Shown here: positions 1 through 64,000 of the stretch, piece by piece | Numbering within the stretch: position 1 is the stretch's first letter | How the letters are laid out: each line of letters opens with the position of its first letter | Notes under the pieces: model-generated | The model's input: only the letters and a program-made list of their open reading frames with translations | Database searches by the model: none | What the model was told of the DNA's origin: nothing | NCBI RefSeq assembly: GCF_000015205.1 | Contig: NC_008701.1 | Coordinates: forward strand, 434,001 to 498,000 | Direction: 5' to 3' | From: Pyrobaculum islandicum DSM 4184 | GTDB lineage: Archaea > Thermoproteota > Thermoprotei > Thermoproteales > Thermoproteaceae | DNA length: 64,000 bases | Position numbers and translations under genes: made by a program

Positions 1-683
1 ACATATTCTACATCAATACATTGTGACAGCCGTTTGTCTATCTCTTCTAGAGTCTTCTCAAGCTGTCTTATGCTTTCATCTGTCGAAAATCCTAACATCG
101 CCGCGGGATATACGTCTTGACAAGGCGTCATGCCGCTTTCTATCAAAAGTTGAATAGCCTCTATCTGTCTGTAGAAATAGACTCCAGGCGACCAAGTAAT
201 TTTTTCAAATTCCCAAGGGGCGGCCCCCTTAATTGAAACTCTAACGACTGCGTTTGGCCTTGCCGCAAGCTCTTTCGCAACCGCCTTGTCTATGAGAATG
301 CCGTTTGTCTCCACGATAAATACATAGTCTCTCAGCTCGTCTATTACTTTAATTAAATGCTTAGGCGCAATAAGGGGCTCGCCGCCGGAGATCCTCACTT
401 GATTAAATCCCTTCTCTTTTACAATTTTTCTAAGCTTGTCTGCAACTTCGTATGGAGACATCCACGCCCCCGCCGTAAGTACATACGAAGTGTTTCTCCA
501 CGCCCAACACATACCACACCGTAGGTTACAGCCGACAACGTCTGCTGTGGCAATACCTCCATACCATCTATCCGCTCTAAACCGTTTATACCGCCTATAT
601 ATAACGCCATCTACTGTCTTCACAGCATACTTCTCCACAAGCGCAAGCAATTTCTCCGGATCTATCACATTAAATACTGTCAT
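1..683 (-). CDS. Radical SAM protein (3' end outside window)
   Basis: The gene runs off the left edge, so about 227 N-terminal residues are visible. A CX3CX2C cluster (Cys52, Cys56, Cys59) that binds the 4Fe-4S cluster is followed by GGEP at about residues 100-103, the S-adenosylmethionine-binding motif of radical SAM enzymes. The start is the ATG at 681-683. The substrate cannot be told: the N-terminal layout resembles activase or cofactor-maturation type radical SAM proteins, but the C-terminal substrate domain is missing. The gene is divergent from the L31e cluster and separated from it by a 440 bp region that holds an insertion-sequence relic. Confidence 0.85.
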   Translation of the reverse strand, partial: MTVFNVIDPEKLLALVEKYAVKTVDGVIYRRYKRFRADRWYGGIATADVVGCNLRCGMCWAWRNTSYVLTAGAWMSPYEVADKLRKIVKEKGFNQVRISGGEPLIAPKHLIKVIDELRDYVFIVETNGILIDKAVAKELAARPNAVVRVSIKGAAPWEFEKITWSPGVYFYRQIEAIQLLIESGMTPCQDVYPAAMLGFSTDESIRQLEKTLEEIDKRLSQCIDVEY

Positions 684-1127
684 TGTATTTATTTAATTTA
701 CTTTGCTTGAAAAATTTACAGAAGAACATATAATAAGGTATCTTCACAATATGTCGTGTATGAAATAAGTTTTCCTAAAAAGGGCGTAAAAGAAGTTAGA
801 GAAAAAAGGCCAGAGCTATATTGGGGCTAACGGCTGAGCCACTAGGGTGAAGATCAAGTAAACCTCGTCCTTTTAATGCGGCAGAGTCTGTCACTGGTGG
901 GGTCGTCGCTTTACCTGCCTCTAAACTTCATGAGAAGAGAGACCGCAACGTAGCCGCGATGATAAACACCAAGAGAAGAGCCTTGGAGGTATTTACAAAA
1001 GGCTGTGCACCGCCGGCCCTATGCCCAGGCGGCCCGGCGTCAATGACGGCATAGAGGAGAAAGCCCCTAGGTGCTGCCGGCTGACGACGGCGGCTAAATT
1101 TTAAAACGTCCCTTTTTCTGCTTAGCT
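684..1127. other. Intergenic region with IS relic and rpl31e promoter
   Basis: This 440 bp stretch has no intact gene. Bases 851-1054 hold a decayed TnpB C-terminus (separate entry). Bases 1054-1070 resemble the transposon right-end tail (GAGGAGAAA followed by a C-rich/G-rich pair). An AT-rich box at about 1095-1105 fits the promoter of the L31e gene that starts at 1128. Nothing is recognised in 700-850. Confidence 0.6.
851..1054 (+). pseudogene. Decayed C-terminus of TnpB (IS200/IS605 family)
   Basis: A 67-codon open stretch without a usable upstream start ends at TAG 1052-1054. Its first part, SSKPRPFNAAES, looks like the TnpB zinc finger (S/T-S-x-x-C-P-x-C-G) with both cysteines and the glycine replaced. 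Further on comes RDRNVAAMINTKRRALE, which matches the (A)DRDVxAAxNIxRRA signature that ends TnpB nucleases; the aspartate of the RuvC III motif lies in this stretch in the intact family. The preceding frame is closed by stops, and no transposase lies nearby. I read it as the last third of an old insertion sequence. The similarity is by eye. Confidence 0.65.
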
Positions 1128-1403
1128 GTGTCTGAGGAGAAGAAGGTCGTACTCACTAGGGAATATATAATTAACCTAAGGAGGGCGTATGTCGTTTCAA
1201 GAACTAAGAGGGCAAAGTATGCGGTTGGTTTAGTCAGAAGATTTATCGCCAGACATCTAAAGGTTGAGCCTAAGGCTGTGAAAATTGGACAGCGGTTAAA
1301 TATGGCGATATGGTCGCGTAGCATTGAAAAGCCGCCTAGAAAAGTCCACGTGGTTGTTGAGAAATATAGTGATGGCGTAGTAAAGGTAGAACTAAAAGAA
1401 TGA
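1128..1403 (+). CDS. rpl31e: Ribosomal protein L31e (eL31)
   Basis: A 91-residue basic protein of the normal eL31 size. It contains the [10 protein letters not shown] segment and a [22 protein letters not shown] helix typical of L31e, a large-subunit protein found in archaea and eukaryotes. Translation starts at GTG 1128; the next gene, aIF6, overlaps its stop (ATGA at 1400-1403), so the two are co-transcribed and probably coupled. A TATA-like box at about 1095-1105 lies some 25-30 bases upstream. In many archaea L39e precedes L31e, but I see no L39e here. Confidence 0.95.
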
Positions 1404-2065
1404 CCTTTGATATAGCTCCCGTCAGAATATTTGGAAGCCCCTCTGTGGGGGTATTCATAGCTACAAACAACACGGTAACATTTCTACCGCCTGATGCGCC
1501 TGAAAAAATTGACGATGTAGTGCGGAACACTCTCCGCACATCTATCGCCAGATTTACAGTTGCCAAATCTCCTTTACTTGGCATTTTTCTTGTACTGAAC
1601 GACAACGGCGTGTTACTTTCCGCATTAGCACTAGAGGAAGAGGTAAGACTTTTTAAAGCCCTTGGGTTGAATGTGGGTGTTGTAAATAGCAAGTACACAG
1701 CCATCTCTAACCTCATATTGGCGAACAATAAAGTGGCTGTCGTCTCGCCACTCTTAGAGCCTGAGGTACGGAAGATAATTGTAGACACCCTAGGCGTAGA
1801 GGTAATTGTAGACACAATAGCTGGCAACCCGCTTGTCGGCTCACTCGCAGTAGCTAACTCAAGAGGCGTCTTAGTGGCGCCTGAGGCTACAGACGAAGAC
1901 TTGAAAAAACTTTCGGAGTACTTCAAGACGAGAGTTGACGTAGGCACGGTTAATAAGGGGAGAAGCTTTATTAGAGGCGGCATTGTGGTTAATGACAACG
2001 GGGCGCTTGTCGGCGACGAAACAGCAGGCCCTGAGTTAATGAGAATAACTCAGGTCCTGGGGTAA
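1400..2065 (+). CDS. eif6: Translation initiation factor aIF6
   Basis: A 221-residue protein of the usual aIF6/eIF6 length. The family forms a five-fold pseudosymmetric propeller and binds the large ribosomal subunit, preventing early joining with the small subunit. Repeating elements such as [23 protein letters not shown] and [12 protein letters not shown] are seen along the chain and correspond to the pseudorepeats. The ATG overlaps the L31e stop by 4 bases, as in the common archaeal L31e-aIF6-L18ae gene order. Confidence 0.95.
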
Positions 2066-2372
2066 AAGCCAAGGCCGCGTACACAAGGCCGCCGGCCGCA
2101 TATCGCCAAGCTCCATGCAGGAAGCACCATGGAACCAATAGCGGTACGGGGCGAAGAGGAAGCCGCCGTCTACAGCACAGCAGGAGCTTAAAAACAATAA
2201 TTTTACATGAAAACGGAGGATAGAGGGGGGGAGGGCCAAAGAAAGGCGCGGGCAAGAAGAGGGGCAGAAAAAGCGCCGAGAGAGGCAAGAAGAAAGACAC
2301 AGAGAAGAAGAATGAGTATGTCGTAACGCGCACAGACGGTAAATTTTTTAAGGTTTTGCGTCTCTATACGAC
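2066..2372. other. Intergenic region, possible structured RNA and purine-rich tract
   Basis: Nested pairing is visible: TCGCC 2103-2107 with GGCGA 2150-2154, enclosing TCCATG 2112-2117 with CATGGA 2128-2133. From 2207 the strand becomes purine-rich. ATG 2207 opens a 39-codon reading frame rich in Arg and Gly (stop at 2324-2326). A second frame over the same bases reads Lys/Arg-rich up to and past the next start but has no ATG, GTG or TTG. Neither is convincing as a gene. A TATA-like TTTTTTAAG at about 2344-2352 serves the L18ae gene. Confidence 0.4.
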
Positions 2373-2609
2373 ATGCCTAAGATTTACCGCATAGTTGGCG
2401 AAACTACCACAGGTATGAAGTTTAAAATAGAGGTAACGGCCGAGAAGCCTTACGACGCAATTGAAAAGGTGTATTCTCTCATCGGCAGTAGACACAAGCT
2501 TTCGAGAGTACAGATAAAGATAAGAGAAGTTACAGCAGTACAGCCAGAAGAAGCTCGTTCAGACAGTGTAAAGATGCTAATGGCGATAGACCGAGTTATC
2601 AAGTATTAA
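2373..2609 (+). CDS. rplX: Ribosomal protein L18ae (LX, eL20)
   Basis: A 78-residue protein matching archaeal LX: the start KIYRIVGETTTGMKFK, then a YDAIEKVYSLIGSRHKLSRxQIKI segment. It is a large-subunit protein; in archaea it is the short, single-domain version of eukaryotic L18a. A TATA-like element 21-29 bases upstream of the ATG points to a leaderless mRNA. The prefoldin alpha gene follows after one base, in the conserved order L18ae-prefoldin alpha-FtsY. Confidence 0.95.
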   Translation: MPKIYRIVGETTTGMKFKIEVTAEKPYDAIEKVYSLIGSRHKLSRVQIKIREVTAVQPEEARSDSVKMLMAIDRVIKY

Positions 2610-2610
2610 T

Positions 2611-3009
2611 ATGTCTCGACAAGATGTCCAGAGACTTCTTGAGGAATATCAAGTCATTAATGAACTCTTAGCTACACTTCAAGCTCAACATACCACAGTA
2701 TCTGAGCTTCTTGAGGAGCTTACTACTGCACTAGATGGCGTAAGGCTGTTGAAAACGGAAGGCGGAGAGAGACTTGTTCATATAGGAGCCGGTCTTTTTG
2801 TATTGGGCACATTTAACGCAAGAGAAGTTCTCACTCCTCTTGGCGCCGGCTATCATGCCTTTTTAGATCTAGAAAATGCCGAAAGAATTCTAAAAGAGAG
2901 GATAGACGAGTACTCTAAGGTAAAGACCTCTCTTGAAGAAAATATAGAGAAGCTTATAGAAAGAGCGGCCCAAATTCGCCAGGTTCTAGAGAGGCTAGGT
3001 ATTAAGTAA
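2611..3009 (+). CDS. pfdA: Prefoldin subunit alpha
   Basis: A 132-residue protein with long N- and C-terminal heptad-rich helices (about 1-45 and 92-130) around a short beta segment with IGAGLFVLGTF, the standard prefoldin alpha design. Prefoldin is a hexameric (two alpha, four beta) cytosolic chaperone that delivers unfolded proteins to the thermosome, a subunit of which is encoded at 33 kb. The gene shares its last base with the ftsY start (ATG 3009), so it belongs to the same operon. Confidence 0.93.
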   Translation: MSRQDVQRLLEEYQVINELLATLQAQHTTVSELLEELTTALDGVRLLKTEGGERLVHIGAGLFVLGTFNAREVLTPLGAGYHAFLDLENAERILKERIDEYSKVKTSLEENIEKLIERAAQIRQVLERLGIK

Positions 3010-3932
3010 TGTTTGAAAAACTTAAAAAAACATTCTCTAAGTTTGTAGAGTCTGTAGTTAGTGTTGTAAAAGAAGAGAAACTTGATGAGCGCGATGCCGA
3101 AAAACTTCTCTCCGATTTATATTTCGACTTGGTAGATAGTGATGTTGCTGTTGATGTCGCCGACGCAGTAGTTGAAGAACTTAAGAAGAGGCTTGTGGGG
3201 ATTAAAGTGCCGAGATTTGGAGATAGAGAGGCCGCAGTTAAAAAAGCCGTATATGAAGCTCTACTCAATGTACTTGGCGACGTGCCTGACGTAGACTTCT
3301 ATAAAGAGGCAAGAGAAATGCTTGAAAAGACTAGGCCATTTGTCGTAATGTTTCTCGGGCCCAATGGCTATGGAAAAACCACTACGTTGGCAAAATTGGC
3401 ATTTCACCTACAGGAAATGGGGTTTAGAGTTGTAGCCGCTGCCGCCGATACGTTTAGAGCAGGAGCAAGAGAACAATTAGAGGAGCATGGAAGGAGAGTT
3501 GGATTTAGAGTTGTGGGAGGCGCCTACGGCTCTGACCCCGCTGCAGTTGCTTACGACGCCATTCAACACGCTAAATCCAGGGGGTACCACTTTGTACTTA
3601 TAGATACTGCAGGGCGTATGCACACTGATACAAACCTAATGGATGAGCTTAGAAAAATACAGCGCGTGGCAGAGCCCCACCGCTCAATTTTTGTATTTGA
3701 CGCACAGTTAGGCAACGAGGCATTAGAAATAGCTAAATATTACTCTAAATATGTCAATATAGATGGTATGATAGCTACTAAGGTAGATGCATATCCAAAA
3801 GGCGGCTCTATTCTTACCTTTATATATGTATTGAAGAGGCCAGTATATTTCCTAGGCGTTGGCCAAACTTACAGAGACTTGGTAAAGTTTTCCAAAGCAG
3901 AGTATATAAGTCAGCTATTAGCCTTAACCTAA
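3009..3932 (+). CDS. ftsY: Signal recognition particle receptor FtsY
   Basis: A 307-residue SRP-family GTPase. The N-domain helices cover about residues 1-100; G1 is GPNGYGKT (117-124); the insertion-box region carries AAADTFRAGAREQL; G3 is DTAGR near 198; G4 reads TKVD; the end has the GVGQTYRDL motif of FtsY. The acidic A domain of bacterial FtsY is absent, as usual in archaea. It receives ribosome-SRP complexes at the membrane. Position after prefoldin alpha and just upstream of secE and spt5 is a conserved archaeal arrangement. Confidence 0.96.
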   Translation: MFEKLKKTFSKFVESVVSVVKEEKLDERDAEKLLSDLYFDLVDSDVAVDVADAVVEELKKRLVGIKVPRFGDREAAVKKAVYEALLNVLGDVPDVDFYKEAREMLEKTRPFVVMFLGPNGYGKTTTLAKLAFHLQEMGFRVVAAAADTFRAGAREQLEEHGRRVGFRVVGGAYGSDPAAVAYDAIQHAKSRGYHFVLIDTAGRMHTDTNLMDELRKIQRVAEPHRSIFVFDAQLGNEALEIAKYYSKYVNIDGMIATKVDAYPKGGSILTFIYVLKRPVYFLGVGQTYRDLVKFSKAEYISQLLALT

Positions 3933-4422
3933 CCTCCTAGTTCTCTCAGCGTTTAGCTCTTCCAAGAGTTTGTATTTCTACAAGGTAGCTGTAAGCGAGG
4001 GTATTATACTTGTTGCCGTGTGTTACCCGAGACACAAACGACTTTTACAACCGAAAGTCTTGCCTCTAGGACAGACTTTTAATCTCGACAATCAACATAG
4101 GAAGGTGAGGAAAAAAGACTCAAACATCGGCGTTGCGTACAGCAAGACGAGTCAACTAACCCCTCAGATCGCCCCAGCGGGAAGACGCCCCCGCCGAGAT
4201 ACCTGCCCATAACCCCGTCGGAAGTGGCGTAAAGCGGGGCTGCCCCATGAGACGCTGAAGGAGGGCCGCTTGACCCCATGACCAATGACCCCATGTCAGA
4301 GGTGGCCTAATTACTAATGAAGGCGTTGGCGAGGAGAAACCTCGCCCTCTAAGACAGGAGCGCAGTCAGAAATGCCGTGTCTCTACAGCGGCAAGCTTTT
4401 ATAATATTACGAATTATAGCAT
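3933..4422. other. Intergenic region filled with IS200/IS605 debris, secE promoter
   Basis: No intact gene is seen. Two transposon right-end-like hairpins (about 4046-4078 and 4328-4360) flank a stretch that reads as short, interrupted protein fragments; it is described in the mobile element entry. The secE promoter TTTTATAATA lies at about 4394-4404, with GTG 4423 some 24 bases downstream. Nothing recognisable is present in 3933-4040. Confidence 0.55.
4046..4368 (+). mobile_element. Relic of IS200/IS605-type element(s) with right-end hairpins
   Basis: TACAACCGAAAGTCTTGCC at 4046-4064 matches 18 of 19 bases of the same string at 23503-23521. At 4328-4346, GGCGAGG and CCTCGCC form a perfect 7 bp hairpin around AGAAA; the 3' arm then reads CCTCGCCCTCTAAGACAGG, resembling the CCTTGCCC-TTTA-GGGCGGGG hairpin at 23515-23534. 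Such hairpins are typical of the right end, and of the omega-RNA scaffold, of TnpB-carrying elements. Between them, two short frames both end in SEVA-stop, compatible with decayed TnpB tails. No intact transposase is left, and the boundaries are approximate. Confidence 0.5.
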
Positions 4423-4722
4423 GTGTCGTCGTTACAAGAGAAGATAGCAAATATCTGGAGAGATATTAAGTGGGTTATTTCTACGGCAACAAAACCCGAT
4501 GAAGAGGAGTTTAAACTTACAGCGAGATTTTTGGTTCTTCTAGCATTTGTCGCCGGGGCGTTTCAGTTAGTCTTTCACTTAGCTGGCGTTTATATCAACA
4601 GCGCTGTTTACAAACAAACAGTTCCAACATTAGGCGATCCTATAAAAGAGACTGTTACCGCGCTTGTGTCTATAGGGGTGATCTTAGTAGGGCTGATATA
4701 TCTCATGGCTAAGTTGAGGTGA
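4423..4722 (+). CDS. secE: Preprotein translocase subunit SecE (Sec61 gamma)
   Basis: A 99-residue protein with an amphipathic N-terminal helix, the SecE-type TKPDEEEF segment (about 23-30) and a hydrophobic span at about 33-55. A second hydrophobic span at about 77-96 is more than the minimal single-helix archaeal SecE needs. It is the small clamp subunit of the SecYE(beta) channel in the cytoplasmic membrane. GTG start 4423 lies about 24 bases after a TATA box. spt5/nusG overlaps the stop codon, the usual archaeal and bacterial pairing. Confidence 0.88.
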   Translation: MSSLQEKIANIWRDIKWVISTATKPDEEEFKLTARFLVLLAFVAGAFQLVFHLAGVYINSAVYKQTVPTLGDPIKETVTALVSIGVILVGLIYLMAKLR

Positions 4723-5186
4723 TGTCGCAAGAGAGGTGCCCTGTTTATAGCGTCAGCGCCGTTTCACGGCAAGAGTACAACATAGTGATAGTATTAAAGA
4801 TGCGCATAGAGTCTAACAAAATTCCAATATATTCTATTGTGGTACCCCCCGAGCCTTTTGGGATTTTATTTATAGAGGGCGAGTCTCTTCCCGCAGTCAG
4901 CCGTGCCATCTACGGTGTGAAACATATCAAAGGAATTATGAGGGGAGTGACAAATGTAGAAGAGGTATTAAGGGTGGTAAGGCCTACAAAACCCGCCGTT
5001 GAAATAGATATAAACGACGAGGTAGAAATTATCGCAGATGTATTAAAGGGGAGTAGGGGGAGGGTTACCTTTGTAGACAGAGAAAAGGGAATTGTGCGCG
5101 TAGAGCTTCTAGACAGCGCCTTCCCCATGCCCCTAGATCTCAGAATTAACGAAGTGAAGTTAGTAAAGAAGGCGTCACAAGGATAA
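4722..5186 (+). CDS. spt5: Transcription elongation factor Spt5 (NusG)
   Basis: About 154 residues with an NGN domain (PIYSIVVPPEPFGILFIEG, AIYGVKHIKGIMRG) and a C-terminal KOW motif (about residues 98-130, GSRGRVTFVDREKGIVRVEL). It binds RNA polymerase with Spt4 and raises processivity. The ATG at 4722 overlaps the secE TGA; a GTG at 4719 in the same frame is an alternative. It stands between secE and the L11-L1-L10 genes, a very old gene order. Confidence 0.93.
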   Translation: MSQERCPVYSVSAVSRQEYNIVIVLKMRIESNKIPIYSIVVPPEPFGILFIEGESLPAVSRAIYGVKHIKGIMRGVTNVEEVLRVVRPTKPAVEIDINDEVEIIADVLKGSRGRVTFVDREKGIVRVELLDSAFPMPLDLRINEVKLVKKASQG

Positions 5187-5216
5187 AGCTTTAATACTAA
5201 GCCCTTTGAGAGGCCG

Positions 5217-5720
5217 ATGTCTAAACGCGTTATAACTGTGCCGTTACAAGGCGGTAAAGTTGCTGTAAATCCACAGTTTCAAGACTCACTTAAACAGATA
5301 GGCCTTGACCCAAACGCCGTTGTTCAAAAAATACAAGAAGAGTTGAAGAGATACAGCAAATACCCTATCCAGAAGGTAGAGTTAGAGGTCTTTTCGCCGT
5401 CTAGATACGAGGTTAAGATATATCTTCCGCCAATAGGCGACTTATTCTTAAAAATACTTGGAAAAGACACCGGCGCTCACGACTCCAGAAATGAAGTTAT
5501 TGGAAACTTGTCATTTGACCAGCTTGTCGAAATTGCAATATTTAAGAAAGACGAGCTTAAATCTAAGAGTCTAAAATCGGCGATAAAACAACTACTTAGT
5601 ACATGTAAGGCAATGGGAATTACAGTAGATGGGAAACCGGCTGGCGAAGTTATTAAGGAAGTAGACGCAGGGAAATACGACGAAATAATTAATAAATTTG
5701 AAAAACTGTGGTCGCAATGA
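5217..5720 (+). CDS. rpl11: Ribosomal protein L11 (uL11)
   Basis: A 167-residue uL11. It has the family GGKVAVNPQ start, the [44 protein letters not shown] linker and rRNA-binding region (quoted here in outline only), and a C-terminal domain with [14 protein letters not shown] that contacts the GTPase-associated centre of 23S rRNA. The gene overlaps the L1 start by 4 bases. Confidence 0.95.
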
Positions 5721-6385
5721 GCGCCGTAATTAATAAAGAGGTTCTACTTTCAAAGATTAAAGAGGCGTTGAGAAACGGAAAGCCGAGAAGGTTTAGACAG
5801 AGCGTAGAGCTTATTGTAGTATTAAGAGATGTGGATTTGAACAAGCCTGAGAATCGTATAAATCTATTGGTTGAGCTCCCCCATCCACCTAAGCCTAACA
5901 AAGTAGCTGCCTTTGCGCATGGCGCATTTGAAACACAAGCTAAAAATGCCGGCGTAGACGCGATAATTACAAGAGATCAAATAGAGTCTTTAGCTGGGAA
6001 TAAGAGAGCTATTAGAAAACTTGCAAAACAATACGACTTCTTTATAGCTCCGCCTGATCTAATGCCTTTGCTAGGCAGAGTGATAGGTCCCATATTTGGC
6101 CCCAGAGGCAAAATGCCGGAGGTCGCACCGCCTAATGTAGACATAAAAGCGCTTGTAGAAAGACTAAAGCGGTCTGTAAGAGTTAGGCTTAGAAACGAGG
6201 CCGTGGTAAAAGTCAGAGTTGGATCTGAGACCCAGAAGCCTGAAGAGATTTTAGAAAATATCCTTGTAATACTTGAGGAACTCAATAGGAGGTTCCCACT
6301 ACGCCAACACTTAAGGGGGATCTATATCAAAAAGACAATGGGGCCTCCCGTAGTCGCTAGGGCTCTGGAGGTTTTAGTTCGCTAA
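5717..6385 (+). CDS. rpl1: Ribosomal protein L1 (uL1)
   Basis: About 222 residues with uL1 hallmarks: [22 protein letters not shown] near the start, [16 protein letters not shown] in the middle and [16 protein letters not shown] near the end. It builds the mobile L1 stalk and in many archaea also represses its own operon. The ATG at 5717 overlaps the L11 stop (ATGA); a GTG at 5708 is an alternative that adds three residues. Confidence 0.95.
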
Positions 6386-6416
6386 ATTATTTAAATACAG
6401 CAAGTTCTTCGTTTTG

Positions 6417-7448
6417 ATGCTCGCCATAGGCAAGAGGAGATATGTAAGAACTAAGCCATATCCACGGCGTAAGGTTAAAATAGTAGAAGAGGCCATAGAT
6501 TTATTAAAACGCTATCAATATATCTTTCTATTTGACCTACACGGGCTTTCTGCCAGAATTCTACACGAATACAGATATAGGTTAAGACCATATGGTCAGA
6601 TTAAGATTATAAAGCCTACGTTATTTAAAATCGCGTTTACTAAAGCCTACGGAGGTGTGCCAATAGATATCGCAGAAAAAGTCCGGGGCGAAATAGGCTT
6701 CTTTTTCACAAATGCCAACCCTGCAGAGGTTATTAAAATAATCGCTGAAAATAGCGTTAGAAGAGCCGCCAAGCCTGGAGACAAAGCGCCTTTTGATATA
6801 GTCGTCCCAGCAGGTCCTACAAACGCATCGCCAGGCCCTATAATTTCTAAATTCGGCAAATTGAAAATCCCCACTAGAGTTCAAGAAGGTAAGATCTGGA
6901 TTGTAAAAGATACTGTAGTTGCCAAAGCCGGTCAAGAGATTACGCCAGAAATAGCTGAGGTTCTCAGAGTAGTTGGGATAGAGCCTATATTTGAACAACT
7001 AAGGCTTATAGGCGTTATTTGGAAGGGCAAGAGATTTGTAGAAATAGCCGAGCTTGCCGTAGACGTCGGTAAGTACAAAGAGCTATTTGAAGCCGCAGCT
7101 GTTTATGCAAAGAATTTAGCGCTTAACATAGTCTACCCAACTAGAGAGGTATTGCAAATAGTTATACCGGCGGCTCATATGAGGGCAGTTGCTCTTGCAG
7201 CTAGACTCGGCGTAGTGACTAGAGAGACGTTACCAATGTTATTAAGCAGAGCAATTGCAGAGGCTAACTCCTTGGCGGCTTTAGTTGCATCTAAGGCACC
7301 GGAACTCGGTCTATCTGTGTCAACAGTGCCACAACCTACGTCACAACAACCGATACAACCTACTGAAACTCCAAAAGAGAGCGCCGAGGAGAAAAAGGAG
7401 GGACCTAGCGAGGAGGAAATCGCGGGATCTTTGGCGTCTCTCTTTTAA
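6417..7448 (+). CDS. rpl10: Ribosomal protein L10 (P0, uL10)
   Basis: An approximately 343-residue archaeal P0-type L10, longer than bacterial L10. The conserved KTMxR region is diverged. The segment PAGPTNASPGPIISKFGKLKIPTR is split here for length: PAGPTNASPGP then KFGKLKIPT, typical of the archaeal P0 middle domain. The C-terminus carries the P-protein ending: a Pro/Glu/Lys hinge, then EEEIAGSLASLF. A TATA-like ATTATTTAAAT at about 6387-6397 suggests a second promoter and favours ATG 6417 over TTG 6414. The gene abuts mevalonate kinase directly. Confidence 0.94.
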   Translation: MLAIGKRRYVRTKPYPRRKVKIVEEAIDLLKRYQYIFLFDLHGLSARILHEYRYRLRPYGQIKIIKPTLFKIAFTKAYGGVPIDIAEKVRGEIGFFFTNANPAEVIKIIAENSVRRAAKPGDKAPFDIVVPAGPTNASPGPIISKFGKLKIPTRVQEGKIWIVKDTVVAKAGQEITPEIAEVLRVVGIEPIFEQLRLIGVIWKGKRFVEIAELAVDVGKYKELFEAAAVYAKNLALNIVYPTREVLQIVIPAAHMRAVALAARLGVVTRETLPMLLSRAIAEANSLAALVASKAPELGLSVSTVPQPTSQQPIQPTETPKESAEEKKEGPSEEEIAGSLASLF

Positions 7449-8393
7449 ATGGTAAAGGTTTTTGCACCCGGCGTTGTAAAATTATTTGGAGAACACGCCG
7501 TTGTATACGGCAAGCCGGCTATAGCAACTACAATTGACAGAGGAGTTTTCATAGAGTGTGAAAAAAGCGACCGTCTCATTATCGAGTCAATAGGCACGCC
7601 ATCTACGCTTGTGTACCTCCCAGAAGAGGGGCGTTTAGAGGCTTTAGGCGCAGAACGTTTTTTTGCATATGTAAATACCGCTCTTAAAATTGCTAGAGAA
7701 AGATGGGGCAAGCTTAAGGCTAGGTTTTCTATAAAAAGCGAACTTCCGCCTAGCATAGGCGCTGCGACATCAGCCGCCGTTTCTGTAGGCATTTTAAAAG
7801 CATACTCTTTATGCGCCAACGTTGAAGTTAGTAAAGAGGAACTCGCCAAGCTTGGACATCAAGTGGAGCTTAATGTACAGGGAATTGCATCGCCTATGGA
7901 CACTACCGCTGTGGCGATAGGGGGGGTTTTAAAAATCTGGGCTCACCCCTTTCGAGTTGAAAAACTAGACGTGTCTCTTCCACAGTTTTACATAGTGGTA
8001 CTCCCCCGCAGAGGCACAACTGGCGAAATTGTAGCTGACGTAAAAGCTCTATTGGATAGACGGCGTTCTGCACAATCTGTAATTAATGCAATAGGCGAGG
8101 TGGTGGAGGAGGCAGAGGGGTGTTTAAGACGCGGCGATTTAAATTGTGTCGGAGAGTTAATGATTTTAAACAATTGGCTACTGGGAGCTCTTGGAGTTGT
8201 AGACAACAGAGTGATGACGCTCTTAGATTTACTTAAGACGTTTGTCTATGGCGGAAAAATTAGTGGAGCTGGCAGAGGCGGCGTGGTGTTAATACTACCT
8301 AAAGACGAGACCGTAGTAGAGAAAATACTTTCGGCAACCGGCTATACATATTTCAAGGTCTCTATTTCTAAGACAGGGGTGGTTGCCATATGA
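7449..8393 (+). CDS. mvk: Mevalonate kinase
   Basis: A 314-residue GHMP kinase. The N-terminal FAPGVVKLFGEHAVVYGKPA is the family start, PPSIGAATSAAVS (about 99-111) is the nucleotide-binding GHMP motif, and the end has GGKISGAGRGGVVLIL, the third motif. It phosphorylates mevalonate in the isoprenoid pathway that makes archaeal lipids. It follows L10 without a gap, and a small membrane protein gene overlaps its stop (ATGA at 8390-8393). Confidence 0.93.
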   Translation: MVKVFAPGVVKLFGEHAVVYGKPAIATTIDRGVFIECEKSDRLIIESIGTPSTLVYLPEEGRLEALGAERFFAYVNTALKIARERWGKLKARFSIKSELPPSIGAATSAAVSVGILKAYSLCANVEVSKEELAKLGHQVELNVQGIASPMDTTAVAIGGVLKIWAHPFRVEKLDVSLPQFYIVVLPRRGTTGEIVADVKALLDRRRSAQSVINAIGEVVEEAEGCLRRGDLNCVGELMILNNWLLGALGVVDNRVMTLLDLLKTFVYGGKISGAGRGGVVLILPKDETVVEKILSATGYTYFKVSISKTGVVAI

Positions 8394-8632
8394 CTCAGAT
8401 AGTGGGCCTCCTTGGGCTACTTCTAATTGCTTCGGCTTGGGCTGTCAATATAGCTCGCAAAAGCCCTCCCCCTCCGCTTGATCTCACCCTCTTGTATCTC
8501 CTGGGGAGTGTCGTACTTACGGTTTATGCATTAATACTTGGCGACATTATCTTCACAGTACTAAATGCTGTATCTAGTATGCTCTCCCTTATTAATCTCC
8601 TACGGGCACTACGTATTAAAAACCAAGGCTAA
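8390..8632 (+). CDS. Small membrane protein, unknown function
   Basis: An 80-residue protein that is mostly hydrophobic, with segments at about 3-20, 31-50 and 54-68, hence two to three membrane spans. A PPPPLDL loop sits between the first two. I recognise no family; the spacing of the spans is reminiscent of short archaeal inner-membrane proteins related to SemiSWEETs, but no motif supports this firmly. It overlaps the mevalonate kinase stop by 4 bases and ends 8 bases before the phosphorylase gene. Confidence 0.7.
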   Translation: MTQIVGLLGLLLIASAWAVNIARKSPPPPLDLTLLYLLGSVVLTVYALILGDIIFTVLNAVSSMLSLINLLRALRIKNQG

Positions 8633-8640
8633 ACACATAT

Positions 8641-9426
8641 ATGGCACAAAGACCTAAGATAGGAGCTAAGGCGTATCACCTCTTGTTGGCGCCTGGCGAA
8701 GTCCCGCGGTATGTACTTCTGCCGGGAGACCCAGGGAGAGTGCCGCTTATTGCAAAATATTGGGATAACGCCAGAGAGGTTGCAAAAAATAGAGAGTTTG
8801 TTACATGGGTGGGTACATATAGGGGCGTTCAAATTGGAGCCACTTCTACTGGAATAGGCTCTGGCTCTACCGCAATTGCTATCGAAGAGTTATTATACGC
8901 CGGCGCAGACACCTTTATTAGAGTGGGGACTACAGGCGCCTTACGGAGAGAAATAAAACTAGGCGACGTGATAATTGGAGCCGCCGCAGTACGTTTTGAT
9001 GGAGCTTCAAAATGGTATGCGCCGCCGGAGTATCCGGCTGTTGCCCATTGGTTAGTAGTAAAGGCGCTGATAGAGGCGGCGGAAGCTCTAAAAGTTAGAT
9101 ATCACGTCGGCATTGTAGCATCTACAGATTCGTTCTACGTTGGCCAAGAACGGCCTGGGTATGGCGGTTTTATGCCGCCGTGGGCAAAAGGGCTTATAGA
9201 AACTCTGAGAGCTCTCAGAGTACTATCTTTTGAAATGGAAAGCGCAACTATATACACCCTCTCCTCTATCTATGGCGCAAGAGCCGGCGGAGTTTACGCA
9301 GTAATTGCAAATAGAGAGACAGACGAATTTTCTCCAGAAGTCGGCGTTGAGGAGGCTGTAAGAGTCGCAAATGAGGCCGTGAGGATATTAGCTGAGTATG
9401 ATAATAAAGGTAGTTCAAATACGTGA
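8641..9426 (+). CDS. udp: Nucleoside phosphorylase, probable uridine phosphorylase
   Basis: A 261-residue PNP/UDP family enzyme. Seen are YVLLPGDPGRVP (phosphate-binding loop), GTYRGVQIGATSTGIGSGSTAIAIEEL outlined by STGIGSGS, IRVGTTGAL, and FEMESATIYTL (the catalytic Glu-Met-Glu region). It splits nucleosides with phosphate to give a base and ribose 1-phosphate. The SFEMES region and the overall N-terminus favour uridine phosphorylase over purine nucleoside phosphorylase, though substrate range is inferred. The BMP-type nucleoside importer encoded at 10.5-15 kb could feed it. Confidence 0.88.
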   Translation: MAQRPKIGAKAYHLLLAPGEVPRYVLLPGDPGRVPLIAKYWDNAREVAKNREFVTWVGTYRGVQIGATSTGIGSGSTAIAIEELLYAGADTFIRVGTTGALRREIKLGDVIIGAAAVRFDGASKWYAPPEYPAVAHWLVVKALIEAAEALKVRYHVGIVASTDSFYVGQERPGYGGFMPPWAKGLIETLRALRVLSFEMESATIYTLSSIYGARAGGVYAVIANRETDEFSPEVGVEEAVRVANEAVRILAEYDNKGSSNT

Positions 9427-9634
9427 CACAGCAATTATAGAGCTTAGCCTGCCGCCTTGTGCCGACGTATTTACTTTCAAGATTAGCAGTAGAGAACTAG
9501 AAATTTGCGGCAAGACGTACGTCCTAAGTGAGGAGATAGGCGAATTTAAAAGGGGGCTTCTCCTATTGGAGAAAACCCCATTTTTTATCGAGTGTGACGA
9601 GGGGAATTGCATAGCTGCTAAGGCGCAAGTATAA
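9398..9634 (+). CDS. Conserved-looking small protein, unknown function
   Basis: A 78-residue soluble protein that starts inside the last 29 bases of the phosphorylase gene and uses another frame. It has alternating beta-like segments (TAIIELSLPP, FTFKISSRELEICGKTYVL, GLLLLEKTPFFIECD) and four cysteines, but no metal motif I recognise. The overlap and same direction suggest translation from the phosphorylase transcript. The following gene begins 24 bases later. Confidence 0.6.
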   Translation: MIIKVVQIRDTAIIELSLPPCADVFTFKISSRELEICGKTYVLSEEIGEFKRGLLLLEKTPFFIECDEGNCIAAKAQV

Positions 9635-9658
9635 AAATGCCGCCGGTTAGCTAAAACC

Positions 9659-10087
9659 ATGGAGGTGCTTGTGGCAGCATATAATGTAAGTTCTGTGCCA
9701 AAGATGTTAGAACTAGCCAAAGTTACATATGGCTTTGGCTTAAAACGATTTATACTCATTAAGGTGTTTGGAGCGGCGGCGCAACAGATAGGAGACCTCT
9801 TTAAGCTTGCGTTTAAAATGGGCGGAGAGGTATTAGTATTTAACGACATAGCCGATGCAGTGGATATTTTAAAACCAGATATTATATATGCATTAGGGCG
9901 CCCCGACAGAGATACAAAACCTATAGAGAAGGTAGATGGGAAAATTATGTTATTAGTACATGGGGCGGACTTGTCGTTTTCGCCTAGAGAACTACCCCCA
10001 GGCGCAATTATGAGCCACGCCGTGGCAAAAGACATAGGCTCAACAGGACAGCTTGCGATTGCGCTATATAGATTACTAGGCGCCTAG
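9659..10087 (+). CDS. Conserved hypothetical protein, possible SPOUT-like fold
   Basis: 142 residues of alternating alpha and beta segments: MEVLVAAYNVSSVPKMLELA, FILIKVFGAAAQQIGDLFKLA, PDIIYALGRPDRDT, IMLLVHGADLSFSPRELPPGAIMSHA. The C-terminal Gly-Ser-Thr-Gly-Gln loop followed by a helix recalls the knot region of SPOUT RNA methyltransferases, but this is weak. It is tail-to-tail with hsp20, and the two stop codons interlock in CTAG at 10084-10087. Confidence 0.6.
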   Translation: MEVLVAAYNVSSVPKMLELAKVTYGFGLKRFILIKVFGAAAQQIGDLFKLAFKMGGEVLVFNDIADAVDILKPDIIYALGRPDRDTKPIEKVDGKIMLLVHGADLSFSPRELPPGAIMSHAVAKDIGSTGQLAIALYRLLGA

Positions 10088-10431
10088 CCACGGACTGGGA
10101 TTTTTATTTCCTCTTCTCTGATTTTCTTAGCCGTAATTATAAGCACGCCGTTTTTATACAAAGCAGATGCTGTAGAGGGGTCTATCCTAACTGGCAGACG
10201 TATAAGTTTTGAATATTTTCTATCTCCTCTAGCGCCCTCGGCCTTAATTAACGAGCCGTCTTTTGTTACCGAAAGAGATATATCGCTAGCCTCAAGCCCC
10301 GGCATATCTATCTCTATCCTAATCCCGTCGCCTTCTTCAACGAGATGATAGTCTCTCTTTTCTTTAATTTCCTCAATCATTTTTTGAAACGACTTTGTCA
10401 CCTCTTCTATAGCTCTTTTGAAATCTTCCAT
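10084..10431 (-). CDS. hsp20: Small heat shock protein Hsp20
   Basis: A 115-residue alpha-crystallin-type chaperone. The N-terminal arm is short and helical (residues 1-27); the core has GIRIEIDMPGLEASDISLSV, RLPVRIDPSTASALYKNGVLIITA (the A-x-x-x-n-GVL signature), and the C-terminal IKIPV is the IxI/V anchor used for oligomer assembly. It holds unfolding proteins in the cytosol. It is transcribed toward the end of the preceding plus-strand gene and lies just downstream of the ABC importer genes on the same strand. Confidence 0.92.
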   Translation of the reverse strand: MEDFKRAIEEVTKSFQKMIEEIKEKRDYHLVEEGDGIRIEIDMPGLEASDISLSVTKDGSLIKAEGARGDRKYSKLIRLPVRIDPSTASALYKNGVLIITAKKIREEEIKIPVRG

Positions 10432-10457
10432 ATCTCTAGCTACAGTTTGTATTTTAA

Positions 10458-11357
10458 TTATTCTCTTCTAAAGACTTTGCCGACGGCCCTCGGCGGCTTA
10501 GCCCTCCCAATTACTCCCGCAACTATCAACAACGTTGCGATATACGGAATCATCCTAGTTATTTCATATCTAGCTACGCCCACTGTCTGTAGCCAATATG
10601 ACAAAGCGTCAAAAAAGCCAAATATAAAAGCTCCGACAATGGCCAACAGGGGATTCCAATTGGAGAATACAACGTTGGCAAGCGCTATAAACCCCCTCCC
10701 TGCAGAAATCTCCTTTGTAACGACAGAGAGATACGCGGTGCTTAGATACGCCCCGGCTAAAGATGCCAATGCCGACCCAATAATCGTAGAGAGTAACCTC
10801 ACCTTGTATACATCTATGCCCATGTTATACGCCGAGTCTGGATCCTCGCCACACGCCCTAATTATAATGCCCACTCTAGATTTAAATAAGACATACCACA
10901 TGATCCCCGCAACGATAAATGTAAAAACAGTAACCCACATGGGATCTGCCTTTGCCCAATCTGGTACTTGTTTATATCCAGCCACACCCCAATAAGCTTG
11001 TATACCGTAGGCCACAGCCCCCGCCGCAAATAGGTTTATTGCAACTCCGCTGATAATCTGATCGCCGGCTAGATATGTTGAGATATAGCCATGTATCAAT
11101 CCCACTGAGGCGCCTATGGCAATAGCAGCCGACATAGCAATTATCGGCCATACGAGGTCTGGCAACCACATCCCCACGCGGTAACGGAGATAATCTACCG
11201 CTAGAGGAGCGACAAACGCACCCAGTAACATTATCCCCTCCAGCCCTATGTTAACAACACCGCTACGCTCCATTAGAATCTCGCCTAAAGAAGCGAGAAG
11301 AATCGGCACAGATGCCAAAAGCGCTTGTATGATTAGAAGAAGGAGTAGTTCTGTCAT
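10458..11357 (-). CDS. ABC transporter permease (BMP-type nucleoside importer, subunit 2)
   Basis: A 299-residue integral membrane protein with about eight to nine hydrophobic spans. It has the branched-chain/ribose permease family features LASLGEILMERSGVVNIGLEGIMLLGAF near the N-terminus, and the cytoplasmic EDPDSAYNMGIDVYKVR coupling loop. Its start overlaps the end of the second permease gene (ATGA), giving the order BMP-ATPase-permease-permease. By analogy with bacterial Nup/BMP systems the substrate is probably a nucleoside. Confidence 0.9.
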   Translation of the reverse strand: MTELLLLLIIQALLASVPILLASLGEILMERSGVVNIGLEGIMLLGAFVAPLAVDYLRYRVGMWLPDLVWPIIAMSAAIAIGASVGLIHGYISTYLAGDQIISGVAINLFAAGAVAYGIQAYWGVAGYKQVPDWAKADPMWVTVFTFIVAGIMWYVLFKSRVGIIIRACGEDPDSAYNMGIDVYKVRLLSTIIGSALASLAGAYLSTAYLSVVTKEISAGRGFIALANVVFSNWNPLLAIVGAFIFGFFDALSYWLQTVGVARYEITRMIPYIATLLIVAGVIGRAKPPRAVGKVFRRE

Positions 11358-12358
11358 GTCTTTTTTAACATCTGTATAGCTAATAACAATATTATAACGC
11401 CTTGTATTATCCTCACAAACTCAAAGGGCGTTCCAGCCTCTATTTGCATATGTCTCGCACCTTCTTGTAAAACGCCGAGGAATAACGCCGCAATAGCCAC
11501 GCCTATGGGATGTCCGCGGCCTAACATAGCTGCGGTAATTCCGTCGAAACCTAAGCCATAAACATTGGCGAGATTTCTCATTAAGCTATAAGACGGCGGC
11601 TTGGCGACCACTTGCATAACGCCGGCAACGCCCGCCGTTAATGCGCCTATTAAAAACGACAGCATTATCGACCGCATAGGCTCAATGCCGTAGGACTTAG
11701 CTACTATTGGGTTTTGACCGCTTATAGAAATTCGATAGCCCCATACACTGTATTTAACAAAGATATAAACAAACAAAGCTATTATATAAGACAACGGAAC
11801 TGCCGCCGTGAGATCTGTCCCAGCTACTAGCGGCGTTAGACGCGCTGGCTCAGGTGTTTTTATAGACTCCTCTGGCTGAAGAGGATTTGTAAATACTGTA
11901 GACACAGCCATTATTACAACCCAATACGCAATCCAATTCATCATTATAGTAGTTATCACCTCGTTTACCCCTCTCCAGATTTTAAGAAGAGCAGGTACTA
12001 AAGACCAAACACAAGCTAAAGTCAACCCTATAAACAACGCAAGAGGTAACGCCAAACTACTCTTTGTAATATATGCCGCAACTACAGCGCCCAAAGCCCC
12101 CATATATACTTGGCCCTCTGCACCTATGTTAAACAAACCTGCTCTTAAACCTACGGCGAAGGTAAGACCGGTTAGAACTATTGGCGCCGAAAAGGCCAGT
12201 GCAGAAAAGAAATATGTATAGTCTAAGAGCGGGGTAAATAACATAGATCTATACGACATTATTGGGTCGTATCCAGAGATCCACATAACTACTGCGCCTA
12301 TGGCAAAGGCGGTGACAAGCGTAAGAACTACGTCTAACAATGGAAGAGGTATCCTCAT
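11354..12358 (-). CDS. ABC transporter permease (BMP-type nucleoside importer, subunit 1)
   Basis: A 334-residue membrane protein with some eight to ten spans. LTGLTFAVGLRAGLFNIGAEGQVYMGALGA is represented by GLFNIGAEGQVYMG, the family motif; the later loop NPIVAKSYGIEPMR is the likely ATPase contact. It overlaps both the ATPase gene (start) and the second permease (end) by 4 bases, so the three form one tightly coupled unit. Confidence 0.9.
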   Translation of the reverse strand: MRIPLPLLDVVLTLVTAFAIGAVVMWISGYDPIMSYRSMLFTPLLDYTYFFSALAFSAPIVLTGLTFAVGLRAGLFNIGAEGQVYMGALGAVVAAYITKSSLALPLALFIGLTLACVWSLVPALLKIWRGVNEVITTIMMNWIAYWVVIMAVSTVFTNPLQPEESIKTPEPARLTPLVAGTDLTAAVPLSYIIALFVYIFVKYSVWGYRISISGQNPIVAKSYGIEPMRSIMLSFLIGALTAGVAGVMQVVAKPPSYSLMRNLANVYGLGFDGITAAMLGRGHPIGVAIAALFLGVLQEGARHMQIEAGTPFEFVRIIQGVIILLLAIQMLKKT

Positions 12359-13794
12359 AACCCTGCCATCTTCTTACCCACTAGGTCTACCCTCATCTCT
12401 TCTACAGGGCCTAAAGCCACTATTTTGCCTCTGTAGATAACCGCGATGGTGTCCGCCAATTTGTATGCCTCATCTAAGTCGCTTGTCACAAGTAAAATGC
12501 CTGCTCCGTTATTCCTCGCCTTCATAAGCAACTGATGGACATACTCTGTCGTAGCTACGTCTAAGCCGCGTGTAGGTTGATGCGCTATTATTAGCTTAGC
12601 CCCCCTACTTAGCTCACGCCCAACTACAAGTTTTTGTTGATTCCCACCCGATAGGTGACGTACAAAAGCCCTGGGGCCAGGAGCTACTATGCCAAATTCT
12701 TTAATTAGCTTTGTCGCAAATTGTTTCGCCAAAGTCCATGAAATTATCCCTCTTTTTGCAAACTCACTCTCTTTACCAATTATCGCATTTTCAACAAGCG
12801 TAAATTCTGGTATCAACGCTTTTCTCAACCTATCGTCGGGGATATAAGCCAGTCTGCCGTATATTTTGATCACACCCCTTCTCCACCTCCTTAAGCCTAC
12901 TATAGCTTCAACTAAATGTTCCTGACCGTTGCCTTCTACACCAACAACGGCCAAAATCTCCCTCTCTCTCACTTTAAAACTCACGCCTTGTACGACAGCT
13001 CTGCCGCCCTCGTAGATCCATAAATCTTCTACTTCAAGCACGAAGTTTTCCCCCGGTTTCTGAATTCTTTCGACACGTTCTATTTTTAACTCGCCGACCA
13101 TAGATTCAACTAATCCCCTGGGGTCATAGGGAGGAAGAAATTCTGCAACTTTTACGCCTCTTCTCAATACTACGACGCGATCAGCTATTTCCAATACCTC
13201 AGGTATTTTATGAGTGATATAGACTATCGATTTGCCAAGGCTCCTCAATTTTTTTATTACTTGGAAAAGAGATCTCACCTCTGGAGGCGAGAGCACTGTG
13301 GTAGGCTCGTCTAATATAAGCAAATCCGCGCCCCAGTAGAGAGCCTTTACTATTTCAACTCTCTGTCTTACACCAAGGGGCAACTCCTCCACATCTCTAT
13401 CCCACTCAATTTCAAATCCAAGCTCTTCCGATATCTTAACAGCTCTTTCTTTTAACACCGTTGATATAGGTTTTAAACTTGCTCCCTCTAAAATAGCCAG
13501 ATTTTCCAAAGCTGTAAGTCCAGGTATAAGAGAGGGGTGTTGGTGAACCATAGCAATTCCAAGCTTTAATGCGTCTCTCGCACTTCTAAACCTCACCCTC
13601 TTGTCGTTTACATATATCTCGCCAGAGGTAGGTCTGTAAACTCCCGCCAATATCTTCATTAGAGTTGTTTTCCCAGCCCCATTTTCGCCTAACAATGCCA
13701 AAATCTCGCCTGGAAAAATTTCAAGAGAGACACCCCTAAGGGCGTATGTACCATCTGAAAAAATCTTGTGTATTTCCCTGAGAAAAACCTTCAT
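12355..13794 (-). CDS. ABC transporter ATPase, two-domain (BMP-type nucleoside importer)
   Basis: 479 residues with two nucleotide-binding domains. The first has a normal Walker A (GENGAGKTT, about 36-44), LPLGVRQRVEI signature and Walker B LLILDEPTTVL. The second has a degenerate Walker A (GVEGNGQEH, without Lys), signature LSGGNQQKL and Walker B-like LIIAHQPTRGLD, where the usual DEP is replaced by HQP. One active and one degenerate site is standard in sugar/nucleoside two-domain ATPases. It lies one base after the binding-protein gene. Confidence 0.93.
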   Translation of the reverse strand: MKVFLREIHKIFSDGTYALRGVSLEIFPGEILALLGENGAGKTTLMKILAGVYRPTSGEIYVNDKRVRFRSARDALKLGIAMVHQHPSLIPGLTALENLAILEGASLKPISTVLKERAVKISEELGFEIEWDRDVEELPLGVRQRVEIVKALYWGADLLILDEPTTVLSPPEVRSLFQVIKKLRSLGKSIVYITHKIPEVLEIADRVVVLRRGVKVAEFLPPYDPRGLVESMVGELKIERVERIQKPGENFVLEVEDLWIYEGGRAVVQGVSFKVREREILAVVGVEGNGQEHLVEAIVGLRRWRRGVIKIYGRLAYIPDDRLRKALIPEFTLVENAIIGKESEFAKRGIISWTLAKQFATKLIKEFGIVAPGPRAFVRHLSGGNQQKLVVGRELSRGAKLIIAHQPTRGLDVATTEYVHQLLMKARNNGAGILLVTSDLDEAYKLADTIAVIYRGKIVALGPVEEMRVDLVGKKMAGL

Positions 13795-15009
13795 TTAGCT
13801 AACTCTGCCAAGGCCAAGCTCTTTTCTAAGTTGAACAACTTGGTCCTGCGTAGTGGGCAGAGGCACTTTCTCTTTGCCAGAGATTATGTCTTGTCTTAAC
13901 ATACCAATAGCATCCCAAATCCACGCCGGTATTTTAGACCTCATCTCTCTGACAGTCTCAATAATTTTCTGAGCATCCTCCTGTCTAACAGCCCCCGCCT
14001 TAATGCCAATTTCTAAAAACTGCGACAAATCGTCAAGTGTACTCACAGAAACGCCGCCTTCTTTAAGACCTAGTTCTAAAACACCGCCTTTGAATGTCCC
14101 CTCAACTGCCATCTTGGTTGCAGTATAAACGCCGACATCTACTCTCTTCATCATAGAAGCGAGGATAAAGCCTGGCTTAATATAGTCCTGATCTGCGTCT
14201 ACTCCAATTGCAAAAGGCGGCCCCATATTCTTCCCAGCCTTCCTACCAGCCTCTGCAACAGCCTCAAAAACTCCCAACCCCGTAGCGCCTGCAGCCTGAT
14301 ATATCACACATACTCCCTGCGAAAGCATAACTTCAGCCGCTTGTTTACCCTTGGCGGGGTCGTTAAAAGACCCAGTATATATGTACAAGATGTCAAACTT
14401 TGTATCTTTGCCAAACTTCTGTTTGATATACCGCTCGGCCCATCTCACGCCGTATGCATACCCAATTTCAAACTTCCAGAGGACGGGTATCTCCATGCCT
14501 AATACAATACCGACTTTTGTACAGTTGAAATAATATGCTGTAAGCGCCGCCAAAGCACCAACGAGAGCCGAGCCCTCGTTTTCCCGATACAGTATTGAAA
14601 CCACATTTGTCCTATCTGGCACATACCCATCAACAATGGCGAATTTGACATTTGGATACTCTTGCGATACTTGTTTAACGGCGTCTGTCATTAAGAAACC
14701 TACAGCAACTATTAAAGCCGCATCACCTGACCTCGCGGCAGCTCTTAAGTTAGGCACATAATCGTCTTGTGTTCTACTTTGTACCTCCTTCAAGCCAAGT
14801 CCAAAGTCCTTTGCCGCCTTTGAGGCCCCTAGATATGCCATATCATTAAACGAGAGGTCTCCCCTACCTCCAATGTCATATACCACATATACGTTCTTAG
14901 TCTGTACAGTAGTCTGGGCGGGTTTTGGCTGCTGAGTTATATACAGTATAGCTAAAGCCGCTATAACAACTGCGACAATAGCCCCAAGGGCTAATGTTTT
15001 AGAAGCCAT
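13795..15009 (-). CDS. BMP-family substrate-binding protein (nucleoside importer)
   Basis: A 404-residue extracytoplasmic binding protein. The N-terminus is a membrane anchor (about 5-25) followed by a Pro/Thr/Gln linker, without a lipobox cysteine. The mature part has VYVVYDIGGRGDLSFNDMAYLGA, IVAVGFLMTDAV, FAIVDGY and VIYQAAGATGLGVFEA, all typical of the Med/BMP (PnrA-like) family that binds purine and other nucleosides. It is the first gene of the importer operon, read leftwards from an AT-rich promoter at about 15010-15045. Confidence 0.92.
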   Translation of the reverse strand: MASKTLALGAIVAVVIAALAILYITQQPKPAQTTVQTKNVYVVYDIGGRGDLSFNDMAYLGASKAAKDFGLGLKEVQSRTQDDYVPNLRAAARSGDAALIVAVGFLMTDAVKQVSQEYPNVKFAIVDGYVPDRTNVVSILYRENEGSALVGALAALTAYYFNCTKVGIVLGMEIPVLWKFEIGYAYGVRWAERYIKQKFGKDTKFDILYIYTGSFNDPAKGKQAAEVMLSQGVCVIYQAAGATGLGVFEAVAEAGRKAGKNMGPPFAIGVDADQDYIKPGFILASMMKRVDVGVYTATKMAVEGTFKGGVLELGLKEGGVSVSTLDDLSQFLEIGIKAGAVRQEDAQKIIETVREMRSKIPAWIWDAIGMLRQDIISGKEKVPLPTTQDQVVQLRKELGLGRVS

Positions 15010-15075
15010 ATAAATAGCTATTTAGGACTATTTATATGTTACCATCGCTAAGATTTATTAAATTCCACTAGACAT

Positions 15076-15136
15076 ATGTATGTGAAGACGCTTACAAGGT
15101 CTGACAGATGAGGAGGGCTGAGCAACTGATCTATAT
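15076..15136 (+). ncRNA. C/D-box guide sRNA candidate
   Basis: C box GTGAAGA 15082-15088, 12-nt guide, D' CTGA 15101-15104, 3-nt spacer, C' ATGAGGA 15108-15114 (one mismatch to RTGATGA), 11-nt guide, D CTGA 15126-15129. ATAT on each side can pair as a short terminal stem. A TATA-like ATTTATTAAATT at 15052-15063 would place the transcript start near 15082. Guides CGCTTACAAGGT and GGGCTGAGCAA would direct 2'-O-methylation of targets I cannot assign. It lies between divergent genes. Confidence 0.7.
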
Positions 15137-15164
15137 CTTTTTATATAGGTGATAAAGTTCTACT

Positions 15165-15473
15165 ATGAACTACAGTGTGGAACATGCAAAAGTGAAAGAG
15201 CTAATTGAGAAAGCCCAATGCACGGGGGCTTCTCCACTAGATGTAGTTAACTGTATAATTGAACAGCTGAGGTCTGCCGGATACACTCCAACGACTACAC
15301 AGTTGTTAGATGCAAATGTCGACCCCGCCGAGAGGCTTGAACAAGCGAGATTTATACGATTTGAGGCCCGTAGAGAGGGAGATAAAAACCTCCACATATT
15401 TACTTTTGCACTACTTAAGCCAGGCGGAGTTTATAAGCCTCTCTGGCTTCAGTCCGCCGTAATTGAAAAGTAA
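15165..15473 (+). CDS. Hypothetical protein, 102 residues
   Basis: A soluble protein with helical N-terminal half (VEHAKVKELIEKAQ, VVNCIIEQLRSAGYTP) and a beta-rich C-terminal half (RFIRFEARREGDKNLHIFTFALLKPGG). I recognise no family. TTTTTATATA at about 15136-15146 lies some 24 bases before the ATG, so the mRNA is probably leaderless. Its last base overlaps the first base of the HTH/zinc-ribbon regulator gene, so the two are likely co-expressed. Confidence 0.65.
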   Translation: MNYSVEHAKVKELIEKAQCTGASPLDVVNCIIEQLRSAGYTPTTTQLLDANVDPAERLEQARFIRFEARREGDKNLHIFTFALLKPGGVYKPLWLQSAVIEK

Positions 15474-15775
15474 TGGAAACCATCAGAGAGCGACTTATAA
15501 AGATTCTGCTTGAGAGTAAGGAGCCGCTCACTATACACCAACTACAGTCGTTAGCTCAGACAGAGTTGAAACCAAACGAATTATATGAAGAGTTAGAACA
15601 TGTAAGAAGGACTTTGAAAAGAATGGGGTACCGCCTAGTGATAGTGCCAGCCACGTGTAAAAAGTGCGGCTATCAGTTTACAGATAGAGAGAAGTTGAAA
15701 AAGCCGAGTAGATGCCCGCGCTGTAAGAGTGAGAGAATTGAGCCGCCTAGGTTTTATGTGGTTACTTCTTCTTAA
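15473..15775 (+). CDS. Transcriptional regulator, HTH plus zinc ribbon
   Basis: A 100-residue protein with a winged-helix N-terminal part ([21 protein letters not shown]... [12 protein letters not shown]) and a C-terminal zinc ribbon CKKCGYQF ... CPRCKSERI (two CxxC pairs, about residues 62-65 and 81-84). This matches the archaeal family of HTH domain fused to a zinc ribbon (COG3357). Target genes are unknown. The 3' end overlaps the L40e gene on the other strand by 14 bases. Confidence 0.85.
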
Positions 15776-15923
15776 ACTTCTTAGGCCGTAGATTTCTAGA
15801 GCGGCAGCGGCGGCATTTCTCCGCATCTGGGGGATTCCGCGCGCCGCACTCTCTACAGATCTTATACTGGAATTTGTGTTTCATTACTATAGCCAACTTC
15901 TCAGGATCTAGCGTGATAGGCAT
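15762..15923 (-). CDS. rpl40e: Ribosomal protein L40e (eL40)
   Basis: A 53-residue protein. It begins [22 protein letters not shown] and has a zinc-binding pattern C-x2-C (CREC) and C-x2-C (CRRC) separated by 12 residues, then a basic tail ending RPKKFKKK. This is the archaeal L40e, lacking the ubiquitin fusion of the eukaryotic form. ATG is at 15921-15923 (minus); a minus-strand box AAATTTGAAA at about 15939-15948 lies upstream. The gene converges on, and overlaps, the HTH/zinc-ribbon regulator. Confidence 0.93.
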
Positions 15924-16058
15924 AGGTGGTTTGGAGATTTCAAATTTATATACTTATCACTCCACTTCTCTCTCTTCTACGGCCTCTCCGAGAGACCGAA
16001 AAGGGAGAAGAGACGATCTAAGATCGATGAAGTTAAATAACTGTAAAGTGACGAACAT

Positions 16059-17978
16059 GTGTCTACTTCTCTTTTAGGCATAGCAAGAGACGGCGATGAG
16101 TATTATATTCTTAATATTACAGAGGGCTACAAGTCACGTCTTGTTTACTGGTTTAGAGATCTCGAAAACCGTATCTCTGCCGCACTTAAGATAGGCACGT
16201 CGGTTGTATTACTGGGGCCTCACGGCTCTGGCAAATCTGTACTCGCGCGTTATATAGCCGCAAAGTTTGTAAGCGAGTATTACGCAGTCATAGACCTAGG
16301 CGTAGATGTTGTCACTTTTGACAACTTGCTCGAAATACTTCCCGAGGTACCCAACGCAATGGGGTTTTACGACCCTCTTGGGATATCGTTTTACGACAAT
16401 CCACATCTCCCAAGAGCCGAGTTGGCCGTGCCCTGGATACGGCGGTGTCAGTATATAATAGACCGCGCCTTTTATCTAAACACACGTGACATACCGACGT
16501 TATTAGTATTGCCATATGACTTGTTTCGCTACTCCCCGTGTAAGACATACATAGAGAAGAACTCGAAAATTGTCGACATAGCAGAATATCTACGTAACAT
16601 AGATGTGCCTTCTATATTAAAGAGCGTGTTTTCTACACATGCAGCAGCTCTAGGCTGCAAGACTTCAAACCCAGACCCATACATAGACTACGTCTTGCAG
16701 AAACACAGCGATTTAAGTGGAGTTTTTGCCTTGGCGACATACGGCGGTAGGCTCTATGCCAGAAATAGATGCGCCCCATACAAACCAGATGTGTTATACC
16801 AAGACGTTATAAAAGAGCTTGCAAAGATATACTACAGACTATATCGAGAACTCTTCTTCCCAACTTGCCAAATCGCCAGAGCCTTAGCTATTCCTCTTTT
16901 ATTAAGTCTACAGGGCCAACATATACCACCGGCAATTATACACCCGCTTTCAAATGCAGATAGAATTTCTAGGAGACTGTATATATTGAGCAGAGCTTCT
17001 GCAACCCTAGACTCGGCGGCTAGAGAAGAGATACTTGAAGAACTAAAAGAGCTATATCAACCACAGGAAGAGTTTGTCGACATAGCAGAGTGGGCTTCTG
17101 CGCCTAAGGAAAGCGTCGTAGTGGAATCGCTTAAGCTATCTATTAGAGAAGATCGTTGTACTAATATACAAGGAAGCCCTATACATAAAATAAGGACGGT
17201 TTACAAAGGCCTTATGACTCTAGACTATAGATATGCTATTGATCTAGCTAAGGCAGTAGCTTCAATAGCGCTGGGCATAGATATATGTAAAGAGGATATA
17301 GGTAAATATCTTTGTTACAGAGGGGAGGTACCCCAGATAATTATCGAAGCACTGGGCGGCGATAAGAGAATAACTCTTGAGACACATATTGTGTCGCCTA
17401 CCCCCCGCTGTCTTGAAGATGGCATTGAACTACTGACTCAACTAGCTGCTGTAGATGCAAGAAGAGCCCCGCTTCAATGTCTAGAGAAGTTTATAGAAGT
17501 TCTTTATAGCACAGTCCAGAAAAATCCAGAAAGTCTTGTTAAATTTTATAAACTATATAGAGACTATATGGAAATAGTTGCGGAGAGGGTAGCTACGCCT
17601 ATTCTTAGAAAATTCGCGCTGGCGCATTACTATGGCGTTGTGCCAAGCGAAGCCACTCCGATTTTAAAGAGGATACTAGAAGTTGCGCAAGAAGATTACA
17701 AGACCGTTGCGACGGTTCTAGCGTCTCTAGCTACTTTGACGTCTGAAGATGTCGCTAGTCTACTGCCCACTTGCGACTGTCCCTATCTAAGGGCGTTCTC
17801 CGCGTATCAAATAGCTAGAAAGCTTCTGGAGACTGACCGGTCTCAAGAAGTATTAAAAATTCTCGACGTCACAATTACAGAAGTTAAACGTGGCGACCCA
17901 CGGCATGAATATACACCACAGTTTATCCAAGAGGTAGAGGAGCTCTATCGGCAAGTGGCTTTAGAGCTTATTGTTTAA
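16059..17978 (+). CDS. Large P-loop ATPase of unknown function (AAA/STAND-like)
   Basis: A 639-residue protein starting at GTG 16059, about 24 bases after an AT-rich box (AGTTAAATAA). Walker A is GPHGSGKS (53-60); IPTLLVLPYD (about 146-154) may be Walker B, though the acidic pair is not standard. The C-terminal two thirds are alpha-helical and look repeat-like, as in STAND ATPases that use helical repeats as sensors. I cannot name a family. Its TAA interlocks with the stop of the convergent Ras-like GTPase in TTAA at 17975-17978, and MscS lies beyond, so a link to signalling is possible but unproven. Confidence 0.75.
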   Translation: MSTSLLGIARDGDEYYILNITEGYKSRLVYWFRDLENRISAALKIGTSVVLLGPHGSGKSVLARYIAAKFVSEYYAVIDLGVDVVTFDNLLEILPEVPNAMGFYDPLGISFYDNPHLPRAELAVPWIRRCQYIIDRAFYLNTRDIPTLLVLPYDLFRYSPCKTYIEKNSKIVDIAEYLRNIDVPSILKSVFSTHAAALGCKTSNPDPYIDYVLQKHSDLSGVFALATYGGRLYARNRCAPYKPDVLYQDVIKELAKIYYRLYRELFFPTCQIARALAIPLLLSLQGQHIPPAIIHPLSNADRISRRLYILSRASATLDSAAREEILEELKELYQPQEEFVDIAEWASAPKESVVVESLKLSIREDRCTNIQGSPIHKIRTVYKGLMTLDYRYAIDLAKAVASIALGIDICKEDIGKYLCYRGEVPQIIIEALGGDKRITLETHIVSPTPRCLEDGIELLTQLAAVDARRAPLQCLEKFIEVLYSTVQKNPESLVKFYKLYRDYMEIVAERVATPILRKFALAHYYGVVPSEATPILKRILEVAQEDYKTVATVLASLATLTSEDVASLLPTCDCPYLRAFSAYQIARKLLETDRSQEVLKILDVTITEVKRGDPRHEYTPQFIQEVEELYRQVALELIV

Positions 17979-18447
17979 AGTACTACCTTTATTAGGTCTC
18001 TGGCGTCGCCTTTTAAAGCAGATATATAATATATCTCCTGTGCTCCTACCGCTACAGCGATTTCATCAGCCTCAATATAGAAGCCGTATTCACGCGCGAG
18101 ATCCATTTTATTTCCCACGACAGCTAGTCTTTTAAACGGCTTTATCCCCCTATCTAACAAGTCGCTGTGTATTTCTACCAAAGCTTTCAGAGTATCGTAG
18201 TGAAGTAAATCATACATATATACGGCCTTGTCTACATAAAAAGTCCACATCTTGGCAAAGTTTTGGACTACCTCAATGACATACTGCCCTGGTACATCGA
18301 TGAGATTTACCTCTCTATTGGCAATATAAAGGCAGTAGACGCCAGGACGCAGAGTTACAGTAGGCCTAATCGACAGCCCCATAACCTATATGTAAGCGTT
18401 GTCTTGCCTACACTACAGACGCCCAAGAGGGCAACGATGTGGCACAC
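17975..18447 (-). pseudogene. Ras-like small GTPase, interrupted by a frame change
   Basis: In the frame starting at GTG 18447 the sequence reads HIVALLGVCSVGKTTLTYRL, a perfect G1 P-loop, then runs into a stop within ten codons. From 18382 a frame offset by one base continues MGLSIRPTV..., with G3 LIDVPGQ, G4 VGNKMD and G5 SALKG. Joined by reading one base twice (a -1 shift) at about 18380-18385 it gives a normal GTPase of about 158 residues. A TATA box TATTTATATA at about 18465-18475 precedes the P-loop part. It may be a real mutation, a recoding site or a sequence error. Confidence 0.75.
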
Positions 18448-18528
18448 GTCACATCTACAGGCACTATATAAATAGGAAGTGTCTCTCTAACCACCGTTAT
18501 ATTTAAAAATAAGTGAAAAAAGACGCGT

Positions 18529-19098
18529 ATGAATCCGGTAGGAAGACTTGCGTTGTGGATAATGATGTACATTGTTGTAATGGCTGTTGTACAATACGCT
18601 TTCCAATTTGTAACTAGTAACATATATAAAGATGCGATGAGCTACAAGGTCTACGTCGATATTCTACTCACTCTATTCTTTGGGTGGCAGATTGTAAAAG
18701 CGTTTGCAGATATTGTGGCGTTGCCTGTTGCTAAAAAACAGGGAGAGACCGCCGGAAAGGCTGTGGCAAATCTAATAAAACTTTTGGGCATAGGCGCTCT
18801 GGTAGCATCTCTAGCAGGCGCCGTCTCTGGCGGCGCCGCTGCGGCGGCTTTAGGCGGTTTTATCGGATTGGTAATAGGCTTTGCAACTCAGCAAGTGCTT
18901 AGCCAAGCGGTAGCCGGCATCTTTCTACTTCTCGCAAGGCCGTTTAAAATTGGCGACAAAATTGTAGGCGCCGGCCAAGAAGGCATAGTCGAAGACATAG
19001 GCGCTATGTACACTGTTGTTAAAGATGCCGAGGGTAACAAGATCTTAATACCTAACAACAAACTAATAGGCGATATACTGAAGATAAAGAAGTCTTAG
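18529..19098 (+). CDS. Mechanosensitive ion channel, small MscS type
   Basis: 189 residues with hydrophobic spans at about 8-27, 43-60 and 80-105, then the MscS core: GFATQQVLSQAVAGIFLLLARPFKIGDKI, outlined by QVLSQAVAG and PFKIGDKI, and the beta domain GIVEDIGAMYTVV ... ILIPNNKLIG. It ends right after this domain, so the large C-terminal cage of MscS (286 residues in E. coli) is missing. It would open under membrane tension to release solutes. ATG 18529 lies about 26 bases after ATATTTAAAAAT. The stop interlocks with the convergent gene. Confidence 0.9.
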   Translation: MNPVGRLALWIMMYIVVMAVVQYAFQFVTSNIYKDAMSYKVYVDILLTLFFGWQIVKAFADIVALPVAKKQGETAGKAVANLIKLLGIGALVASLAGAVSGGAAAAALGGFIGLVIGFATQQVLSQAVAGIFLLLARPFKIGDKIVGAGQEGIVEDIGAMYTVVKDAEGNKILIPNNKLIGDILKIKKS

Positions 19099-19817
19099 CT
19101 TTTTTCAAACCATACCTCAACCTCCCAATTTTCTCTTGGGATAACCACCGCGAGCGCCGGCCTCAAACCCAACTTCTCCATTATCTGTTGTCTCTTCTGT
19201 AGAAGAGTTCTCTTTTTCCTAAGCTTTGGATCTGTGGGGCGCATTGTGGTTTTAACCTCGACGTGGTAGACCACCCCATTTTCAACTAGTAGAAAATCCA
19301 CCTCTCTAAGCGTTTCTATCACTGATGCGACAAAATCAGGCTCGCCTCTAAGTCTTTCATAGATAACAGCCGCTATCTCTATATCTGTCTCTGTAAAAAT
19401 GTCGAAGTCTTTTAGGAGCGTGGGCGATACGCCCTTTAATACATAGTCTTTTAACTCTTTTAGCCCCAAGGAGAGAAGTAGGGCGTAGACGCCCTCTGTA
19501 TCCCTCCCTATATATTTCACAAGTCCCCTCGGCGGGTCTAAAATCACTGCAGGCGCGCCGTCTTCAACCACAGGGACAAACCACGACTTATGTATAGGCC
19601 ATTCAGAAAGCACATGTTTAGAATACACGCCACGACCTTTTTCGTGCGGCATTGACGTTCCCCGAGGCGCTATCTTATCCGCAGAGTATAAACCCTCAAC
19701 TAACATTGCAATAGTCTCACCGCGGGATACTTTCTGTAACACTTTCGCAAATATATACTCGCCAAAATAGCCTATTCCAGCGCCTAGTGTCTCCAACAGA
19801 TTTACCCTAATCAACAC
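19095..19817 (-). CDS. Putative PD-(D/E)XK-like nuclease
   Basis: A 240-residue protein without a full family match. The C-terminal third has VDFLLVENGVVYHVEVKTT (about 189-207), i.e. a D...ExK arrangement typical of the PD-(D/E)XK nuclease fold, followed by a basic helix LRKKRTLLQKRQQIMEKL. The N-terminal part is mixed alpha/beta. It may be an archaeal nuclease acting on damaged DNA, but this is inference. It starts about 80 bases from the divergent acdA and converges on mscS. Confidence 0.6.
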   Translation of the reverse strand: MLIRVNLLETLGAGIGYFGEYIFAKVLQKVSRGETIAMLVEGLYSADKIAPRGTSMPHEKGRGVYSKHVLSEWPIHKSWFVPVVEDGAPAVILDPPRGLVKYIGRDTEGVYALLLSLGLKELKDYVLKGVSPTLLKDFDIFTETDIEIAAVIYERLRGEPDFVASVIETLREVDFLLVENGVVYHVEVKTTMRPTDPKLRKKRTLLQKRQQIMEKLGLRPALAVVIPRENWEVEVWFEKS

Positions 19818-19897
19818 TCGGTATAGAGCCTAAATTTTTCAAACCATCGTTTAATTACACGACGCATATATATTTATATATTGGCTATAGATAGCTT

Positions 19898-21283
19898 GTG
19901 ATTTCTAAACTTTTCGACCCCCAGAGCGTGGCGTTGGTAGGAGCGTCAACAAAACAAGGGTCCGTCGGATATGTTATCCTAGAGAATTTAGTCACTAGAT
20001 TTAAGGGCGTTGTATATCCAGTAAATCCAAAATATGACGAAGTAGAGCTTTGGGGCCGTCGGATTAAATTTTACAAATCTATCTTGGAGATAGATGCGCC
20101 AATAGACGCCGTAGTTATAGCAACGCCCGCGCCTACTGTACCTAAGATACTTGAGGAGGCTGGCCTTAAGGGCGTCCCAGTGGCTATTGTAGTAAGTAGC
20201 GGCTTTGCAGAAGCTGGAAATGTAGAGCTTGAAAACTGGACAAAGGCTGTGGCAAAACAATATGGCATAAGAGTACTAGGCCCCAACTGCATAGGTGTTT
20301 ACAACGCATATACAAACTTCGATACAATATTCCTCCCAGCCGATAGAGCCGGTAGACCGCCGCCAGGCCCCCTTGCGTTAATTAGCCAAAGCGGCGCAGT
20401 CGCTGCGGCAATTATGGACTGGGCTGCTAGGAGAAAAATAGGCCTTGGCCTTATGGTAAACTACGGCAATAAAATAGACATAACAGAGGTAGAGCTACTA
20501 GAGGCCTTTGCGGCAGACGACAGAATAAAAGTAATAACACTATATATCGAGGGTTTTAAATATCCTGGCGAGGCCTCTAGGTTTCTTGAAAGCGTAAGAA
20601 AAATAGTGCCGAAAAAACCAGTGGTTGTCTATAAAGCAGGTAGAGGCAGGGCTGCTCAACGCGCAGTGAAAAGCCACACGGCGGCTATGGCTGGGACATA
20701 CGAGATGTACCACGGACTTTTCCAACAGGCAGGAGTAATAGAGGCTTCGTCTGTTAGAGAAATGTTTGACATGGCTAAGGCCCTTGCCTATCAGCCGATT
20801 CCACGCGGTAAGCGGGTGCTAGTTGTAACAGACAGCGGGGGCATGGGCATACAAGCGGTAGATGCACTAGAGGCACTTGGGCTTGAGGTGCCCGAAGTCC
20901 CCGAAAGTATAGCCAACGAGCTAAAGAGAGAGCTTCTCCCATTTGCGGCGGTGTCAAACCCTATAGATGTAACTGGAAGCGCCACAGACGAACACTATAA
21001 AATAGTGCTAGATACGTTGCTCCCAACAGCATTTTTCGACATGGCGCTAGTGGTTACTCTAATGCAAGTGCCAGGTCTTACGAAAAACCTCGCAGAGTAT
21101 ATAATCAACAGCAAGAAATATGGCAAGCCTCTTGTTGTTGTCAACTTCGGCGGTAGCGAACTTGTCCAAAAGTTTGAAGACATATTAGAGGACAATGGAA
21201 TACCTGTATATCCAACACCGGAAAGAGCGGCAAAAGCCCTGTGGGCTTTATATAAATACGCAGAGGTGAAAAGAAAAATATGA
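19898..21283 (+). CDS. acdA: ADP-forming acyl-CoA synthetase, alpha subunit
   Basis: 461 residues with CoA-binding domain (FDPQSVALVGASTKQGSVGY), Rossmann and ligase segments (RVLGPNCIGVYN, LISQSGAVAAAI), and the phosphorylated histidine in KSHTAAMAG (His260). It converts acyl-CoA, ADP and phosphate into acid, CoA and ATP, the main substrate-level ATP step of peptide- and sugar-fermenting archaea. GTG start 19898 follows a TATA box by about 25 bases. The beta-subunit gene overlaps by 4 bases. Confidence 0.93.
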   Translation: MISKLFDPQSVALVGASTKQGSVGYVILENLVTRFKGVVYPVNPKYDEVELWGRRIKFYKSILEIDAPIDAVVIATPAPTVPKILEEAGLKGVPVAIVVSSGFAEAGNVELENWTKAVAKQYGIRVLGPNCIGVYNAYTNFDTIFLPADRAGRPPPGPLALISQSGAVAAAIMDWAARRKIGLGLMVNYGNKIDITEVELLEAFAADDRIKVITLYIEGFKYPGEASRFLESVRKIVPKKPVVVYKAGRGRAAQRAVKSHTAAMAGTYEMYHGLFQQAGVIEASSVREMFDMAKALAYQPIPRGKRVLVVTDSGGMGIQAVDALEALGLEVPEVPESIANELKRELLPFAAVSNPIDVTGSATDEHYKIVLDTLLPTAFFDMALVVTLMQVPGLTKNLAEYIINSKKYGKPLVVVNFGGSELVQKFEDILEDNGIPVYPTPERAAKALWALYKYAEVKRKI

Positions 21284-21978
21284 CACACACAATTGTAGCT
21301 AAAGCCCTTGCCGAAGCTAGAAACAAGTTGAGAGAAGATGAGGCGCTAGCTCTACTTAAGGCATATGGAATACCAACTCCGGACTTCGCCCTAGCTCGCG
21401 ACGAAGAGGAGGCGGTCAAGCTAGCTGAACAAATAGGCTATCCAGTAGCTGTAAAAATAGTATCTCCACAGATTGTACACAAGACGGATGTAGGCGGAGT
21501 TATCCTAGGGGTGTCAAACGAACGGGAGGTCAGAGAGGCTTGTGTACAAATTAAGGAAATTATCAAAAAGGTGCCATATGCCGAGCTTGAGGGCGTCTTA
21601 ATACAGAAGATGGTGCCAAAAGGCGTAGAGCTTATAATAGGTACAGTCTACGACGAGATTTTTGGCCACGTAATACTCTTCGGCCTAGGCGGGATATACA
21701 CCGAAGTTTACAAAGACGTCTCCATGCGTATAGTGCCTATAACTGAAGAAGACGCATGGGAAATGATACGCGAGGTAAAAGCCTATAGAATACTTACGGG
21801 CTATAGAGGCATGCCGCCGCGCGACGTAGCCGCGGTTGTAGACATACTAGTAAAGTTTTCACGACTCGTACAAGAAAACCCAGAGATAAGAGAAGCCGAT
21901 TTAAACCCAGTAATAGCACTTGAAGAGGGGAAAGGAGCGTATGTAGTAGACGCAAGATTCATACTAAAGATGCCGTAG
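21280..21978 (+). CDS. acdB: ADP-forming acyl-CoA synthetase, beta subunit
   Basis: A 232-residue ATP-grasp subunit: ALLKAYGIPTPDFALA, GYPVAVKIVSPQIVHKTDVGGV outlined by SPQIVHKTDVGG (nucleotide loop), ILFGLGGIYTEVYKDVSMRI outlined by GLGGIYTEV, and EADLNPVIA near the end. It works with AcdA as an alpha2beta2 enzyme. The start ATG overlaps the acdA stop. Its TAG (21976-21978) directly abuts the CCA-encoding end of the tRNA-Trp gene on the other strand. Confidence 0.93.
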   Translation: MTHTIVAKALAEARNKLREDEALALLKAYGIPTPDFALARDEEEAVKLAEQIGYPVAVKIVSPQIVHKTDVGGVILGVSNEREVREACVQIKEIIKKVPYAELEGVLIQKMVPKGVELIIGTVYDEIFGHVILFGLGGIYTEVYKDVSMRIVPITEEDAWEMIREVKAYRILTGYRGMPPRDVAAVVDILVKFSRLVQENPEIREADLNPVIALEEGKGAYVVDARFILKMP

Positions 21979-22055
21979 TGGTGGGGCCGGAGGGATTTGA
22001 ACCCCCGACCTACGGGTCTGGAGCCCGCCGCTCTGCCTGGCTGAGCTACGGCCCC
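21979..22055 (-). tRNA. tRNA-Trp (CCA anticodon), no intron, CCA end encoded
   Basis: Acceptor GGGGCCG pairs with CGGCCCC, followed by A73 and an encoded CCA (21979-21981 on the plus strand reads TGG). The D arm has GCTC/GAGC, the anticodon arm GCGGG-CTCCAGA-CCCGT, and the T arm has GTTCAAAT. The anticodon is CCA. Without CCA it is 74 nt, so there is no room for an intron, although tRNA-Trp genes in many archaea contain one. Confidence 0.9.
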
Positions 22056-22139
22056 TCTCTACTTTTAGCTCACAGTTTTTAAGCTTTCTCCTACTACAAG
22101 ACGTGTTATACCACAGATGAGAATAGCTACAAGAGACAT

Positions 22140-23075
22140 CTATTCAAGCCCGGCTTCCGTAATTCTGTACTCTATCCTTACGTCAGGAGCCATACCAGGC
22201 ACGTCTAATGGCCACATGTAACCCTCTAGCTTCGCCTTGTTAGGCCGCACCATCATAAATCTCGCGTTTACGGTATGTGCCAAGACGTTGCCGCCCGCCG
22301 GCCTTTTCACGCCGCCGGCAAAAATCTCGGGCACGTCCATCACTTGATTTGCCAAAATAGAAGTTACGCCGAACGTCCTCGCATGGCGTCTCAGCCAATC
22401 GACGAGATAGTGAATTCGCTGTTGTCTAGCCGCCAACATCTCCCTACCGGGAAACTCAGCACGATACAACGCCGTGATTGTATCTATTATCACAAGACGG
22501 CAACCCTCTTGTATATGGCGTGGGATGTCGTATTTCACTATCTGTTCTAACTGCATTACATTAGCCGGTTGATATAAAACAAGCGACGTGTCTAATCTCT
22601 CAATTTCTACACCAAACCGCCTCGCAATTGTCTCGACGAGCGTTGGGTTAAACGTGCCCTCTGTATCTATATATACAACTCTCGCAGTAAAACCCTCCTT
22701 AAGTCCTACCACGGCAAGTTGATGTGCAAACATTGACTTACCAGTGCCATATTCGCCAGCAAATTCATATATAAAGCCCTCCCTTATCCCTCTCCAAGGA
22801 GTTTTTTCGTCAAATTCTACAAGCCCAGTCTTAAAAGTCTTGACTTGTCTCTGTCTAAACTCGCCAAATGTCACCGCCTTCACCCCGCCGACTTTTTGCA
22901 AAACTTGCTGTAGAAGCTTTACAGCTCTTTCATATTCGATACCTGCCTCAGCTAACTCCTCCGCCGTAAATTCAGATAGATGTTCTAGAGATGTAATACC
23001 CAACTCCATTAGCTTTTCAAACGTCTTAGGACCCACGCCCTCAAGCGAAGATAAATCGGCTTTCTTCCTGGACAT
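22140..23075 (-). CDS. RadA-family recombinase, probable paralogue
   Basis: 311 residues: an N-terminal helix-hairpin-helix domain (SSLEGVGPKTFEKLMELGI, about 9-27), Walker A GEYGTGKS (107-114), Walker B LVIIDTITALY, and the loop region NQVMDVPEIFAGG with RPAGGNVLAHT. These are RadA/Rad51 features. The linker carries FGEF where the main RadA has the FxxA-type polymerisation motif, and the AYNSNHQM-type segment is replaced, so I take it as a paralogue rather than the main RadA. It would assist strand exchange or filament loading. Confidence 0.78.
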   Translation of the reverse strand: MSRKKADLSSLEGVGPKTFEKLMELGITSLEHLSEFTAEELAEAGIEYERAVKLLQQVLQKVGGVKAVTFGEFRQRQVKTFKTGLVEFDEKTPWRGIREGFIYEFAGEYGTGKSMFAHQLAVVGLKEGFTARVVYIDTEGTFNPTLVETIARRFGVEIERLDTSLVLYQPANVMQLEQIVKYDIPRHIQEGCRLVIIDTITALYRAEFPGREMLAARQQRIHYLVDWLRRHARTFGVTSILANQVMDVPEIFAGGVKRPAGGNVLAHTVNARFMMVRPNKAKLEGYMWPLDVPGMAPDVRIEYRITEAGLE

Positions 23076-23079
23076 AAAA

Positions 23080-23463
23080 TCAGTTTATCTCTATGTTAAA
23101 TTTATTCAGAGGGATAACCGCCTCTTCACACCTCCAGGCTCCCCAAGACGTCATCACTTTTTTACCTCTACACAGAGGTATATATGTGATGAGCCTCACG
23201 GTAGGCGAAAAATGAGCGCAACGCCCTTCACTGACTCGGCTAGACGTTTCGCTCAACCTCGCCTTTATATACGCCAAAAGCTCCTCTGTCTCTTCCTCTG
23301 TGAGATATCCAACGCCCAATCTCTCAGCGAACTCTCTATCGCCAACCACAAGCACAAGCCTCCTCTCTATGTCTCCGAGCTCTCCCATAGATAAAGCCCT
23401 CACGCCAGGAACCCCCTTCCACTCATCTGGCGGCTGACCCCTAAATACAACAACTACCTCCAT
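23080..23463 (-). CDS. Hypothetical protein, 127 residues
   Basis: Starts at ATG 23461-23463, about 25 bases after a minus-strand TATA box (TTATAAATT at about 23482-23490), hence leaderless. The N-terminal part reads like an alpha/beta domain (MEVVVVFRGQPPDEWKGV, RRLVLVVGDREFAERLG), then a helix and a beta-rich end with three cysteines. No family recognised. The gene is 4 bases upstream of the RadA paralogue on the same strand and probably co-transcribed with it. Confidence 0.6.
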   Translation of the reverse strand: MEVVVVFRGQPPDEWKGVPGVRALSMGELGDIERRLVLVVGDREFAERLGVGYLTEEETEELLAYIKARLSETSSRVSEGRCAHFSPTVRLITYIPLCRGKKVMTSWGAWRCEEAVIPLNKFNIEIN

Positions 23464-23502
23464 GCCATAGCCCTACATCCAATTTATAAGATATTACGTA
23501 GT

Positions 23503-23537
23503 TACAACCGAAAGCCTTGCCCTTTAGGGCGGGGAGG
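23503..23537 (+). mobile_element. Solitary IS200/IS605 right-end (omega-RNA-like) hairpin
   Basis: TACAACCGAAAGCCTTGCC is followed by TTTA and GGGCGGGGAGG. CCTTGCCC 23515-23522 pairs with GGGCGGGG 23527-23534 over a 4-base loop (two T-G wobbles). This is the typical right end of TnpB-carrying IS200/IS605 elements, whose transcript is the guide RNA scaffold. No tnpA or tnpB lies next to it. The hairpin sits in the 77 bp between two minus-strand genes and ends just before the acetyltransferase stop codon. Confidence 0.6.
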
Positions 23538-23540
23538 GGG

Positions 23541-24068
23541 TCATACGCCAAGATATGGCTTTAGACAAGTCTCCCGCCACAGCACTTCCACATCGCCGGT
23601 ATAGGCGGCTATCTCCTCCGGTTTACCGCCTTTTATATATAAGACGTCGTCGTCATAGCCACACGTCGCCTTTAGTAAAACCTCCCTAACGCTAGGAGGC
23701 AACTCCCTCCAGGCGTGTCTGGCATAGCCCAGTTTTTCAAACAGTCTCGCTACTGCGACGTTATCTATCGCAGATGTTGCAAGATATGTAGATGCGCCAC
23801 ATAGCCCCTCTACATATCTAACAAGCGAAGTGGCAATCCCCCGTCTCCTATGCTTAGGCGCTACAACTATATAGTAGTGTACACACGTCATCTCTGCAAG
23901 ACGGACTGCGTAGAAGACCTCAGCCCCCACAGGCTCCCCATCTATATAGACAGTAACGGCGTTTGAGCCAGGCCATCGTTCTAACACCGCCTTTGCGTAT
24001 TTAACAGGGCCTCTATAATAAAGACCGACAAGTCTCAACGCAGTCTCTCTGTCTATTACGAACTCCAC
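23541..24068 (-). CDS. GNAT-family N-acetyltransferase
   Basis: A 175-residue protein. VAPKHRRRGIATSLVRYVEG is the acetyl-CoA-binding motif A (R/Q-x-x-G-x-G/A), and NVAVARLFEKLGYARH is the motif B region. It transfers an acetyl group from acetyl-CoA to an amine, substrate unknown. The start ATG lies within the last codons of the aldo/keto reductase gene (13-base overlap), so both are in one unit. The stop adjoins an insertion-sequence relic. Confidence 0.87.
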   Translation of the reverse strand: MEFVIDRETALRLVGLYYRGPVKYAKAVLERWPGSNAVTVYIDGEPVGAEVFYAVRLAEMTCVHYYIVVAPKHRRRGIATSLVRYVEGLCGASTYLATSAIDNVAVARLFEKLGYARHAWRELPPSVREVLLKATCGYDDDVLYIKGGKPEEIAAYTGDVEVLWRETCLKPYLGV

Positions 24069-24889
24069 CGCGTTATCTCTAGAAAATCCTCCTCGCTGAG
24101 CTCTATCTCTAGAGACCTTACGATCTCGTCGATATGCTCTCTCCTCTCGGCCTTAGGAATAGGCACGACGCCTCTCTTGACATACCAAGCAAGAGCGATT
24201 TGAACCGCCGAAGCCCTATACCTTGTTCCAATTTCCATAAGCCTCCGATCTCTAGCAATAGCCCCCTTCTCAAGAGGGGTGTACGCCATGTACATAATCC
24301 CATTTGACAAGACATACGGTATGACATTTGCATCATCACTCTTATAATATAAAGAGTAGCGGTTTTGAACTGCCGCCAGCTCGTACTTCTTTGTACAACT
24401 TTCAGCCTCCTTGATTTGTCTAAGTGAAAAATTGCTAACGCCAAAAAACTTAATCAAACCTCTATCTACAAGAGTTTCAAACGCCCGTATTGTCTCACAT
24501 ATGGGGACTATCTCTGAAGGCCAGTGAAGCAGATATAGGTCAATATATGTGCCGAGCCTTGCCATACTTTGTTTGGCAGACTTCAACACATCCTCGAAAC
24601 GCGCGTGGCTAGGCCACACCTTAGAAACAATAAACAGCTCATCTCTTGGAAACCCCTTTATCGCAAGACCCACGAGCTCTTCCGTATGCCCACCTCCATA
24701 CATCTCAGCTGTGTCTATAAGAGTTATGCCCCGCTCTATTGCGTACCTCAACGCATCTATCCACTCCCTGTCCCTACTTCTATCCGAGACCCAAAAACCC
24801 CCACCAATCCCCCAAGTACCCAGCCCCACTGCAGAGACACAACCCACACGCCTAAAACAAACCCTCTTCACAGGAGCAAATTGACACAT
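24056..24889 (-). CDS. Aldo/keto reductase
   Basis: 277 residues of the (beta/alpha)8 AKR superfamily: GLGTWGIGGGFW, GITLIDTAEMYGGGHTEELVG (Asp and Tyr of the catalytic tetrad), FIVSKVWPSH (Lys), YLLHWPS (His), FFGVSNF and a C-terminal VPIPKAERREHIDE that binds NADP(H). It reduces aldehydes or ketones; the physiological substrate is unknown. The acetyltransferase gene overlaps its end. Confidence 0.92.
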   Translation of the reverse strand: MCQFAPVKRVCFRRVGCVSAVGLGTWGIGGGFWVSDRSRDREWIDALRYAIERGITLIDTAEMYGGGHTEELVGLAIKGFPRDELFIVSKVWPSHARFEDVLKSAKQSMARLGTYIDLYLLHWPSEIVPICETIRAFETLVDRGLIKFFGVSNFSLRQIKEAESCTKKYELAAVQNRYSLYYKSDDANVIPYVLSNGIMYMAYTPLEKGAIARDRRLMEIGTRYRASAVQIALAWYVKRGVVPIPKAERREHIDEIVRSLEIELSEEDFLEITRWSS

Positions 24890-24904
24890 ATTCTAAAACG
24901 TAAC

Positions 24905-25005
24905 TGGCGGGCCCGGTGGGATTTGAACCCACGACCTACGGCTCCGGAGGCACGACGGACCTAGCTGGGTCCTCCGCCGCTCTATCCTGACTGAGCTACG
25001 GGCCC
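24905..25005 (-). tRNA. tRNA-Arg (CCG) with non-canonical intron
   Basis: Acceptor GGGCCCG/CGGGCCC, G73 and an encoded CCA (24905-24907). D arm GCTC...GAGC, T arm GTGGG/CCCAC. The spliced anticodon arm GCGGC-CTCCGGA-GCCGT gives anticodon CCG. About 23 extra bases (AGGACCCAGCTAGGTCC plus GTCGTG) interrupt the 5' strand of the anticodon stem; inside them GGACC and GGTCC form a hairpin, as expected of a bulge-helix-bulge intron. The exact splice sites are inferred. Confidence 0.88.
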
Positions 25006-25040
25006 CGTACCAGCTGGACACCACGCTATATAAAGATTAA

Positions 25041-25148
25041 TGGTGCGGCGGCCGGGATTTGAACCCGGGATCAACGGCTTGGCAGGCCGCCATCCTACTC
25101 CGGGGCGGTGGCTCCCCCACCGTCCAAACCAGGCTAGACTACCGCCGC
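25041..25148 (-). tRNA. tRNA-Gly (GCC) with non-canonical intron
   Basis: Acceptor GCGGCGG/CCGCCGC, A73 and an encoded CCA (25041-25043). The anticodon loop CTGCCAA gives GCC. About 30 extra bases lie between the D arm and the anticodon stem (near position 25/26). They form a hairpin: CGGTGG and CCACCG around GGGAG. The flanking string CGGAGTAGGATGG is identical to that in the tRNA-Gly(CCC) gene at 37.5 kb, so the introns share a common origin. Confidence 0.9.
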
Positions 25149-25232
25149 TGTAGGACATACCGCGTTACTTTTTAAGTTTTTCTTTTGCTATTTTAACCGT
25201 TCTTTATAAATAGTAATGCTTTTTCAAGGGAC

Positions 25233-25406
25233 ATGTCCAAGAAGCAGAAGTTGAAGTTCTACGATATTAAGGCGAAGCAGGCGTTTGAGACTGATCAGTA
25301 TGAGGTTGTTGAGAAGCAGACTGCCCGCGGGCCGATGTTATTTGCAGTAGCAAAATCCCCATACACAGGAATAAAAGTCTACAGACTAATCGGCAAAAAG
25401 AAATAA
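25233..25406 (+). CDS. Chromatin protein CC1
   Basis: A 57-residue basic protein, too short for most gene callers. It starts MSKKQKLKFYDIKAK and ends IKVYRLIGKKK, with AVAKSPYTGI in the middle. This matches CC1, the small crenarchaeal DNA-binding protein known from Thermoproteales and Aeropyrum, which binds single- and double-stranded DNA. A strong TATA-like TTTATAAATA at about 25203-25212 is consistent with high expression. It converges on pelA with a 21-base gap. Confidence 0.85.
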   Translation: MSKKQKLKFYDIKAKQAFETDQYEVVEKQTARGPMLFAVAKSPYTGIKVYRLIGKKK

Positions 25407-25427
25407 AAATAAACCCCCCTTTTTCTC

Positions 25428-26420
25428 TCACCACCTTAATAATGCAACTACTCCTCCCATAGCTTTTAGTCCTGCTCCTACTTCGCTATCCTCTTTAACT
25501 ATGTGGATTTTGCCCCGCGTCTTATATACCTGAGCAAGAAGGGGCCATATATCTTCAGGTCTTTCTTTAATCAACGTGTCTAGCACTAGCACAGTCTCTA
25601 TGCGACCGGCATCGGTAGCTTCTCTAACTTCGTTTAAACCTATTGCCACAGAGAGTCTGTCTACTGACAGTTTGTGTATAAATCGCTGATATACATTTAT
25701 CCCCATTTCAATTTTAAACTTCTCATAGAGACCGCCTCTAATGAATTCATAAACACCTGCAAGACCGCCAGAGCCCTGCGGTACTTTTATTGCCTGTATA
25801 TACTCACTTGCTTGTTCTATTATCATACTAGGTCCTGCCAATACGACTATGTCGGGCTTATGACGTCGTTTTAACTCGTCTACAACCTCTTTAATAGCAG
25901 TAAAGTACTCTTCAAACATGCTATCGTCTTTCCTACCAGTGTTATACATAGTATGTAGGATTTCTACTCCTAGCGCCGTTATATATGCAAAAACGGTTTC
26001 TTCATCATCAACAGATATCAGCAAAACCCTTGGCAATACTGCTTTTGCCATGTTAAGAACTTCTATCACGACGTCTAAGGGATAGTCGTATGCCTTTTCT
26101 ATTTCTATCTCCCTCCCTGGAGTTACATCAAAGGTATGTCTTCTGCCCTTTACCCCCTCGATGCCGTCTTGCACTTCGACAACAGTCCCCCTAATTCTTA
26201 AACTACCGCGAAACTTGTGATACTCTAAAGACTCTACCTTTATGGCTAGATATATCTTGATTCTTTCGCCTTCTTTTACGCCATCTGGCTTATACTCTCT
26301 AACCGTCCATCCCCTTATGATATCTCCCTTGTCTATAAGTAGGTAGATGAAGTATAAGTCTTCTTCTCTTTCAGGCACCAGTTTTATAATCCTGCGCTTC
26401 GTATCTACTTCATATCTCAC
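25428..26420 (-). CDS. pelA: Ribosome rescue factor Pelota (Dom34)
   Basis: 330 residues in three domains. The N-terminal Sm-like domain has IIKLVPEREEDLYFIYLLIDKGD (outlined by PEREEDLYFIYLL) and RGWTVREYK; the middle domain has PRVLLISVDDEETVFAYIT and the C-terminal eL30-like domain has VLVLDTLI and ending KAMGGVVALLRW. Pelota recognises stalled ribosomes and, with ABCE1, splits them. RqcH, another quality-control factor, is encoded at 40-42 kb. Its minus-strand TATA box overlaps the C/D sRNA at 26446. Confidence 0.95.
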   Translation of the reverse strand: MRYEVDTKRRIIKLVPEREEDLYFIYLLIDKGDIIRGWTVREYKPDGVKEGERIKIYLAIKVESLEYHKFRGSLRIRGTVVEVQDGIEGVKGRRHTFDVTPGREIEIEKAYDYPLDVVIEVLNMAKAVLPRVLLISVDDEETVFAYITALGVEILHTMYNTGRKDDSMFEEYFTAIKEVVDELKRRHKPDIVVLAGPSMIIEQASEYIQAIKVPQGSGGLAGVYEFIRGGLYEKFKIEMGINVYQRFIHKLSVDRLSVAIGLNEVREATDAGRIETVLVLDTLIKERPEDIWPLLAQVYKTRGKIHIVKEDSEVGAGLKAMGGVVALLRW

Positions 26421-26439
26421 AACACAAACTTGTTAGGTA

Positions 26440-26500
26440 ATGTAAATGATGAGCCCGACCAAACACGAAGAGTGAAGACGCGGCAGCTGACTGAACTTGC
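26440..26500 (+). ncRNA. C/D-box guide sRNA candidate, near-perfect layout
   Basis: C box ATGATGA 26446-26452, 12-nt guide GCCCGACCAAAC, D' ACGA 26465-26468 (degenerate), 3-nt spacer, C' GTGAAGA 26472-26478, 12-nt guide CGCGGCAGCTGA, D CTGA 26491-26494. The symmetric 12/12 spacing is that of archaeal C/D sRNAs. The D guide is complementary to TCAGCTGCCGCG, very like the 530-loop of 16S rRNA. It lies between divergent pelA and a small plus-strand gene. Confidence 0.78.
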
Positions 26501-26557
26501 TATAACTGAGATCGCATTATGCGAAATGTTTATATATGAGTGAAAATTTGACTTTAC

Positions 26558-26713
26558 ATGAAACCAAATTCGTCATTAGTCGATGAACTAACAAAATTGA
26601 TAAGCCAGTTTTATGAAAACGGCTATATTGAGGTGGCTAGGCTACTCGAACGCGCTAGAATTCTTGCACTGATGAAAGAAAGAGAAATGTTAATACCTCC
26701 TGCTACTGACTAA
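26558..26713 (+). CDS. Small helical protein, 51 residues, unknown function
   Basis: ATG 26558 follows TTTATATATG (26529-26538) by about 24 bases, so a leaderless mRNA is likely. The product is almost all helix (LVDELTKLISQFYENGYIEVARLLERARIL split around the middle), acidic and basic residues in amphipathic spacing, ending LIPPATD. No family recognised. The 3' end overlaps the convergent thiol oxidoreductase gene by 11 bases. The promoter placement and clean helical composition make it a plausible gene. Confidence 0.6.
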   Translation: MKPNSSLVDELTKLISQFYENGYIEVARLLERARILALMKEREMLIPPATD

Positions 26714-27350
26714 GAAGAGAGGACACTCTGTTTACATCCGCGCCTACCACTATGTCTATGCTACCGTTTCTTACTATTATAAAGGTAGGCGTACCTATCT
26801 GTACCAAGCCTTTCTGTATAAGGAAATTTACCATGGCTCTTTTTACATCTTCAAAATCGTTTTGTGTTGGTGCATTACTACATTGATATTGTCGTAAGAG
26901 TTCGAGCTGTTTCTCCGGCCCCTCGTTTAAATATGTAGTATACAGTTGTGTTAACAAGTCGTATGTTTTGTTGCCCAACTGCTTATATGCACAGTGAAGA
27001 TATCTATGGGCTACAACAGCATCTGGGTGTACAATAAAGTCTACAAATATAAGCCTAAGTTTTCCCTCTAACATAAGCCGCCGATAGAGGGGGTCTAGTT
27101 TCTCATGTGCTATAGCGCAATAGGGGCAATGTAAGTCAAATAGCTCTACTAAGACCAAGGGGGCATTTGGGTTGCCAAAAGAGATAGCCCAACTTGGAAT
27201 TGGTAATGCGCTAGAAACGGCGGTTTGAGACGTAGATGTAGATAAATTTTTGTATATTATTGTCGCCGCGATAATTAAAAAGACCACTATAGCAGTAATG
27301 AATAAAGTCCTAGGCCGCATAACGCTGAATAGTAACTGTATTATTAACAC
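26703..27350 (-). CDS. Membrane-anchored DsbA-like thiol oxidoreductase
   Basis: 215 residues with a membrane anchor at about 13-34, a Ser/Thr linker, then a thioredoxin-fold domain: FGNPNAPLVLVELFDLHCPYCAIAH outlined by FDLHCPYCAIAH (CPYC active site about 73-76) and the cis-proline loop IGTPTFIIV. It likely forms or isomerises disulfides outside the cell membrane; disulfides are common in Pyrobaculum proteins. A second CPFC protein is encoded at 52.4-52.9 kb. The start may be internal (ATG of MRPRTLF). Confidence 0.88.
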   Translation of the reverse strand: MLIIQLLFSVMRPRTLFITAIVVFLIIAATIIYKNLSTSTSQTAVSSALPIPSWAISFGNPNAPLVLVELFDLHCPYCAIAHEKLDPLYRRLMLEGKLRLIFVDFIVHPDAVVAHRYLHCAYKQLGNKTYDLLTQLYTTYLNEGPEKQLELLRQYQCSNAPTQNDFEDVKRAMVNFLIQKGLVQIGTPTFIIVRNGSIDIVVGADVNRVSSLLSQ

Positions 27351-27850
27351 TTCTCTAAATACTCAAAGAGTTTACATATTGCGTCTCTATACCAATCTAC
27401 CGGTATTGCTATCAATGCGCCCATATAGTGACCGTATACTACCACCGAGTGTGGAGGGGCTAGTTTTATAAACGCGAGAGAGAGCATGTCCTCCTCTCCG
27501 TTAACTTTTATCATTACGTTGTCTCTTACAGCCTCCTCGACGGCTATCCACGCCTCCTCTGTTATATAACCAGGCGGATTATAAACCTCTATTGTTTTTC
27601 TAAAGAAAGTTGGTTTGTCGATTTTGAGACCGCGACGAGTTTTTCCATCTACCGCAGCAGAGGTGGGAGCGAGACTGTATTTGAGGAAGTTTGTTGTTAC
27701 AATATCGCCAACGGTATATATCTGTTCAATTCCATAACTTTCGACAAGGTCTCTCACTACCTCTATAGAGCGGGGAGGTTCCTTCCATATCGCTACGGGA
27801 TATGGGAAAGCGAATAGGTCACGCCGACAGCAGAGTTTAAAACACGTCAT
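27344..27850 (-). CDS. GTP-dependent dephospho-CoA kinase (DUF359)
   Basis: About 168 residues with the DUF359 hallmarks: IYTVGDIVTTNFL, SAAVDGKTRRG, VYNPPGYITEEAWIAVEEAV, IKVNGEEDMLSLAF and VVYGHYMGALIAI. This archaeal family phosphorylates dephospho-CoA with GTP, the last step of CoA synthesis. The start is set at the ATG of MTCFKLCC (27850), which overlaps the end of the MBL gene by 4 bases; a longer form from 27868 is possible. Confidence 0.9.
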   Translation of the reverse strand: MTCFKLCCRRDLFAFPYPVAIWKEPPRSIEVVRDLVESYGIEQIYTVGDIVTTNFLKYSLAPTSAAVDGKTRRGLKIDKPTFFRKTIEVYNPPGYITEEAWIAVEEAVRDNVMIKVNGEEDMLSLAFIKLAPPHSVVVYGHYMGALIAIPVDWYRDAICKLFEYLEKC

Positions 27851-28554
27851 ATTACAACACGGCCGCAAGGCGTGGGCAAAACCACAGTAATCCCCGGCGG
27901 CACTATGGGCAACTCTGTGTAAAAGTGAAAAGGTATCAGCATCTTTACGCCAGCCCTTTTTGAAATCTCTATAGCGTCTACAGTGGTGCTATGGCCAACC
28001 CTATGGACCTCATCCTCCTGCCCTGGGTTTCCCGAAACTTCATGTATGAGTATATCACAACCGCGTGCAAGTTCTACAACAACGTCGGCTGGCGCCGTGT
28101 CTGAGCTATAGGTCGCACATTTACCCTCATGTTCTATTCTCACAGCCAACGTGTCTATAGGATGACTTGTTTTTGCAAACCTCAGTCTTGTCTGCCCCAT
28201 TGTAACTTCCCTTGTTGCTTCCAAAAATTCCACATATTGAAGCGTATTCTCTATACCAGTGGCTATAGCTAAGGCCTTTGCCGCCTCTAGCGTTTCTCTG
28301 TTGGCTATTATCTTCAACTTTTTACCTAGCCTTTTTGCCATAAGCATAAATGTGGGAAGGCCGAGTATATGATCTCCATGTCTATGACTTATGAATATAA
28401 GGTCGGGCCAGGGAAGATTGCATTGTATAACACGAGCATATGTACACTCGCCAACGTCTAAAAGTATATTTATATCTGTTTTAACATAAAGAGAGGCGTA
28501 GCCGATATAGGGAGAAGATATCCACCCTCCGTATCCCACTATATATATCTCCAC
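27847..28554 (-). CDS. Metallo-beta-lactamase fold hydrolase, RNase Z-like
   Basis: About 235 residues from GTG 28554. It has the zinc motif SHRHGDH (HxHxDH), LLDVGECT, YSSDTAP and a late FHFY region with GHSTTVDAIEI, as in tRNase Z-type enzymes. It may process tRNA 3' ends, but other MBL hydrolases look alike. Longer starts (28602, 28584) fall in or before the TATA box TTTTTAAAAA 28572-28581, so they are unlikely. It is divergent from the nucleotide-sugar dehydrogenase and shares that box. Confidence 0.82.
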   Translation of the reverse strand: MEIYIVGYGGWISSPYIGYASLYVKTDINILLDVGECTYARVIQCNLPWPDLIFISHRHGDHILGLPTFMLMAKRLGKKLKIIANRETLEAAKALAIATGIENTLQYVEFLEATREVTMGQTRLRFAKTSHPIDTLAVRIEHEGKCATYSSDTAPADVVVELARGCDILIHEVSGNPGQEDEVHRVGHSTTVDAIEISKRAGVKMLIPFHFYTELPIVPPGITVVLPTPCGRVVI

Positions 28555-28571
28555 CGCGTCAAAGAGCGCAC

Positions 28572-28581
28572 TTTTTAAAAA
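28572..28581. promoter_or_regulatory. Palindromic TATA box shared by divergent genes
   Basis: TTTTTAAAAA is a perfect palindrome. Its centre is about 24 bases from ATG 28601 (plus, nucleotide-sugar dehydrogenase) and about 23 bases from GTG 28554 (minus, MBL hydrolase). No other AT-rich box lies nearby, so one TATA box probably serves both directions. Confidence 0.6.
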
Positions 28582-28600
28582 CATTATCCCTAAGAGTGCC

Positions 28601-29950
28601 ATGCTGGCAGACCTCTTAAAGAGGGGTGAGTTAACAATAGCGATCTACGGCTTGGGCTATGTAGGACTTGCGCTGTCTGCGGCGTGGGTGCTTGCGGGAG
28701 CTAGGGTTATCGGCGTTGACGTAGATCTTTCAAAAGTAGAGAAGTTGAACGGAGGCGTGGTGGAATTTCCAGAAACCGACGTTGTTGAGACTCTCACATC
28801 GGCTATAAAGAGCGGTAAATTTCAGGCGACTACCGATGGAATAATAGCCTCTATTAGGAGCAATGTTAAGATAATTGCGGTGCCTGTCTACCTTAAGAAG
28901 TCACCTATTGCAGTAGAGGTAGACTTTTCGGCCTTAACATCCGCAAGCAGAGCTATAGGCGCTGGTCTTAAGAGGGGAGACTTAGTCATTGTAGAGTCTA
29001 GCGTTCCGCCAGGTACAACAGAAGATGTAGTAAAGCCTATACTAGAGGGGGTCTCAGGTCTTGTCGCAGAAGAAGATTTCTACCTAGCCTACAGCCCAGA
29101 ACGTATCATGGTTGGCCATGCGCTGCGGGATATTACAGAAAACTACCCTAAAATAGTCGCCGGAATTGGGCCTAGAAGTACAGAGGAGGCTGCGGAACTA
29201 TATAGACTTATATCTAAAAAGGGCGTTATAACATTACGGAATGTAAAAGAGGCAGAATTCGAAAAACTCCTAGAGGGCGTATATAGAGATGTCAATATTG
29301 CATTAGCTAATGAAATGGCCAAACTAGCAAATGCCATGGGGATTTCTTTTAGAAGGGCTCGAGAGGCGGCAAACAGCCAGCCATATAGCCACGTACATAA
29401 GCCTGGCACTGGCGTGGGGGGCAATTGCATACCGGTCTATCCATACTTCTTAATGTGGACTGCGGCGAAATACGGCGTAGAGTTACGACTGACATATCTC
29501 GCTAGGCAGATAAATGAAAGACAGCCAGAGGAGGTGGCGTTTGCAACACTCCGCGCCATGTTAAAACACGGCATTAACCCTGCTACGGCAAAAATAACGA
29601 TATTGGGGCTCGCGTTTAGGGGGGATGTCGATGATTCTCGTGAGAGTCCCACCTATGGCGTAATAGCAACGTTGCTTAAGCTTGGTATTAAACCTACACA
29701 GATTGTGGTACACGACCCATATATAAGGCAAGACCGTCAATTATCCACGTGGGGCGTTGTGCTTACACAAGACCTAGAAGTTGCTGTAAAGGGGGCGGAC
29801 ATAGTAGTAGTGTCTACAGATCACTCTATGTACCGTATAGAGGCAAGCAAGATCGCTAAATACATGAAGACCCCTGTGGTTATAGACGCCAGAGGTGTAT
29901 TAATACCAGATATGGAGATCTACGCGATAGACTCGGGGAATTGGCCCTAA
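28601..29950 (+). CDS. UDP-sugar dehydrogenase (UDP-glucose or UDP-ManNAc type)
   Basis: A 449-residue NAD-dependent nucleotide-sugar 6-dehydrogenase. N-terminal Rossmann GLGYVGLALSAAW (about 18-30); VESSVPPGTTEDV; middle domain YRDVNIALANEMAKLA; catalytic Cys276 in VGGNCIPVYPY; C-terminal LGLAFRGDVDDSRESPTY. It oxidises the sugar to a uronic acid for surface glycans. The HxPGTGVGGxCIP pattern is closer to the WecC/UDP-ManNAc dehydrogenase branch. The stop interlocks with the convergent porG gene in CTAA. Confidence 0.9.
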   Translation: MLADLLKRGELTIAIYGLGYVGLALSAAWVLAGARVIGVDVDLSKVEKLNGGVVEFPETDVVETLTSAIKSGKFQATTDGIIASIRSNVKIIAVPVYLKKSPIAVEVDFSALTSASRAIGAGLKRGDLVIVESSVPPGTTEDVVKPILEGVSGLVAEEDFYLAYSPERIMVGHALRDITENYPKIVAGIGPRSTEEAAELYRLISKKGVITLRNVKEAEFEKLLEGVYRDVNIALANEMAKLANAMGISFRRAREAANSQPYSHVHKPGTGVGGNCIPVYPYFLMWTAAKYGVELRLTYLARQINERQPEEVAFATLRAMLKHGINPATAKITILGLAFRGDVDDSRESPTYGVIATLLKLGIKPTQIVVHDPYIRQDRQLSTWGVVLTQDLEVAVKGADIVVVSTDHSMYRIEASKIAKYMKTPVVIDARGVLIPDMEIYAIDSGNWP

Positions 29951-30480
29951 CTTATTTTTAATTTTTTCACAATGTCATAAGTCTCAACAATAGCTTTGAT
30001 ATTTGCCTCTAGATATCTCTTAGGGACGTACTCAGCTGTAGCTTTTAGTAAACTTTCCAGAGAGACTGCGCCACTAACAGCCGCAAACGCGGCAGCCATT
30101 ATTAAATTTACCACAGGCCATCCGGCGACAACTAGGCCGTGTTTAAGAGCTATTGACGTGGCATCTATTGATATATACCAGTCGGCTGGGTTTTTTGTAT
30201 TTACTATGTACGTAGCGCCTTCTTTGCCGTATTGTTTTACATCTATTTGATCTATGATACGTCCATCTAGCACAATTACGTAGTCGGCTTTTTTAATCGA
30301 AGAGTGGAGAAGAACTTCGCCGATTCTCAGATATGCTTTTACAATAGCTCCTCTTCTCTCTGCTCCAAATTCCGGCAATGCCTGCGCCTTCTTACCCTCA
30401 AGTGCTGCTGCGTGGGCTAATAGTTGAACTGCTGTTACAGCCCCTTGTCCCCCTCTTCCTAAAAAGATAACTTCATACAT
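29947..30480 (-). CDS. porG: 2-oxoacid:ferredoxin oxidoreductase, gamma subunit
   Basis: About 177 residues; MYEVIFLGRGGQGAVTAVQLLA is outlined by FLGRGGQGAV, the subunit gamma start, followed by FGAERRGAIVKAYLRI and the YVIVLDGRIID segment. It is part of the pyruvate or 2-oxoacid:ferredoxin oxidoreductase. The ATG at 30480 is preferred over 30501 because a minus-strand TATA box (TTATAAAT at about 30503-30510) lies about 26 bases before it. The delta, alpha and beta subunit genes are divergent, at 30641-32942. Confidence 0.92.
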   Translation of the reverse strand: MYEVIFLGRGGQGAVTAVQLLAHAAALEGKKAQALPEFGAERRGAIVKAYLRIGEVLLHSSIKKADYVIVLDGRIIDQIDVKQYGKEGATYIVNTKNPADWYISIDATSIALKHGLVVAGWPVVNLIMAAAFAAVSGAVSLESLLKATAEYVPKRYLEANIKAIVETYDIVKKLKIS

Positions 30481-30640
30481 AGCGTTTCTAATTACATACA
30501 TTTATAATTTTTTCTACTTAGTTTAAAATGCAATAATATAGTGTACATAGTCAGAGACTTGTATTTTATACAAACTAGCTTCATGTATTACGGTTCTATA
30601 TACCAATATAAAATATATAAATGGGGAACGAGAAAAAAGC

Positions 30641-30889
30641 GTGTTACCCATATCTAAACCTGCGCTAGCGTCGGCCGGCATAACAGGCACTTGGCGTGTT
30701 TATAGACCCGTGATTAAACTTGAGAAATGTATAGATTGTGGATTATGTTGGCTCTACTGTCCCGAGTCGGTAATTGAATGGGAGAGGGGACAGAAGATAC
30801 AGATAGACTATACCTATTGCAAGGGGTGTGGAATCTGTGCAAATGTCTGCCCTGTAAAAGCTATTGACATGGTTCCAGAAGTAGTATGA
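30641..30889 (+). CDS. porD: 2-oxoacid:ferredoxin oxidoreductase, delta subunit (ferredoxin)
   Basis: 82 residues with two 4Fe-4S clusters: CIDCGLCWLYCPE and CKGCGICANVCP. It passes electrons from the catalytic subunits to ferredoxin. GTG 30641 lies about 28 bases after the TATA box AAAATATATAAATG (about 30609-30622). The alpha subunit gene overlaps the stop (ATGA at 30886). Confidence 0.93.
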   Translation: MLPISKPALASAGITGTWRVYRPVIKLEKCIDCGLCWLYCPESVIEWERGQKIQIDYTYCKGCGICANVCPVKAIDMVPEVV

Positions 30890-32040
30890 AAACACTTTCA
30901 GTACAAAAAACAGCTCTGACAGGAAATTATGCAGTGGCGTATGCAGTTAAAATGGCTAAGCCGCATGTGATAGCGGCGTATCCTATTACACCACAGACGT
31001 CAATTGTCGAAAAACTCGCTGAGTTTGTAGAGAGAGGAGAGTTAAATGCGCGTTTTGTAAATGTGGAGTCAGAGTTCGCCGCTATGTCTGTGGTTTATGG
31101 CGCTGCAATGGTTGGCGCGAGGGCTTTTACAGCAACTTCGTCACACGGCCTTTTATATATGTATGAAGTCACTTGGTGGACTGCGCTTAGTAGGGCGCCT
31201 GTAGTTATGGCCGTAGTAACACGTACCATAGGGCCCCCTTGGAATATCCACGTAGAACATAACGATATTCTCACTCTCAGAGATTCAGGTTGGATTATAG
31301 CAATGGCCGAGACTGTACAAGAGACCTTTGATCTAACAATACAAGCGTTTAAAATAGCAGAGACGGCAATTCTCCCCGTTGCCATCGGAGTAGACGGTTT
31401 CATACTTAGCCACTCCACAGAGCCTGTGGAGATACCACAACAAGAAATAGTGGACTACTTCCTACCGCCGCGTAAACCAGATATACCGTTATTACTCCGC
31501 CCTGGGGAGCCTATTACATTTGGTAACTTGCCCTCTGACAACAAGATTCATGCTAGGCATAAGGTATCGACAGTATATGAAGCACATGAGAAGGCTAAGA
31601 AGATTATCAACCATATTGATGAAGAATATGGAAAAATTACAGGCAGAAGATATGGAGGACTTGTGGAGTGGTATAGAGCAGAAGATGCTAAACACATCGT
31701 GGTTTGCGCCGGCGCTTGGTGTAGTGATGCTAAACACGCAGTCAACGCTTTAAGAAAAGACGGCATGTCTATTGGTCTCATGAGGCTGAGATTCATTAGA
31801 CCTTTCCCAAGGGAGGAGGTGGAAAAGCTTGAAGATTATGATACCGTTATCATATATGACAGAGATATAACTCCCCTCGGGGGAATCTTGGGCATCGAGA
31901 TTAATTCCCTAGTCTCTAGGCCAAAGACAATAAACATAATAGCCGGTATAGCGGGCGTAGACTTTGATAGTCATAGATTTTATGAGACGATACGAAATGC
32001 TGTCGAGGGGAGATACAGAGAACTAGAGTTCATAATATGA
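30886..32040 (+). CDS. porA: 2-oxoacid:ferredoxin oxidoreductase, alpha subunit
   Basis: 384 residues with TGNYAVAYAVKMAKPHVIAAYPITPQTSIVEKL outlined by AAYPITPQTSIVEKLAE (the conserved substrate and TPP-domain I motif), EHNDILTLRDSGWI and a C-terminal domain II with DRDITPLGGILG. It oxidatively decarboxylates pyruvate or a related 2-oxoacid to acyl-CoA. The acyl-CoA can then go to the ADP-forming synthetase encoded at 20-22 kb, giving ATP. It overlaps the beta gene by 4 bases. Confidence 0.93.
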   Translation: MKTLSVQKTALTGNYAVAYAVKMAKPHVIAAYPITPQTSIVEKLAEFVERGELNARFVNVESEFAAMSVVYGAAMVGARAFTATSSHGLLYMYEVTWWTALSRAPVVMAVVTRTIGPPWNIHVEHNDILTLRDSGWIIAMAETVQETFDLTIQAFKIAETAILPVAIGVDGFILSHSTEPVEIPQQEIVDYFLPPRKPDIPLLLRPGEPITFGNLPSDNKIHARHKVSTVYEAHEKAKKIINHIDEEYGKITGRRYGGLVEWYRAEDAKHIVVCAGAWCSDAKHAVNALRKDGMSIGLMRLRFIRPFPREEVEKLEDYDTVIIYDRDITPLGGILGIEINSLVSRPKTINIIAGIAGVDFDSHRFYETIRNAVEGRYRELEFII

Positions 32041-32942
32041 GCTTCCGTATAGATCAGTTGCCGAAGAAAAAATACATACTACCAGGCAATGCGGCGTGTG
32101 CTGGGTGTGGTATGATGATAGGCTTGAAGGTCTTGGGCATGGCGATTGGCGACGAGTCTGTGCTAGTAATACCAGCGAGTTGTGCATCTGTTGTCCAAGG
32201 CCTAGCTCCGAAAACCGGCATTGCGATACCCATTTTAAATGTGCCATTTGCCTCTTCTGCCGCAGTAGCTACAGGCGTGGCAGAAGCATTTAAAACACTC
32301 GGCATAAAGGGACATGTAGTTGTATGGGCTGGCGACGGCGGTACTGCGGATATTGGTTTTGCGACCTTGAGCGGTGCCGCAGAGAGAAATAGTAATATAA
32401 TCTATATCATGTACGACAACGAGGCGTATATGAACACAGGCATACAACGTAGTAGCTCAACGCCGCGCGCTGCTTGGACTACAACAACTCCGGCTGGAAA
32501 ACGCGAGAGGAAAAAAGATGTAGCCCTCCTCATGGCTATGCACGGAGTGCCCTACGTAGCCACGGCCAGTATCGCGTATCCACAAGATTTCTATAGAAAG
32601 CTGAAGAGAGCTACTGAGATAGACGGTTTTAAATTTATACACCTCCATACCCCTTGTCCCCCCGGCTGGAGATTTGACCCCGCAAAAACCGTAGAAGTTG
32701 CAAGACTTGCTGTAGAGACAGGCGCTTGGATATTGTGGGAATACGACCACGGGCAGTTTAGATTAAACCCACCGAGTACGATATACGCCGATAAAACAAA
32801 GAGGAGGCCATTGTCGGAATATTTGAAACTACAGGGTAGATTTGCCCATCTTACTGAAGACGATATTAAAGCGCTGGAAGAAGACCTAGAAGATAAATGG
32901 CAGACTATACTTGCGCTCTCACAATCTTTCTCACGTCGTTAA
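32037..32942 (+). CDS. porB: 2-oxoacid:ferredoxin oxidoreductase, beta subunit
   Basis: 301 residues. AACAGCGMMIGLK and later PASC supply cluster-ligand cysteines; WAGDGGTADIGF is the TPP-binding GDG motif; YDNEAYMNTGIQRS matches the NxxYxxTGxQ substrate motif of pyruvate-type enzymes; LHTPCPPGW has the fourth cysteine. It binds thiamine diphosphate and one 4Fe-4S cluster. Last gene of the delta-alpha-beta operon. Confidence 0.94.
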   Translation: MSFRIDQLPKKKYILPGNAACAGCGMMIGLKVLGMAIGDESVLVIPASCASVVQGLAPKTGIAIPILNVPFASSAAVATGVAEAFKTLGIKGHVVVWAGDGGTADIGFATLSGAAERNSNIIYIMYDNEAYMNTGIQRSSSTPRAAWTTTTPAGKRERKKDVALLMAMHGVPYVATASIAYPQDFYRKLKRATEIDGFKFIHLHTPCPPGWRFDPAKTVEVARLAVETGAWILWEYDHGQFRLNPPSTIYADKTKRRPLSEYLKLQGRFAHLTEDDIKALEEDLEDKWQTILALSQSFSRR

Positions 32943-33005
32943 CTTATTACACACTGCCTTGCGATTTTTGCGAAAAATTTTTATATGCACAATTTTTGTC
33001 AAACC

Positions 33006-34667
33006 ATGTCACAAACGCAAGCTCCTAGGACAGGGGTCCCCATCATGATATTAAAAGAGGGGAGTCAGAGAACGACAGGCGTAGACGCCCGTCGCTCCAA
33101 TATACAAGCCGCTAAGGTTATAGCCGAGATTTTAGCTACATCGCTAGGACCCAGAGGCATGGACAAAATGTTGATCGATGCCTTTGGCGATGTAACAATA
33201 ACAGGCGATGGCGCCACAATTTTAAAAGAGATGGAAGTACAACACCCGGCCGCAAAGCTATTAATCGAAGTTGCCAAAGCTCAAGATGCCGAAGTTGGCG
33301 ATGGCACAACTACTGTTGTAGTTCTTGCAGGCAAACTACTTGAACTTGGCGAAGAGCTATTAGAAGAGGGTATACACCCCACTATCGTCATAGATGGCTA
33401 CAAGAAGGCAGCTGATTACGCCCTTAAAGTTGCTGAAGAGATTGCAAAACCAGTTGAGCTCACTAAGGAGCAACTCTTAAAAGTAGTCTCCAACGCTCTC
33501 TCTTCAAAAGTAGTTGCCGAAACTAGAGACTACTTGGCAAATATAGTTGTAGAAGCAGCTCTACAAGCCGTTGAAACAAGAGACGGAAAGCCATATCTAG
33601 ATTTAGACTGGATTAAAATTGAGAAAAAGAAGGGCAAGTCTATATATGAGACGCAACTTGTAAGGGGCATAGTGCTAGATAAAGAGGTTGTACATCCAGG
33701 AATGCCTAAACGTATAACCAACGCTAAAATAGCTATTCTCGACGCCCCGCTTGAGATAGAGAAACCAGAGTGGACTACAAAGATATCTGTAACAAGCCCA
33801 GATCAAATTAAGGCGTTTCTTGACCAAGAGGCGGAGATTTTGAAATCTTATGTTGACCACTTGGCCTCAATAGGCGCCAATGTAGTAATAACTCAGAAGG
33901 GCATAGACGAGGTTGCACAACACTTCTTAGCAAAGAAAGGCATTATGGCTGTTAGAAGAGTAAAGCGTAGCGACATTGAGAAACTTGCGAGAGCCACAGG
34001 CGCTAAGATAATTACATCTATTAAAGACGCCAGACCGGAGGACTTAGGCACTGCGGGATTAGTAGAGGAGAGAAAAGTAGGCGAAGAAAAGATGGTGTTT
34101 GTAGAAGATATACCAAACCCAAGAGCTGTAACTATATTAGTGCGCGGCGGTAGCGACAGGATATTAGACGAAGTTGAAAGGTCTCTCCAAGATGCTCTCC
34201 ATGTTGCACGCGATCTCTTTAGAGAGCCGAAGATAGTGCCTGGCGGAGGCGCCTTTGAAATTGAAGTCGCTAGAAGAGTTAGAGAATTCGCTAGAAAACT
34301 GCCTGGCAAAGAGCAGTTAGCTGCACTTAAATTCGCCGACGCCCTAGAGCACATTCCAACAATCCTAGCGCTTACAGCAGGACTAGATCCAGTAGATGCT
34401 ATAGCAGAGCTTAGACGTAGACACGACAATGGCGAGATTACCACCGGTATTGATGTATATGGTGGCAAAATCGCCGACATGGCGGCGCTCAATGTATGGG
34501 ATCCGTTACTTGTGAAAAAGCAAGTCATCAAATCTGCTGTAGAAGCCGCCATAATGATTCTGCGTATTGATGACATTATAGCCGCAGGCGCGCCAAAGAA
34601 AGAGGAAAAGAAGGGCAAGAAAGAGGGAGAAGAGGGAGAGGAGAAGAGCGAAACTAAATTCGACTAG
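33006..34667 (+). CDS. thsA: Thermosome subunit (group II chaperonin)
   Basis: 553 residues. Motifs include LGPRGMDKML, GDVTITGDGATILKEM, GDGTTTVVVLAG (ATP site) and GGGAFEIEVARR, with a Lys/Glu-rich, charged C-terminal tail. It forms double-ring folding chambers in the cytosol and cooperates with prefoldin. TTTTTATAT at 32977-32985 is the TATA box, 25 bases before ATG 33006, so the longer reading from 32985 is excluded. Other subunits probably lie elsewhere. Confidence 0.96.
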   Translation: MSQTQAPRTGVPIMILKEGSQRTTGVDARRSNIQAAKVIAEILATSLGPRGMDKMLIDAFGDVTITGDGATILKEMEVQHPAAKLLIEVAKAQDAEVGDGTTTVVVLAGKLLELGEELLEEGIHPTIVIDGYKKAADYALKVAEEIAKPVELTKEQLLKVVSNALSSKVVAETRDYLANIVVEAALQAVETRDGKPYLDLDWIKIEKKKGKSIYETQLVRGIVLDKEVVHPGMPKRITNAKIAILDAPLEIEKPEWTTKISVTSPDQIKAFLDQEAEILKSYVDHLASIGANVVITQKGIDEVAQHFLAKKGIMAVRRVKRSDIEKLARATGAKIITSIKDARPEDLGTAGLVEERKVGEEKMVFVEDIPNPRAVTILVRGGSDRILDEVERSLQDALHVARDLFREPKIVPGGGAFEIEVARRVREFARKLPGKEQLAALKFADALEHIPTILALTAGLDPVDAIAELRRRHDNGEITTGIDVYGGKIADMAALNVWDPLLVKKQVIKSAVEAAIMILRIDDIIAAGAPKKEEKKGKKEGEEGEEKSETKFD

Positions 34668-34716
34668 TTTTTCCCAACCTGTAAATGTTATATACCGGAT
34701 TTATTTGCCACTTGCC

Positions 34717-35046
34717 GTGGAGACTCTATCTACGTCAGAACTCCTAGAGCGAATAAACAAGCTAGTAGAACTCCTAGAGCGAGCTTTAGTCAAGAGAGAT
34801 TTCTATCCGCCTCGCCTTACTAAATACGAGATTGCACGTATCATAGGCGCTAGAGCGCTACAGTTAGCAATGGGAGCGCAACCGAAGATCGACATACGAG
34901 AACTCGGCACGACAGACCCCGTATTAATAGCTCTAGAGGAGTTTAGACGTGGACTTCTCGACTTCATAATTGTAAGAGAATTTCCAGATGGGAAAGCTAT
35001 AAAGATTAGGCTGAGAGAACTCCTCGAGCTTGAGAAAACTCTTTAA
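34717..35046 (+). CDS. rpoK: RNA polymerase subunit K (Rpo6)
   Basis: About 109 residues from GTG 34717. The C-terminal core has LTKYEIARIIGARALQLAMGA outlined by KYEIARIIGARALQL and DPVLIALEEFRRGLLDFIIVRE, the Rpb6/omega signature. The N-terminal 25 or so residues (LLERINKLVELLERAL) form an extra helix. GTATAT-type box at about 34685-34694 sits about 27 bases upstream of this GTG; TTG 34705 would give four more residues. It binds at the polymerase clamp base. Confidence 0.92.
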   Translation: METLSTSELLERINKLVELLERALVKRDFYPPRLTKYEIARIIGARALQLAMGAQPKIDIRELGTTDPVLIALEEFRRGLLDFIIVREFPDGKAIKIRLRELLELEKTL

Positions 35047-35206
35047 TTGGCTTTATTAACACGACATCGCCGAAGTAATAAAATTCATGTCCCCCCTTTA
35101 CAATTTTTTTCTCTGGGCTACTCCTAATTTCAACATCGTCTAATAAGTAATAGATTATGTACTTTTTTGTCCTAAATATTTTATATCTCCCCTGTGGCAC
35201 CTCCAT
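35006..35206 (-). CDS. Small protein, 66 residues, unknown function
   Basis: ATG 35204-35206 on the minus strand lies about 26 bases after TTATAAAAG (about 35228-35236), so a leaderless start. The product has beta-like strands (GRYKIFRTKKYIIYYLLDDVEI, FYYFGDVVLIKPI outlined) and basic composition. I know no family. It overlaps the end of rpoK by 41 bases, tail to tail. Confidence 0.6.
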   Translation of the reverse strand: MEVPQGRYKIFRTKKYIIYYLLDDVEIRSSPEKKIVKGGHEFYYFGDVVLIKPIKEFSQARGVLSA

Positions 35207-35235
35207 GGAACTTTTGCAAATACGGCCTTTTATAA

Positions 35236-35964
35236 CTACTGCCCAAGAAATAGCTTTGCTAACCTATCTTCATCTATAGATTTTGTATCTCCGCTGTATC
35301 TTATCCTGCCTGTTACTAAGACATAAGCCCTATCGCCTATTTCTAATGCCTTCTTGGCGTTTTGTTCGACAAGTAATATGGAGATCCCAAACTTGTCTCT
35401 TATGTCTTTAATAACAGAGAAAAACTCGCTTACTAACTTCGGCGCAAGTCCTGCAGTGGGTTCATCTAACATAAGTAACTTCGGATTTTTCATCAAGCCC
35501 AAACTTATGGCTAGCATCTGTCTCTCGCCGCCTGATAAAAACTTTGCCTTCCTATCCCGCAACTCCCTTAGCCTAGGGAATATTTCATATATCTCCTCGA
35601 CTCTTTTTAGAACATCTTTTTTAGACAGACCCGCAGATGCAGCTATTAAGTTTTCAAATACTGTAAGTTCGCCGAATATATTCGGCGTGCCAAAGTTATT
35701 TGGCGACTGCATTACATAAGCAACACCTAATTTCATAACCTCGTGCGGCGGCTTGCCTGTAACGTCGTGGCCCAGTAGAGTTATTCTGCCAGAATATACG
35801 TCGGCCATACCCACTATGCTATTTAACAGAGTTGACTTACCAGCGCCGTTAGGCCCCAACAAAACGACGATCTCCCCTGAGTTTACTACAATATCAACTC
35901 CAAAAAGGACGTGAAACTTACCATATCCAGCTTCAAGCTTCTCAACTCTTAAAACCTCCGCCAT
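35236..35964 (-). CDS. livF: Branched-chain amino acid ABC transporter ATPase LivF
   Basis: About 242 residues from ATG 35964: YGKFHVLFGVDIVV, Walker A GPNGAGKST, SPNNFGTPNIFGELTVFENL (outlined by NIFGELTVFENL), signature LSGGERQM, Walker B LLMLDEPTAGL and the switch LLVEQNAK. It powers uptake of branched-chain amino acids with LivK and two permeases. Only LivF and the divergent LivK are here; livG, livH and livM are absent from the window. A longer reading from 36030 overlaps the promoter and is unlikely. Confidence 0.9.
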   Translation of the reverse strand: MAEVLRVEKLEAGYGKFHVLFGVDIVVNSGEIVVLLGPNGAGKSTLLNSIVGMADVYSGRITLLGHDVTGKPPHEVMKLGVAYVMQSPNNFGTPNIFGELTVFENLIAASAGLSKKDVLKRVEEIYEIFPRLRELRDRKAKFLSGGERQMLAISLGLMKNPKLLMLDEPTAGLAPKLVSEFFSVIKDIRDKFGISILLVEQNAKKALEIGDRAYVLVTGRIRYSGDTKSIDEDRLAKLFLGQ

Positions 35965-36009
35965 GCGTCTTAAAAACTCTTTCTTAATAAGCCTTCTAGG
36001 AGGGAATTG

Positions 36010-36018
36010 ATAAATATC
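36010..36018. promoter_or_regulatory. TATA box between livF and livK
   Basis: GATAAATATC is nearly palindromic. The centre lies about 24 bases before the livK ATG (36038). In the other direction a start about 26 bases away would give livF a leader of roughly 24 bases before ATG 35964. One box may therefore serve both genes. Confidence 0.5.
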
Positions 36019-36037
36019 CTTAAGATACAATATACCT

Positions 36038-37354
36038 ATGGCAACTAAAACTCTGTACTTAGCAATAGGTATAGTGATTTTGCTAGCTATAATTGGGATT
36101 CTGATGTCAACAGGGGGTCAAGCCCCCTCTGCGACAACTACTCCTACGCCAACGCAAACACTTACTACGTCTCCTCCAACAGCCCAGAAAGTTTTCAAAC
36201 TAGGCGCCTTACTACCCCTTACTGGCGGTTTTAGTAGCTATGCTAAGTTGGCGCAATGCGCCGCACAACTAGCCATAGATGACCTCAACTCGGAATACGC
36301 AAATAAGGGGTATAAGTTCGAACTATATGTAGAAGATACACAGCTAGATCCTAATGTTGCATTACAAAAACTACAGACGTTATATGCAAAGGGCGTAAGA
36401 GCCGTCCACGCGGGTCTCACAAGTAGAGAGGCTTCTGGAGAAAAGCCTTTTGCAGATCAGAACAAGATTATCCTATTTAGCGCGTGGTCTACCTCTTCTC
36501 TACTCGCCATACCTAACGACTGGCTGTATAGAATTGTGGGTACAGACGCCAAACAAATAAGAGCAATAGGCGCTATTTTAAAAGAGCTAGGTGTAAAAAA
36601 TGTCGCCTTAATATATAGAAAAGACCCCTATGGAGAGGGTCTATATATTGAGTTACAAAAAGAGGCTACAAGACGCGGCTTTAAGCTCGTCTCAGTGGCA
36701 GCCTACGACCCAGATCCTAAGGCGTTTCCACAAGCCGCGCCTGAGGCTGTTAGGAAGATATCTGCCGAAGTTAAAGACCTCGTGGGGCCGGACTTTGCGC
36801 TTGTAATCGTTTCTTTTGAAGACGACGGCGCCGTAGTACTTAAAGCAATAGGCCAAGACCCCATTTTATCAAAAGCCAGGTTAATAGGTACTGAGGGCAT
36901 GGCATTTTCTCCCATATTACTACAGGAAGGCGGGGCTGTGATGGCAAAGGGCAAAATAGTGGGCACGGCCAATTGGGCGCTTCCAACTACGCCTGAGTAC
37001 AAGGAGTTCTACAGAAAGTTCAAGGCTAAATGTGGAGCAGAGCCTATAACACCAGCTCCTCAATCTTATGATGTAATTAAAATGCTTGGCGAAATAATGG
37101 CCTCGATAGGCACAGACGATCCAGACAAGGTACGCACCACACTAGAACAATGGGGTAGAGAAGGCCGCTACAAGGGCGCCACAGGCGTGGTTATCCTAGA
37201 TGAAAACGGAGATAGAGCTAATCCGAACTTCTTACTATGGGGCGTCACTATAAAGAACGGCACCTCTACGTATATAGAAGTGGGATATTATGACTACGAT
37301 AAAGACTCTATAGAGTTCACTCCAGAAGGTAAACAGTACTTCTACGGAAAGTAA
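36038..37354 (+). CDS. livK: Branched-chain amino acid ABC transporter binding protein LivK
   Basis: 438 residues. A membrane anchor at about 4-24 is followed by a Thr/Pro-rich linker (about 28-48), as in archaeal surface binding proteins, then FKLGALLPLTGGFSSYAKLAQCAAQLA outlined by GALLPLTGGFSSY, and the periplasmic-binding fold typical of Leu/Ile/Val-binding proteins (YEGLYIELQKEATRRG region). It captures branched-chain amino acids or related compounds outside the cell. Divergent from livF, with a 7-base gap between longest frames. Confidence 0.9.
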   Translation: MATKTLYLAIGIVILLAIIGILMSTGGQAPSATTTPTPTQTLTTSPPTAQKVFKLGALLPLTGGFSSYAKLAQCAAQLAIDDLNSEYANKGYKFELYVEDTQLDPNVALQKLQTLYAKGVRAVHAGLTSREASGEKPFADQNKIILFSAWSTSSLLAIPNDWLYRIVGTDAKQIRAIGAILKELGVKNVALIYRKDPYGEGLYIELQKEATRRGFKLVSVAAYDPDPKAFPQAAPEAVRKISAEVKDLVGPDFALVIVSFEDDGAVVLKAIGQDPILSKARLIGTEGMAFSPILLQEGGAVMAKGKIVGTANWALPTTPEYKEFYRKFKAKCGAEPITPAPQSYDVIKMLGEIMASIGTDDPDKVRTTLEQWGREGRYKGATGVVILDENGDRANPNFLLWGVTIKNGTSTYIEVGYYDYDKDSIEFTPEGKQYFYGK

Positions 37355-37454
37355 GAAATCTAATAAAGCGGTTTTTCCCACGACGTTTATGTTGACAACT
37401 CTGTAAAGGCGTCTTTGCAGTAAAAATTTAAAAATGAAAAAAATAAAGAGCTAC

Positions 37455-37566
37455 GCGGCGGTAGTCTAGTCTGGTTTGGACAGTGGGGGAGTTAAAGCCC
37501 ACTGCCCCGGAGTAGGATGGCGGCCTCCCAAGCCGTTGATCCCGGGTTCAAATCCCGGCCGCCGCA
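37455..37566 (+). tRNA. tRNA-Gly (CCC) with non-canonical intron
   Basis: Acceptor GCGGCGG/CCGCCGC with A73; CCA is not encoded. The anticodon loop CTCCCAA gives CCC. About 36-37 extra bases lie between the D arm and the anticodon stem. CAGTGGG 37481-37487 pairs with CCCACTG 37498-37504 around a 10-base loop. In the tRNA-Gly(GCC) gene the second pair is G-C instead of A-T, a compensatory change. Confidence 0.92.
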
Positions 37567-37636
37567 TGTTTCCCCAGACACTTGCCTAGTCACGATAGGC
37601 ACAAAAATTTAAAATCTCAGGTAGAGAGGATTTAAG

Positions 37637-37724
37637 GCGGGGGTGCCCGAGCCAGGTCAAAGGGGCAGGGCTTAAGACCCTGTGGCGTAGGCCTGCGTGG
37701 GTTCAAATCCCACCCCCCGCACCA
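37637..37724 (+). tRNA. tRNA-Leu (TAA), CCA end encoded
   Basis: Acceptor GCGGGGG pairs with CCCCCGC, then A73 and CCA (37722-37724). The anticodon arm CAGGG-CTTAAGA-CCCTG gives TAA. A long variable arm (TGGCGTAGGCCTGCG) fits class II tRNA-Leu. There is no intron. AAAAATTTAAAATC about 30 bases upstream is the likely TATA box. The pyrI gene follows 32 bases later. Confidence 0.95.
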
Positions 37725-37756
37725 AGTCTTTATTAACTGGTCCCGTAATGTTGTTA

Positions 37757-38212
37757 ATGTCTAGGGAGCTTATAGTTAGTAAAATAAGGAGTGGTACCGT
37801 CATAGACCACATACCTGCTGGCAGAGCGCTTGCAGTATTACGTATTTTAGGAATTACGGGAAAGGAGGGCGTCCGTATTGCGCTGGTAATGAATGTGGAA
37901 TCTAAAAAACTGGGGAAGAAGGATATTATAAAGATAGAGGATCGCGAATTAACACCAGAAGAGGTAAATATAATCTCAGCAGTAGCCCCCACGGCGACGA
38001 TAAATATCATAGAGGACTTTAGGGTGGTTAGGAAGTTTAAGGTGACGCCTCCTGAGGTAATCAGAGGGAAGTTTAAGTGTAGAAACCCCACCTGTATAAC
38101 TAACGCGCCTAGAGAGCCTGTAGAGCCTACTTTTTATCTAGTGAGGAGAGAGCCGCCTCTCTTTATCTGCGCATATTGTGGCAGATATCATGAGTTAAGC
38201 GATTTGATATGA
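37757..38212 (+). CDS. pyrI: Aspartate carbamoyltransferase regulatory subunit PyrI
   Basis: About 151 residues: [21 protein letters not shown] outlined by [14 protein letters not shown] (nucleotide effector domain) and a C-terminal zinc domain C-x4-C ... C-x2-C (CRNPTC, CAYC). It binds the catalytic PyrB trimers and mediates nucleotide control. TTTATTAAC at about 37728-37736 favours ATG 37757; ATG 37748 is also possible. pyrB is not adjacent. pyrE overlaps the stop. Confidence 0.93.
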
Positions 38213-38790
38213 TAGAGAAGTTTTTAGAGCTTGGCGTAGTGAAGTTCGGCATATTTAGACTGTCAAGCGGTTTAGAAAGCCCGTTTTACATAGACCTACG
38301 TAATGTCTTAGGAGAGCCCGAATTACTCCGCTGGGTGATTGAACAATATCGTGAAATCCTCTTGAGACTGAAATTTGACATAATTGTGGGGGTAGCTACA
38401 GGTGGAATTCCGTATGCTTCAATTCTAGGCTATACTCTAGGTAAGCCCATTAGTTATGTAAGACCGGAGGCCAAAGAACATGGGACTGGTCGTTTGATAG
38501 AAGGCGCAGAAGTCTCAGGAAGGGAGGTTGTAGTAATAGACGATGTTTTAACCACAGGGAAGAGCATTATTGGAGCTATAAATGCTATAAGATCAGCCGG
38601 CGGCATTGTGGCCGGAGCTGTTGTATTTCTAGACAGAGAACAATGTGGTTCCAGAAATATAAAAACTGCGACGGGGGTAGAAGTGTATAGCGTATATAAG
38701 ATGAGGGGTCTGTTAGATAGGCTTAAAGATTATATAGATGAGGAACAATACCGCTCGGTCATCAACTATTTGGCACAATGGCGTTGTTAA
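38209..38790 (+). CDS. pyrE: Orotate phosphoribosyltransferase
   Basis: 193 residues with [21 protein letters not shown] outlined by [27 protein letters not shown] and the PRPP loop [13 protein letters not shown]. It makes orotidine 5'-phosphate from orotate and PRPP in UMP synthesis. It begins on the pyrI stop (ATGA) and its end overlaps pyrD by 13 bases, so pyrI-pyrE-pyrD form one operon. Confidence 0.94.
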
Positions 38791-39668
38791 TAATTATCGG
38801 CCGTCTTCTACATTATGTACACCCAGAGATAAGCCATAGGCTGGGCTCACTTCTATTTTCTCTGCCACTCCCTACATGTCGTTGTGTACAACAGTGGGAG
38901 ATTGGCGATGTAAAAGTTTGTGGGCCTGTCGGCGTAGCGGCCGGTTTAGATAAGACTGGGAGATACTCTCGGTTTCTCTCTTTTTTCTGTCCCGGATTCA
39001 TAGTGGTGGGTTCTACACTCCCGTATAAACGCCGGGGGAATAAACCGCCTAGAGTAGCTAGAATTTGGCCATATTCTCTTGTAAACGCCATGGGGCTTAA
39101 CAGCCCTGGCATAGCCGCAGTTTTACACAAATTGACGAACTTAAATTATCCAATATTTATAAGTATAGCTGGCTTTACAAAGGAGGATTTTTTAACACAA
39201 CTTATATACCTCCGGCGTTATAAACCAACAGCAGTTGAGGTAAATATATCTAGCCCCACATATAAAGGACTTTGGCGCGATTTACCAGAGCTTATAGATA
39301 TAGACATGCCTATGTTTATTAAAGTCGGCCCCTCTGTAGATGTGGCCTCTGTCATAAGAGATGTCAGAAGGCTCGGGTGGGGGCTTGTGGTTACAAATAC
39401 CTTCCCAATAGAGGACAATCGAATAAGCGTAGGAAGGGGAGGCCTTAGTGGTCTCTTACTATATAAATATGGCTTTAAACTTCTAGTAAAAGTCAGAGAA
39501 GCCGCAGGGCCGGATATCCCCATTATATACAGCGGCGGTCTCTTCTCCTGTAGCCAACTAAGGGAAGTTTTGAAATATGCAAATGCCGCCGAAATTTTAA
39601 CATCAATACTCTACTTTACTCCATATATCCTAAAGATACTTAACCGATGTTTATACAGTCGAGAGTAG
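38778..39668 (+). CDS. pyrD: Dihydroorotate dehydrogenase
   Basis: 296 residues, a flavin-dependent TIM barrel. Seen are [17 protein letters not shown] outlined by [28 protein letters not shown] outlined by [38 protein letters not shown] and IIYSGGL for FMN binding. The layout is that of class 2, quinone-linked enzymes, but it is about 40 residues shorter and lacks a clear N-terminal membrane helix pair. It oxidises dihydroorotate to orotate for PyrE. Confidence 0.88.
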
Positions 39669-40158
39669 TCTCATAGGCTTCTTCAACAAGTTTCTTCAAG
39701 CGGCGCCAGTGTGCGCCAACCCAGTAATAGCGTCCACAAGATGTGCAACGCCAACATTTTTCGCTAAATATCCTATGGCCCACAGCCTTTTCCGCTTCTC
39801 TACAACTTACTTCGACAACGTCGCCTCCGCAAAGTGGACACCTAGATTTCTCAAGAGGTTTTAAACCAAGTCTTAGAAATATAGATATCCACTTAATGTG
39901 GTCGTCTGTCTTTATTAAAATAGTGGGACCTCTCCTTGTTTTATAGAGCTCCTCATCTCGCGTAACTACTAGACATTCTGTATTTAAGAGCTCTGTATCC
40001 CCCAAGTCTGAGCTGTATATCACCTTGAGTCCAAATAGAATACGTAACATACGGGCCAGCCACCCCAACATAGAGTCTATATATATACAGTGGAGATACG
40101 GCACGCCTTTTATTTCGCAGTCTACCACGTGGCAAAGACTCTCTCCACTTCCTCCCAA
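39640..40158 (-). CDS. Mut7-C RNase domain protein with zinc ribbon
   Basis: 172 residues. YIDSMLGWLARMLRILFG (about 26-43) is the Mut7-C start with the catalytic aspartate, followed by DLGDTELL and VVTRDEELY, as in PIN-like RNases. The C-terminal part is a zinc ribbon: CPLCGG ... CWRCTSCGRYYW. The true start may be within the first 25 residues, which overlap the 3' end of rqcH by 37 bases. Role is unknown; adjacency to rqcH suggests RNA surveillance. Confidence 0.85.
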   Translation of the reverse strand: MGGSGESLCHVVDCEIKGVPYLHCIYIDSMLGWLARMLRILFGLKVIYSSDLGDTELLNTECLVVTRDEELYKTRRGPTILIKTDDHIKWISIFLRLGLKPLEKSRCPLCGGDVVEVSCREAEKAVGHRIFSEKCWRCTSCGRYYWVGAHWRRLKKLVEEAYETTLDCINIG

Positions 40159-41963
40159 GAGAGGGGCGATCCCCGCCCCTCCTCAGCTATCTGTGAGGGG
40201 CCAGGGATAGCGGCTACTATCTCTTCGAGAGAACATCCCCCCCACTTCTTGGCTAGCTCTCTACCTAATTTGCTCTTTTCTACGCCGCCTGGCGATATGA
40301 TAACGTATCTATCAGCTAATAGTTGCGCTGATTTTGGCGGTGCCGCCACTACTCTATAGATATCTCCATCTTTTCTACAACCCACTGCCAGCTCTAAACG
40401 GACGTGTCTAATATACTCCCTTTTGCCATATATCATAAACGAGCCACGGGCAAGATATTGGCCGGCGGGCGCATGTTTAGAGACTTGCTCGCCGCGGACG
40501 TAGTATACATCTATTGAATGTATCCCAATTTTCCATGCCTTGCTATATGCAGCGGCAAACTGTGCAGTTTGTAATAACTCAAGGGGGTCCTCTGATGGGG
40601 GCATTACAACCACTGAAGCGCCTGGGATATCTGCATGAAAGAAGAGGTAGTGTTCCCTAAGGTATTTTCTTACAATAGTCTCATTTTGCGACGCGTCTCT
40701 ACCCCCAATTATCGGTCTCTTACCTGTGGTAATAGACCAGCGAAATTTCTCAAACCAAGCCCTTTTAACAACTATTTTTACAGAAGACTTAACTTTCTCC
40801 TCGGCGCGGTGTATCTCCTCTTCTAACTTAGCCAGGTCTCTTCTGAGTTTCTCCACAACCTGTGCCGCCTTATTCGCCTTTTCTTCTAACTCTTTTGCAT
40901 GTTCAAACATCCGCGATATTTGACGTCCCACTGGGATGTCTTTCTCAAGTTCTACAACTGTGCCATCGGGAAGTTCTATTTTTACCCTCTTGTTTACGTA
41001 TACTACACGTATACTAGTCTCGTAACCCCTTAATGCATCTTCTATCTCTGATTTATACATCAGAAGTTTATGAGCAGTAGTTTTCAGAAGAGACGCCTCC
41101 TTCTTATACTCGGGGATCTTCTTCTCTAGTTCTGCTATTGTTGTTTCCAGCTTTTTACGTCTCTGTATTAACTCCTGAGTCTCTTGGATGAGAGTAGACC
41201 CCAGTTCCATTGGAGAAAAGTAGTAATCTAGGGCTTCCCAAAAATGCGTAAATTGTTTTAACTCGTCGCATTGTATGGCGGTGAGTCTTATAGGGAGGAC
41301 TGTGACAGGAATATTCTCTTTTATACATACCGTGGGCTCTATTTTGCCAATGCGTATCTGATCTACAATAATCTTCAGCGTCTCCGCAAGAGCTCTCGGC
41401 GAAGAGCCTGCTCGTGCAATAAGCTCTTCTGCAAGCTCAGGACCTGTGCCCAGACGTCTAACTAAGCTCTTCTTTACATCGCCAGGGTCTATCGCCTTCT
41501 CAATAGCGTTAACATCTGCAGTAAAGATATCAATAAATGCTGCCGGTGGATAAACGTAGGACAGGCCCGGCTTTAATTCGCGGTCTCTACCTCTATAGCT
41601 ATGTAAAAGCCATACTATCTTTCCATCTCTGACAGACACAATGTTAAAGGGCTCTATCAGTTCGATAATTATTTTTCCAGACACAAACTCAAGTTCTAAA
41701 ATACGGTCAAAACGAGGCATGTAAACTTTTACTAGCTTTTCACCTCGAAACAACCCCCTGAGTGTTTCAGCCCCCTCGTGGCTTTTTTCAGGTATAACAC
41801 CAGTTAGAGAAGCCCTAAACTTAGTTATAGTCATAAACCCAGATGTAAATTTAAACAAAAACCCAGCTCCTGTCTTGTATATATTTTCAACTCTATTGTT
41901 GATCAGATTAGACATCTCTACAGCTGAAGCTAGAAGATCTAACGCCGTGACAACTTTCTTCAC
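40122..41963 (-). CDS. rqcH: Ribosome quality control factor RqcH (NEMF/Rqc2 family)
   Basis: 613 residues. NFACT-N domain with ALDLLASAVEMSNLINNRVENIYK outlined by LINNRVENIYK; two central coiled coils (about 265-320 and 355-405); then NFACT-R with FRWSITTGKRPIIGGRDASQNE outlined by GKRPIIGGRDASQNE, YFF-type HADIPGASVV and the GQYLARGSFMIYGKR segment. It binds obstructed large subunits with peptidyl-tRNA and recruits tRNA for C-terminal tailing. Pelota is encoded at 25-26 kb. Confidence 0.94.
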   Translation of the reverse strand: MKKVVTALDLLASAVEMSNLINNRVENIYKTGAGFLFKFTSGFMTITKFRASLTGVIPEKSHEGAETLRGLFRGEKLVKVYMPRFDRILELEFVSGKIIIELIEPFNIVSVRDGKIVWLLHSYRGRDRELKPGLSYVYPPAAFIDIFTADVNAIEKAIDPGDVKKSLVRRLGTGPELAEELIARAGSSPRALAETLKIIVDQIRIGKIEPTVCIKENIPVTVLPIRLTAIQCDELKQFTHFWEALDYYFSPMELGSTLIQETQELIQRRKKLETTIAELEKKIPEYKKEASLLKTTAHKLLMYKSEIEDALRGYETSIRVVYVNKRVKIELPDGTVVELEKDIPVGRQISRMFEHAKELEEKANKAAQVVEKLRRDLAKLEEEIHRAEEKVKSSVKIVVKRAWFEKFRWSITTGKRPIIGGRDASQNETIVRKYLREHYLFFHADIPGASVVVMPPSEDPLELLQTAQFAAAYSKAWKIGIHSIDVYYVRGEQVSKHAPAGQYLARGSFMIYGKREYIRHVRLELAVGCRKDGDIYRVVAAPPKSAQLLADRYVIISPGGVEKSKLGRELAKKWGGCSLEEIVAAIPGPSQIAEEGRGSPLSWEEVERVFATW

Positions 41964-41993
41964 ATTATGTAAATTGTTAGATATAGAAAAAGT

Positions 41994-42824
41994 TTAGGTA
42001 GCTAGTCTCACTCCATGTTTTTCAAGAATTTCTTTCATCAAAAGTGCGTCTTTTTCTAACAACGGCGATTCGCATATAAGTGTAATAGTTATATCCCTGG
42101 CGCTCAGCTCTTTTGCCAAAGGCTCAAAAGGCGGCATATTACGTTCAATGGGCTCGTGTTCATCTACATATTTCCCGTTGCGGTATCGAATAGACGTAAA
42201 GTGTGTATGCATGTGTCTGTCTCCAAACTCCTTAGTCCAAAGATCTAATACTTCGCCATAGTTTAAAACGCCGTTATTTCTAGCGTATAAATGCCCCCAG
42301 TCGACCACTGGCGTAACAAATGGCAGCTCCTTAGCCAATTTAAACGTCTCCTCAATACTCCCAAATTGATTCGTCCGTGCAGTGATCTCTACGCCGACAT
42401 ATACGCCGGATCCCACCCCCGACTCTTTATACGCCTTTTCTAACTCCTCCTTTACTTTTTCATAACACTTCTGAGGCCCTAGTTTGCCGTAATACGCAGC
42501 GTGAACTACCACAACCCAAGCCCCCATATAATATGCTCTATCGAGTGAATCTACTAGCCTTTGTCTAGACTTCTCAACTTTATCTGTCTCTTCAGAACAG
42601 AGGTTGATGAAATATGGCGCATGTACAGAAAGTTTGATGTTATACTCCTGCGCCGCCTTGCCGACTTGTTTGGCAAGTTCTCTCGACATTCTAACGCCTT
42701 GTACAAACTCTACCTCCATCGCGTTTAACCCCAACTCTCTAACAACACGCACTGCGTCAAGAGTAGACCTAGCTTTTGCGACATATTGTGGAATGCCAGC
42801 GGGCCCTAGATAAACTCTAGCCAT
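41994..42824 (-). CDS. Endonuclease IV-like TIM-barrel protein
   Basis: About 276 residues from ATG 42824 (MARVYLGPAGIP). Signals: LSVHAPYFINLCS (metal-binding His), VVVHAAYYGKLG, VGVEITARTNQFGS (Glu), PVVDWGHLYAR and HMHTHFTSIRY, LICESP: the order of zinc ligands in AP endonuclease IV. It may cleave at abasic sites, or be a sugar isomerase of the same fold. A longer reading from 42845 runs into the TATA box shared with truD. Confidence 0.82.
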   Translation of the reverse strand: MARVYLGPAGIPQYVAKARSTLDAVRVVRELGLNAMEVEFVQGVRMSRELAKQVGKAAQEYNIKLSVHAPYFINLCSEETDKVEKSRQRLVDSLDRAYYMGAWVVVVHAAYYGKLGPQKCYEKVKEELEKAYKESGVGSGVYVGVEITARTNQFGSIEETFKLAKELPFVTPVVDWGHLYARNNGVLNYGEVLDLWTKEFGDRHMHTHFTSIRYRNGKYVDEHEPIERNMPPFEPLAKELSARDITITLICESPLLEKDALLMKEILEKHGVRLAT

Positions 42825-42844
42825 TAATTCAAAAACGGAATCCA

Positions 42845-42852
42845 TTATTTAA
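42845..42852. promoter_or_regulatory. TATA box shared by endonuclease IV-like gene and truD
   Basis: TTATTTAA reads as TTAAATAA on the minus strand. Its centre is 25 bases from ATG 42824 (minus) and about 24 bases from GTG 42873 (plus). The gap between the two start codons is only 48 bases and holds no second AT-rich box, so both leaderless transcripts probably use it. Confidence 0.6.
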
Positions 42853-42872
42853 GGTGGTGTCTGTATGTTGTT

Positions 42873-44111
42873 GTGATAGAGGCTCCGCCTTTTGATAAAA
42901 GTCTTGGAATGTTGTACTACGTTACTGATACATGTCCCGCTGGCGGCGTAATAAAGGCGAGACCTGAGGATTTTATAGTAGAGGAGGTGCTTAAAGATGG
43001 CACAGTGGTAGCGCTCACAGGCATCTCTCTAAAGCCAAGAGTGGGAAGTTGGACATGGATTCACGTCGTTAAAAAGAATACTGACACATTGAAGCTACTT
43101 TTATATCTAGCTAAGACGCTCGGCCTAAAAGCCAGAGACATATCTATAGGGGGGATCAAAGACACCAGAGCAGTCACATCACAGATAATATCTATAAGAG
43201 GGGATGTGACAAATTTGCCAAAGATACGTAATGTGGAGTTCCTCAGCTTCTGGCCTATGGACAAGCCTATAACGCCATCTCTAATCTACGGCAACAGATT
43301 TACCATAACACTTCGCAATGTTGAGAAAGTAGATTGTGCAGAGGCTACGCTAAAGACGCTCCAATATATCGCTTTGCCAAATTACTATGGCTATCAACGT
43401 TTTGGAACTATACGGCCGGTCAGTCACCTCTTAGGCAAGGCGCTTGTAAAAAAAGACGCAGAAGAGTTCTTCGACATTATGTTTTGTAAAATCTTCGCCT
43501 ACGAATCTGACGTCGCAAAAAAAGCGAGAGAAGCGGCTTGTAAAGGAGACTATCGGAGAGCCCTAGAGATATTTCCAAAAAGGTTTATAGAAGAAAGAGC
43601 CGTATTGAGGGGACTTTTGAGAGGTTTAGACTTGTGGAACGCCATCATGTCTATACCGATTCAAATACTTCGGATATATGTAGAGGCTTTACAATCCTAT
43701 CTCTTCAACCTGTTTCTATCTAAACGCATGGAGTTAGGTCCTTTGAATAGGCCAATAGAGGGCGACTTAGTCGAAATTAACGGACAGGTTGTACACTACG
43801 CAGAAGGTCTCGGCGGCGAGGTAGTATTGCCAACCGTTGGCGTCGGCGTAAAGATGCCCAGGGGTAAAGTGGGAGAAGCTGTATTGCAGTTATTAAAGAG
43901 AGAGGGGGTAGAGCCGTCTATGTTTTTAAAAATGCCGAGAGGACTCAGGGTATATGGAGGCTATAGGAAGGTTGTCCTAACTCTAAGGGATTTTAGATAC
44001 GCTGTAGATAAAGAAGTAACGGTCAGTTTCACTCTACCAAGGGGTAGTTATGCCACTGTAATTCTCAGGGAGGTTGTAAAACCCGAGGAACCTTATAGAC
44101 ATGGGTTTTAG
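42873..44111 (+). CDS. truD: tRNA pseudouridine synthase TruD
   Basis: 412 residues. IKARPEDFIVEEVL at the N-terminus, the catalytic aspartate (Asp97) in GIKDTRAVTSQ, NYYGYQRFGTIRP, and a large insertion domain up to about 300, as in archaeal TruD/Pus7. It makes pseudouridine 13 in tRNA (archaeal enzymes may also act at position 35). GTG start 42873. Confidence 0.94.
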   Translation: MIEAPPFDKSLGMLYYVTDTCPAGGVIKARPEDFIVEEVLKDGTVVALTGISLKPRVGSWTWIHVVKKNTDTLKLLLYLAKTLGLKARDISIGGIKDTRAVTSQIISIRGDVTNLPKIRNVEFLSFWPMDKPITPSLIYGNRFTITLRNVEKVDCAEATLKTLQYIALPNYYGYQRFGTIRPVSHLLGKALVKKDAEEFFDIMFCKIFAYESDVAKKAREAACKGDYRRALEIFPKRFIEERAVLRGLLRGLDLWNAIMSIPIQILRIYVEALQSYLFNLFLSKRMELGPLNRPIEGDLVEINGQVVHYAEGLGGEVVLPTVGVGVKMPRGKVGEAVLQLLKREGVEPSMFLKMPRGLRVYGGYRKVVLTLRDFRYAVDKEVTVSFTLPRGSYATVILREVVKPEEPYRHGF

Positions 44112-44149
44112 CCGTAGAAATATTTTATTTCTGGATTTAATATTTAGAC

Positions 44150-44947
44150 GTGGTTGACGCATATCCGGCGGACGCCGAGATTCCAATACCAAAGAGAGAC
44201 GCATTAATAATACTGGCGGTGCACAGCTATATACCATCTCAAGCGAACCCCCGTCCCGAGCTGATAGAGACTTTACTACAGACTCTGCAAGGGAGGGACG
44301 TATCTATAACATTCTCCATGCCTAAGTCTTATTTTGAAAAAGCAGTGAAAATTATGGGCTTGGAAAAACTTGCCGCTAAATACGGCGCTAGAATAATACA
44401 GCCTCAACAACATGTGGACTATAAGATAGAACTTGAAACGTCTAGAGGCACAAAAATTACCGTTAGGGCGCTCAGGGCGGCTTTCGAAGAGTCTCTCACA
44501 AAAATAGTTGTAGCAATACCTGTAAGCCACCCTCAGACTATTCTGTATTTAACAATGCCCACCGCCGCTCTACAAGTACTAGAGCCAAAAGACGCACAAA
44601 ATCTTTACGAAGGTTTTAGAGCGCTTTATAAATATATTGCAAATATCTACAAATTAGAAAAAAACACCTTTTGTCTTACAGATGGTAAATTTGTCATTGA
44701 GGGCGATGGACCCATAAAGGGATTTCAGAGATACTGGGGGGTGATAGTAACCGGCGAAAACTGTGGCGAAGTTGACTATATAACAGCGCAAGCCCTTGGC
44801 GTAAACCCAGAGGACTTGGGCTACCTATATTTCTACTTCGGTGGCTCTTGGCCAAAGATAAAGCCGCCAAGGCTTCTGGAAGAAAACAAAATTCAAATAA
44901 AGCTTACGAGTAATATCGGGATACTCCTCAGTTGGAAAAGAGGATAA
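44150..44947 (+). CDS. Hypothetical protein, 265 residues
   Basis: Starts at GTG 44150, about 28 bases after ATATTTTATTT. It reads as a soluble alpha/beta protein: DALIILAVHSYIPSQANPRPEL, TFSMPKSYFEKAV, KIVVAIPVSHPQTIL and VDYITAQALGVNPEDLGYLYF. The last segment faintly resembles the D-x-x-A/T-x-x-LG-x-x-PE-x-x-Y-L end of the DUF362 family, but no Fe-S motif is present. Function unknown. The stop codon lies in the terminal stem of a C/D sRNA candidate. Confidence 0.7.
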   Translation: MVDAYPADAEIPIPKRDALIILAVHSYIPSQANPRPELIETLLQTLQGRDVSITFSMPKSYFEKAVKIMGLEKLAAKYGARIIQPQQHVDYKIELETSRGTKITVRALRAAFEESLTKIVVAIPVSHPQTILYLTMPTAALQVLEPKDAQNLYEGFRALYKYIANIYKLEKNTFCLTDGKFVIEGDGPIKGFQRYWGVIVTGENCGEVDYITAQALGVNPEDLGYLYFYFGGSWPKIKPPRLLEENKIQIKLTSNIGILLSWKRG

Positions 44948-45003
44948 CATGATGAATGCGTTGGTGGATGATAGATGAGTGACGACGGACGGACTGATGT
45001 TAT
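44944..45003 (+). ncRNA. C/D-box guide sRNA candidate overlapping a stop codon
   Basis: ATAACA 44944-44949 pairs with TGTTAT 44998-45003. C box ATGATGA 44949-44955; 12-nt guide; D' ATGA 44968-44971 (degenerate); 3-nt spacer; C' ATGAGTG 44975-44981 (weak); 12-nt guide ACGACGGACGGA; D CTGA 44994-44997. The 60-nt size and symmetric 12/12 spacing fit. The internal boxes are poor, so it may be a simple C/D RNA. It begins in the last codon of the upstream gene. Confidence 0.55.
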
Positions 45004-45078
45004 AAAACTTTATTGACTCTTATTGTCCGCTTTAAAAGTACTTGATAAAAATATATAAATATCAGCAAATATGCGGCT

Positions 45079-45513
45079 ATGGCAAAACGTGGCGGCAAGA
45101 GAACAGTGGGCGTGTCTTATAGATTCCACGTCACTCCGGGTATATTCTTAAACAGCTTAGTGCCGGTTGCAGACAACTCCGGCGCTAGACTTGTCCGCGT
45201 TATAGGTGTTGTAGGTCATTATTCAAAGACAGTGCATCGGAGGATCCCTGGCGCAGGCGTTGGCGACATGGTTGTCGTAGTAGTGCGAGAGGGGAAGCCT
45301 GAGTTGAGAAAACAGATATTTAGAGCGATTGTTGTGAGACAAAGGCGGCCCTACAGGAGACCAGATGGAACATGGGTCGCTTTTGAAGACAACGCCGTAG
45401 TTATTGTAACTCCGGAAGGAGATCCTAAAGGGTCGGAGATCCACGGCCCTGTTGCTATGGAGGCAACATTGCGTTGGCCGACAATCGCAAACCTAGCATC
45501 TATAATAGTTTAA
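45079..45513 (+). CDS. rpl14: Ribosomal protein L14 (uL14)
   Basis: 144 residues. [19 protein letters not shown] is outlined by [14 protein letters not shown], the uL14 RNA-binding core; then [26 protein letters not shown] outlined by [11 protein letters not shown], and the tail with [14 protein letters not shown] and [12 protein letters not shown]. It lies at the large-subunit interface. It stands alone here, away from the S17-L14-L24 cluster seen in most archaea. TATA ATATATAAATAT lies at about 45051-45062. Confidence 0.95.
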
Positions 45514-45582
45514 ATTTTCAGCATACTCTCTAGAGTCTTAGTTATAACTGCTGGATTTTTATTGCTATAGTATAAGATAGAC

Positions 45583-45909
45583 GTGGCCTTGTCAGAGCTA
45601 GAGACTCTACTGCCGAGACTCACTAAGCTTTCTCCGGCGAAAAAGATACTAGCGCTTTACAAATTAAGAAGTCTAGTTAGTGAGGAGGACTTTAGACATC
45701 TTGCAACTCTCTTAAGCATAGACTTAAGCAAAAGCGAAAGCCCAAAGAGGTGGGTCTCTGTTAACACAGTAGACGAAAAAATTGAGGACGAAGGAGACAT
45801 AGTAGAGGATCTTATAGAGGTAGACGTCGAAATTCTAGAGATTTTAGAAGACGATGAATATGTTGGTAAAAAAATCGTGGAGAGAATATGGAAGTCGAAT
45901 ACCTTATAG
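45583..45909 (+). CDS. Hypothetical acidic protein, 108 residues
   Basis: GTG 45583 follows TTTTTATTG by about 25 bases. The N-terminal 60 residues are basic and helical (LPRLTKLSPAKKILALYKLRSLVSEEDF outlined by LSPAKKILALYKLRSL); residues 62-90 are very acidic (EKIEDEGDIVEDLIEVDVEILEI outlined by EDEGDIVEDLIEVDVEILE). No family recognised. It overlaps the next gene by 22 bases, which suggests the two products work together. Confidence 0.65.
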   Translation: MALSELETLLPRLTKLSPAKKILALYKLRSLVSEEDFRHLATLLSIDLSKSESPKRWVSVNTVDEKIEDEGDIVEDLIEVDVEILEILEDDEYVGKKIVERIWKSNTL

Positions 45910-46238
45910 AGAAGTTAGGACAGTACCTAGGCGGCATAGACATAGAGAAGGTGAGACATAGCTTGAGGTCAAAACCTGTCGGCGCCGAGAGAATACTTGG
46001 GATAAAGATAGAGGAGTCTGAAACTACAGAAGCTGAATGTCTTAGAATTAAGGGCCTTATAGATCTATATAAAAAGGAGGAGATGAGATTGATAGCCCTC
46101 CTTAGAGAGCTTAAAACAATGGGAATTGCGCCAAGCGATATGGAGATTTTGAAGAAGAAAATTAGGCTAGTGAGAAAGAGGATACGCATCTACAGAGATA
46201 TTATGAAAAAATGTCAAGCATCACTTCCAGAAGTCTAA
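45888..46238 (+). CDS. Hypothetical coiled-coil protein, 116 residues
   Basis: Mostly helix, with a long charged segment (about 45-108, EEMRLIALLRELKTMG ... KKKIRLVRKRIRIYRDIM). It starts inside the preceding acidic gene. Near its end the run of six A at 46205-46210 could let a ribosome or polymerase slip. In the shifted frame another 60 or so codons stay open (see findings). Function unknown; no motif recognised. Confidence 0.6.
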   Translation: MEVEYLIEKLGQYLGGIDIEKVRHSLRSKPVGAERILGIKIEESETTEAECLRIKGLIDLYKKEEMRLIALLRELKTMGIAPSDMEILKKKIRLVRKRIRIYRDIMKKCQASLPEV

Positions 46239-46685
46239 CATAGACGTTGACACATTTATAGAGCTTTCCACGGTATCGCTGAACCTTTGGGAATATCAGG
46301 GCAGGTCAGTTTCGTCATTAAATCAGGCCCCAGAGTTTACATCACAAAAGAGTACTCAGTATCAAGATTTAAGTGCTATGTCTCTTATTTCAGCTGCTTT
46401 TAGGCTGTAAGGGCTTCTCTTTCATTCACGCCCTCGTGAACGACCACGCCGCATCAGAGCAGAAGCATTAGGCAAGCTCGAGTCCCATTTGATAGGCTAT
46501 TTCCCTACGTTTTTAAAGGTTCTAAACTGGCTTGGCACTTATCAAAACAACGATATGTATTAACGTCTCCTATTCAAAGGAGGGGATTTACCTCGCCTGA
46601 TAGACGAAGTCTTACTAGGGTAGGCCTGTTTTATCATAAAGTTGGGTCTTAGAGTTTACGTCTTAGAGAAGCGGCGGTATGAATG
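46239..46685. other. Intergenic region with degenerate reading frame
   Basis: No intact gene. One plus-strand frame, offset from the preceding gene, stays open except for TAA at about 46408-46410, one more TAA near 46561 and a TAG near 46620. Parts look protein-like, such as GKLESHLIGYFPTFLKVLNW and IIKLGLRVYVLEKRR. This may be a decayed gene or 3' extension. I see no tRNA, guide RNA or strong promoter. The ahcY gene on the other strand ends at 46686. Confidence 0.4.
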
Positions 46686-47999
46686 TTACGTGCCCAACTC
46701 CCAGGAGGTGAGATATTGTTTCTGTTCTTCGGTTAATTCTTCTATTTCGATACCCATAGTTTTGAGCTTAAGCCGCGCTACTTCGCGGTCAAGTTCGTCG
46801 GGTAATTTATAGACGTCAATAGCTAGCTTATTTTTTACAATATGCTCGGCGGCGAGGGCTTGGTTTGCAAAAGATAGATCCATGACCTCAGAGGGATGGC
46901 CCTCTGCGGCTACCAAATTCACTAGCCGGCCCTCCCCGATGAGATAGACACGTTTGCCATTTGGTAGCGTGTATTCCTCTAGGTACTGTCTTATTAACTT
47001 CTTTGAGATTGCTACACGTTCAAGACCTGCGACGTCGATTTCTACATTAAAGTGACCAGCGTTTGCGAGAACTGCGCCGTCTTTCATCTTAAAAATATGG
47101 CCTAGATTTATTGCTCTTATATTGCCCGTGGCTGTTATAAATATATCGCCTATCTCAGCTGCCTTGTCCATAGGCATAACTTCAAACCCGTCAAAGACAG
47201 CCTCCAGAGCCCTCACGGGGTCTACCTCTACCACAATTACTCTCCTTGCGCCGAGGCCTCTAGCCCTCATTGCGATTCCTCTGCCAACCCAACCATACCC
47301 GGCAATAACCACGTTTTTGCCGGCTATGAGGAGGTTTGTTGCCCTCAAGACGCCGTCCCAAGTGGACTGGCCTGTTCCATATCTGTTGTCAAATAGATAC
47401 TTCGTATAGGACTCGTTAACTGCTATGATTGGGTAGAGAAGCTTTCCAGCCCTCTTCAGCGCGCGGAGCCTTAACACACCTGTGGTGGTCTCCTCGGTGC
47501 CCCCGCGGAGTCCGGCCACTAATTTATCGGGGTCTATAGACCCCGCAGTCTCTAGTACGTACTCAATTGTCTTGTCTCGTGCTTCATGCTTAAGCTTATG
47601 TATTGTCACTGTTAGGTCTGCACCGTCGTCTAGAGTAATCGTGGGGTAAAAAGACAACGCGAAACCAATGGCATTGTAATAATCTCGTTCAGACATCCCA
47701 CGCCATGCGTAGACATATGCGCCTTCTTGTGCCAAAGCGGCGGCTACATCATCTTGAGTTGAAAGAGGGTTAGATGGTATAACTACAACTCGCGCTCCTC
47801 CTGCGATTAAAGTACGTACTAGAACTCCTGTCTCTTTTGTGACATGTAAACAAGCGGCTATCGTCTGACCTGCAAGAGGTTTCTCTTTTTCAAAACGCTT
47901 CCTAATTTCTAACAATACGGGCATATTTCTCTCAGCCCAGTACAACTGTTCCCTACCTCTTTCGGCTAGCGAGAGATCTTTTACCTTAGATTCTGTCAT
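46686..47999 (-). CDS. ahcY: S-adenosylhomocysteinase
   Basis: About 437 residues from ATG 47999 ([15 protein letters not shown]). [24 protein letters not shown] is outlined by [15 protein letters not shown]-binding [20 protein letters not shown] is outlined by [27 protein letters not shown] is outlined by [10 protein letters not shown]; and GHFNVEID and LAAEHIVKN follow. It splits S-adenosylhomocysteine into adenosine and homocysteine, keeping methylations going. The longer reading from 48014 is unlikely because a TATA box lies 25 bases before 47999. Confidence 0.95.
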
Positions 48000-48020
48000 C
48001 GGCATATAGAACATAAAATT

Positions 48021-48029
48021 AATTTAAAG
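48021..48029. promoter_or_regulatory. TATA box shared by ahcY and the KaiC-like gene
   Basis: AATTTAAAG is centred at about 48024.5. ATG 47999 (minus, ahcY) and ATG 48050 (plus, KaiC-like) are both 25 bases from this centre. Both mRNAs would be leaderless. The exact symmetry supports one shared bidirectional box. Confidence 0.65.
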
Positions 48030-48049
48030 ATTCTATATTGTTGAAAAAC

Positions 48050-48895
48050 ATGGTACCAAGAGTACGGAGTTACATACCTGGGCTCGACGAAATTTTATAC
48101 GGCGGTATACCAGAGAGAAGCGTTGTTTTATTAAGCGGAGGGCCGGGGACAGGCAAGTCTATACTTGGCAAACAATTTCTCTATAACGGTTTAAAAAGGG
48201 GAGAGCCAGGCGTTTTTGTAGCACTTGAAGAACACCCCGTTGCCGTCCGCCGTAGCTTTCGCCACTTTGGATGGGATATTTCTCAATATGAGCGCGAGGG
48301 GAAATTTGCAATAATAGACGCGTTTACGGGTGGCGTCGGTACTGCGGCACAACGGGAAAAATACATAGTGAAGCAGGTAGACGACGTCTATGAATTAAGC
48401 GATGTGTTGAGACAAGCAATTAAAGACATCGGCGCTCGTCGCGTGGTAATAGATTCAGTATCTACCCTCTACTTAACAAAACCAGCTGTGGCTAGGGCTA
48501 CGATTATGACACTAAAGAGAGTTATAGCAGGTCTTGGATGTACTGCGTTTTTCGTATCTCAAGTCTCGGTGGGAGAACGCGGTTTTGGCGGCCCCGGCGT
48601 AGAACACGCAGTAGACGGCATAATCCGTCTCGACTTAGACGAGATAGACGGCAAGTTACACAGGTCGATCATTGTGTGGAAAATGCGAGATACAAAACAC
48701 TCGATGTTGCGCCACCCCATGGAGATAAAAGACGGCGGGATAGAGGTGATGTGGGACAGATATCTAAAGATTGTAGGAAATACCGTTAAAATAGAGCCGA
48801 TCTCTAAGGAGGAGGTAGAGGCTATGCGAAAGGCTGTGGAAGAGGCCGAGAAACAGCCAGCTCAGAGAAAAGTTGAAATAGAGGTGGAGGATTAG
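48050..48895 (+). CDS. KaiC-like RecA-superfamily ATPase
   Basis: 281 residues, single RecA-like domain. [29 protein letters not shown] is outlined by Walker A GGPGTGKS (30-37); [19 protein letters not shown] is a KaiC feature; [11 protein letters not shown] is Walker B; FVSQVSVG and VEHAVDGII follow. Archaeal KaiC-like proteins are linked to signalling and surface structures but remain mostly uncharacterised. ATG 48050 is favoured over TTG 48038 by the TATA position. The HTH gene follows after 4 bases. Confidence 0.9.
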
Positions 48896-48899
48896 GGCC

Positions 48900-49325
48900 A
48901 TGGCGGAGATTCCGTTAAAGCCGACGGGACGTGAGGAGATTAGAAAGCTGGAGTCAGCGCTATTAGTAATGTCTTTGTTTGACAAAGAGACTCTTGAAGC
49001 AATTAAAGACCCAGCCACTAGAGTGACTTGGGTAGACTCGCTTTATACCGCCGCGGCTGCCTTAGCTAGAGAGAGAGCTGGCATTCCTACTTCTAAAATA
49101 GCTGAAGAGCTTGGAGTCACCGAGGCTACTGTAAGACGCCATTTAAAAGGTGAAACCAGGGCTGGACAATTAGTGAAGAAAGTATACGATAGGTTATCTA
49201 AAGAAGGCTTTAAGGTAGAATTGCCGACAGAACTAGCCGAAGAGTGTACAAAACAGATAACTGAACTGAAAGATAAAATAGAAAAAGTAAAGAAGGCGCT
49301 TGCAGAAATTCAAAGCTGGCTTTAG
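48900..49325 (+). CDS. HTH regulator paired with KaiC-like ATPase
   Basis: 141 residues. A helix-turn-helix at about 60-80 (IPTSKIAEELGVTEATVRRHLKG) follows a helical N-terminus; the C-terminus (TELAEECTKQITELKDKIEKVKKALAEI outlined by KQITELKDKIEKVKKAL) is a coiled coil for dimerisation. It is probably co-transcribed with the KaiC-like ATPase and may report its state to DNA. Regulated genes are unknown. Confidence 0.85.
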   Translation: MAEIPLKPTGREEIRKLESALLVMSLFDKETLEAIKDPATRVTWVDSLYTAAAALARERAGIPTSKIAEELGVTEATVRRHLKGETRAGQLVKKVYDRLSKEGFKVELPTELAEECTKQITELKDKIEKVKKALAEIQSWL

Positions 49326-49330
49326 TATAA

Positions 49331-49996
49331 ATGATTACTATTTTAAACGAGGTAAAAAGCTTGGGAGTTTTCGTAGCTTATGACGTAGTATATGGGGTAG
49401 ACAATACGAGATATACGTCGCAACTTGAAGAAGAGATTAATAGAATCGTGGAAGAGATTAGAGGGGCTCTCTCTTTAGAAACGCTAAAAGATCACCACAT
49501 AATTAGAGCGTATCGCGACTTCTATTGGAAGACTCTTAAAATAGATCCAACAAAGCAACGGCCTGCGCAAGAGGCCCTCCTCAGGAGAGTGTTGCGCGGG
49601 GAGTCTCTGCCGAGGATAAACCCCGTTGTAGATGCTGGAAATGCCATATCAATAAAATATATAGTGCCCATAGGGCTTTATGACATTTCGAAGATCCACG
49701 GAAAAACCCTTCGCATTAGGCTGTCAAGAAAAGGAGAGGTCTTCCACCCGATAGGAGGTCAGCCGCATGAGCTAGATGATCAGATAGTCCTTGCGTCAAA
49801 TGACCAAATACTCCATGTGTATCCATATAGGGATAGTGTAGAGACAAAAATAGACGTGTCAACAAAAGACGTGTTAATCGTAGTGGCAGGAGTTCCGGGA
49901 GTTGAGGAGGAGCGGTTAATAAATGCAACGTTACACCTCCGCAGACTTTTATCGCTTTTGGGAGGTGTCGCCGATGGCGATGTGAGATTAGCTTAA
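49331..49996 (+). CDS. B3/B4 tRNA-binding domain protein
   Basis: 221 residues of the free-standing B3/B4 family related to a domain of phenylalanyl-tRNA synthetase beta. Seen are WKTLKIDPTKQRPAQEALLRRVLRGESLPRINPVVDAGNAISIKY, outlined by KIDPTKQRPAQEALLRR and INPVVDAGNAISIKY, then HPIGGQPHELDDQI. Such proteins may edit misacylated tRNA, but this is unproved. It converges on the cPGS-like gene (9-base overlap). Confidence 0.87.
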   Translation: MITILNEVKSLGVFVAYDVVYGVDNTRYTSQLEEEINRIVEEIRGALSLETLKDHHIIRAYRDFYWKTLKIDPTKQRPAQEALLRRVLRGESLPRINPVVDAGNAISIKYIVPIGLYDISKIHGKTLRIRLSRKGEVFHPIGGQPHELDDQIVLASNDQILHVYPYRDSVETKIDVSTKDVLIVVAGVPGVEEERLINATLHLRRLLSLLGGVADGDVRLA

Positions 49997-51289
49997 TCTT
50001 TCTAAAAAGGCATTTACAAGATCCTTTACTGTCGGCCCCTCTACTATCTTTAACCTCCAGCTAACTCTTGCAATGGGTTTGTTTATGCTTATTACTCTCT
50101 CTATTTTAGCTGGCGTGGCTACAAGTACGATATCTACATCAATATGTTTAATTACGGCTTCTAAATCTCTTCTCTGTTCAAGAGTGTAGCCTAGGCTTGG
50201 CAATACAGGCCCTATATTATACTCTTCATATATCTTCTTTATAGTGCCGACAGCATAGGGTCTCGGATCTACAACCTCTGCTCCGTATTTTACCGCAGCT
50301 ATATAGCCTGCGCCATATGGCAAACCGCCATGAGTAACTGTAGGCGCGTCCTCAATTATAAGCACGCGTTTACCCGTTATATCTTTATCTACATAAACCT
50401 CTAAGTCTGCCTTTGTTATAGATGCCCTTGGATTTACCCGTCGGACGTTACTAACGACCTTTTCGACATTTTCTCTACTGGCATCACTAACCTTAGTTAT
50501 GATTACTGCATCTGCAAGGCGGAGGTTTACCTCGCCGGGAAATGAGTTAACCTCATGGCCTGCTCTACGCGCGTCGGTTACAACAATCATATAATTAGGT
50601 CTAAAGAATGGGAAATCGTTGTTACCGCCATCCCACAGTATAATATCTCCAAGACGCTCTGCTTCTCTTAATACAGCGCTGTAATCTACACCGGCTAACA
50701 CAGGGACCCCTATCTCCACATATTGCTCAAACTCCTCTCTTTCTTCAAAGGTCAGTTTGTCTAGATCCTCCGGCCTTTTAAATACCTCAACTATGCTCTC
50801 TTCTAGATCTCTATATGGCATTGGGTGTCTCACTACGGCAACTCTATACCCCTTGGCAGAGAGCTCTCGTACCACCTCCTTAGAAACAGTAGATTTGCCG
50901 GCGCCTGTTCTAGTCGCCGTGACAGCTATGACAGGTTTTATAGAATTGAGATATGTGTCATTAGGCCCGTGAATTTTAAATGTGGCTCCGCTGGCAAGCA
51001 CGGCCGAGATTATATGCCCAACCTCATCATATAACAAATCACTATACGCAAGAACAGCCTCATCTACGCGAAGCTCTTTTAGAAGCCGCGTAAGCTCCTC
51101 GTAGCTTCTCCATGTATATATAGGTATGCCCTCAGGTATGCCAGAGAGCGAAGGCGGATATCTCCTATTTGGCAAAGGAATTTGTGTCATTAAAAACGCA
51201 ACTACTTTATAATCTTTAGACCCTCTGTATACCATGTGATACACATGGAAGTCTCTCCCTGCAGCTCCTATAATTGCGACTCTACGCAT
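49988..51289 (-). CDS. P-loop GTPase similar to cyclic 2,3-diphosphoglycerate synthetase
   Basis: 433 residues. N-terminal Rossmann-like VAIIGAAGRDFHVYHMVYRGS outlined by GAAGRDFHVY; Walker A TATRTGAGKST (about 127-137); ILWDGGNNDFPFF and VTDARRAGHE; ITKVSDAS as a G4-like motif; THGGLPYGAGYIAA. This set matches archaeal proteins annotated as cPGS or GTPase. In methanogens such an enzyme makes a thermoprotective cyclic phosphate; whether this organism makes it is unknown. Confidence 0.85.
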   Translation of the reverse strand: MRRVAIIGAAGRDFHVYHMVYRGSKDYKVVAFLMTQIPLPNRRYPPSLSGIPEGIPIYTWRSYEELTRLLKELRVDEAVLAYSDLLYDEVGHIISAVLASGATFKIHGPNDTYLNSIKPVIAVTATRTGAGKSTVSKEVVRELSAKGYRVAVVRHPMPYRDLEESIVEVFKRPEDLDKLTFEEREEFEQYVEIGVPVLAGVDYSAVLREAERLGDIILWDGGNNDFPFFRPNYMIVVTDARRAGHEVNSFPGEVNLRLADAVIITKVSDASRENVEKVVSNVRRVNPRASITKADLEVYVDKDITGKRVLIIEDAPTVTHGGLPYGAGYIAAVKYGAEVVDPRPYAVGTIKKIYEEYNIGPVLPSLGYTLEQRRDLEAVIKHIDVDIVLVATPAKIERVISINKPIARVSWRLKIVEGPTVKDLVNAFLERLS

Positions 51290-51365
51290 ACTAATCTAGA
51301 AGCTATATGCTTATATGTATTACTAAATAGAAGCCAGTCTTAAAAGACGCAAAAATCGGCCTTAT

Positions 51366-51965
51366 GTGATATTTTTCGGCGACGTACACATAGGCTCGCG
51401 ATATTCGAAAATACAGGAGCTAGTAAAATGTCTCAGAGCTACATATGTAGAGGAAGTTGTTATTACCGGCGATCTTTTTGAGAATCAGTATAGGAGGGTT
51501 AGCTACGACGAAGCTATTAAACTCATAAGAAGAGCCATGGGGATTCTACAGATTCAACCACGGAGACTGTATATTTCTTTTAGTAAGTCATCACATGACC
51601 CACAGCTACCAGGGCCCCTTATTACAAAAATAGGCGATACTGAGGTCTTTGCTTATAATGGCGAAGTTTTTATAGAGGGCCCTCAAAAAATTGTAGTTAC
51701 ACATGGAGACAGAGCCATAAGGAGTGGGGTATTGGCGTATTTTATAGATCTCGTCAGAAGAGGCCAGCTCGGCAGATGGTTGAGGAGAGAGTTGGCATTA
51801 AGCGACGAGGTTTGGCTAGTTTATGGCCACAGCCACGTGCCCTATGTCAATGAGCAAGAGAAAATACTCAACCCCGGAAGTTGGAAAATATATGGGGTAA
51901 GGAGGATTAGAGGCAATATTTATCAATTACCTTATCCCAAGCCTCTCTGCCAGCCAGATCTCTAG
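51366..51965 (+). CDS. Metallophosphoesterase
   Basis: 199 residues from GTG 51366, 27 bases after the box GTCTTAAAAGAC. Motifs: GDVHIGSR (5-12), TGDLFEN, VTHGDRA and YGHSHVP. The third motif of the family, GNHD, reads KSSHD here, so the metal-bridging Asn is replaced by Ser. The nearest families are YfcE-like phosphodiesterases and archaeal Pcc1-neighbour phosphatases. Substrate unknown; a changed motif may alter activity. Confidence 0.85.
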   Translation: MIFFGDVHIGSRYSKIQELVKCLRATYVEEVVITGDLFENQYRRVSYDEAIKLIRRAMGILQIQPRRLYISFSKSSHDPQLPGPLITKIGDTEVFAYNGEVFIEGPQKIVVTHGDRAIRSGVLAYFIDLVRRGQLGRWLRRELALSDEVWLVYGHSHVPYVNEQEKILNPGSWKIYGVRRIRGNIYQLPYPKPLCQPDL

Positions 51966-52409
51966 CCTAGTTATCGCCTCTGGGAGTCTTCCTAAGTCTA
52001 CGACTTCTCTCTGCCGTAAGTCGCCGCCTAGACATTTCTCCCACATAACGTGAAATCTAACGTTGCCCCTGGCTATACGTCTCACATTTTCAAAGGTCGC
52101 CTCTTCTTGATTTATTACAGCGCCGGGTCCTGCATACGCTAACTTATGCGCGTAGCCGACATAAATAAGCTCGCCGACGGCGTGTGATAATATACGCGAA
52201 ATTGTCCTCCGTCTACATGTTGACATGTTTAAAACGCGGACTCTATAACCCATTTTTGCAATTAAGGCTCCAACTACAGCGAATTGGTATGAGGAGCCAG
52301 GCGGCGGAGGTATCACTGTGACATCGCCAAGCGCGTTTGTGACGTCAAATAAAAGGTATGTATAGAAATCATGCAAGATATACCTCTCTGGAACCTCTCC
52401 CAAGATCAT
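51927..52409 (-). CDS. Hypothetical protein, 160 residues
   Basis: An alpha/beta protein with VTVIPPPPGSSYQFAVVGALIAKMG (outlined by PPPPGSSYQFAVVGALIAK), LNMSTCRRRTISRI, ELIYVGYAHKLAYAGPGAVINQEEATFENVRRIA outlined by YVGYAHKLAYAGPGAVI. The layout hints at a small ligand-binding domain (DUF1890-like impression only). It overlaps the DsbA-like gene upstream (4 bases) and the phosphoesterase downstream (39 bases). Confidence 0.65.
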   Translation of the reverse strand: MILGEVPERYILHDFYTYLLFDVTNALGDVTVIPPPPGSSYQFAVVGALIAKMGYRVRVLNMSTCRRRTISRILSHAVGELIYVGYAHKLAYAGPGAVINQEEATFENVRRIARGNVRFHVMWEKCLGGDLRQREVVDLGRLPEAITRLEIWLAERLGIR

Positions 52410-52954
52410 AAAGAAGATATAGCTTCCAAAATTTCGGTTGGAGATATATAGCCGAAGTGTATATATCCCTTGCCCTTGGCTAAGTGGTAAAAGAGAAGTG
52501 TCGGCGTGCCAATAACACCGAGTTCTTCTGCCATCTTTTCACATATCCTCAAGTTACCCTCGGGGCAGTTGCCGATTTCAACCCTTTTGCCTTCAAAGGC
52601 GTCTCTTACAAACTTCAACCGTTCTTTTTCAGAAATACATCTGAGCATTCTATGGAGAGGTTCGGCATCTCTATGAACTACATAGTCACACATTGCGTAT
52701 GTTATAAGCCCCCTATTTGCCATATCTACTAAAAGCTCTTCCGTCTCTTTAAACAACTTTGCACAGAAAGGACATTTTAAATCGAAAAATACTAACACAA
52801 CTCTCTCGCTATTTCCTACCTTTACTACTGCCAAATCAAGTAACCTCTTTACTACTTCGGTCTTTGTAAGTGGCGTGAGTCTGAGCTTAGACTTTCTGAA
52901 AAACACGGCGATAAAAACAAATAGCTGTTTAAAACATTTCAACGGTGACGACAT
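52406..52954 (-). CDS. DsbA-like thiol oxidoreductase
   Basis: 182 residues with a hydrophobic N-terminal segment (about 6-20, possible anchor) and a thioredoxin fold: VVLVFFDLKCPFCAKLFKE (CPFC at about 61-64), HRDAEPLHRMLRC and the cis-proline IGTPTLLFY. It may make or shuffle disulfides. The protein encoded at 26.7-27.4 kb has the same architecture, CPYC and a clearer anchor. The next gene overlaps by 4 bases. Confidence 0.85.
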   Translation of the reverse strand: MSSPLKCFKQLFVFIAVFFRKSKLRLTPLTKTEVVKRLLDLAVVKVGNSERVVLVFFDLKCPFCAKLFKETEELLVDMANRGLITYAMCDYVVHRDAEPLHRMLRCISEKERLKFVRDAFEGKRVEIGNCPEGNLRICEKMAEELGVIGTPTLLFYHLAKGKGYIHFGYISPTEILEAISSL

Positions 52955-53026
52955 TGGTCTTAGCTGAATAGTGACGAGGGGAACGATTACGCGAAAATCT
53001 AAATATAGAAATCAAAGATTGTGCTA

Positions 53027-53764
53027 ATGATTAAAATAGTAATTCACCACACATGTAAGTCGTCATATGTATTATACAAAGCCCTCAGGGGTGTGCCAGG
53101 TATAACTTTTGAAATGGTGGGCACGTTGTATTTCCCATATCTCAAACGTTACGTATTGAGTGTGCCTGCAGTTTTTGCTAATGGGAAACTTGTATTAGTA
53201 GACCCGGTAGAGCCAGGCGATGTAATTGCTCTAAAAGATGGCAGAACAAAGAAGGAGCTTGACATAGAAGAGGCTATAGAAAACTTTGTAAGAGGTATAA
53301 TGGCGAGTCAAGCTATTTTAACAGCTGTTATGTTGTATAAATCTCTCAAGCCTGTGCTAGATCCTGAGCTTGTCGCAGTGCTTTCCAGAGCGAGATATCA
53401 TGAACAAGAAGACAAAATTGGTCAGATTGTACATAAATTACAGGAGAGAGGAGAGGAGCTTTTGCAAGAACACTGGGAGAGTTTTATCAAGTTGCTAACT
53501 TTTGGACTTGTTAGAGAGCTGTATTGGCTCGGCATTGATATAAACGAGCTAGAGATTAGCCATATAAAAATGTGGCTATTAGCAAAAGCTACATTAGGCA
53601 GATTGGGTTTGCCATACCCAAAGCCATCAGTGCCAGACGATGTGGCTACTGCGGTGTATGCCACATTGAAAGAGTCAGGCCAGAGATATATGGACAAGAT
53701 AGCCGAGGAGCAAAACATCATTGCTACAGACAGAGAGTTTCTCGCATTAATACAGGAATATTGA
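53027..53764 (+). CDS. Thioredoxin-like fold protein, C-terminal helical domain
   Basis: About 245 residues from ATG 53027. The first 75 resemble a glutaredoxin-like fold: IKIVIHHTCKSSYVLYKAL with a single Cys-Lys-Ser-Ser in place of CxxC, then VPAVFANGKLVLVDP with the cis-proline region. The rest is helical and charged. CTAAATATAG at about 52998-53007 lies about 25 bases upstream, which favours this ATG over GTG 53021. Function unknown. Confidence 0.7.
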   Translation: MIKIVIHHTCKSSYVLYKALRGVPGITFEMVGTLYFPYLKRYVLSVPAVFANGKLVLVDPVEPGDVIALKDGRTKKELDIEEAIENFVRGIMASQAILTAVMLYKSLKPVLDPELVAVLSRARYHEQEDKIGQIVHKLQERGEELLQEHWESFIKLLTFGLVRELYWLGIDINELEISHIKMWLLAKATLGRLGLPYPKPSVPDDVATAVYATLKESGQRYMDKIAEEQNIIATDREFLALIQEY

Positions 53765-53835
53765 AAAGTTTCAGAAAGCTCTCTCCACTTACTTTTTCAC
53801 TGAAGTGAATATATACAGAAATTGACACAAATACC

Positions 53836-56370
53836 ATGTATACAGTTGTTAAACTCAGCGGCTTATTGGAGCCTTTCTCACTTGAGAAATTAAGACTATC
53901 AATTCGACAGGCAGCGTCTGAGGTGGGCGTTGAGGTAGACGGCGAGGTGGAGATAAACATAAATAGGGACGTCAACTCGTGGGAGTTGGCGGATCTAGTC
54001 CAGCTTGAGTTGCTCAAGCGCGCCATAGATAGGCCAGAGTTGGCGGAGGTGGCTAAGTCCCACCTCCTGGGCAGGATCTACAAGGAGGTCTTCGGCAAGG
54101 ACTTCCTCAAGCACAAGTCGGGCTATCTAGAGCGGGCTCTCGCGAGGTATAGACAGCTGGCGGAGGCCGGCCTGCTGAAGGAGGAGTCTCTACGCCTGCT
54201 GGAGGCCTTCGAGCCCAGGCCCGACTTCGACAGATCGCTCAGCTACAACGCCCTCCGCCTCTTCACCAACGGCAACTACGCCCTGAGGGGCGGGGACTTC
54301 AGGCTGGCCGAGACCCCCAGCATGGCGGCTTGGCGCGTCGCCACAGCCGTCGCGCGGGATGTGGAGACGGCGAGGAGGTACTACGACGCAATCACGTCAC
54401 TGAGGATAGTGCCGGCGTCGCCCTTCTGGTTCAACGCCTGGACTAAGAAGGAGATGTTCGCCTCGTGCTTCACGCTGGAGGTGGAGGACTGCCTATCCTC
54501 CCTCTCCCACCCAGGCCGCTTCTGTATCTACGACGCCCTTGCCTACTCCGGCATAATACAGCAGTTGGGCGGCGGCGTCGGCTACGACTTCTCCCTGCTG
54601 AGGCCGGAGGGCGACGTGGTGAGGGGGAGCGTCGGCGTTGCCTCAGGCCCAGTCAGCTTCATGAAGCTGTTCGACACCAACGTCGAGGTGATTAAACAGG
54701 GGGGCAAGAGGAGGGGCGCCCAGATGGGCACGCTACACGTGTGGCACCCCGACGTGAGGAAGTTCATAAAGGCCAAGACGGGGGAGCTCAAAGACGCCCA
54801 CCTCCAGAACTTCAACATCTCGGTCTTCGTAGACGACGCCTTCATGGAGAAGGCGCTGGGTCTCGACAAAGACCCGAAGTACCCCCTGGTGAACCCGAGG
54901 ATATATCTGGAGAGGACCGGGAGGAAGCCCGTGGAGGAGACCCGAGTCAGCCCGCCGCAGGAGGCGGTGGCCGGTTGGGTAGACGCGAGGGAGCTCTTCC
55001 GCGAGATCGCGGAGGGCGCCTGGGACTCGGGAGACCCCGGCGTGATATATAAGGACAACCTAAACGCCTCCAACCCCCTCCTCGGCGAAGAGATAGAGGT
55101 GGCCGGCCACAGGTTTAGATACATCTGGAGAGCCGTCAACCCCTGCAGTGAGACCCACCAAAACCCCTTCGAGGTGTGTAACCTCACCCACATAAACCTA
55201 GTCAAATTCGCCAGGGAGTGCGCCGGGAAGACCTTCGAGGAGAAGCTGGCGTGTATAGACTGGGAGGGTCTCGCCGAGGCGGCCCGCCTAGGCACTAGGT
55301 TTCTCGACGACGCGATAGACCGTAGTTACACGGGGATAGAGGTGATAGACGAGATGAACCGTGCCACGAGGAAGAACGGCCTCGGCATCATGGGCTTCGC
55401 CGAGCTGTTGATAAAACTGGGCATCCCCTACGCCAGTTGGGAGGCGGTGGAGCTGATAAACAGAATAATGGCGTGGATATACGTCAACGCCCTCGACGAA
55501 TCCGCCGAGTTGGCCAGGGAGAGGGGGCCGTTTAAGTTCTTCGAGAAGTCGGCGTACGCCAGAGGCGAGATACCGGTTCTGAAGTTCCAGGACTACGTCT
55601 GGGGCAGGTGGGAGCGCGTCAAAGGGGCCTTCCCGCCTGAGCTAAGGGAGGCAGGCGACCGCCTCCGCGAGATAACCATGAGGACGAGGGAGTGGCTGAG
55701 GCCGAGGCTTGAGGCGCTGAGGGAGAAGGTCAAAGGCGGCGTGAGGAACTCGGTGGTGTTGTCCATAGCCCCCACGGGCAGAACCAGCATACTGGCCGGC
55801 ACCACAAGCGGCGTGGAGCCCGTCTTCGCCCTGGCCTTCATAAGGAACGTGACCGTCGGCACCCTCATAGAGTACTACTGGCCGGCGGTGGAGTGGCTGA
55901 GGGCGAGGGGCCTCTGGACGCCCCAGGTGAGGAAGACGGTGGAGGAGACCGGCATGCTCAAGGACGCCCCTCTGCCGGAGGAGGTGAAGCACCTCTTCGC
56001 CACCGCCATGGAGATCGGCTGGCTGTGGCACGTCCTAATGCAGGCGAGCGCACAACAGTGGGTGGATCAGGGCATATCCAAGACCATAAACATGCCCGCC
56101 AATGCCCCAAAGGAGGACGTATACTGGGCTTTCGCCCTCGCGTGGGCCCTCGGCGTTAAGGGCATAACGGTGTATAGAGACAAGTCCAAGTCTGTGCAGG
56201 TGATATACACAGGGCTGAAGCAGGAGATAAAGAAGAAGCTGGCCGACACGAAGATAATAGTGAAACCCATCGCCCTGGACTCAGCCATAGAGGAAGTCGC
56301 CGAGAAGGCCAAGCTGAAGGCCCTAGAGGAGGGCAAAGACCCCTACTGCAAAACTGGGGAGTGTGGTTAG
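53836..56370 (+). CDS. nrdJ: Ribonucleotide reductase, class II (B12-dependent)
   Basis: 844 residues: ATP-cone N-terminus, then GAQMGTLHVWHPDVRKFI outlined by GTLHVWHPDVRKF, the radical-site triad N435-C437-E439 in NPCSETHQNPFEVCNL, GLGIMGFAELL, APTGRTSILAGTTSGVEP outlined by PTGRTSILAGTTSG, and the redox tail Cys838-Cys843 (CKTGEC). It converts ribonucleotides to deoxyribonucleotides using adenosylcobalamin. No intein interrupts it. From about 53990 to the stop the coding sequence is strongly GC-rich (40/60 on line 55681), unlike both neighbours. Confidence 0.95.
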   Translation: MYTVVKLSGLLEPFSLEKLRLSIRQAASEVGVEVDGEVEININRDVNSWELADLVQLELLKRAIDRPELAEVAKSHLLGRIYKEVFGKDFLKHKSGYLERALARYRQLAEAGLLKEESLRLLEAFEPRPDFDRSLSYNALRLFTNGNYALRGGDFRLAETPSMAAWRVATAVARDVETARRYYDAITSLRIVPASPFWFNAWTKKEMFASCFTLEVEDCLSSLSHPGRFCIYDALAYSGIIQQLGGGVGYDFSLLRPEGDVVRGSVGVASGPVSFMKLFDTNVEVIKQGGKRRGAQMGTLHVWHPDVRKFIKAKTGELKDAHLQNFNISVFVDDAFMEKALGLDKDPKYPLVNPRIYLERTGRKPVEETRVSPPQEAVAGWVDARELFREIAEGAWDSGDPGVIYKDNLNASNPLLGEEIEVAGHRFRYIWRAVNPCSETHQNPFEVCNLTHINLVKFARECAGKTFEEKLACIDWEGLAEAARLGTRFLDDAIDRSYTGIEVIDEMNRATRKNGLGIMGFAELLIKLGIPYASWEAVELINRIMAWIYVNALDESAELARERGPFKFFEKSAYARGEIPVLKFQDYVWGRWERVKGAFPPELREAGDRLREITMRTREWLRPRLEALREKVKGGVRNSVVLSIAPTGRTSILAGTTSGVEPVFALAFIRNVTVGTLIEYYWPAVEWLRARGLWTPQVRKTVEETGMLKDAPLPEEVKHLFATAMEIGWLWHVLMQASAQQWVDQGISKTINMPANAPKEDVYWAFALAWALGVKGITVYRDKSKSVQVIYTGLKQEIKKKLADTKIIVKPIALDSAIEEVAEKAKLKALEEGKDPYCKTGECG

Positions 56371-56416
56371 GCGATTTTCAAAGTTGAGTTAATAAGCCGG
56401 GAGGGAAGCTATCCAC

Positions 56417-56890
56417 ATGTTAGATATCATATCTAGATCTGTGAGGATAGGGCTTGTTTTTGTAATTTTTAGTGTATTCTATACACTATTCAACGTGTGG
56501 TGGGCTGGCGTATTAGACGTCTTCCCATTGCTTGTGGGGGTCTATTTGATGACGTTAATCTCCGTCGTTCCATACATAGTTATAAACGTTGTTATAGCCC
56601 TTAGAAACAGGGGGGATGGGAGGTGGGTTATCACAGTGGGACTCTCTCTGACTTTGCTCGCCTCTCTTATCGCGGCAATAGTTAAACTAAGCCACTTGAG
56701 GGAGGTCGTAGTGCCTTTCTCTATTTCACAACTAAGGTTTGACAGCGTGTTAGCTCTCTCGCTTGTATTACTTGGTCTATCTGCATTAATATACTTAAAT
56801 GGGATAGTACCTGAAAGCAAAAAATTGGCCCGCATATTATATTTCAACCTAGTGGAAGACAACAAAGAGGACGACGTTGAGACTATTTAA
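56417..56890 (+). CDS. Membrane protein, four spans, unknown function
   Basis: 157 residues with hydrophobic segments at about 10-31, 36-62, 73-93 and 109-132, then a charged tail of about 20 residues (EDNKEDDVE). I recognise no family. The gene returns to the AT-richer composition of the region just after the GC-rich nrdJ. It follows nrdJ by 46 bases in the same direction. Confidence 0.7.
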   Translation: MLDIISRSVRIGLVFVIFSVFYTLFNVWWAGVLDVFPLLVGVYLMTLISVVPYIVINVVIALRNRGDGRWVITVGLSLTLLASLIAAIVKLSHLREVVVPFSISQLRFDSVLALSLVLLGLSALIYLNGIVPESKKLARILYFNLVEDNKEDDVETI

Positions 56891-56949
56891 GTAGGTCTCT
56901 TTATATGTTCGACAGTTATAAGTTATAAAATTACTCGCATTTATACGTT

Positions 56950-57216
56950 GTGGAGAGTGTTTTGTTGATTAGAGAATTTGAGAAAGGCCCTTATGAACTA
57001 GTGGAAATTCTGCGGTTTGAGAAAGGTCGTCGTTATATCTACAGACTTCTGGCAAACGACCGCGAGTACTTCGTACATATAGTTGTACTCGGAAACGTTA
57101 TGTATATCGAGCTATGGCACCCGGGATATGCAATCCCATTGCTTATATTCCGCATCTCTAGAGTTGAGGAGCTGACTAGAGTTTTCACTCTTTTAAAGTC
57201 CTTAACTGGCGGGTAA
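56950..57216 (+). CDS. Hypothetical protein, 88 residues
   Basis: GTG 56950, with an AT-rich box (TTATAAAAT at about 56923-56931) some 22 bases upstream. It is a small alpha/beta protein: FEKGPYELVEILRFEKGRRYIYRLL outlined by EILRFEKGRRYIYRLL, DREYFVHIVVLGNVMYIELW outlined by YFVHIVVLGNVMYIE, ending in a helix. No family recognised. serS starts 31 bases after its stop. Confidence 0.65.
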   Translation: MESVLLIREFEKGPYELVEILRFEKGRRYIYRLLANDREYFVHIVVLGNVMYIELWHPGYAIPLLIFRISRVEELTRVFTLLKSLTGG

Positions 57217-57247
57217 AGATTTATAGAATATACAACCTCCCGTACTA

Positions 57248-58594
57248 ATGTCCTACAGTGTATTAGAAGCGCTTAGGAATAACCCTGACTATGTTAAAAA
57301 GGTGTTAACTGCAAGAAGGCTCGACACGTCGCTGGTAGACAAATTTTTAGAGCTGGATAAGAAATGGCGGCAACTGAAAAAAGAGGTTGATGAGCTAAGA
57401 CATGTTTATAACCAGCTTTCAAAAGAGGGCGCAAAGGCGCCTCCTGAAAGAAGAAGAGAGATTGTAGAAAAGGCACGTGAACTTGCGGCAAAGCTTGAAA
57501 ACTTGGAAAAAGAGGTGGAAAAAATTGAAAGAGAGAGGGAAGACCTTCTCTGGAGTTTTCCAAACTTAATTCATGACTCTGTCCCCATATGTCCAGAGGG
57601 TGTAGATTCAATTCCAGTAAGGTATGGAGGGGTCGTCAAAGTCGCTAAAGATGCCGTGGGGACTCTCAAAGACGTAGAGTATGTAATAGTGGATAAACTC
57701 CCTATAGGCCATGCGGATATGGCCGAGGTTGTCCTAGGGATGGTGGATACCCTCAAGGCAGGGGAGGTGGCAGGAAGCCGCTTTTACTATCTTCTTGACG
57801 ATTTAGTATGGCTAGATTTTGCCTTAGCTATGTACGCTATGGATCGTCTGGCTCAAAAAGGATTTAGACCAATTATACCGCCATATATGTTAAAATTTGA
57901 CGTAATTAAGAGAGTGCTCGACTTTGACACATTTAGAGATGCTATCTATAAGATAGAGGGCGAGGATTTATACCTAATAGCGACGGCGGAGCATGGAATA
58001 GCGGCCTATCTATACAAGAGAGAACTTGTAGAAGACGAGCTCCCGCTCTTGTTTGTGGGGTGGTCTCCCTGTTTTAGAAAAGAGGCAGGGGCCGGCAGTA
58101 GGGATCTAAAGGGGATTTTTAGAGTCCATATATTCCACAAGGTGGAACAGTTTGTATTTTCGCTCCCTGAAGACTCTTGGAGGTGGCATGAGGAGATAAC
58201 AAAAAACACAGAGGAGCTTATAAAAGATTTGGGTCTGCCGTATAGAGTAGTAAACATATGTGCTCACGACCTAGGCGCGCCTGCGGCAAAGAAATACGAC
58301 ATTGAGGTATGGTACCCAGCCCAAAGCATGTATAGAGAGTTGGCGAGTTGTTCAAACGTAACAGATTGGCAGTCGTATAGGCTAGGTATCAGGGTGACTA
58401 GGAAGGGCATGAGACGCGAGTTTGTACATACGCTAAACTGCACTGGGCTTGCCACTACGCGTACTATTACGGCGATATTAGAAAACTTTCAAAGAGAAGA
58501 TGGCGTAGTTGAAATACCAAAAGTACTAAGGCCATATTTAGAGCCTATTAAGGCCGCTCCCAAGGACTATATATACCCAAAGAAGAGAAGTTAG
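57248..58594 (+). CDS. serS: Seryl-tRNA synthetase
   Basis: 448 residues. N-terminal antiparallel coiled-coil arm (about 28-105, including VEKIEREREDLLWSFPNLIHDSVP outlined by LLWSFPNLIHDSVP), class II core with motif 2 FRKEAGAGSRDLKGIFRVHIFHKVEQF outlined by KEAGAGSRDLKGIFRVH, and motif 3 TLNCTGLATTRTITAILEN outlined by GLATTRTITAILEN. It charges tRNA-Ser. TTTATAGAAT at about 57220-57229 is the TATA box. The stop codon lies within the terminal stem of an antisense C/D sRNA. Confidence 0.96.
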   Translation: MSYSVLEALRNNPDYVKKVLTARRLDTSLVDKFLELDKKWRQLKKEVDELRHVYNQLSKEGAKAPPERRREIVEKARELAAKLENLEKEVEKIEREREDLLWSFPNLIHDSVPICPEGVDSIPVRYGGVVKVAKDAVGTLKDVEYVIVDKLPIGHADMAEVVLGMVDTLKAGEVAGSRFYYLLDDLVWLDFALAMYAMDRLAQKGFRPIIPPYMLKFDVIKRVLDFDTFRDAIYKIEGEDLYLIATAEHGIAAYLYKRELVEDELPLLFVGWSPCFRKEAGAGSRDLKGIFRVHIFHKVEQFVFSLPEDSWRWHEEITKNTEELIKDLGLPYRVVNICAHDLGAPAAKKYDIEVWYPAQSMYRELASCSNVTDWQSYRLGIRVTRKGMRREFVHTLNCTGLATTRTITAILENFQREDGVVEIPKVLRPYLEPIKAAPKDYIYPKKRS

Positions 58595-58647
58595 TCAGCG
58601 TTTAGATCCCTCGTCATAAGTCAGTTAGCCTGGAGTCGTCACCTAAC
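58590..58647 (-). ncRNA. C/D-box guide sRNA candidate, antisense to serS 3' end
   Basis: On the minus strand: stem GTTAG, C box GTGACGA (58636-58642), 11-nt guide CTCCAGGCTAA, D' CTGA (58621-58624), 3-nt spacer, C' ATGACGA (58611-58617), 12-nt guide GGGATCTAAACG, D CTGA (58595-58598), stem CTAAC. The 5 bp terminal stem is perfect and its 3' strand covers the serS stop codon. A minus-strand TATA-like GTTAAAAAAG at about 58665-58675 would start transcription near 58645. Confidence 0.8.
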
Positions 58648-58687
58648 TTAAAAATCTAGCACTAACTTTTTTAACTATAGACGACTA

Positions 58688-59200
58688 TTGGCCGTGTCGG
58701 CGCATAACGTTGTAGTCGGCATAATTTCGGAGGCCCTTGTAGACCTTTTAAAGAGGATGTGTGAATGTGAAAAGCTTAAAGAGTTGCATGTTAAAGATTT
58801 TGAACTTGCCAAAGTAGCTGATGAAGTTACAAAGGCGATTTCAGAGGGGCGAGAGGGCGATTTTGGCCCCGTGGTAGTAAGGTTGCAAAAGAAGTTTTTA
58901 GGTAGGCGTGAGATAAAGGTCTGGCTATTTGGAAGAGAAATTGACGTAGATTCTTTACTGTCTGAAATATCTAAGGCAAAGTCGAGGGTGTCTTGGCTTT
59001 TAAATGATTGTTCTGATCAAGCTCTAATAGAGACTCTCTATAAATACGAAGATAGATATCTAATTGAAGTTGTCCAGAGGAATTTCAATGAAATAAGAAA
59101 AGTTTGTTCAAGGGAGGTTCCAAAGCTGGTCTTTGGCGACGTACCAACTTACGTTATTGAAGGAGTTACAAGAGGAATAGAGACTTATTTGAGTAAATGA
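58688..59200 (+). CDS. Hypothetical helical protein, 170 residues
   Basis: Starts at TTG 58688 or GTG 58694. It is rich in helix, with EALVDLLKRMCECEKLKEL near the start, a beta pair QKKFLGRREIKVWLFGREIDVDSLL outlined by REIKVWLFGREIDVD and a C-terminal PKLVFGDVPTYVIEGVTRGIETYL outlined by FGDVPTYVIEGVTRGI. It looks like a protein kept among Thermoproteales, possibly DUF2192, but I cannot confirm. It overlaps pyrH (ATGA). Confidence 0.65.
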   Translation: MAVSAHNVVVGIISEALVDLLKRMCECEKLKELHVKDFELAKVADEVTKAISEGREGDFGPVVVRLQKKFLGRREIKVWLFGREIDVDSLLSEISKAKSRVSWLLNDCSDQALIETLYKYEDRYLIEVVQRNFNEIRKVCSREVPKLVFGDVPTYVIEGVTRGIETYLSK

Positions 59201-59850
59201 CGTTGGTAATTAAGCTTTCGGGACGTGTGTTTGAAGATGAAGAGCTGATTTTTAAATACGCTCGGGTGATCAAAGCGTACAGCGGCAAAGTTGGTGTGGT
59301 AACAGGCGGTGGGGAGATAGCGAGGAGATATATCTCTATAGCTAAACGGGGGGGTGCATCTTATACATTTCAAGATCTCCTCGGTATATACGCCAGCCGC
59401 CTAAATGCATTACTTTTCATCTCTCTTTTAGAAGACGCATGTCCCATTGTGCCTACAAATATAGAGGAGTTTCTAGACGCTTGGCGCCGCTGTCGGATAA
59501 CAGTGACTGGAGGCTTTCAGCCAGGCCAATCTACTGCCACCGTCGCCGCACTCGTAGCAGAAGCTGTGAAAGCGCCTGTTTTGTTGAACGCAGCTAATAT
59601 TGACGCTGTATATAGCGAAGACCCAAAAATAAATCCAAACGCTAAAAGACTCCCAGTTCTGACATACGACGAATTCGAAAGAATACTTAAGTCGTCTGTA
59701 TTACCAGGGGGCTATGAATTAATGGACACATGGAGCATTTCGATTTTAAAGAGAAATTGTATCACCACATATATATTCGATGGAAGAAAGCCAGAGCATA
59801 TAGAGGCTGTTATGAGGGGAGAGAACCCGGGGAGTAAAATAACATGCTAG
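59197..59850 (+). CDS. pyrH: UMP kinase PyrH
   Basis: 217 residues of the archaeal UMP kinase type: LVIKLSGRVFEDE, VGVVTGGGEIARRYI, TVTGGFQPGQSTATVAALVAEA outlined by GGFQPGQSTATVAA, LLNAANIDAVYSEDPKINPNAKR outlined by ANIDAVYSEDPK. It phosphorylates UMP to UDP. It fits with pyrI-pyrE-pyrD at 38 kb. The 3' end is followed by a region of mutually exclusive hairpins. Confidence 0.94.
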   Translation: MTLVIKLSGRVFEDEELIFKYARVIKAYSGKVGVVTGGGEIARRYISIAKRGGASYTFQDLLGIYASRLNALLFISLLEDACPIVPTNIEEFLDAWRRCRITVTGGFQPGQSTATVAALVAEAVKAPVLLNAANIDAVYSEDPKINPNAKRLPVLTYDEFERILKSSVLPGGYELMDTWSISILKRNCITTYIFDGRKPEHIEAVMRGENPGSKITC

Positions 59851-59856
59851 GAAGTG

Positions 59857-59918
59857 TGTGAACCCCGCGGCAGGGGGTCTTTTCACAGACGCCCTACTTT
59901 GGGCTACTCTAGACCCCC
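59857..59918 (+). other. Structured element downstream of pyrH, alternative pairings
   Basis: Pairings seen: GGGGGTCT 59873-59880 with AGACCCCC 59911-59918; inside it GCCC 59891-59894 with GGGC 59901-59904; CCCC 59863-59866 with GGGG 59873-59876; and TGTGAA 59857-59862 with TTCACA 59882-59887, which crosses the first stem and would make a pseudoknot. It lies before the hit gene's TATA box (about 59943-59951), so it belongs to the pyrH 3' UTR or an independent RNA. It could act as terminator, stability element or sRNA. Confidence 0.5.
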
Positions 59919-59969
59919 CACCAAATTTTAGATGACCACATGTTTTAAATGCTTTAATATCTAGACCCT

Positions 59970-60383
59970 ATGGATTGTATATTTTGTAAAATAGTGAGAG
60001 GGGAGGCACCTGCGTGGAAAGTATATGAAGATGGAGAGTTCATAGTTATATTAGACAAATATCCAGCATCCTATGGGCATCTACTTGTGGTATCGAAAGA
60101 ACACTATACTAATGTAATAGATGCCCCAGTGGAGAAAGTTGTTAAAGGTTTTGAGATAGCCACAAAGCTTGCAAAAGCTTGGGCTAAGTTAGGAGCTCCT
60201 GGTGTAAACATAGTAACAAACGCAGGGCGTGACGCAGGTCAAATGGTATATCACCTACATATACATGTGATCCCCAGATGGGGCGGCAAGTTGACGTGGC
60301 ATGGGAGAGAGGAGATTAGAGAGGAAGAGGCTAGGGAAGTTGTAGAAAAACTTCAAAGAGTATTACCAGAGTATTTTAAGTAG
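59970..60383 (+). CDS. HIT family hydrolase (HINT-like)
   Basis: 137 residues. CIFCKIVRGEAPAWKVYED at the start (two cysteines that often bind zinc with a histidine) and the histidine triad HLHIHVIPRW near 95-104. HINT-type enzymes hydrolyse nucleoside phosphoramidates. ATG 59970 lies about 24 bases after GTTTTAAATG, so leaderless. The start of an HTH gene follows 32 bases after the stop. Confidence 0.93.
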   Translation: MDCIFCKIVRGEAPAWKVYEDGEFIVILDKYPASYGHLLVVSKEHYTNVIDAPVEKVVKGFEIATKLAKAWAKLGAPGVNIVTNAGRDAGQMVYHLHIHVIPRWGGKLTWHGREEIREEEAREVVEKLQRVLPEYFK

Positions 60384-60414
60384 GTAATTTTAGCTAGGTA
60401 CGTCTACTACAACG

Positions 60415-60876
60415 GTGAAACTTACTGCGACTGAAAAGAAAGTTGCAGAACTATATTCAAGAGGCTTAAGACCTAGAGAAATAGCCGAGACGCTCGGTAT
60501 ATCTATAAACACGGTATATAAGGCTTTGTCGAAAGCGCGTAAAACGCTAGAGGTAGTAGAACCCCCGGCTAACCATTATATATTTAGCTTCCCCATATAC
60601 ACATACTCCATAAATATTTCCGCCACTCCCGTATCTATATCTTCTAGCGGGGCGTTTCTTGTACAAAATCTCCATGACATGATCCTGAAGAAACTTGACG
60701 AGATCCTCGCCTTGCTCAGCTCAGAGAGACGCGAACCGCGTACGGCTCAAAATAATACGACTTCTAACCAGACATATGTGAGACTTGAGGGGGAGGGCCG
60801 TAATGGAAATGGCCATATGCCTGAGTTATTGAAGAAAAACATATGGATATCGCTTCTGAGAAACAAGGCGGTTTAA
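60415..60876 (+). CDS. HTH protein with LuxR/sigma-4-like domain
   Basis: 153 residues from GTG 60415. The first 45 residues form an HTH (TATEKKVAELYSRGLRPREIAETLGISINTVYKALSKARKTL outlined by RPREIAETLGISINTVYKAL) like sigma region 4 or LuxR. The rest is polar (Ser/Thr/Asn-rich 55-80 and 105-135) with a helix VQNLHDMILKKLDEILALL. A DNA-binding role is likely; partner unknown. Its stop directly abuts that of the convergent YchF-like gene. Confidence 0.8.
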   Translation: MKLTATEKKVAELYSRGLRPREIAETLGISINTVYKALSKARKTLEVVEPPANHYIFSFPIYTYSINISATPVSISSSGAFLVQNLHDMILKKLDEILALLSSERREPRTAQNNTTSNQTYVRLEGEGRNGNGHMPELLKKNIWISLLRNKAV

Positions 60877-62082
60877 TCATCTGGCGAGTATTTTTATAAT
60901 TAGGCCTTGAAAAACTGTCTCATCTGCGGCCAACTTTCTTCCGCTTTTTACATCAATTGCTGCGATAAATCTTTCGCCAAGTTCCGTATGTATAGCATAA
61001 GCGACATCTCTTGCGGTGTATGTATGCGGCACTAGCAATAAATCCGGTAAAACGTTGCCGTTCTTATCACTTAACCTTCTTTCATCTTCAACGGGATAAA
61101 TTGCCACGTATTTTATTGCATCGAATACTGCAGCGTTGATAGCTTTGGTCACGCCTGTCGAACCCCACTTCTTTAATAATTCCGCTATTTTGTCTAACGC
61201 CGATTTTTGTTGTGGCGTTAGCTGGCCCACTACTTCGAAACTCTGGTCGCCTGGCTTGTATTTAATAAGCCCTTTTGCCGCCGCCCGTCTTAAGGCCAAT
61301 TCAGCCTCGGCGGATGTGGGCACAATGATTCTATTAGGAAGCGTCTCTCTTAGTTTTTTATACCCCTCTTCGCCCTCTGGAAGGTCGATTTTATTTGCCG
61401 CTATTACAATAGGCTTGCTGTATTCTCTAACTAAGTGGCTAAATTTTACGAGGTCTTCGTCACTCCATTTGCTTGGAGATTTTTTCGCTAGGTCTGCATC
61501 TTGAAGCGCTGCCTCTACGTGTGCCCGCCCCATACCTAACCCAGCTAGTTTCTCTAACAGAACTTCAGTTATGTCTCTTTTGCTAAACTCGACATAACGA
61601 ACAACCCTGTCCCAGTCCCTACGGAGTATAGATGCAATCCACATATCTATCTCTCTCTCAAGGAAATAAACGTCTGAGACAGGGTCGTGAGACCCCGGTT
61701 TAACAAGCCTACCTTCTTCGTCTGTAGACCCTGAGGCGTCTACGACGTGTATAAGGACGGGGGCTCTCCTTAAGTGGTCTAGAAACTGGTTTCCCAACCC
61801 CCTCCCTTGCCACGCGCCAGGGACGAGCCCAGCTACATCTATTAACTCCACTGGCGCAAAACACACGCCGTCAAGCACTATGTAGCTTCTGGGGTTACAT
61901 CTAATGTTTGTACAGGGGCATGTCTCTATTCTTACATATCCAATGCCTATGTTAGGATCTATTGTGGTAAATGGTATGGGAGAAATCTTGACATCTTTTA
62001 GAGTTGCTGCTGCAAAAAAAGTTGATTTGCCGGCGTTTGGCTTGCCTACAATGCCTATCTGTACTCTGGCTTGAGTCACCAC
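60877..62082 (-). CDS. YchF/OLA1-like GTPase with TGS domain
   Basis: 401 residues. G1 [12 protein letters not shown] (about 9-20), G3 [25 protein letters not shown] outlined by DVAGLVPGA...[11 protein letters not shown]4 AANKIDLP, and a C-terminal TGS domain ([26 protein letters not shown] outlined by [16 protein letters not shown]). Obg-family GTPases of this type bind ribosomes and tRNA. Cysteines CPCTNIRC near 58-65 could bind metal. Starts at GTG 62082 or GTG 62079; its TATA box overlaps the start of the divergent gene. Confidence 0.92.
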
Positions 62083-62111
62083 GTATATATTTCGGGGTTA
62101 TGTTTATAAAA
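62083..62111. promoter_or_regulatory. Interlocked TATA boxes of divergent genes
   Basis: GTATATATTT 62083-62092 lies about 25 bases before ATG 62112 (plus). GTTTATAAAA 62102-62111, read on the minus strand, lies 24-27 bases before GTG 62082/62079. Each box abuts the other gene's start, so polymerase binding in one direction should block the other. Confidence 0.6.
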
Positions 62112-63323
62112 ATGCGGCGCGCCATCGTTATTTTAATAACTATAGCCCTCCTCTTGGTAAATCCAGTTTTAGGTATCACTACGGCGTTTTTCTATATAAC
62201 TAGACGCTACATAATTACATATGCTGTTTTGTGGCGACGTCTGTTGAAATGTGAAATCTTCACGCCGTTGATTACATCAGCGAGCCTTATCGCATCGCTT
62301 CTTTCACCACACGCGGGCATTGCTAAGGCAATTGTCATCTCTTTGGGAGGAATTGCCCTATATCTCGCTCCCACGATGCCCCGCCTTTCTCGTGCCATCT
62401 CTCTATTTACGCTTGGACTGTCGATAGAGACGCCATTTAAGTTGTTCACAGTACTACTCTTTATTTCCATAGCTTTTCTAGTTTACAAAGCGACTTCGTG
62501 TGGCTATATTTGTCAAAAGGTTGCAACGGCGCCGGAGGGAGACCTAGGCTATATACCACAGTTAGGTCTAGTTTGTGTATTTGAGAAGGACGGCAACGAT
62601 ATGCACACTCTCCTATTCCGCTATAACAATTGGCACGTGAAGTGCACATATGCTATATGTAGAGCTGTAGATAAAGAATCGTTTTACAGCGAGGTAGGCA
62701 CGCTAGACAGATATCTGCCAGAGCCCGTTGCCGAGGATTTCAAAGGGCTTATACATATAGTCGCTCCGTCTCAAACCGCGCTTAGGATTGTAGGTAAGTA
62801 CTTTAAAACGGCAGTGGTGATAGGCAATATAGAAGCGTCACAGAGACGCCTAGTTTCGATTTCTAAGTTAAAGCCGGATGTTGTCGCTACGGTATTTAGG
62901 ACCGTTATGGGATTGTCTGTGGAACAAAGCGTTTTAGTAAGAGAGCTGTTATCTCGCGGATCTAGAGAGGAGTTGTTAACATGGTCTTTACGCCATCCCT
63001 GGCTCAGACCTCTTTACGATCTTTGGGACGGGGGTGAGGAGCCTATAGGCATTGTAAAAAGTATTTTTCCAGATCAGATAGGGACGTTTGAGTCTCTGTT
63101 ATATGCATATACCAAGAGGATTCCGGTGTTGACCGATAGAGCCGACATAGCAAATATCGCGGCCGAGCTAGGTATTTTAACCTTTTTTATCACAGACAGT
63201 CCCCGGGACAATTTCATAATCCTAGGCCCTGTAGTTGTCAAAAGAGCAGATCGGGAGCTCAAGATAGAGGGGGGCAGATATATCGTACATTTAAACGGAG
63301 CGCTTTATGCAGACGAATTGTAA
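62112..63323 (+). CDS. Membrane protein with C-terminal cytosolic domain, unknown function
   Basis: About 403 residues from ATG 62112. Four to five hydrophobic spans lie in the first 125 residues, then a cytosolic domain of about 270. The latter has RYNNWHVKCTYAICRAVDKES, GLIHIVAPSQTALRIVGKYF and ITDSPRDNFIILGPVVV, which recalls the HerA/VirB4-like ATPase layout but without a Walker A. No family named. ATG 62100 would add four residues; the reading from 62004 overlaps the divergent gene and is excluded by the TATA box. Confidence 0.7.
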   Translation: MRRAIVILITIALLLVNPVLGITTAFFYITRRYIITYAVLWRRLLKCEIFTPLITSASLIASLLSPHAGIAKAIVISLGGIALYLAPTMPRLSRAISLFTLGLSIETPFKLFTVLLFISIAFLVYKATSCGYICQKVATAPEGDLGYIPQLGLVCVFEKDGNDMHTLLFRYNNWHVKCTYAICRAVDKESFYSEVGTLDRYLPEPVAEDFKGLIHIVAPSQTALRIVGKYFKTAVVIGNIEASQRRLVSISKLKPDVVATVFRTVMGLSVEQSVLVRELLSRGSREELLTWSLRHPWLRPLYDLWDGGEEPIGIVKSIFPDQIGTFESLLYAYTKRIPVLTDRADIANIAAELGILTFFITDSPRDNFIILGPVVVKRADRELKIEGGRYIVHLNGALYADEL

Positions 63324-63352
63324 TTTTTTTAAAGTGATACGTAGCTCGACGT

Positions 63353-64000
63353 GTGTTAAAGAAAGAAGAAGTTAAAAAAGTCGTGAGGCCCGAAGCCCCT
63401 CAATATGTGAAAGACGTTGTTGAACATCCTCCGTTTAGAGTTACTACAAACACGACTCTGGAGACTCTCGCCTCGTATCTGAGAAAATTCCCAATCGACG
63501 TAGTGCCTGTGTTTAAATCTATCTTTTCAGAAGACGTAGCTGGAGTTGTATATCCACATACATCCCTCTTGATAAAAAGTAAGAAGCTAGATGCCAAAAT
63601 AGGCGATTTCTTAAATCCGCCGATCGTAGTCAAGGAGAGTTGGAAAATAGAGAACGTTGCCGAGATTTTAATAGCGGAATCTAAGTGGGGCGCAGTTGTA
63701 GTAGATGAAGAGGGGAAATACGTCGGAATTGTGACGTTGAGAGGTCTCCTGTCGGCTCTTGCGCTAAAAGAGCCTAAGGCTAAGTCTGTTGCCGCTATTT
63801 ACACCCCCCTAGGCGAGAAGAAAAGCAGAGCGGGGTTTGTGAAAGCTATTGAGAGAGTATCTAAAATTTTCAAAAAGCTTGTCGGGGGCGAGGTAGATGG
63901 CTATGTAGTTCTCAGCAGAGAAAACGGCGCCGTTGGGATTTTGACGATTTGGGACTTTGTAAAGTCGCGGAGGTGGTACAGAGGCGCAGGCGAGCCCAGG
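63353..64000 (+). CDS. CBS-domain protein (3' end outside window)
   Basis: 216 codons are visible without a stop. Starts at GTG 63353, about 27 bases after AATTTTTTTAAAG. CBS-like elements: VVEHPPFRVTTNTTLETLASYLRKFPIDVVPV outlined by PPFRVTTNTTLETLASYL, NPPIVVKESWKIENVAEILIAESKWGAVVVDEEGKYVGIVTLRGLL outlined by KWGAVVVDEEGKYVGIVTLRGLL, and GYVVLSRENGAVGILTIWDFV outlined by ENGAVGILTIWDFV. CBS pairs sense adenosyl nucleotides. What the rest contains is unknown. Confidence 0.85.
   Translation, partial: MLKKEEVKKVVRPEAPQYVKDVVEHPPFRVTTNTTLETLASYLRKFPIDVVPVFKSIFSEDVAGVVYPHTSLLIKSKKLDAKIGDFLNPPIVVKESWKIENVAEILIAESKWGAVVVDEEGKYVGIVTLRGLLSALALKEPKAKSVAAIYTPLGEKKSRAGFVKAIERVSKIFKKLVGGEVDGYVVLSRENGAVGILTIWDFVKSRRWYRGAGEPR

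Follow-up and report, generated by a model that had tools for sequence, protein, structure and literature searches.

The gene under study lies in a window of 64,000 nucleotides from Pyrobaculum islandicum DSM 4184, the whole stretch of DNA that was analysed; the genome is a single contig of 1,826,402 bp. On the reverse strand of the window, a Ras-like GTPase gene is divided between two reading frames and lies between genes for an ATPase and an MscS-like channel protein.

17975-18475, reverse strand: Ras-like GTPase gene in two frames (direct reading)
18465..18472, reverse strand: TATA-like element TTTATATA, located 18-25 nt before the GTG start (direct reading)
GTG 18447 to TAA 18355, reverse strand: upstream GTPase frame of 30 aa with G1, the P-loop (direct reading)
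18397..18423, reverse strand: P-loop GVCSVGKTT (direct reading; alignment with orthologues)
Between 18382 and 18383, reverse strand: site of the single-base deletion (alignment with nine intact orthologues)
ATG 18382 to TAA 17975, reverse strand: downstream GTPase frame of 135 aa, without a P-loop (ORF list and alignment)
18298-18284, reverse strand: G3 motif DVPGQ (direct reading)
18112-18101, reverse strand: G4 motif NKMD (direct reading)
18022-18014, reverse strand: G5 motif SAL (direct reading)
16059..17978, forward strand: ATPase A, 639 aa, intact and STAND-like, with the P-loop GPHGSGKS and a long helical C-terminal part (ORF, Pfam, synteny and structure model)
18529..19098, forward strand: MscS-like channel protein, a divergent neighbour (Pfam PF00924; synteny)

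Direct reading confirmed the arrangement described in the first-pass annotation, with the P-loop and a TATA box before the frame change and G3, G4, and G5 in the next frame. The downstream frame is −1 relative to the P-loop frame, and both are otherwise open across the junction. As had been proposed, reading one base twice at the junction joined the frames (..YRL-MGLS..). The resulting protein of 157 residues corresponded to one continuous orthologue frame in nine genomes and passed the Pfam cut-offs for FeoB_N, MMR_HSR1, Arf, PduV-EutP, and Ras; in the same scan, the 135-aa downstream ORF alone reached no Pfam cut-off. Since the joined protein matched the orthologue frame and the Pfam cut-offs were passed only after joining, the join is more than a chance fit. 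The GTG start at 18447 matched the position of GTG in the orthologues G009 and G001, and a similar TATA-like element was present at a similar place in G009, the closest orthologue. The position of TTTATATA would fit a leaderless or near-leaderless transcript. The statement that every motif was intact proved wrong, as the P-loop was GVCSVGKTT in the window copy and GVGGVGKTT in all nine orthologues: two invariant glycines, at what we take to be Ras positions 12 and 13, were replaced by Cys and Ser.

Orthologues and the nature of the frame change

The GTPase family was searched for in 61 genomes (the window genome and 60 relatives) and was found in 27, all of one class; strong matches (E below 1e-24) were confined to the same family, with one to six loci per genome. 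Of the other ten genomes in the genus, nine contain an orthologue, with identities of 66–89%, each as one open frame without a stop; the tenth, G005, had a more distant family member only. The orthologues, of about 157 aa with GVGGVGKTT, DVPGQ, NKMD, and SA, agree with the definition of Group 2 Rup GTPases (<240 aa, Ras-like G1–G5, and Gln in G3), and the window copy agrees with it only with both frames joined.

Alignment of homologues, suggested as a check by the first-pass annotation, indicated that none of the nine single-frame orthologues shares the shift. All nine cross the junction with exactly one base more than the window copy. The extra base falls within the codon just before a conserved Met-Gly, which specifies Leu in eight orthologues and Ser in G001. 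Because every orthologue carries this base, the alignment identifies the frame change as a single-base deletion, approximately 21 codons after the GTPase start, that is private to the window genome as represented by one sequence of the species. The double reading of A and the missing base are the same event seen from opposite sides. As expected of a unitary pseudogene, the disabling change was absent from all nine orthologues. An archaeal intron across the junction was rejected because the orthologues differ there by a single base, and two separate ordinary genes were rejected because, once joined, the frames correspond to a single orthologous frame over its entire length. No other copy of the junction DNA appeared in a search of viral contigs, and a single-protein search of genome contigs gave no relative. 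A profile search of genome contigs, from which near relatives were possibly left out, gave three distant lokiarchaeal loci with 24–28% identity.

Three causes of the frame change had been offered: a very recent lesion, a sequence error, and recoding. In the last case, ribosomes would slip by programmed −1 frameshifting at the junction and produce a full-length GTPase from both frames. The direction of the shift and the otherwise open frames agree with this, and there is an archaeal precedent in fucA1 of Sulfolobus solfataricus, likewise a crenarchaeal gene with two frames in −1 relation. In the available part of the fucA1 report (PMC8211752), −1 frameshifting is documented in this one archaeal gene, the well-studied case, which combines a slippery heptamer with a putative stem-loop. 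In contrast to fucA1, the junction in the window has no slippery heptamer (X-XXY-YYZ, that is XXXYYYZ) within the surrounding 120 nt, where the longest run is GGGG and none exceeds four, and no homologue keeps the frame change (0/9). Furthermore, the 85 nt downstream of the junction, where a stimulatory structure would be expected after 5–9 nt, folded no better than shuffled sequences (z +0.92; 161 of 200 shuffles equalled or exceeded its stability, with pseudoknots outside the test), and the P-loop glycines are altered. A hidden decoding signal was thus not supported, and frameshifting appears very unlikely. The recent lesion was supported by the comparisons below, and the sequence error was retained as a weaker rival.

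Constraint on the gene and losses in the family

To describe the constraint on the gene, residues private to the window genome were compared with those private to G009. For the GTPase, counted in columns shared with G009 and G008, the ratio was 10:0, against 181:200 for eight neighbouring proteins (Fisher p 0.0007), and two of the ten residues were the P-loop glycines. No such excess was observed in an intact paralogue, C (5:6), or in the neighbour X259 (20:25, see below). Against the reading as a decayed gene stand a broken paralogue, F, which shows no excess either (20:20), and the partner ATPase, which is intact and not accelerated (91:97). Otherwise invariant columns were broken at 5 of 83 positions in the window copy, compared with 0/78 in G009, 0/77 in G008, and 1/75 in G007. 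Within the window GTPase, private residues were enriched upstream of the junction (4/21 vs 7/135 downstream, p 0.043); this excess is fragile, since G001 shows the opposite skew (0/21 vs 31/134, p 0.008). In the downstream frame, seven private residues stood against none in G009 (p 0.006).

A codon model, whose omegas are rough because synonymous sites were saturated, gave 0.057 on the window branch vs 0.0075 elsewhere for the 21 upstream codons (2dlnL 8.67), and 0.019 vs 0.034 for the downstream part (2dlnL 3.58), i.e. no relaxation there. The signs of relaxed constraint therefore diverge, with the 10:0 vs 181:200 count in favour and the downstream omega against. The omega pattern suggests a young lesion, with selection acting along the greater part of the branch. 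Constraint on the window copy may have loosened, the two lost P-loop glycines included.

The same values bear on the possibility that the 135-aa frame is a gene of its own, read from ATG 18382 and kept as a P-loop-less GTPase-like protein. The frame is open and begins with an ATG, its omega is as low as 0.019 on the window branch while that of the 21 upstream codons is raised, and its private residues are sparser than those upstream (p 0.043). However, this ATG is the conserved Met codon of the orthologues, the sole promoter-like element noted is that of the original GTG start, and the seven downstream private residues vs none in G009 argue against preservation. A recent lesion accounts for the same constraint, and we consider a stand-alone gene very unlikely.

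Other members of the family in the window genome were also broken. Three of its five family loci were disrupted, compared with 0/41 in the ten sister genomes (p 0.0007), where loci were counted by hand from the rows of the family search; without the locus under study, the counts were 2/4 vs 0/32 (p 0.0095). At locus F (L099:3740-4340, near C1 508275-508729), a GTPase paralogue carries two separate single-base deletions, and eight orthologues of it are intact. At locus B (L071:6547-9270, C1 1692546-1695269), an inversion has its breakpoints in a GTPase paralogue and in the neighbouring ATPase paralogue, so that the first part of the former is fused to the middle and end of the latter. An intact X259 gene separates this fusion from the reciprocal GTPase fragment, and the locus has lost p153, p148, and the greater part of the MinD-like gene. 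A base-calling error could not mimic the inversion and deletions of locus B.

Split genes were also observed outside the family. A methyltransferase-like gene near locus C (L098:1086-1884) occupies two frames in the window genome and one in the other genomes compared. Sister genomes likewise have split genes, among them ACS-like in G004, MinD-like in G003, p148, and c53 in G002 (L038:4008-5392; L060:5656-6317; L063:1103-1532; L065:3597-4813). In this count of broken neighbours, antisense ORF clusters were excluded through a hand-made list, the MscS row of the window genome is an artefact of an over-long query start, and rows c28 and c34 of other genomes may be the same. Frame breaks are not rare in genomes of the genus, or in their records.

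A sequence error, in which the base is present in the organism but was missed in the record, would make the gene ordinary and intact and is the main rival. Taken alone, any single-base gap is roughly as compatible with a missed base as with a young lesion, and here the missing base lies beside the GGGG run in a gene that is otherwise well kept and, according to the codon model, under strong overall constraint. The two gaps in paralogue F, which is not accelerated, and the split methyltransferase-like gene could likewise be base-calling slips. Missed bases seem to be rare in the window, however, because, of the 70 window genes for which the fetched stretches contained a relative, only the GTPase gene was split between frames, yet the breaks cluster in one gene family. 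In addition, locus B is rearranged, and one missed base cannot explain ten private replacements, two of them in the P-loop. What decides between the two is the clustering in the family, together with the replacements and the rearrangement of locus B, and for this reason we prefer a real lesion, one that probably arose in the cell rather than in the record alone, and regard a sequence error as unlikely.

Ordinary gene decay is favoured because the relatives are intact and two further family members have been lost. In our judgement, the gene is likely to be a recently formed pseudogene, derived from a Rup-type GTPase of Group 2, that arose by a real, recent single-base deletion as part of a wider loss of the family. 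It would belong to the Ras-superfamily GTPases with a single domain, in the archaeal Group 2 of the Rup type, and would have been inactivated by the deletion some 21 codons downstream of the start. From GTG, translation would now yield a 30-aa peptide containing the P-loop and then stop, and the 135-aa frame, being without a P-loop, should not bind GTP. The deletion may have been added to a constraint already loosened, as the two lost P-loop glycines suggest, and the lesion may belong to a broader loss in which paralogue F acquired two deletions and a third paralogue was cut by the inversion. The frame change itself thus appears ordinary: it reflects gene decay, and nothing points to a novel decoding signal.

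Gene neighbourhood of the GTPases

The ATPase that was reported to lie tail-to-tail with the GTPase was confirmed as such: the stop of the 639-residue protein overlaps the GTPase stop by 4 nt, and overlaps of 4–17 nt were measured in eight genomes including the window genome. The two genes are adjacent in nine of the ten GTPase-carrying genomes, counting G007, in which the pair lies on a short contig (C101); in G002 they are approximately 200 kb apart. G001 (L041:7158-8875) is the mirror of the window, with an intact GTPase and a broken tail-to-tail ATPase. The widely conserved gene order in the genus is bmp, p102, p100, L40e, ATPase, GTPase, MscS-like, NERD-like, and ACS-like. The MscS-like gene was found beside the GTPase in nine of the ten GTPase-carrying genomes and was not found in G001.

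ATPase A scored 26.5 bits against Pfam nSTAND3, just below the cut-off of 27.2. Its structure model (pLDDT 87.2) consists of an N-terminal NTPase and a long all-helical part, and its PDB matches were weak and mixed, with Orc/Cdc6 and a STAND protein among them. Since the nSTAND3 score is sub-threshold and the structure matches are weak, "STAND-like" is used here as a description and not as a filing.

There are two instances of the pairing of GTPase and ATPase; they involve paralogues and differ in their gene arrangement. In six genomes (G003, G004, G006, G008, G009, and G010), an ATPase paralogue with 24–26% identity to ATPase A adjoins a different GTPase of the family and is divergent from the two-gene unit X259-GTPase; G002 has this ATPase paralogue with X259 and no adjacent GTPase. 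X259 proteins (259–280 aa, no Pfam match) lie beside two different GTPase paralogues (L061:4053-4829; L002:1887-2720). A relative of X259 (33% identity in the window genome) directly follows GTPase C at eight of nine genus loci, the exception being G001, and is tail-to-tail with a GTPase at five of the six fetched sister-genus loci, the sixth being cut by a contig end. X259 is thus a candidate dedicated partner of the GTPases. Beside the X259-GTPase2 unit, a conserved cluster of genes for a MinD/ParA-like ATPase, p148, p153, and ATPase2 was observed (L061:578-3979); it may represent a positioning or polarity system. Locus F has a THEP1-type NTPase (Pfam NTPase_1) as a neighbour, and locus E a dual-specificity phosphatase. 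Among those neighbours that were scanned with Pfam, none matched Roadblock, the MglB-type partner.

The first-pass annotation had also guessed that the GTPase-ATPase pair forms a signalling unit. The pairing in nine of ten genomes and the paralogous pair in six speak for this guess, whereas the arrangement is not obligatory: an obligate pair is weakened by the distance between the genes in G002 and by the broken ATPase beside the GTPase of G001. A functional GTPase-ATPase module is plausible, because the pairing is kept in nine of ten genomes and a second locus shows it again with paralogues of both genes, and in the relatives the intact GTPase is probably a GTP switch coupled to the tail-to-tail STAND-like ATPase. 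We tentatively suggest, as a possibility that is short of even, that the Group 2 Rup GTPases of the genus are not orphans but the switch of a modular system that includes the STAND-like helical ATPase and, at further loci, X259 and a MinD/ParA-like ATPase, and that the window genome is losing the GTPase side. If so, this genome would be a natural test of the role of the module. The pairing carries more weight than the lesion and is the part of the finding worth pursuing. Of the several neighbours in the genus, the foremost is the ATPase family, whose members accompany the GTPases at two loci that are paralogous, and the named partners are now open to tests of exchange, GAP, or effector roles.

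Comparison with known small GTPases

The model of the G009 orthologue was that of a small GTPase (pLDDT 84.8). Its closest structures were Rac, Rab, and Ras (Z of about 17, with an rmsd near 2.5 across some 149 residues), and Rab21 was the best match in the profile search (E 2e-9). The protein shares fold and motifs with eukaryotic Rab/Rho/Ras/Arf GTPases but differs from them in its identity of about 20%, its archaeal gene context, and its having no known regulators. In the MglA family, G3 is without Asp; unlike these proteins, the orthologues have DVPGQ as G3, which sets them apart in this motif. Bacterial MglA is further described as having an insertion between G1 and G2 (PMC4316618, available part).

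ArvA, the vesiculation GTPase of Haloferax, is likewise an archaeal small GTPase with dedicated neighbours (PMC10927574). As far as can be compared from its description in the available part of that paper, it differs from the present GTPase, whose neighbours are a STAND-like ATPase and an MscS-like protein; the same part places ArvA in 8 (korarchaeal) of 970 Thermoproteota genomes.

The closest known counterparts are the Group 2 Rup GTPases. The available part of Wuichet and Sogaard-Andersen (PMC4316618) assigns them to Crenarchaeota, with up to six duplicates and no conserved neighbours, and names them as possible kin of the ancestor of Arf/Sar/SRbeta. Within the 61 genomes searched, the occurrence of the family in one class would agree with the crenarchaeal range. 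The orthologues resemble them as archaeal single-domain Ras-superfamily GTPases with G1–G5 and with Asp and Gln in G3, and the several paralogues per genome, up to six here, agree with the "as many as six" of that paper. The window copy departs from the group in being broken and in its GVCSVGKTT. In the available parts of the later open-access literature (including PMC4915359, PMC10927574, PMC10936438, and PMC4917890), we recognised no account of these GTPase neighbours. The conserved neighbours found within the genus differ from the description of Group 2 in the available part of PMC4316618 and are an addition to the published picture of these GTPases.

Follow-up and report, generated by a model that had tools for sequence, protein, structure and literature searches.

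How did a single gene in an AT-rich part of the Pyrobaculum islandicum chromosome come to have a body far richer in G+C than all its neighbours? The gene is nrdJ (53836..56370; all coordinates refer to the plus strand of the window, the whole stretch of 64,000 nucleotides analysed here), which encodes a protein of 844 amino acids (TIGR02504, PF02867, PF00317) and was the only ribonucleotide reductase (RNR) copy in the 1,826,402-bp genome. Its product belongs to class II, and is predicted to be adenosylcobalamin-dependent, by its full-length match to TIGR02504 (682.9 bits against a cut-off of 399.95, model positions 13-606 of 606). GC climbed from about 0.42 to about 0.62 within this open reading frame and dropped back at its end (0.60-0.64 approximately over 54001-56100, 0.39-0.47 on either side). 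The GC3 of the nrdJ coding sequence was 0.82, while the other 62 ORFs of the window had a mean of 0.42 (standard deviation 0.04, maximum 0.51); nrdJ lies so far outside this range that chance was excluded as the source of the jump, and the GC step described by the sequence-only reading was real. Its restriction to the RNR gene held for the 64-kb window, in which nrdJ was the sole gene with such a jump, but not for the genome, in which GC-rich segments were common elsewhere. The orthologues were also compared: RNR GC3 was mildly above that of the neighbouring genes in all relatives (z = 0.8-3.2), and stood out less in every one of them than in P. islandicum (z = 10.5).

The main genomes compared with P. 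islandicum (G000, the genome of the window) were G030, presumably the sister species Pyrobaculum neutrophilum (1,769,823 bp), and G041, which we take to be Thermoproteus tenax (1,841,542 bp). Pyrobaculum sp. WP30 (G032) and Thermoproteus sp. CP80 (G038) were also included, with one genome per species in the comparisons, and statements about the whole P. islandicum genome are based on 26 sampled 20-kb stretches together with the window. A genome size of 1.84 Mb has been published for T. tenax (PMC3189178).

The locus was syntenic and collinear with G030, with an unbroken gene order. DNA identity to G030 was 71.5 ± 5% per 500 bp over the approximately 45 kb of the window that could be aligned, but 96-98% in the RNR gene. 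This high identity began inside the gene: the native 5' part (codons 1 to approximately 48, 53836..53978, GC3 0.51) was about 70% identical to G030, like the flanks, and the same value was obtained for codons 1-51, whereas codons 52-805 were about 97% identical. A two-state HMM placed the 5' recombination junction in an interval of about 14 bp (53977..53990), stable under four parameter settings, and the imported GC-rich tract (GC3 approximately 0.85, about 97% identical to G030) at 53991..56262. The 3' junction interval was longer (about 90 bp, 56263..56354) and mosaic, with a native-like patch of about 35 bp (56263-56300) followed by donor-like sequence, a detail that vanished under the strictest of the four settings. 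The last 5 codons or so were as divergent from G030 as the flanks, that is, native-like; both junctions were within the gene, at drops in homology. The earlier proposals that the composition switches at 53940-53990, inside the gene, and that the first 40-50 codons are native agreed with the junction located by divergence from the sister species, although by GC3 alone the best 5' change point was earlier, at about codon 28. The proposed end of the jump at the stop codon needs a small correction, as the actual end falls just before the stop.

Phylogenies, suggested as a check of the same reading, set the body of the gene apart in depth from its flanks. In protein trees of flanking genes (46686-48014, 49988-51289 and serS), P. 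islandicum and G030 were sisters with branches of 0.093 and 0.10; in the tree of RNR residues 121-805, the branches leading to P. islandicum and G030 were only 0.004 and 0.013 respectively. P. islandicum grouped with Pyrobaculum in the tree of codons 1-51, an alignment too short for an exact position. With G041 as the third sequence to polarise them, the changes private to P. islandicum in the tract were 24 towards A/T and 1 towards G/C (14 and 9 respectively for those private to G030), indicating that the incoming allele was GC-rich, the receiving genome AT-rich, and that the import is now being worn towards the composition of its host.

The body of nrdJ was recently replaced, and the sequence comparisons leave us in little doubt as to how: approximately 2.3 kb inside the chromosomal gene was almost certainly exchanged in place, by homologous recombination, for the allele of a GC-rich P. 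neutrophilum-like sister lineage, much as the proposal of a copy from a GC-richer relative had it. A second RNR copy or the insertion of a mobile element was ruled out by the single copy and the unbroken gene order, and a distant GC-rich donor by the closest allele being that of the sister lineage. Codon selection, for instance for expression, might have made the gene GC-rich with no transfer at all, and the mildly elevated RNR GC3 of all relatives is in keeping with it; the probability of this explanation is nevertheless negligible, refuted as it is by the abrupt change of identity at either end of the gene, by near-identity to G030 at synonymous sites in the body but not in the neighbouring genes, and by the contrast in z with the relatives, to which the switch inside the gene and the A/T-ward private changes are added.

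Exchange between the two lineages was also seen elsewhere. Five kb upstream of the RNR gene, a tract of about 700 bp (48590..49310) had the reverse direction: the orthologous part of G030 (L043, approximately 2970-3690) was AT-rich (GC 0.43-0.47 amid a neighbourhood of about 0.59) and about 93% identical to P. islandicum. Taken together with the forward tracts, it makes the introgression between P. islandicum and G030 two-way. The reverse tract takes in the last part of a KaiC-like ATPase gene together with the small HTH gene that follows it. Among the sampled stretches, a 12-kb GC-rich segment (L050 1-12031, G000:C1:220001-232031) was 98% identical to G030 and is a later exchange than that of the RNR, and a GC-rich collinear tract of about 6 kb (L062, approximately 7000-13166) was 90-95% identical, approximately, with flanks at 68-77%. 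At L050 12020-12285, approximately, there was an element of about 250 bp, of which G030 and G041 have many diverged copies. GC in the sampled 20-kb stretches (L049-L074) ranged from 41% to 58%, with AT-rich stretches (41-47%) interspersed among GC-rich ones (52-58%), a patchwork which suggests large-scale mixing of lineages. From these alignments, allelic exchange with the sister lineage is common in the P. islandicum genome.

The RNR gene of G030 is interrupted, immediately ahead of the Cys codon of the NPC motif, by an intein of 397 aa that has splicing and LAGLIDADG_3 domains. We take this Cys to be the catalytic (thiyl-radical) cysteine of RNR; related inteins were found at the same nrdJ site in G031, G032 and G038. 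A search of the P. islandicum genome with the G030 intein gave no match and no remnant anywhere. In P. islandicum, the empty insertion point (55143/55144), past which codon 437 for this Cys is the first (55144..55146), falls within the tract (53990-56263), about 25 bp or less from its midpoint. On its own, the spanning of the site by the tract is a weak sign of homing, given that most of the gene lies in the tract. The symmetry of the tract round the site was likewise downgraded as proof: the conserved part of the gene has the site near its middle.

The sequence beside the empty site was altered. Codons 438-441 (55147..55158) read AGT GAG ACC CAC (SETH) in P. islandicum instead of GCC GAG ACC GTC (AETV), the motif of nearly all relatives; the five private base changes were in codons 438 (AGT for GCC) and 441 (CAC for GTC), at +4 to +14 from the insertion point. 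Only 1 of 398 genomes of the phylum, P. islandicum itself, coded for SETH in this position. When the 62 differences in the 2,259 bases of the tract were shuffled, five differences within 18 bases at the insertion point were obtained in 0 of 20,000 shuffles, and the same cluster anywhere in the tract in 3.5% of 2,000. There was also an excess of P. islandicum-private changes in a wider sub-region, codons 426-603 (55111..55644; 17 of the 25 private codons, scan P 0.0002), which may correspond to a second conversion round the intein site or to an older layer.

Other members of the family showed exchange in the same gene. The intein of Thermoproteus sp. CP80 (G038) was 93% identical in DNA to that of Pyrobaculum sp. 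WP30 (G032), and codons 360-632 of the G038 gene were G032-like, the remainder resembling its own genus (permutation P <0.0005), which is a clear case of co-conversion around the nrdJ intein site. G041 combined Thermoproteus-type codons 1-120 with a G030-like body (from codon 123 to codon 836, approximately) and had no intein. In a related family (G002, G004 and G005), the most divergent 60-codon window was 455-515, across the insertion site at about codon 475, in all 3 comparisons (permutation P of 0/2000, 0/2000 and 0.019). The RNR of G025 was 100% identical to that of the intein-bearing G018 up to about codon 445 and approximately 57-70% identical from just before the intein site, either a real conversion or an assembly chimera; it was excluded as evidence because the assembly is fragmented and holds a second RNR piece. 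Exchange was also scanned for across 17 kb in 78 pairs of genomes, with a correction for both pair and position and on the same loci that prompted the idea of a hot spot; this gave 31 signals, 24 of them in the RNR gene. Of the others, four were bins of the reverse tract, one was a bin shared by two sister genomes and two came from a pair of nearly identical genomes; sahH and serS, equally conserved neighbours, showed no such cross-genus tracts. According to these comparisons, nrdJ is an intein target and probably an exchange hot spot in this family.

What started the exchange at nrdJ is a separate question, and we give about an even chance to intein homing, with the intein later lost or excluded. 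In this scenario, the intein of the donor allele would have supplied a homing endonuclease that cleaved the resident gene, itself free of an intein, at the NP|C site. Repair of the break would have used the donor allele as template and copied a long stretch of adjoining host-gene sequence as well. The intein would not have been kept, either because its loop was excluded during repair or because it was lost through a second, short conversion, and its loss or exclusion may have left behind the 5-base change that P. islandicum alone shows next to the empty site. Recurring conversion at the NP|C site would account for the exchange of nrdJ even between genera. In favour of homing, the intein of the closest allele (G030) sits at the catalytic Cys and has both splicing and LAGLIDADG domains, the tract spans the empty site and the five private base changes lie at it. 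Same-site conversion was also found in other lineages (codons 360-632 of G038 and the divergence peak of G002, G004 and G005), 24 of the 31 exchange signals fell in this gene, and G041 has a G030-like body. Against it, P. islandicum is without an intein, and so is G041 with its G030-like body; since the intein is absent and the site altered in P. islandicum, homing is a step that we infer and do not see. The two lineages also exchanged other tracts without an intein (48590-49310 and the tracts of about 6 kb and 12 kb), and the centring of the tract may reflect no more than the position of the site, halfway along the conserved portion of the gene, both junctions being at drops in homology. A further step, for which the case is tentative and the chances rather low, is to read the tract as the trace of an intein that has come and gone, whose loss or exclusion left a small repair scar; the scar would also have changed the target site, and may shield the gene from re-invasion.

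The main rival account is ordinary introgression from an intein-free P. neutrophilum-like cell, which we consider a real possibility, though somewhat short of probable. The intein would then be uninvolved, that of G030 having been gained later within its own clade, and the 5-base change would be a separate local event. Two-way allelic exchange without inteins, tract ends that match the homology drops at the ends of the gene and an intein-free P. islandicum all fit this account; taken alone, however, it leaves unexplained why, within the 17-kb stretch, cross-genus tracts fall in nrdJ and not in the equally conserved sahH and serS, and why base changes lie exactly at the insertion point. The SETH motif might also be a putative adaptation, in which substitutions in the homing target were selected to stop the endonuclease from cutting, so that the imported allele is immune. 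We think this unlikely, though two things count in its favour: none of the other genomes among the 398 shares the five altered bases at +4 to +14, and site variants of another archaeal intein are known to hinder invasion, in that case because splicing, not cutting, is blocked (PMC10643990). Against such an adaptation, substitutions in the target site are tolerated by LAGLIDADG enzymes (PMC10643990), and the pattern of three bases changed in codon 438 and two in codon 441 resembles a single templated or repair event more than selection acting step by step; a template for such an event was found neither in the loci compared nor in the 398 genomes of the phylum. Adaptation of the motif is an add-on to homing or introgression and not an alternative to the replacement.

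From a GC step as sharp as this one, lying within a core gene, one can read which way two sister hyperthermophiles exchanged DNA and, in relative terms, how recently. The mosaic nrdJ alleles in other lineages suggest that one cause is shared: a mobile intein dragging host-gene sequence between species. If homing is true, the gene trees of intein-bearing essential genes would record the travels of the parasite as well as host ancestry; if the tract is its footprint, inteins would carry variants of essential genes from one archaeal species or genus to another with no intein left behind. Mosaic genes and intein co-conversion are both already known kinds of event. The specific nrdJ mosaic, its polarity and the private change at the empty intein site are new, and a literature search found no paper on this nrdJ locus.

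Compared with intragenic allelic replacement between related species, the likeness lies in an in-place exchange inside a core gene, with sharp junctions and gene order kept; the difference is that the donor was approximately 40 percentage points of GC3 away from the recipient in this region, and it is this gap that makes the event visible in composition and its direction clear. The case resembles intein homing with co-conversion (PMC4071816, PMC10643990) in the gene, in the insertion site, which is that of the LAGLIDADG inteins of the relatives, and in a tract that spans the site, but here the intein is absent and the insertion site altered. The insertion site appears, from the profile alignments, to be the same as in the NCBIfam model PRK08332 (NF006207) of the intein-bearing vitamin B12-dependent RNR: the G030 intein aligned to model positions 860-1241, and residue 436 of the NrdJ of the window at position 1241. 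Unlike the proteins of that model, the gene of the window has an empty site, and scored 351 bits against a cut-off of 2400.
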